Source: Gammaproteobacteria bacterium UBA4475 (GTDB lineage Bacteria; Pseudomonadota; Gammaproteobacteria; Pseudomonadales; Azotimanducaceae). Taken from it: a stretch of DNA of 12,881 nucleotides. The notes under the pieces are model-generated. The model saw only the letters and a list, made by a program, of their open reading frames with translations. It ran no database searches and was not told the DNA's origin. Both the position numbers and the translations under genes were made by a program. The stretch lies in the NCBI GenBank assembly GCA_002389265.1, contig DGOD01000152.1, positions 8,567-21,447 on the forward strand, read 5' to 3'. Position 1 is the stretch's first letter. Each line of letters opens with the position of its first letter. Shown piece after piece: positions 1 through 12,881 of the stretch.

Positions 1-1
1 G

Positions 2-1255
2 CAAATTGCCCGGCGGATCGACCAGCAAATCGCCCGCGGTCAAGATCCCGGCCTACTGGCTGGTCTGCCGGTGGCGCACAAGGATCTCGCCGAGACTCAG
101 GGCATTCGTACGACCTTTGGCTCGCGGTTATTTGCCGACAATATCCCCAAGCACAACGCCTTGATTGTGCAGCGCATGCTGAATGCCGGCGCAGTCACCC
201 TCGGCAAAACCAATACGCCGGAATTTGGCGCTGGCTCGCAGACCTTTAATGAAGTCTTCGGCACCACCTTGAATCCTTATGATCTCACCAAGACCCCAGG
301 CGGCAGCTCAGGCGGCGCCGCCGCGGCATTGGCCGCACGCCTCGTCGCCCTCGCCGACGGCAGTGACATGGGGGGATCGCTGCGTAACCCTGCAAGCTTT
401 TGTAATGTGGTCGGGTTCCGTCCCTCTCCGGGTCGAGTACCCACTTACCCCAGCGATATGGCCTGGTTCAACGTCCCTGTCGTTGGTCCCATGGCGCGCA
501 CGGTGGAAGACTGCGCCTTGTTTATGGCGGCGATCGCCGGACCAGACTCGCGGGTACCTATTGCCTTGAACGCCCCTGGCACAGATTTTTTAGAGCCCCT
601 AAAACGGGATTTTACGGGCGCAAGGATCGGCTTCAGCCCTGATTTTGCCGGCCAGATACCCATAGCTCGCGAGGTCAGCGAGGTCATCAACAACAGCGCC
701 GGTGTATTTGAGTCTCTGGGCTGTCGCTTGGATGAGACCTGCCCGGATTTCGCCGATGCGGATAACATCTTCAAAACCTTGCGCGCCTGGTCCATGGCCG
801 CCGCTCACGGCCCGCGCCTCAAACAGCATCGCGATCTGTATAAGGCCAGCTTGATCTGGAATATCGAGCAGGGACTCGCCTTAACTGGCGCCAACATCGC
901 CACCGCCGAACAAATGCGGACGCGTCTGTTCCAGCGGGTTAGCACCTTAATGCACGAGGTTGAATTTTTGGTTTTACCCGTGTGCCAGGTCACGCCTTTC
1001 AGTGCCGCCGTTGAATACCCCACTGATATTGAAGGTGTGCCGATGGAGACTTATATCGACTGGATGAAGTCTTGTTACTATCTGTCTTCAATCGGCCTGC
1101 CCTGTATCTCGGTTCCCTGCGGTTTTACGCCACAAGGCCTACCCGTGGGTGTGCAAATTGTCGGTCGTCCACATGCCGATTTCAGCGTGCTGCAGCTGGC
1201 TTACGCCTATCAACAAGCCACGCTGCACTGGCAAGCACTACCCAAGCTAGCATGA
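2..1255 (+). CDS. Amidase-signature family hydrolase, 5' end cut by the window
   Basis: This is an amide-bond hydrolase of the amidase-signature family, probably cytosolic. The frame is open from base 2 with no stop, and the residues before the GTG at 71 (LLAGLPVAHKD) match the usual lead into the catalytic lysine, so the true start lies outside the window. Numbering from that GTG, the Ser-cisSer-Lys triad is visible: Lys4 in HKD, the cis-serine in GGSSGG (77-82), and the nucleophile Ser103 in GSDMGGSLRNPA. The C-terminal GLPVGVQIVGRP block is also typical. About 418 residues are visible, and a family member is usually 450-500. The substrate is unknown: members range from general amidases to GatA, and no gatB or gatC is in view. 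The gap to the next gene holds the promoter and riboswitch of the next operon, so it ends its own transcription unit. I see no clear terminator. Confidence 0.93.
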   Translation, partial: QIARRIDQQIARGQDPGLLAGLPVAHKDLAETQGIRTTFGSRLFADNIPKHNALIVQRMLNAGAVTLGKTNTPEFGAGSQTFNEVFGTTLNPYDLTKTPGGSSGGAAAALAARLVALADGSDMGGSLRNPASFCNVVGFRPSPGRVPTYPSDMAWFNVPVVGPMARTVEDCALFMAAIAGPDSRVPIALNAPGTDFLEPLKRDFTGARIGFSPDFAGQIPIAREVSEVINNSAGVFESLGCRLDETCPDFADADNIFKTLRAWSMAAAHGPRLKQHRDLYKASLIWNIEQGLALTGANIATAEQMRTRLFQRVSTLMHEVEFLVLPVCQVTPFSAAVEYPTDIEGVPMETYIDWMKSCYYLSSIGLPCISVPCGFTPQGLPVGVQIVGRPHADFSVLQLAYAYQQATLHWQALPKLA

Positions 1256-1419
1256 GCCATGAGCCGCACTCATTCAGCCATGCGCGCCGCTATGTACTCG
1301 GCTATGCACAGGTCCGCTCATCAGACGTCAATAATTAACTAAGCACCCCGGCCGTTCTGGCCTGTGGCCTTGACCCGCTTGACCTGACATGTCGAGTTAA
1401 CTCATGACGCCAATTAACG

Positions 1420-1448
1420 CTGACTCAGTCACAAAATCTGCGTATACT
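1420..1448 (+). promoter_or_regulatory. Sigma70-like promoter of the thiamine-uptake operon
   Basis: A -35 CTGACT (1420-1425), a 17-base spacer and a -10 TATACT (1443-1448) are visible. Transcription would start near 1455, within a base or two of the 5' end of TPP aptamer helix P1. That agreement supports the call. A perfect 10-bp palindrome, GAGTTAACTC (1394-1403), lies just upstream and could be an operator, but nothing else supports that. Confidence 0.6.
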
Positions 1449-1453
1449 GCTTA

Positions 1454-1542
1454 CGTCCTTAGGGGTGGCATTGCCTGAGAATCCGCTTTAGCGGTAAACC
1501 CTAGAACCTGATCCGGTTAATACCGGCGTAGGAAAAGGTGCG
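1454..1542 (+). promoter_or_regulatory. TPP riboswitch aptamer (THI element)
   Basis: This RNA aptamer binds thiamine pyrophosphate. The conserved cores are present in order: AGGGGTG (1461-1467), CTGAGA (1475-1480), GAACCTGAT (1504-1512) and TACCGGCGTAGGAAA (1521-1535). Visible helices are P1 (1457-1460 with 1535-1538, extendable to 1454-1456 with 1540-1542 around a bulge), P2 (TAGGG 1460-1464 with CCCTA 1499-1503), a very short P3 (GGC/GCC, 1467-1475), an optional P3a hairpin CCGC-TTTA-GCGG (1483-1494), and P5 (CCGG 1513-1516 with CCGG 1523-1526). It precedes a TonB receptor gene by about 60 nt, so it should lower expression of the three-gene operon when TPP is plentiful. Confidence 0.95.
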
Positions 1543-1571
1543 CAATACATCTCATCACACGTCTTATTGAT

Positions 1572-1604
1572 ACCGGGTCTCTTACTTTACGACGAGAGAG
1601 ACTC
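1572..1604 (+). promoter_or_regulatory. Riboswitch expression platform: start-sequestering hairpin
   Basis: The last 30 nt before the receptor ATG form a hairpin: GGGTCTCT (1575-1582) pairs over eight positions, one of them G-U, with AGAGACTC (1597-1604), around a 14-nt loop. The 3' arm covers most of the weak purine-rich ribosome site and runs to the base before ATG, so the fold should block translation. The 5' arm can instead join an 8-bp pairing, 1572-1579 with 1510-1517, the 5' strand of aptamer P4/P5. That pairing would be available only when the aptamer is unfolded. This fits translational OFF control by TPP. No U-tract follows, so transcription termination is unlikely here. The mechanism is inferred from base pairing only. 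Confidence 0.6.
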
Positions 1605-3719
1605 ATGCCAAACACAACTAACAACACCCCAATACCCATCGGGTCCTATGGACCACGCCTGCTCAGCGGTCTGTTGCTGCTCGGTTGTTGCAGCATCGTT
1701 GCGGCGCCTGCGCTCAGCGCTGAGCTTGAGGAAGTCGTGGTTATGGCTGACTATCGGGACCTCAATGACGCTCAGTTAGCCACCAGCATCACCGTCATAT
1801 CAAGCGCCGTGGTCAGCCAAAGGGCCGCCCAACATTTCGAAGAGATCATCAATAGCATTCCCAACTTCAATGTCTCTGGGGGTACGGGGCGCAGCCGTTT
1901 TTTCCAAATCCGTGGTATCGGCGAGCGCAGCCAATTCATTGAGCCCATCAATCCATCGGTAGGCTTGCTGATAGATAACGTCGACTACAGCGGCGCAGGC
2001 TCTATCGCGACCATGATGGACGTTGACCAGATCGAGGTGCTGCGTGGCCCCCAGGGCACGCGATATGGCGCCAATGCCTTAGCTGGCTTAATCAACATTA
2101 CAACCCGAAACCCGGAACCGGAATACGCCACTAGCCTGAAAGCCAATGTCGGCGACTACGGCCATCGCACCCTGGGCTTGACGACCACAGGGCCCATCAC
2201 TGCACTCAGCAGTTTTCGCCTGGCTGCAGAGACCCATCAGAGCGATGGCTACTATACCAACAGCTTTCTCAACCGCGACGATGTTAATCAGCGAGACGAA
2301 ACCAGTTTGCGCGGCAAATTGCAGCTGATCTCCGCGCCGGGTGCAGATCTCATCTGGGAGGCCCTCCTGACTCTGGCGAACACCAACGTCGACAATGGCT
2401 ATGACGCCTTCACATTGGACAACTCTCGCACCACCTTGTCTGATCAGCCGGGCCATGATCGTCAGGAATCCACGTCGCTGGCACTAGACAGCACCCTGCA
2501 CCTGGCGTCTGTGGACCTGCAATTACTCGCCAGCCTGGGGAATACCGACAGCGAGTATGGTTATGACGAAGACTGGACCTTTGCTGGCATCCATCCTGAC
2601 GGCTACAGCGCCTTCGACGATTATCTTCGTCAGCGGGACACGTTGAACCTTGAGGCGCGAGTCATCTCGAATCAGCCGATCAAAACCGGTTCATTAAGCA
2701 CTGACTGGCTGGTGGGTATCTACGCCTTGCAAACCCGTGAAGATCTGACTCGGATCTATACCTACGACTCAGACTTCAACAGTGAATTTGACTTCACTAA
2801 CCTGGCTATATTTACCCAATTGGATACCACCATCACCGACCAGTGGCAATTCAGTACGGGTTTGAGATTGGAACAACGAGACGCCAGCTATAATGATTCT
2901 CAAGCGGTGGCGTTTAACCCGAAGGAAAACTTTTGGGGCGGGCGCATAGCCCTGCAATACTTTCCGAATGATGGCAAAATGCTCTATGCGAGTTTGTCTC
3001 GAGGCTACAAGGCCGGTGGTTTCAATACTGACGGCTCCCTTGATGCAGATCTGCGCCAGTTCGATGCAGAATATTTGGTTGAGCTGGAACTGGGCGCGAA
3101 ACTGAGTCTTGCAGACGACACCCTGCAACTCAAAGCGGCGGTCTTCTATGATCAACGTCGAGACCAGCAGGTCAAAAGCTCGCAACTACGAGTCCGAGCT
3201 AACAATAGCACTGAGTTTGTCGAATATCTGGGGAATGCCGCACGCGGCACGAACCGCGGCTTCGAGCTGGAAAGCCGCTGGCTAACCCACGAAAACCTCA
3301 CCCTGTTCGCGAATATCGGTCTATTGCAAGCCCGCTTCGATGAGTTCGTTAACGAGGCAGGAGAAAATCTGGCGGGACGCGATCAGGCTCAGGCGCCAGC
3401 CTATACCTATAACCTCGGCGCCAATATCGACATAGGTCACTGGCACACCAGTGTTTCTATTGATGGCAAAGACGAATTCTATTTTTCTGATAGACACAGT
3501 TTAACAAGCACAGCTTACACCCTGTTAAATACCAATATCAGCTACGTTCAAGCGCGCTGGAAATTGAGTTTTTGGGGCCGCAACCTAACCAACAAAGATT
3601 ACACAATTCGTGGCTTTGGCAGCTTTGGTAACGATCCACGTAAGGGGTATATCACCGAATCCTATGTCCAATACGGCGAACCCCGAATGATTGGTGTCAG
3701 CGCTGAGTACGAATTATGA
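1605..3719 (+). CDS. TonB-dependent outer-membrane receptor, probably for thiamine or a precursor
   Basis: This is a 704-residue outer-membrane beta-barrel that imports a ligand with energy from TonB-ExbB-ExbD. The N-terminus has a hydrophobic stretch (about 19-37) ending in ALSA, with likely cleavage after residue 39. A TonB-box-like LEEVVVMA (41-48) follows, then the plug domain with its hallmark DQIEVLRGPQGTRYG (141-155) and GLINITTRNP (161-170). The barrel ends in YEL, an aromatic-containing terminal strand as expected. No ligand can be read from the protein itself. The thiamine assignment rests on the TPP riboswitch in its leader and on the two genes behind it. The stop overlaps the next start by an ATGA, which implies translational coupling. 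The start at 1605 is set by the leader hairpin, which ends directly before it. The ribosome site is weak (GAGAG), consistent with riboswitch control. Confidence 0.9.
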   Translation: MPNTTNNTPIPIGSYGPRLLSGLLLLGCCSIVAAPALSAELEEVVVMADYRDLNDAQLATSITVISSAVVSQRAAQHFEEIINSIPNFNVSGGTGRSRFFQIRGIGERSQFIEPINPSVGLLIDNVDYSGAGSIATMMDVDQIEVLRGPQGTRYGANALAGLINITTRNPEPEYATSLKANVGDYGHRTLGLTTTGPITALSSFRLAAETHQSDGYYTNSFLNRDDVNQRDETSLRGKLQLISAPGADLIWEALLTLANTNVDNGYDAFTLDNSRTTLSDQPGHDRQESTSLALDSTLHLASVDLQLLASLGNTDSEYGYDEDWTFAGIHPDGYSAFDDYLRQRDTLNLEARVISNQPIKTGSLSTDWLVGIYALQTREDLTRIYTYDSDFNSEFDFTNLAIFTQLDTTITDQWQFSTGLRLEQRDASYNDSQAVAFNPKENFWGGRIALQYFPNDGKMLYASLSRGYKAGGFNTDGSLDADLRQFDAEYLVELELGAKLSLADDTLQLKAAVFYDQRRDQQVKSSQLRVRANNSTEFVEYLGNAARGTNRGFELESRWLTHENLTLFANIGLLQARFDEFVNEAGENLAGRDQAQAPAYTYNLGANIDIGHWHTSVSIDGKDEFYFSDRHSLTSTAYTLLNTNISYVQARWKLSFWGRNLTNKDYTIRGFGSFGNDPRKGYITESYVQYGEPRMIGVSAEYEL

Positions 3720-3994
3720 CTGATTCAGCACACCTGTTGACGTCCGTCGATATCAGCCTATACCCGCTTACCGATGACTACATTCCTGCCGTCGCAGACT
3801 TTATTCAGCGAATCAGTGCCTATCCTGACATCACTGTTAGGCGTAATGATTTGAGCACTCAGTTGTTTGGTGAGTTCGATGCCATCATGGATCTACTGAA
3901 AATTGAAATTCGTCATAGCTGGCAACAGTGGGGTAAGGGCGTGTTAGTGATCAAGTTTCTGGCTGGCGATTTGCAGGGTTTAAAGGATCTATAA
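3716..3994 (+). CDS. Single-domain YkoF-like thiamine/HMP-binding protein
   Basis: A 92-residue protein resembling the YkoF/MTH1187 thiamine-binding fold (Thiamine_BP, ferredoxin-like). The family signature is readable as VDISLYPL (11-18), DYIPAVADFI (21-30), NDLSTQLFGEFD (44-55) and VLVIKF (76-81). In Bacillus subtilis, YkoF has two such domains in about 200 residues and binds thiamine and hydroxymethylpyrimidine. This protein has one domain, so it probably oligomerises. There is no signal peptide or membrane segment, so it should be cytosolic. Its start overlaps the receptor stop (ATGA) and its stop touches the next start (TAAATG), so it is locked into the operon. It may capture ligand delivered by the permease, or buffer or sense it. 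The family call is from motif memory without a profile search. Confidence 0.8.
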   Translation: MTDSAHLLTSVDISLYPLTDDYIPAVADFIQRISAYPDITVRRNDLSTQLFGEFDAIMDLLKIEIRHSWQQWGKGVLVIKFLAGDLQGLKDL

Positions 3995-4612
3995 ATGCTT
4001 CAAACCCTGTTAGATCAATTTCTGCAAAACAGTGGCCTTGAACTCCTGGCAGTGGTTCTGGCTGTGGCTTATTTGCTGCTGGCGGTTAAGGAGAATGATT
4101 ACTGTTGGCATGCCGCGTTTTTCTCAACGCTGATATTTCTCTATCTGTTTTGGCAGGTCCGACTTTATATGGAATCAGCACTGCAGATATTCTATCTGGC
4201 AATGGCGGTCTACGGCTGGCAGCAGTGGCGCCAGGAGACTGACAACAAACCACGACTGGCGATCCAACGTTGGTCATGGCTGCGTCATGGCCTGGTAGTT
4301 TCCTGCGTATTGCTGCTGAGCGGTATTTCCGGGTTGCTCTTGAGTCACTACACCGACGCTCAACTACCTTACCTCGACGCTTTCACTACCTGGGCCAGCA
4401 TTGTCACCACCTACATGGTGACCCAAAAGGTTCTCGAGAACTGGGCCTACTGGCTGCTGATTGATAGCGTCTCGATTTATCTGTATCTGGACCGCGCCTT
4501 GTATTTCACGGCGTTGCTATTTTTGATTTATATTCTGATCATCGCTTATGGTTGGTCTACCTGGCGGCAGCGATACAGCCAGCAGTCAGTGGCTGACTCC
4601 GCGCGGCGCTGA
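3995..4612 (+). CDS. pnuT: PnuC-family inner-membrane transporter, probably a PnuT-type thiamine permease
   Basis: A 205-residue, strongly hydrophobic protein with about seven membrane spans, the usual size for the PnuC family of vitamin facilitators (nicotinamide riboside, riboflavin, thiamine). Family marks are KENDYCW (32-38), QIFYLAMAVYGWQQW (64-78), the NWAYWLLID motif (149-157) with its Trp pair, and a final YGWSTW (185-190). PnuC proteins are facilitators that rely on trapping of the ligand by phosphorylation after entry. No kinase gene is nearby. Substrate choice within the family is inferred from context: a TPP riboswitch and a YkoF-like neighbour favour thiamine or a pyrimidine precursor over nicotinamide riboside. 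The start follows the previous stop with no gap, with AAAGGAT (3982-3988) inside the previous gene as ribosome site. No terminator is visible after it. Confidence 0.88.
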   Translation: MLQTLLDQFLQNSGLELLAVVLAVAYLLLAVKENDYCWHAAFFSTLIFLYLFWQVRLYMESALQIFYLAMAVYGWQQWRQETDNKPRLAIQRWSWLRHGLVVSCVLLLSGISGLLLSHYTDAQLPYLDAFTTWASIVTTYMVTQKVLENWAYWLLIDSVSIYLYLDRALYFTALLFLIYILIIAYGWSTWRQRYSQQSVADSARR

Positions 4613-4715
4613 GAAAAACCTAATAACCACCGTCAAATATCCCACATTGACTGTGCCTTTGGAGCCTGCCATTTGGTTTAATAGGTCTTTTGTTTCAATC
4701 AACAGGTATCGGCTT

Positions 4716-5510
4716 ATGCAGGATTTATTTTCTATCAAGGGCAAGGTTGCCTTAGTCACCGGCGGTTCACGGGGCATCGGCGAGATGATCGCCGCAGGAT
4801 TTTTAGCCCATGGTGCTAAGGTTTATATCAGCTCACGCAAGGCTGATGTCTGCGATGCCACGGCTAAACGCCTGATGGCGCAGTTTGGTGGTGAGTGCAT
4901 TTCAATGCCCGCGAATCTGGCAGAGGTCGACAGTATTCAAGCCTTCGCTAATGATCTTGCCAGCCGCGAATCACAACTCGATATTCTGGTGAATAACGCC
5001 GGTGTCTCCTGGGGCGCAAGCCTGGACGACTTTCCTGAGGTTGGCTGGGACAAGGTGATGGACACGAACGTCAAGGGGGTATTTTTCCTGACTCAAAAGT
5101 TGCTGCCCCTGCTGCGCACGTCAGGCAATGCTGAGGACCCCGCCCGAGTCATCAATATTGGCTCTGTTGACGGCCTGAAAACCCCAGCCTTCGAGACCTT
5201 TTCTTACGGCCCATCCAAGGCCGCAGTACATCACCTGACTCGGGTTCTGGCGGCGCATCTAACGAAAGAACATATCATCTGTAATGCCATCGCTCCCGGC
5301 CCCTTCCCTACCTGGATGCTCAGCACCGGTGTTGGCGGCGGCGGCGATACGGATATCGACTGGCGTACTGTCGGCAGAAGCAATCCCCGTGGCCGAGTAG
5401 GCACCATGGAAGATATCGCCGGGTTAGCCATTTTTCTGAGCTCCCGTGCTGGAGCCTATACCGTCGGCGAGGTTATTACCTGTGACGGCGGCGCCACCTA
5501 CGCTCGCTAA
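4716..5510 (+). CDS. RhlG-like short-chain dehydrogenase/reductase
   Basis: A 264-residue classical SDR, an NAD(P)H-dependent oxidoreductase. Cofactor motif TGGSRGIG (15-22), structural NNAG (93-96), catalytic Ser150, Tyr164 and Lys168 (YGPSK), and a C-terminal CDGG are present. The pattern FSIKGKVALVTGGSRGIG, LDILVNNAGVSWGA and ARVINIGSV closely resembles Pseudomonas RhlG, a beta-ketoacyl reductase-like SDR once linked to rhamnolipid synthesis. The substrate is not proven and could be another beta-keto or hydroxy compound. The start is ATG 4716, with CAGG 10 bases upstream. A longer in-frame reading back to 4548 would overlap the permease gene and add 56 residues that do not belong to the fold. 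The 103-base gap to the permease has no clear terminator, so read-through from the thiamine operon is possible. Confidence 0.88.
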   Translation: MQDLFSIKGKVALVTGGSRGIGEMIAAGFLAHGAKVYISSRKADVCDATAKRLMAQFGGECISMPANLAEVDSIQAFANDLASRESQLDILVNNAGVSWGASLDDFPEVGWDKVMDTNVKGVFFLTQKLLPLLRTSGNAEDPARVINIGSVDGLKTPAFETFSYGPSKAAVHHLTRVLAAHLTKEHIICNAIAPGPFPTWMLSTGVGGGGDTDIDWRTVGRSNPRGRVGTMEDIAGLAIFLSSRAGAYTVGEVITCDGGATYAR

Positions 5511-5548
5511 AGCCTGAGGTATTCGAGCCCCGCGATCTGATAAATGCC

Positions 5549-5609
5549 TAGCCACTATCCTGGCAACTATCTGGTAATAAAATGGGCTGGCACGCTGCAG
5601 TAGTGGCTA
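5549..5609. repeat. 9-bp inverted repeat between convergent genes
   Basis: TAGCCACTA (5549-5557) and TAGTGGCTA (5601-5609) are perfect inverse copies around a 43-base spacer. The second arm includes the stop codon of the minus-strand gene. It could help end transcription of the two converging genes, but there is no U-tract and the loop is long, so the function is uncertain. Confidence 0.35.
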
Positions 5610-6176
5610 CTGATTGCGCGGAAACGGATATTCGGCGCCTGCAGGTAAATCCACCTCAAAGGTATTCAGTGACATACAGACCATGGTGTAGAAACCCGCG
5701 ACGTTAATAATTTCGGCGACCCCTCGCTCACCAAAAAATTCCACCGCTGCAGCAAAGGTGGCGGCACTCACTTGGCGCTGAGTCAGCAATTCATGGCATA
5801 CCGCATAGGTCAATCGATCACCCCTGTCATCAAACGCCGGCATCTGCCCAGCCTTTATAGACGCAATGACATTATCCGGAAGACCCGCCTGACGAGCCAT
5901 GGGTTCGTGTGCATACCATTCAAACTGAGCTTGCCAATCCGCTCCGATCATGAGAATCGCCAGCTCGATATAGCGGCGGTCCACGGCTGTTCGAAACCGA
6001 AACATACCGCCCAAACCATTCAACCGGTCACCCATCTCCGGGCTCAACACCCAGATATCAAACGGCCCGCCGATATGACCATCGGTCACACCTTGACGAC
6101 CTTTTGCAATTTTATCGAAAAGTACTTTTTCTTCATCGCTGAAGTCGGCATAACTGCGTCGAGTAAGGCGTGACAT
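5607..6176 (-). CDS. Carboxymuconolactone decarboxylase (AhpD-like) family protein
   Basis: A 189-residue, mostly helical protein of the CMD/AhpD-like superfamily. The core is visible as RYIELAILMIGADWQAQFEWYAH (68-90), where the Glu and His of EWYAH are the conserved pair, followed by a second helical block, FFGERGVAEIINVAGFYTMV (147-166). The AhpD redox pair CxxC is absent, so this is not an AhpD-type peroxidase partner. It is closer to the gamma-CMD or decarboxylase-like branch, whose reactions are often unknown. I chose ATG 6174-6176. A TTG eight codons upstream is open but has no spaced ribosome site. It converges with the RhlG-like SDR, with about 96 bases between the stops. It appears to be a single-gene unit, with a large hairpin (6299-6350) upstream separating it from the heat-shock gene. 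Confidence 0.85.
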   Translation of the reverse strand: MSRLTRRSYADFSDEEKVLFDKIAKGRQGVTDGHIGGPFDIWVLSPEMGDRLNGLGGMFRFRTAVDRRYIELAILMIGADWQAQFEWYAHEPMARQAGLPDNVIASIKAGQMPAFDDRGDRLTYAVCHELLTQRQVSAATFAAAVEFFGERGVAEIINVAGFYTMVCMSLNTFEVDLPAGAEYPFPRNQ

Positions 6177-6298
6177 GATTGATTTCTTTGTTGAGGCCAA
6201 CCACCAACATGACAGACCAGCGGCATCAACGTCAATACGACATCCTCGTTTTGCCTAGCTAATCAGCCACATCATACAGCGCAGAGGTTTTTCGCCAG

Positions 6299-6350
6299 TC
6301 GGCCAACCACAAGCCGGCCTTATCATCAAGGCGAGCTTGTAGTTGGCCGA
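6299..6350. terminator. Long near-perfect hairpin downstream of the small heat-shock gene
   Basis: Arms 6299-6314 (TCGGCCAACCACAAGC) and 6335-6350 (GCTTGTAGTTGGCCGA) pair at 15 of 16 positions, and inside them GCCTT (6317-6321) pairs with AAGGC (6328-6332) around ATCATC. The whole 52-base element folds on itself. It sits about 30 nt beyond the stop of the minus-strand heat-shock gene, so a terminator or 3'-end protecting role is likely. The minus strand has no U-tract after it (CTGGCGAAAAACC), so it is not a textbook intrinsic terminator. A dispersed repeat unit is an alternative. Confidence 0.5.
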
Positions 6351-6380
6351 TTTACAGTTCAGCAGGTCAGATGAAAATCT

Positions 6381-6869
6381 TTAGTCGATTTTGATCTGAT
6401 GACGTTTTTCCTGTTCCGACTTCTTAACGACGACTTCCAGCAAACCATTCTTGAATTTAGCAGACACGACTTCTGCACCGGCCGCTGCAGGTAGTGAAAT
6501 CGTTCGCGAAAATTTGCCTTCGACAATTTCCTTGCGGTAATAGTCATCCCTATCATCCACTTCAACCTTGCTCTTCTCACCCTTGATCGTCAGGGAATGG
6601 TTCGACATGGTGACCTCAAGATCTTTTTTATCGACACCCGGAATTTCAGCCCGCACAATAATTTGATCATCGCGCTCGACCACATCAACGGTTGGCAACT
6701 TGTTTTCGAACTGCATCAGCTCGCGAAAGGGCAGCAATTTTCTCGACCATAAAGTCGGAAAATCTTCATCAAATAAACGGTCAAACATATCCAGAGAGGC
6801 TGGATAACGACGAGTTGACTGCGGCTCTACAGCTTTTTTAGACACGGACTTTTGTATGCTATTAGCCAT
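6381..6869 (-). CDS. Small heat-shock protein, Hsp20/alpha-crystallin family
   Basis: A 162-residue ATP-independent holdase chaperone of the cytoplasm. The alpha-crystallin domain runs from about residue 58 to 150: LPTVDVVERDDQIIVRAEIP (58-77), the LEVTMSNHSLTIKGEK strands (84-99), GKFSRTISLP (118-127), and the hallmark AKFKNGLLEVVVKK (137-150). The N-terminal arm is about 57 residues. The C-terminal tail, HQIKID, carries a weak form of the I-x-I oligomerisation motif. ATG 6867-6869 has a strong ribosome site, AAGGAG (6878-6883), seven to eight bases away. Upstream are a candidate -10 GATAAT and an FNR/Anr-like box, listed separately. I see no good sigma32 promoter even though rpoH is in the same window. 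The hairpin at 6299-6350 follows it. Confidence 0.95.
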   Translation of the reverse strand: MANSIQKSVSKKAVEPQSTRRYPASLDMFDRLFDEDFPTLWSRKLLPFRELMQFENKLPTVDVVERDDQIIVRAEIPGVDKKDLEVTMSNHSLTIKGEKSKVEVDDRDDYYRKEIVEGKFSRTISLPAAAGAEVVSAKFKNGLLEVVVKKSEQEKRHQIKID

Positions 6870-6916
6870 GAAACATTCTCCTTGAGATGATTTTTATGCG
6901 CTTTTTGGGAACGCCT

Positions 6917-6957
6917 ATTATCAAGCTTATGAGTCTCACGCCCCTGATTCAGATCAA
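6917..6957 (-). promoter_or_regulatory. FNR/Anr-like class II promoter of the small heat-shock gene
   Basis: Read on the minus strand, TTGATCTGAATCAG (6957-6944) matches the FNR/Anr consensus TTGAT-N4-ATCAA at nine of ten fixed positions. Twenty-one bases later is GATAAT (6922-6917), one mismatch from the -10 consensus. A start near 6910 would place the box centre (6950.5) about 40.5 bases upstream, close to the -41.5 position where FNR-family activators contact polymerase. The first two T's of the box are the last bases of the upstream terminator's T-tract, so the promoter begins where the previous unit ends. The activator itself is not in the window. Confidence 0.5.
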
Positions 6958-6982
6958 AAAAAAACCCCGCTGAAGCGGGGTT
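6956..6982 (-). terminator. Intrinsic terminator of the DUF4136 lipoprotein gene
   Basis: On the minus strand AACCCCGC, loop TTCA, GCGGGGTT forms an 8-bp stem (6963-6982). It is followed by a run of T's that starts within the stem and continues to 6956, nine in all. It lies about 20 bases beyond the TAA at 7002-7004, so it ends the lipoprotein transcript and insulates the heat-shock promoter directly downstream. Confidence 0.92.
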
Positions 6983-7001
6983 CGAAAAAGTCAGAATCAA
7001 C

Positions 7002-7589
7002 TTATTGCGGCGGGAAACCGACAATGATTTTATCTACCATACGGATGACATTTTCCTCTGAAAAATTCTTCTGGGTCAGGGCCACCGAACGCCAACCACG
7101 CCATATCAATCGATCCTGAGTTCTGTCGACAAGATCAATGATCAGCACGGCTTCCTCATAGGTTTCCACATCGGGCGTCGCGAATTGGATCGAGCGACGC
7201 CAGTATGAATCATAATTGCGATAGCCGAGACCGATCCCATAACCTATTGCACGAATTCTATCCTTGCTGGTGGTGTGATAGGTCACCAACATATCCGGAT
7301 TATCGTTATCCTCGACGTAGCCGCGACCCACCAATGCGCTGAGTACCGCTGCCTTAACACGCTCGTCCATAATGGCGCTATCGAGTATGGGGTCCTCAAC
7401 CTCTTGCACCTCTTTCGGAGCCCAGGCGAAGGATTGGTATTGCGAAAAATCAACATCTTTCGCCGATTCACTCCGAGGCGATATTGCGCAGGCATTCAGC
7501 ATCAGCAAGCCCACTAACAGGCAGACGCGCTGCAGCGCTGTTGTGCCGGTCATAGGGGTTTTAAAGAACACCAGATTAATGTGCGACAT
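7002..7589 (-). CDS. DUF4136-type lipoprotein
   Basis: A 195-residue predicted lipoprotein. The N-terminus has a hydrophobic stretch, VCLLVGLLML (22-31), and a lipobox LNAC with the modified cysteine at residue 34, so the mature protein should be membrane-anchored in the periplasm. The mature region matches the DUF4136 pattern: DFSQYQSFAWAPK (47-59), a DERVKAAVLSALVGRGYVE helix, NPDMLVTYH (96-104), EEAVLIIDLVDRTQDRLIWRG (144-164), then a C-terminal VDKIIVGFPP. The molecular role of the domain is unknown. ATG 7587-7589 has AGAGGAT (7596-7602) as ribosome site. The later Met13 would give a tidier signal peptide but has no such site. A strong terminator follows and an FNR/Anr-like palindrome lies about 75 bases upstream. 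Confidence 0.82.
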   Translation of the reverse strand: MSHINLVFFKTPMTGTTALQRVCLLVGLLMLNACAISPRSESAKDVDFSQYQSFAWAPKEVQEVEDPILDSAIMDERVKAAVLSALVGRGYVEDNDNPDMLVTYHTTSKDRIRAIGYGIGLGYRNYDSYWRRSIQFATPDVETYEEAVLIIDLVDRTQDRLIWRGWRSVALTQKNFSEENVIRMVDKIIVGFPPQ

Positions 7590-7661
7590 TGAGTTAATCC
7601 TCTTATCCTGTATTTGACTTGATACGAATTGGTAGCATCACGGGCTGTCGTACTTCGCATC

Positions 7662-7675
7662 TTGACCTGAGTCAA
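7662..7675 (-). promoter_or_regulatory. FNR/FixK-like palindrome upstream of the lipoprotein gene
   Basis: TTGAC-CTGA-GTCAA is a perfect 5+4+5 inverted repeat of the FNR/FixK/Anr type. On the minus strand, 22 bases later, GATGCT (7639-7634) is a weak -10 candidate at the position a class II promoter would need. That would place the start near 7627 and give a leader of about 38 bases. The -10 is poor, so the site is better supported than the promoter. Confidence 0.42.
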
Positions 7676-8056
7676 CTCGAAGTTTTATTCTGATTTTCAG
7701 CGGAAACTATCGACCAACTTAGCAAAATGTTCTGTCGATCATTCATCAGCCTCCGCAGGGACTCATGACGTTATGCGCTACCATCGCGGCTGGAATTGGC
7801 AAAACCGTTACGCTCATTGCAAGCCAGTAGACTACAATCTCTGAGCCCCATTTGACGACTTACCTGCATGGTAAATCAGCACTGGGTGGTTAGCAAGGAC
7901 TGCACCTCTGTCGAACGACTCTCTGGTGTTGATGCCTAGGTTGTTATTGCTGACCGACGACGCTCAGCCCATCGGGGCTGGCGTCCCCAATGCAATTCGG
8001 CGGATGTTTCGACTGACTCACTGTCGTGACTCACCCGACCCAAAAGAACCGTAACC
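7676..8056. other. Intergenic stretch without a convincing gene
   Basis: About 380 bases between the FNR-like box and the TPR gene. Short open frames here show no family features or ribosome sites. The one structure seen is a 6-bp hairpin, CAGCCC-ATCG-GGGCTG (7965-7980), with no U-tract. A TACAAT (7833-7838) looks like a -10 but has no -35 partner. Nothing firm can be assigned. Confidence 0.5.
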
Positions 8057-8069
8057 TTGGAGCAACAGC

Positions 8070-8396
8070 ATGGCGATGACGGACAATCTCGAAAAGTTAT
8101 TGAAGGACGGCGCCGACAGCGCAAGACTGCGTTTTGGCCTTGGCAGCGCTTACTTCAACCAGCGCCAATTTATTGAAGCGATTCCCCACTTACAAGCTTG
8201 CATTGATATGGACCCGAACTACACCGCTGCCTATAAGCTGCTGGGCAAAGCTTTGATAAAAACCGATGATAGAGCGGCGGCAAGGGTCATATTTGAACTC
8301 GGATTACCCATCGCTATCGCGAGCGGCGACAAGCAGACCGAGCGAGAGATCAGCGCTTTTAGCCTGAAACTGTCTCAAGACGGGACCCAACCCTGA
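8070..8396 (+). CDS. Small TPR-repeat protein
   Basis: A 108-residue protein made almost entirely of two tetratricopeptide repeats. The first spans about residues 17-50 (RFGLGSAYFNQRQFIEAIPH followed by LQACIDMDPN), the second about 51-84 (YKLLGKALIKTDDRAAARVI). TPR units are protein-protein docking helices, so it is probably a small adaptor or assembly factor. The partner is unknown. There is no signal peptide or membrane segment, so it should be cytosolic. ATG 8070 has GGAG (8059-8062) seven bases upstream. It stands alone: the next gene on the same strand begins about 200 bases later behind its own candidate promoter. Some small TPR proteins are annotated as type III chaperone- or Pil/Tad-like, but no such genes are near. 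Confidence 0.8.
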   Translation: MAMTDNLEKLLKDGADSARLRFGLGSAYFNQRQFIEAIPHLQACIDMDPNYTAAYKLLGKALIKTDDRAAARVIFELGLPIAIASGDKQTEREISAFSLKLSQDGTQP

Positions 8397-8512
8397 CACC
8401 ACCAACATCACCGGCCCACACCCGCCCATGCTCAGCCAGATCAGTACTGGCAATAACCTAGGGTTTAGGGGCATCGCATTGCTGTGGTACCACCGGCCGC
8501 ATCAATATTAGC

Positions 8513-8552
8513 TTGACGCACCCGAACGTCAGTTTTAACTTCAGTTTTCGGG
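8513..8552 (+). promoter_or_regulatory. Candidate promoter with repeated operator-like motif, upstream of the second SDR
   Basis: TTGACG (8513-8518), a 17-base spacer and TAACTT (8536-8541) form a weak sigma70-like promoter. Over the -10 lie two identical TCAGTTTT boxes (8529-8536 and 8541-8548), spaced 12 bases start to start, flanked by inverse arms CCCGAA (8521-8526) and TTCGGG (8547-8552). The arrangement could be a regulator site controlling the SDR gene that starts 44 bases later. This is inference from pattern only. Confidence 0.3.
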
Positions 8553-8595
8553 CTTTCGACAATGAGTCAGGCCAGTCAATAACAGGATTTAAAAT

Positions 8596-9378
8596 ATGAC
8601 GCAGCAACTATTTAACCTGGCAGGTAAAGTCGCACTGATTACCGGCGGCAATGGCGGCATTGGTCTCGGCATGGCTGAAGGTCTTGCCGCGGCTGGTTGT
8701 GACGTTTGTATCTGGGGCACTAATGCCACCAAGAATGCCAGCGCACTCGATCGCTTGAAGTCTTTTGGCACTCAGGTTTCTGCGCTTCAATGTGACGTGG
8801 CTGATGCAGCCGCGGTGGAAGCCAGTTTCGCGCAGACCATTGCAACCCACGGGCGCGTCGATGGTTGTTTTGCTAATGCAGGCATCGGCGGCCGGGGCAC
8901 CGCTTTCGAAGACATGACGGATGCAGAGTGGCACCGAATTATCGACGTCAACCTGCATGGCGTCTTCCACACGTTTAGGGCAGCCGCTCGCCACATGCGA
9001 GAACGCGCAGAACAGGGTGATGCATTTGGACGCCTGATCGGTACCGCAAGCCTGGCCGCAATTTCAGGCCAGGCCAGGGGCGAGCATTACGCGGCAACCA
9101 AAGGTGGCCTGGTCTCGATGATGAAAGCTTTGGCCGTGGAATACGCCCGCTACGGGGTGACGGCCAACTCAATTCTACCCGGCTGGATTGAAACAGACAT
9201 GACCCAAGGTGCCATGAGCAATCCAAAATTTGTCAGCAATGTGATGCAACGCATACCGACCAGACGATGGGGCAAAGCCGAAGATTTTGCCGGCATCGCC
9301 GTTTATATTATGAGCCATGCCAGCAGCTATCACTCAGCGGACACCTTTCTGATCGATGGCGGCTACGCCGTTTTTTAA
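8596..9378 (+). CDS. Short-chain dehydrogenase/reductase
   Basis: A 260-residue classical SDR, an NAD(P)-dependent oxidoreductase. TGGNGGIG (16-23) binds the cofactor. The usual NNAG is ANAG here (93-96). The catalytic set is Ser152, Tyr165 and Lys169 (YAATK), and the C-terminus ends in LIDGGYAVF, as in many FabG/gluconate-dehydrogenase-like SDRs. PGWIETDM (195-202) is the standard loop after the active site. The substrate cannot be assigned; a hydroxyl or keto group on a fatty, steroid-like or sugar-acid substrate is the usual range. ATG 8596 has AGG at 8584-8586. It is not closely related to the RhlG-like SDR at 4716 (different loops), so it is not a recent duplicate. It converges on the DUF169 gene with only 21 bases between the stops. 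Confidence 0.9.
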   Translation: MTQQLFNLAGKVALITGGNGGIGLGMAEGLAAAGCDVCIWGTNATKNASALDRLKSFGTQVSALQCDVADAAAVEASFAQTIATHGRVDGCFANAGIGGRGTAFEDMTDAEWHRIIDVNLHGVFHTFRAAARHMRERAEQGDAFGRLIGTASLAAISGQARGEHYAATKGGLVSMMKALAVEYARYGVTANSILPGWIETDMTQGAMSNPKFVSNVMQRIPTRRWGKAEDFAGIAVYIMSHASSYHSADTFLIDGGYAVF

Positions 9379-9399
9379 ACCCGGCGGCAAACCCCATGC

Positions 9400-10185
9400 T
9401 CAGTAACTGGCGCCCATGCCCGCACGCACGTCGTTGTTGACCCCATACTGAGGTATGGGATAGCGCAGACCATTTTTAGACAACGCCTCCAAACCGGCAA
9501 TTACCTTCGGCAAGTAAGATGGCGGGATTGCCATGAGCAATTCATCTTCCATGACGCCGCCATACCGGCGTTCCGCAAAACAGGGAATTGACAGGCTTGG
9601 CTCACCGGTCTTCAACGCTCGCCCCCATGAATCGGCACATGACGACTCACCCACACAGCCCCAATCGAGCTTCTTATAACCGGTCCACTGCAAGCCATTG
9701 ATAAACAGAATCATCTGCGCCGGTGTTGCGTAAATCAAACAAATATCCGGTGGGTTGAGTCGGCCAGCGGCTAGCGGGCTGACCGCCATAGCCTCATATT
9801 GGCCGTATGTCAGGACGCTCATCTCAGCCTGATGCGCCGCCGCATCTTCAGCCGTGGCATACCAGACGCCCTGCATACGATCACCCGACAGCCATTGCTC
9901 ATCTCGCGGATGCAAACCGATGACGGTACCGCACTGAGCACCCACCAGGTCGTCCATGGTAATCCCTACCGTCCAACCATTACGACTCGCCTGACCGACT
10001 ATCTGGTCCGTTGTATGGATATCCTTCGGCCGTCTAATCCGTGGCACAGCTTCCATCTCAGCCCGCGTTTTGAACATCTTCATGCCAATGGGTGTCGTCC
10101 GCAGCCTCAGCAGTCGGTTTAAGTCATTCACCAACATGGGCAGGTCCAGCACTGATTGATCTGTCGCGATCATCGTCTCGGTCAT
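9400..10185 (-). CDS. DUF169 family protein
   Basis: A 261-residue soluble protein of the DUF169 (COG2043) family, whose biochemical role is not established. Recognisable blocks are TTPIGMKMF (30-38), a middle GWTVGITMDDLVGAQC (70-85), DWGCVGESSCADSWGRALKTGEPS (174-197), and IPCFAERRYGGVMEDELLMAIP (200-221). Five cysteines (85, 149, 177, 183, 202) are present. At least three lie in conserved blocks, which suggests metal or cofactor binding, but I cannot show that. The start at 10183-10185 has an excellent ribosome site, AAGGAG (10193-10198), about seven bases away. It follows the GPH symporter gene by 23 bases on the same strand, so the two are probably one operon and it may act on what the symporter imports. 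Confidence 0.85.
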   Translation of the reverse strand: MTETMIATDQSVLDLPMLVNDLNRLLRLRTTPIGMKMFKTRAEMEAVPRIRRPKDIHTTDQIVGQASRNGWTVGITMDDLVGAQCGTVIGLHPRDEQWLSGDRMQGVWYATAEDAAAHQAEMSVLTYGQYEAMAVSPLAAGRLNPPDICLIYATPAQMILFINGLQWTGYKKLDWGCVGESSCADSWGRALKTGEPSLSIPCFAERRYGGVMEDELLMAIPPSYLPKVIAGLEALSKNGLRYPIPQYGVNNDVRAGMGASY

Positions 10186-10208
10186 CAGTTTCTCCTTTTT
10201 AACGGCTA

Positions 10209-11597
10209 CTAAATATTTTTGGCACTGGTCTTATCTGCCAGTCGCGCCTGCTTGCGGTGCACCAACTTCTCGACTCGCGAATGCATCTTCGCATTCAAAG
10301 GCCAGGTCACGCTCAAATACAGCGCAACGATAAAGAGTACGGTCGGCACGATGGCATACAGTATGCCGAGCCACATCAGTTCGCTCGGGCCATTATCCAC
10401 CCGCGCCACTGCAGAGTATCCCACCAGTCCCAGAATCGGCAAAGATAAGCCTCCCACAGAGGCTGCACATTTGGTCATAAATCCGAGTATGGCAAAATAG
10501 CTTGCCGGGCGTGAGCTGCCCGACCTGATAGTATCAAGATCAACCACATCGGCGAGCATAGCCCGCGGAATATAGGCGAAGGCACCGAAACAAAAACCCT
10601 TGGCAGCAAACAACACATAAAAGAAGGTGATATCGCCATAGTCGAGCATAAAGCACGCGATGGATATCAGACTCACCAACACCATCGCCCCCGCCAGCGC
10701 CTGATGCTTACCCATACGGGTCGCGATACGATCCCATATGGGAATCGCGGCAAGGCCAACCCCAAAATAGATGACATACAGACGTCCCACACTCGCGGCA
10801 CCGATATAGTCTTGAATAAAGAACAGGGACAGCGTGTTGCGAAAATTTTCGCCGCTGGCAATCAGCAATTCAATGACCAGCAAGCGGAAAAATAGCTTGT
10901 TCTTGTACATATTCTTCAATGAATTCACCAAAGAAACCTTTGGCGCATTGAAGTCCTGCACTTCTGGCACACGCCAGATGACCAGCATTGCGGTTACCGG
11001 TAATAATGTGACAATCACCCATGAAAAGTTACTGAGAACAAAACTCGCGCTGTTATCGTGCCACAGCTCTTCCGATAGCAAGACGATGCCGGAGGCCATC
11101 ATCAGCCCGATCATTACATACTTTTCTCGCGCCGACTGGATCATGGTGCGTGTATGGTAATCCGCCGACAGTTCCATCCCCCACGCAGCATAAGGCAGGC
11201 CGAAGATCGTGGTGGACGCCCTCAACAGCAGGTAATAGAACCCCAGGTAATACACAGTCGCCCCAGGAGAGGGATTTAGCAGCATCCAGACCGCAACGGC
11301 ATAGATGGGCACCCCTACTAACAACCATGGTCGACGGCGACCCCAGCGGGTCTGGAAACGATCACTTAGAAAACCCATCAATGGATCAGTGACGGCATCA
11401 AAAATCGCAGCAGAAAAAATAACCAAGCCAATCAAGCTCAGCGACAAGCCAACCTCGGTAGAATACAGGCGTGGAATCCAGACGCTTAGGGGATAACCTA
11501 TGATAGCGAGGGGCAGACTGACGGAGCCGTAGATCCAGGCGGTGGATCGGCTTAACTTCGGTTTATTGGTCGTCTTATCGGCAACGGCTTCAGACAC
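10209..11597 (-). CDS. GPH-type MFS symporter (glycoside-pentoside-hexuronide:cation family)
   Basis: A 462-residue inner-membrane secondary transporter with about twelve membrane spans. The GPH signature is clear in the second-third helix region: FDAVTDPLMGFLSDR (66-80) followed by TRWGRRRPWLL (83-93). A second family block, AMLADVVDLDTIRSG, lies in the C-terminal half. Relatives couple sugar or glycoside uptake to Na+ or H+. Many environmental GPH proteins are uncharacterised, so the substrate is open. The start is GTG 11595-11597, the only in-frame start before helix 1, with AGGGG (11608-11612) about ten bases upstream. TATAGT (minus strand, 11632-11627) is a possible -10 without a clear -35. 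It is the first gene of a probable two-gene unit with the DUF169 gene. Confidence 0.9.
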   Translation of the reverse strand: MSEAVADKTTNKPKLSRSTAWIYGSVSLPLAIIGYPLSVWIPRLYSTEVGLSLSLIGLVIFSAAIFDAVTDPLMGFLSDRFQTRWGRRRPWLLVGVPIYAVAVWMLLNPSPGATVYYLGFYYLLLRASTTIFGLPYAAWGMELSADYHTRTMIQSAREKYVMIGLMMASGIVLLSEELWHDNSASFVLSNFSWVIVTLLPVTAMLVIWRVPEVQDFNAPKVSLVNSLKNMYKNKLFFRLLVIELLIASGENFRNTLSLFFIQDYIGAASVGRLYVIYFGVGLAAIPIWDRIATRMGKHQALAGAMVLVSLISIACFMLDYGDITFFYVLFAAKGFCFGAFAYIPRAMLADVVDLDTIRSGSSRPASYFAILGFMTKCAASVGGLSLPILGLVGYSAVARVDNGPSELMWLGILYAIVPTVLFIVALYLSVTWPLNAKMHSRVEKLVHRKQARLADKTSAKNI

Positions 11598-11877
11598 GGG
11601 TGATCGCCCCTAACTCTTGATTGGTGACTATAGCCCAACGCTAAGACCCAACCCTTAAGGCTTGCTCGTCGACGCAGGTACCAGAACGGACAATATCAAA
11701 AATCCGAACACGCAAATCAAGTATTAGTTTGACTGATAGGACAATAGCGCAGAAATAGGCTGCAGCAATTCAGGGATTTAGGCCTTAGATTTTGATAGGC
11801 GGTTTAAAACGCCCGTCTAGCATTGAACTTTGCGGAACAGCCTCGGTAACACTCGATAGCACCCGCTAACGCCCAGT
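11598..11877. other. Intergenic region between rpoH and the symporter gene
   Basis: This stretch should contain the promoter of the minus-strand symporter gene, but only an isolated -10-like TATAGT (11632-11627) is visible. GGCG (11798-11801) and CGCC (11810-11813) could form a weak hairpin. No open frame here has protein-like features. The rpoH terminator follows at 11878. Confidence 0.45.
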
Positions 11878-11908
11878 AACAAAAAAGGCAGCCCTTAGAG
11901 CTGCCTTT
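11878..11908 (-). terminator. Intrinsic terminator of rpoH
   Basis: On the minus strand AAAGGCAGC (11908-11900), loop TCTAAGG, GCTGCCTTT (11892-11884) makes a 9-bp stem. It is followed by further T's to 11881 and then GTT. It begins 54 bases beyond the rpoH stop codon. Confidence 0.9.
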
Positions 11909-11961
11909 ATGTTCGATCAAAACATCTCGGCGGTCAATAACGCCAGGTCATGCAGCCCGAA

Positions 11962-12822
11962 TCAGGTAGCGATCAGATGCGTTTGCATCTTCTCGAAAGC
12001 ACGCACTTCAATCTGTCGAATTCGTTCCATTGAAACACCGTATTTTTCTGCCAGCTCTTTCAGGCCGGCCTTATTATCAGCCAACCAGCGACTTTCCACG
12101 ATATCTCTCGAGCGCTCATCCAACGCGTGCAGCGCATGGGTTAGCCCTGCTGTATTGAGGCTTTTTAGCTCATCATCCTCAGCCACCCAGGCGGGATCCA
12201 TACTTTCGCCATGACTGAGGTAGGTGACCGGCCCCGCGGGCATGTCATCATCGCCGCTGACTGACATCTCAAAGCTCTCATCGAAACTGCCGAGACGATT
12301 CTCCATCTCCAGCACTTCCTCGGGTTTCACGCCAAGATCTGCTGCAACCTGTTGTACTTCGGCAGGGTTGAACCAACCCAGACGATTTTTCGCTTTGCGA
12401 AGGTTAAAGAACAACTTGCGCTGGGCCTTGGTGGTTGCCACCTTGACAATTTTCCAGTTCTTCAGGATATATTCATGAATCTCAGCCTTGATCCAATGAA
12501 CCGCGAATGACACCAGACGTACGTCGTGATCGAGACTGAATTTCTTCACCGATTTCATCAAACCCACATTACCTTGCTGAATCAGGTCTTCCAGGGGCAG
12601 GCCGTAACCCGTATACGAACGCGCAATGTAAGCCACGTAGCGCAGATGCGAGAGCACCAAGGTGCGAGCAGCCTGGAGGTCATCATTTTGCTGGAAATCG
12701 GCGAACAGCGACCGCTCTTCTTCCTTGCTCAGGACAGGAATACGCTGAACTGAATCCAAATAGCCTTGCAAACTACCAGAACTCAGTGTCGGCAGCTGTT
12801 GTTCGTAACTCATTATACTCAT
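11962..12822 (-). CDS. rpoH: RNA polymerase sigma-32 factor RpoH
   Basis: A 286-residue heat-shock sigma factor, near the 284 residues of the Escherichia coli protein. It directs RNA polymerase to promoters for chaperones and proteases. Region 2 is almost unchanged from the family (GYGLPLEDLIQQGNVGLMK 72-90, VRLVSFAVHWIKAEIHEYIL 101-120). The RpoH box QRKLFFNLR (134-142), which separates RpoH from other sigmas, is exact. Region 4.2 with its helix-turn-helix is at 254-276 (LKELAEKYGVSMERIRQIE). ATG 12820-12822 is preferred over Met4 because AGGAGG (12828-12833) lies five bases upstream. In many gammaproteobacteria rpoH follows ftsEX; the window ends before that could be seen. Its own terminator follows. 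No clear promoter is visible in the 48 bases upstream, so transcription may enter from outside the window. Confidence 0.98.
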   Translation of the reverse strand: MSIMSYEQQLPTLSSGSLQGYLDSVQRIPVLSKEEERSLFADFQQNDDLQAARTLVLSHLRYVAYIARSYTGYGLPLEDLIQQGNVGLMKSVKKFSLDHDVRLVSFAVHWIKAEIHEYILKNWKIVKVATTKAQRKLFFNLRKAKNRLGWFNPAEVQQVAADLGVKPEEVLEMENRLGSFDESFEMSVSGDDDMPAGPVTYLSHGESMDPAWVAEDDELKSLNTAGLTHALHALDERSRDIVESRWLADNKAGLKELAEKYGVSMERIRQIEVRAFEKMQTHLIAT

Positions 12823-12881
12823 CTAGGCCTCCTGGACGATTCTATAAGATGCGATTGAAGTGGTAGATCCCTTACCCCTGT

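Follow-up and report, generated by a model that had tools for sequence, protein, structure and literature searches.

Organization of the locus

The window, i.e. the whole stretch of 12,881 nucleotides that was analysed, carries a TPP riboswitch followed by three closely packed genes, all on the forward strand. The aptamer (THI element; 1451..1551, +) matches RF00059 over the full length of the model (1-105/105) with 70.3 bits for a cut-off of 54.3 (E 1.7e-12). Covariance-model scoring thus accepts the element that the original prediction had recognized by its letters. No other Rfam model than RF00059 exceeds its cut-off in the window, and a search of the genome to which the window belongs (G000) gave this single TPP riboswitch match.

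The first gene (1605..3719, +) encodes a TonB-dependent outer-membrane receptor of 704 aa, omr1/OMthi-like, in which both the barrel (PF00593, 105.6 bits) and the plug (PF07715, 66 bits) domains are present. Among NCBI receptor models, those of siderophore receptors rank first, TIGR01783 reaching 159.7 bits, under its cut-off of 223.5. The second gene (3716..3994, +) encodes a YkoF-like single-domain protein of 92 aa (PF07615, 26.8 bits, cut-off 21), and the third (3995..4612, +) a PnuC-type permease of 205 aa, most likely a thiamine permease (PnuT). The latter belongs to the PnuC family by PF04973 (166.7 bits) and TIGR01528 (72.6 bits, cut-off 42.45). The identities first proposed for the three genes are therefore all recovered by domain models (PF00593 and PF07715, PF07615, PF04973). 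Their overlapping or abutting arrangement was also read directly in the DNA: receptor and YkoF-like genes overlap by ATGA (AATTATGACTG), and the TAA of the YkoF-like gene directly abuts the ATG of pnuC (TAAATG; CTATAAATGC). The next gene after pnuC encodes a short-chain dehydrogenase/reductase (4728..5510, +; PF13561, 162.5 bits).

The leader of the operon

Just 5' of the aptamer lies a weak promoter-like site, CTGACT-17-TATACT (1420..1448, +; 9/12 matches); the region 1250-4800 holds five such sites, against 3.5 +/- 1.9 in shuffles. The same hexamers precede the aptamer in the relatives G003 and G004, whose leaders are near-identical to that of G000 and hence not independent, and are missing in G005.

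Between the aptamer and the receptor gene, the segment 1572..1604 (+) is a probable expression platform as judged by motif count: ACCGGGUC can pair with the aptamer segment GAUCCGGU (1510-1517), and the leader hairpin includes the purine-rich stretch immediately 5' of the receptor start codon. The motif CCGG[GA]TC is present in 16/27 leaders, for a mean of 0.155 and a maximum of 2 in 200 shuffles (27 of 28 leaders were used, G223 being left out). The leader hairpin by itself reaches a z of only -1.77, and in the 27 leaders the ribosome-binding stretch is no more paired than in shuffles. Indeed, at least four paired positions are found in 27/27 leaders, and in shuffles keeping the last 21 bases this count averages 23.9 and goes up to 27/27. 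We rejected the paired-base count as evidence for Shine-Dalgarno sequestration because the shuffles reach the same values; only CCGG[GA]TC counts. We infer that the leader exerts its control at the ribosome-binding site.

The YkoF-like protein

PF07615 is matched at E 0.01 by 30 of the 32 members of alignment A2, the window's protein among them. The AF2 model of the latter (pLDDT 85.6) consists of one b-a-b-b-a-b domain, ferredoxin-like. Sequence comparison with B. subtilis YkoF (1s7h) gives an E of 0.0011 over residues 12-68, and the SLYP and STxxxG motifs are common to both proteins (PDB 1s7h, 1s99, and 1sbr with thiamin). The folds are similar, with a TM of 0.62 and 24% identity between 1sbr_B and the model, but the Foldseek E is only 0.022 (rank 22). 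In the fold search that gave spliceosome proteins, the 50 matches listed do not include B. subtilis YkoF; the spliceosome matches themselves were set aside, this arrangement being a common one.

Disparities with YkoF concern the layout: the B. subtilis chain has 200 residues with two matching stretches, whereas the 92-aa protein of the window is a single domain beside PnuC and lacks this tandem organization. The B. subtilis protein is part of an ECF/ABC system; the original prediction of a route devoid of ABC transporter holds for the operon itself. The single-domain proteins TM0486 and SP2199 (PDB 1vk8, 2ibo) are 22 and 21% identical to the YkoF-like protein, on which the thiamine-binding model PF01910 scores 13.5 bits, below its cut-off of 24.9. 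No signal peptide is apparent by eye, and to this extent the cytosolic location first assigned to the protein is consistent with its sequence.

Conservation of the trio and identity of the permease

We compared the locus with those of 58 relatives and of an even class-wide draw of 369 genomes. In the latter, receptor, YkoF-like and PnuC genes stand in the same order at 18/20 retrieved YkoF-like loci; one of these 18 trio loci (L166) has an extra open frame of 216 residues between the receptor and the YkoF-like gene. Among the relatives, 14 genomes bear the trio and 18 the YkoF-like gene, which is apart from receptor, permease or riboswitch in G014, G015 and G028 and by itself in G037 and G055. 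In relatives where the three genes are not assembled at one site, 17/20 fetched TPP riboswitch loci start with a gene for a receptor homologue, and two of the three exceptions end on the contig.

The permease could in principle be a nicotinamide riboside transporter placed by chance in a thiamine-controlled operon, since TIGR01528, over its cut-off here, describes the nicotinamide riboside transporter PnuC, and other members of the family adjoin NadR-type kinases. We consider this very improbable: a TPP riboswitch lies 5' of all the class-wide trio loci with a leader present on the contig (16/16), which also upholds the constant association of trio and THI element that the original prediction had proposed to check, and the downstream kinase of the trio form, where present, is ThiK-like and not NadR-type. 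The permease aligns with structure 4qtn (E 0.00065). Its WxxWxxxD motif fails to tell a thiamine permease from one for nicotinamide riboside and was discarded as a substrate marker: in 36 proteins compared, several with trimmed start sites, the N variant occurs in E. coli PnuC, in G034, where the neighbour is a TPK, and in G045, as well as (by eye) at several class-wide trio loci, so that D/N does not track the neighbour kinase. As for genomic context, the link of PnuT to the TPP riboswitch is present in the window, and that to a kinase is found in 8/14 trio-bearing relatives and is absent here.

Thiamine synthesis genes and the cargo

A search of G000 (89.7% complete) found no ThiC, ThiE or TPK and no convincing ThiG. 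From these apparent losses the host appears to be a thiamine auxotroph, in line with the scavenging organism with thiamine gaps that had been proposed. In family f1, ThiC is present in only 2/37 genomes (G006 and G012), and the same two alone have convincing ThiG and ThiE. No convincing ThiG was found in the genus of the window, and ThiE gives there a single match of 27.8 bits, in G005. Class-wide, ThiC and ThiE are both absent in 11 of the 18 trio genomes, ThiE tracking ThiC exactly (absent 11/11 without ThiC, present 7/7 with ThiC). ThiC is missing in 11/18 trio versus 87/350 other genomes of the class (Fisher p 0.0017, uncorrected for relatedness). The trio is nevertheless not strictly tied to auxotrophy, 7/18 of its class-wide genomes having ThiC.

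These distributions bear on the cargo. Two proteins of relatives (P0028 and P0046) are named "YkoF family thiamine/hydroxymethylpyrimidine-binding protein", and PMC10881298 lists ykoF as a B1/HMP-binding transport marker; both would suit an operon importing HMP, or a relative of HMP, with the YkoF-like protein binding it. This is extremely improbable, because in the absence of ThiE (unmatched in G000, one 27.8-bit match in the genus, absent from all 11 ThiC-lacking trio genomes) the cell would have no means of joining HMP to thiazole, and convincing ThiG is likewise not found in the genus. HMP import was thus rejected, ThiE and convincing ThiG being gone along with ThiC, and the words "or a precursor" in the original prediction have to be dropped: imported HMP would not be convertible to thiamine. 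Since the pyrimidine precursor is useless without ThiE, the imported compound is almost certainly thiamine, or one of its phosphates, rather than HMP.

The fourth gene and its absence from the window

The commonest fourth gene of the trio operon is a ThiK-like kinase. It is the next gene in 8/14 trio-bearing relatives (G001, G002, G005, G013, G025, G032, G039 and G048), being immediately 3' of pnuC in G001, G002 and G005, which belong to the genus of the window. It is also next in L022, and in G044 and G046 it follows PnuC without YkoF. Class-wide it comes next at 11/18 trio loci (67-186 bits), i.e. at 9/11 ThiC-lacking and 2/7 ThiC-bearing loci, the pattern that a salvage kinase would give. 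No same-strand kinase follows pnuC at the seven other loci (L166, L169, L170, L172, L173, L176 and L179); the contig of L166 ends after pnuC.

ThiK is used here as a loose name. The fourth gene of relatives has the CHxDL and DWE motifs in common with E. coli ThiK (TIGR02721). Six operon kinases score 42.6-88.8 bits with TIGR02721, far below its equivalog cut-off of 299, and in 4/6 the best NCBIfam model is GntI (NF041256), a different kinase with the same fold, also far under its own cut-off. TPK (PF04263) is found in only one of the 58 relatives (G034), where it comes after PnuC.

At the corresponding site of the window (4613..4727, +), directly after pnuC, the kinase gene is absent, and the dehydrogenase gene takes its place, as in the two closest relatives; in G005 the same dehydrogenase gene comes after the kinase. 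A search for a thiK remnant with 10 kinases gave a best E of 0.018 in the window and no match in 4613..4727. Nor was a thiamine kinase found in G000, G003 and G004 (89.7, 86 and 92% complete), where the best kinase-model matches are general APH proteins of 33-35 bits. Among the matches listed, three to the kinase model are in G000, and the two of them that we inspected (396 aa, and 476 aa with DUF6285) were rejected as ThiK by score and motif. ThiL exceeds its cut-off in 52/58 genomes, G001-G004 included, and was not found in G005 or in G000, where the only match (92 bits) lies inside a frame of 765 residues. The import route had been called complete; in this copy the step of trapping and activation is missing, neither TPK nor ThiK being found.

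The loss of thiK could be costless if a kinase of another family phosphorylated thiamine in this lineage, or if TMP or TPP were taken up directly. The absence of thiK from all three genomes alongside the retention of ThiL in G003 and G004, the lack of a TPK match in G000, and two further trio-bearing genomes where no ThiK-like gene was found (G007 and G027) are in keeping with this idea. We hold it to be possible though doubtful: we know of no PnuC-type carrier that passes phosphorylated vitamers, and a kinase gene could, although this is unlikely, have been missed with an absent contig in all three incomplete genomes.

Comparison with known systems

Bacteroides has OMthi-PnuT-Tnr3 (TPK) operons under TPP riboswitches (PMC5613172). 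Like the window, they join a TonB-dependent receptor to PnuT under the riboswitch, and a recognisable thiamine ABC transporter is absent from these genomes. The differences are the YkoF-like gene between receptor and permease and the kinase, which is ThiK-like and not TPK in the relatives and absent from the window; no TPK gene was found in G000 to complete an OMthi-PnuT-TPK set of the Bacteroides type. In Shewanella oneidensis the TonB receptor SO2715 is likewise led by a TPP riboswitch (PMC2659441, PMC3400609), and pnuT, a predicted thiamin transporter (SO2713; PMC5955497), is two locus tags off. A TPP-riboswitch operon of Variovorax also contains a thiamine permease and a TonB receptor but, unlike the window, together with thiamine synthesis genes; the paper reports that ykoFEDC genes were not found (PMC10409787). 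Most parts of the operon are already known singly; what stands out is the YkoF-like protein and the absence of the kinase. In gammaproteobacteria the system corresponds to the OMthi-PnuT-TPK operon of Bacteroides, but it includes a YkoF-like protein and has a ThiK-like kinase where the latter has TPK.

Proposed function

The three genes most likely bring the ready-made vitamin across both membranes, and the operon probably serves TPP-repressed thiamine import in a thiamine auxotroph by the following scheme. When TPP is scarce, the leader, through its aptamer, would permit translation of the receptor, presumably by control at the ribosome-binding site. The receptor would carry thiamine into the periplasm, and the permease would let it equilibrate between periplasm and cytosol by facilitated diffusion, the mode of action of characterised PnuT. 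The YkoF-like protein may bind cytosolic thiamine as a sink and carrier, keeping the net flow inward. In relatives the ThiK-like kinase, then ThiL, would give TMP and TPP; in the lineage of the window the kinase gene would have been lost from the operon and replaced by some substitute.

A role of the YkoF-like protein other than a sink, i.e. regulation of the permease or the kinase by thiamine binding, seems unlikely, even if its single ferredoxin-like domain has a fold common to many small binding and regulatory domains; the sequence data tell neither role from the other. The scheme with a sink can be carried further. The YkoF-like protein would then be a cytosolic acceptor devoted to thiamine, pulling the vitamin in through a PnuT-type channel that is itself passive; in the lineage of the window it would have taken over trapping from the lost thiamine kinase, TMP then being made by an undescribed kind of thiamine kinase. 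We put this forward as a long shot.

According to PMC10881298, most bacterioplankton of aquatic habitats cannot synthesize vitamin B1. The cassette offers an import route that is well defined and open to test, clearly predicts thiamine and not HMP as the substrate, and includes a small soluble protein suited to binding measurement. That one lineage has lost the kinase points to a further thiamine kinase, a precise target for searches.

Conservation of the trio and of its riboswitch

The near-relative set comprised 58 genomes, including that of the window (G000). The YkoF-like protein is encoded in 18 of them, among which are all six genomes of the genus. For 11 of these 18 (G000, G002-G005, G007, G013, G025, G027, G032 and G039) the order is riboswitch, TonB receptor, YkoF-like gene and pnuC. 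The operon genes are also there in G001, where the receptor is broken by a contig end, and in G048, where the parts are split over two contig ends. Looser arrangements exist as well: G015 keeps riboswitch, receptor and YkoF together with PnuC at another place, G014 has a YkoF-PnuC pair separate from a riboswitch-receptor pair, and in G028 YkoF is distant from the riboswitch of the genome and PnuC was not found. YkoF is solitary in G037 and G055, and ThiC, ThiG and ThiE are all present in both.

An even draw of 369 genomes of the class gave 20 with a YkoF-like match, the window's own being one of these; 20 loci were fetched from the other 19. The receptor, the YkoF-like gene and pnuC (i.e. the trio) lie on the same strand in 18 of the 20 loci, an additional open frame separating the first two in locus L166. 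The riboswitch lies 5' of the trio in 16 of these 18, and in the other two (L162 and L163) the contig stops within the receptor. At L175 and L177, which do not carry the trio, no riboswitch exceeds the cut-off. Thus in the class draw a THI element accompanies the trio at every checkable locus; among the near relatives, G014 provides a counter-example, its YkoF-PnuC pair being without the element.

One class-draw locus, L170 (contig C12 of genome G248), displays paired YkoF-like matches (97128-97352 and 98036-98284) on the same strand with about 0.7 kb between them, possibly a step towards a two-domain YkoF.

Possible pairing in the leader

Of 27 trio leaders, 16 have the conserved motif CCGG[GA]TC downstream of the aptamer and upstream of the start codon, against a shuffle mean of 0.155. 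In the window it lies at 1572-1579 and can pair with the aptamer stretch GAUCCGGU (1510-1517); alternatively it is one arm of a hairpin directly 5' of the start codon. These two alternative pairings would fit the way in which a translational off-switch commonly works. Taken alone, the hairpin of the window leader is not significant (z -1.77), and the ribosome-binding stretch is paired no more often than in shuffles.

Gaps in thiamine synthesis and the probable cargo

No ThiC was found in G000 or its genus, and just two of the 37 family genomes, G006 and G012, have it. Convincing ThiG (at least 324 bits) and ThiE (at least 160 bits) are likewise limited to this pair within the family, the matches of the others being weak (for ThiE a maximum of 47 bits, in G025). 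Auxotrophy thus appears to be ancient in the family of the window.

In the class draw, ThiC was counted as absent from any genome not among the 270 matching ones. It is missing from 11 of the 18 trio genomes versus 87 of the 350 others (Fisher p 0.0017, kinship uncorrected), two of the 11 being incomplete (G300, 84%; G396, 71%). Among these 18 genomes ThiE is missing from all 11 without ThiC and found in all seven with ThiC. A cell lacking ThiE cannot use HMP; the useful cargo is therefore almost certainly thiamine or one of its phosphates, which speaks against the "or a precursor" of the original prediction.

A ThiK-like kinase as fourth gene

The gene 3' of pnuC is frequently an APH-fold kinase resembling ThiK. 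Six such operon kinases were scanned: they score 42.6-88.8 bits with TIGR02721 (cut-off 299), and for four of them the GntI model, itself far below its own cut-off, outscores the ThiK model. The kinase gene follows pnuC in 8 of 14 trio-bearing relatives: three belong to the genus of the window (G001, G002 and G005), and the others are G013, G025, G032, G039 and G048. PnuC followed by a ThiK-like kinase also occurs in G044 and G046, both devoid of a YkoF-like gene, and at locus L022; for G007 and G027, the trio is present and a ThiK-like gene was not found. In the class draw, 11 of 18 trio loci have the kinase (67-186 bits) as the gene that comes next on the same strand; nine of these loci belong to the 11 genomes lacking ThiC and two to the seven with it.

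For the window, G003 and G004, the place of the kinase is occupied by a short-chain dehydrogenase (SDR) gene (4728-5510, + strand, in the window; identity 98.8% with G003 and 97.7% with G004). In G005 the kinase comes first and then the same SDR gene, which remains close to the operon in G001 too. The ThiK-like search of G000, G003 and G004 gave general APH matches only (best 33-35 bits), and TPK was not found in these three genomes. ThiL is kept in G003 and G004 (288-290 bits), so TMP is presumably made there; a true ThiL was not found in G000, a genome 89.7% complete.

Further along the window, a 197-aa protein (5607-6200, - strand) has no Pfam match over cut-off, CMD and DUF3400 reaching 14 bits only; going by the first residues, G001, G003 and G004 have a similar gene close to the operon. 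A DUF169 protein (9400-10185, - strand; 142 bits) is adjoined by an MFS_2 sugar-type transporter (10209-11597).

PnuC outside the trio

In those members of the family that do not have the trio, PnuC stands alone. A match to the ThiK-like model, mostly weak (39-114 bits), lies within 3 kb of it in 17 of 22 such loci, and the PnuC neighbour in G034 is TPK; this suggests that lone PnuC proteins may serve thiamine too. NadR-type kinase neighbours point instead to nicotinamide riboside. BLAST with the Salibacter protein placed such a neighbour at 14 loci, namely that of Salibacter itself and 13 with the lone PnuC of a relative (L059-L065, L067-L069, L074, L078 and L086), one of these in part only; a profile check covered two of the 14, L069 among them. 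The lone PnuC loci could possibly be a second thiamine or mixed-vitamin locus without a riboswitch of its own.

In Salibacter halophilus, a member of the Bacteroidota, locus L021 carries YkoF-like, PnuC and NadR-type kinase genes in overlapping order (5980-7368), and no TPP riboswitch over the cut-off in 12.2 kb.

Relation to described systems and proposed working

Earlier papers describe OMthi, PnuT and Tnr3 controlled by TPP riboswitches in Bacteroides (PMC5613172), a TPP riboswitch for Shewanella SO2715 (PMC2659441), SO2713 as pnuT (PMC5955497), a Variovorax TPP operon holding a permease and a TonB receptor (PMC10409787), SAR86 clusters with omr1 close to a TDP riboswitch (PMC10881298), and MAGs with ThiL and omr1 yet without synthesis genes (PMC12236431). 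Among open-licence papers we found no description joining PnuT, YkoF, TonB and riboswitch, which is weak evidence of novelty. NCBI labels the protein of two relatives "YkoF family thiamine/hydroxymethylpyrimidine-binding protein".

Observations cover the aptamer, the order of the genes and the gaps in the genomes; each functional step is inferred. When TPP is scarce the leader would open; the receptor would pump thiamine across the outer membrane, the permease would equilibrate it and the YkoF-like protein would retain it in the cytosol, where the kinase, then ThiL, would complete the conversion. The thiamine uptake operon is real, conserved and mostly explicable.
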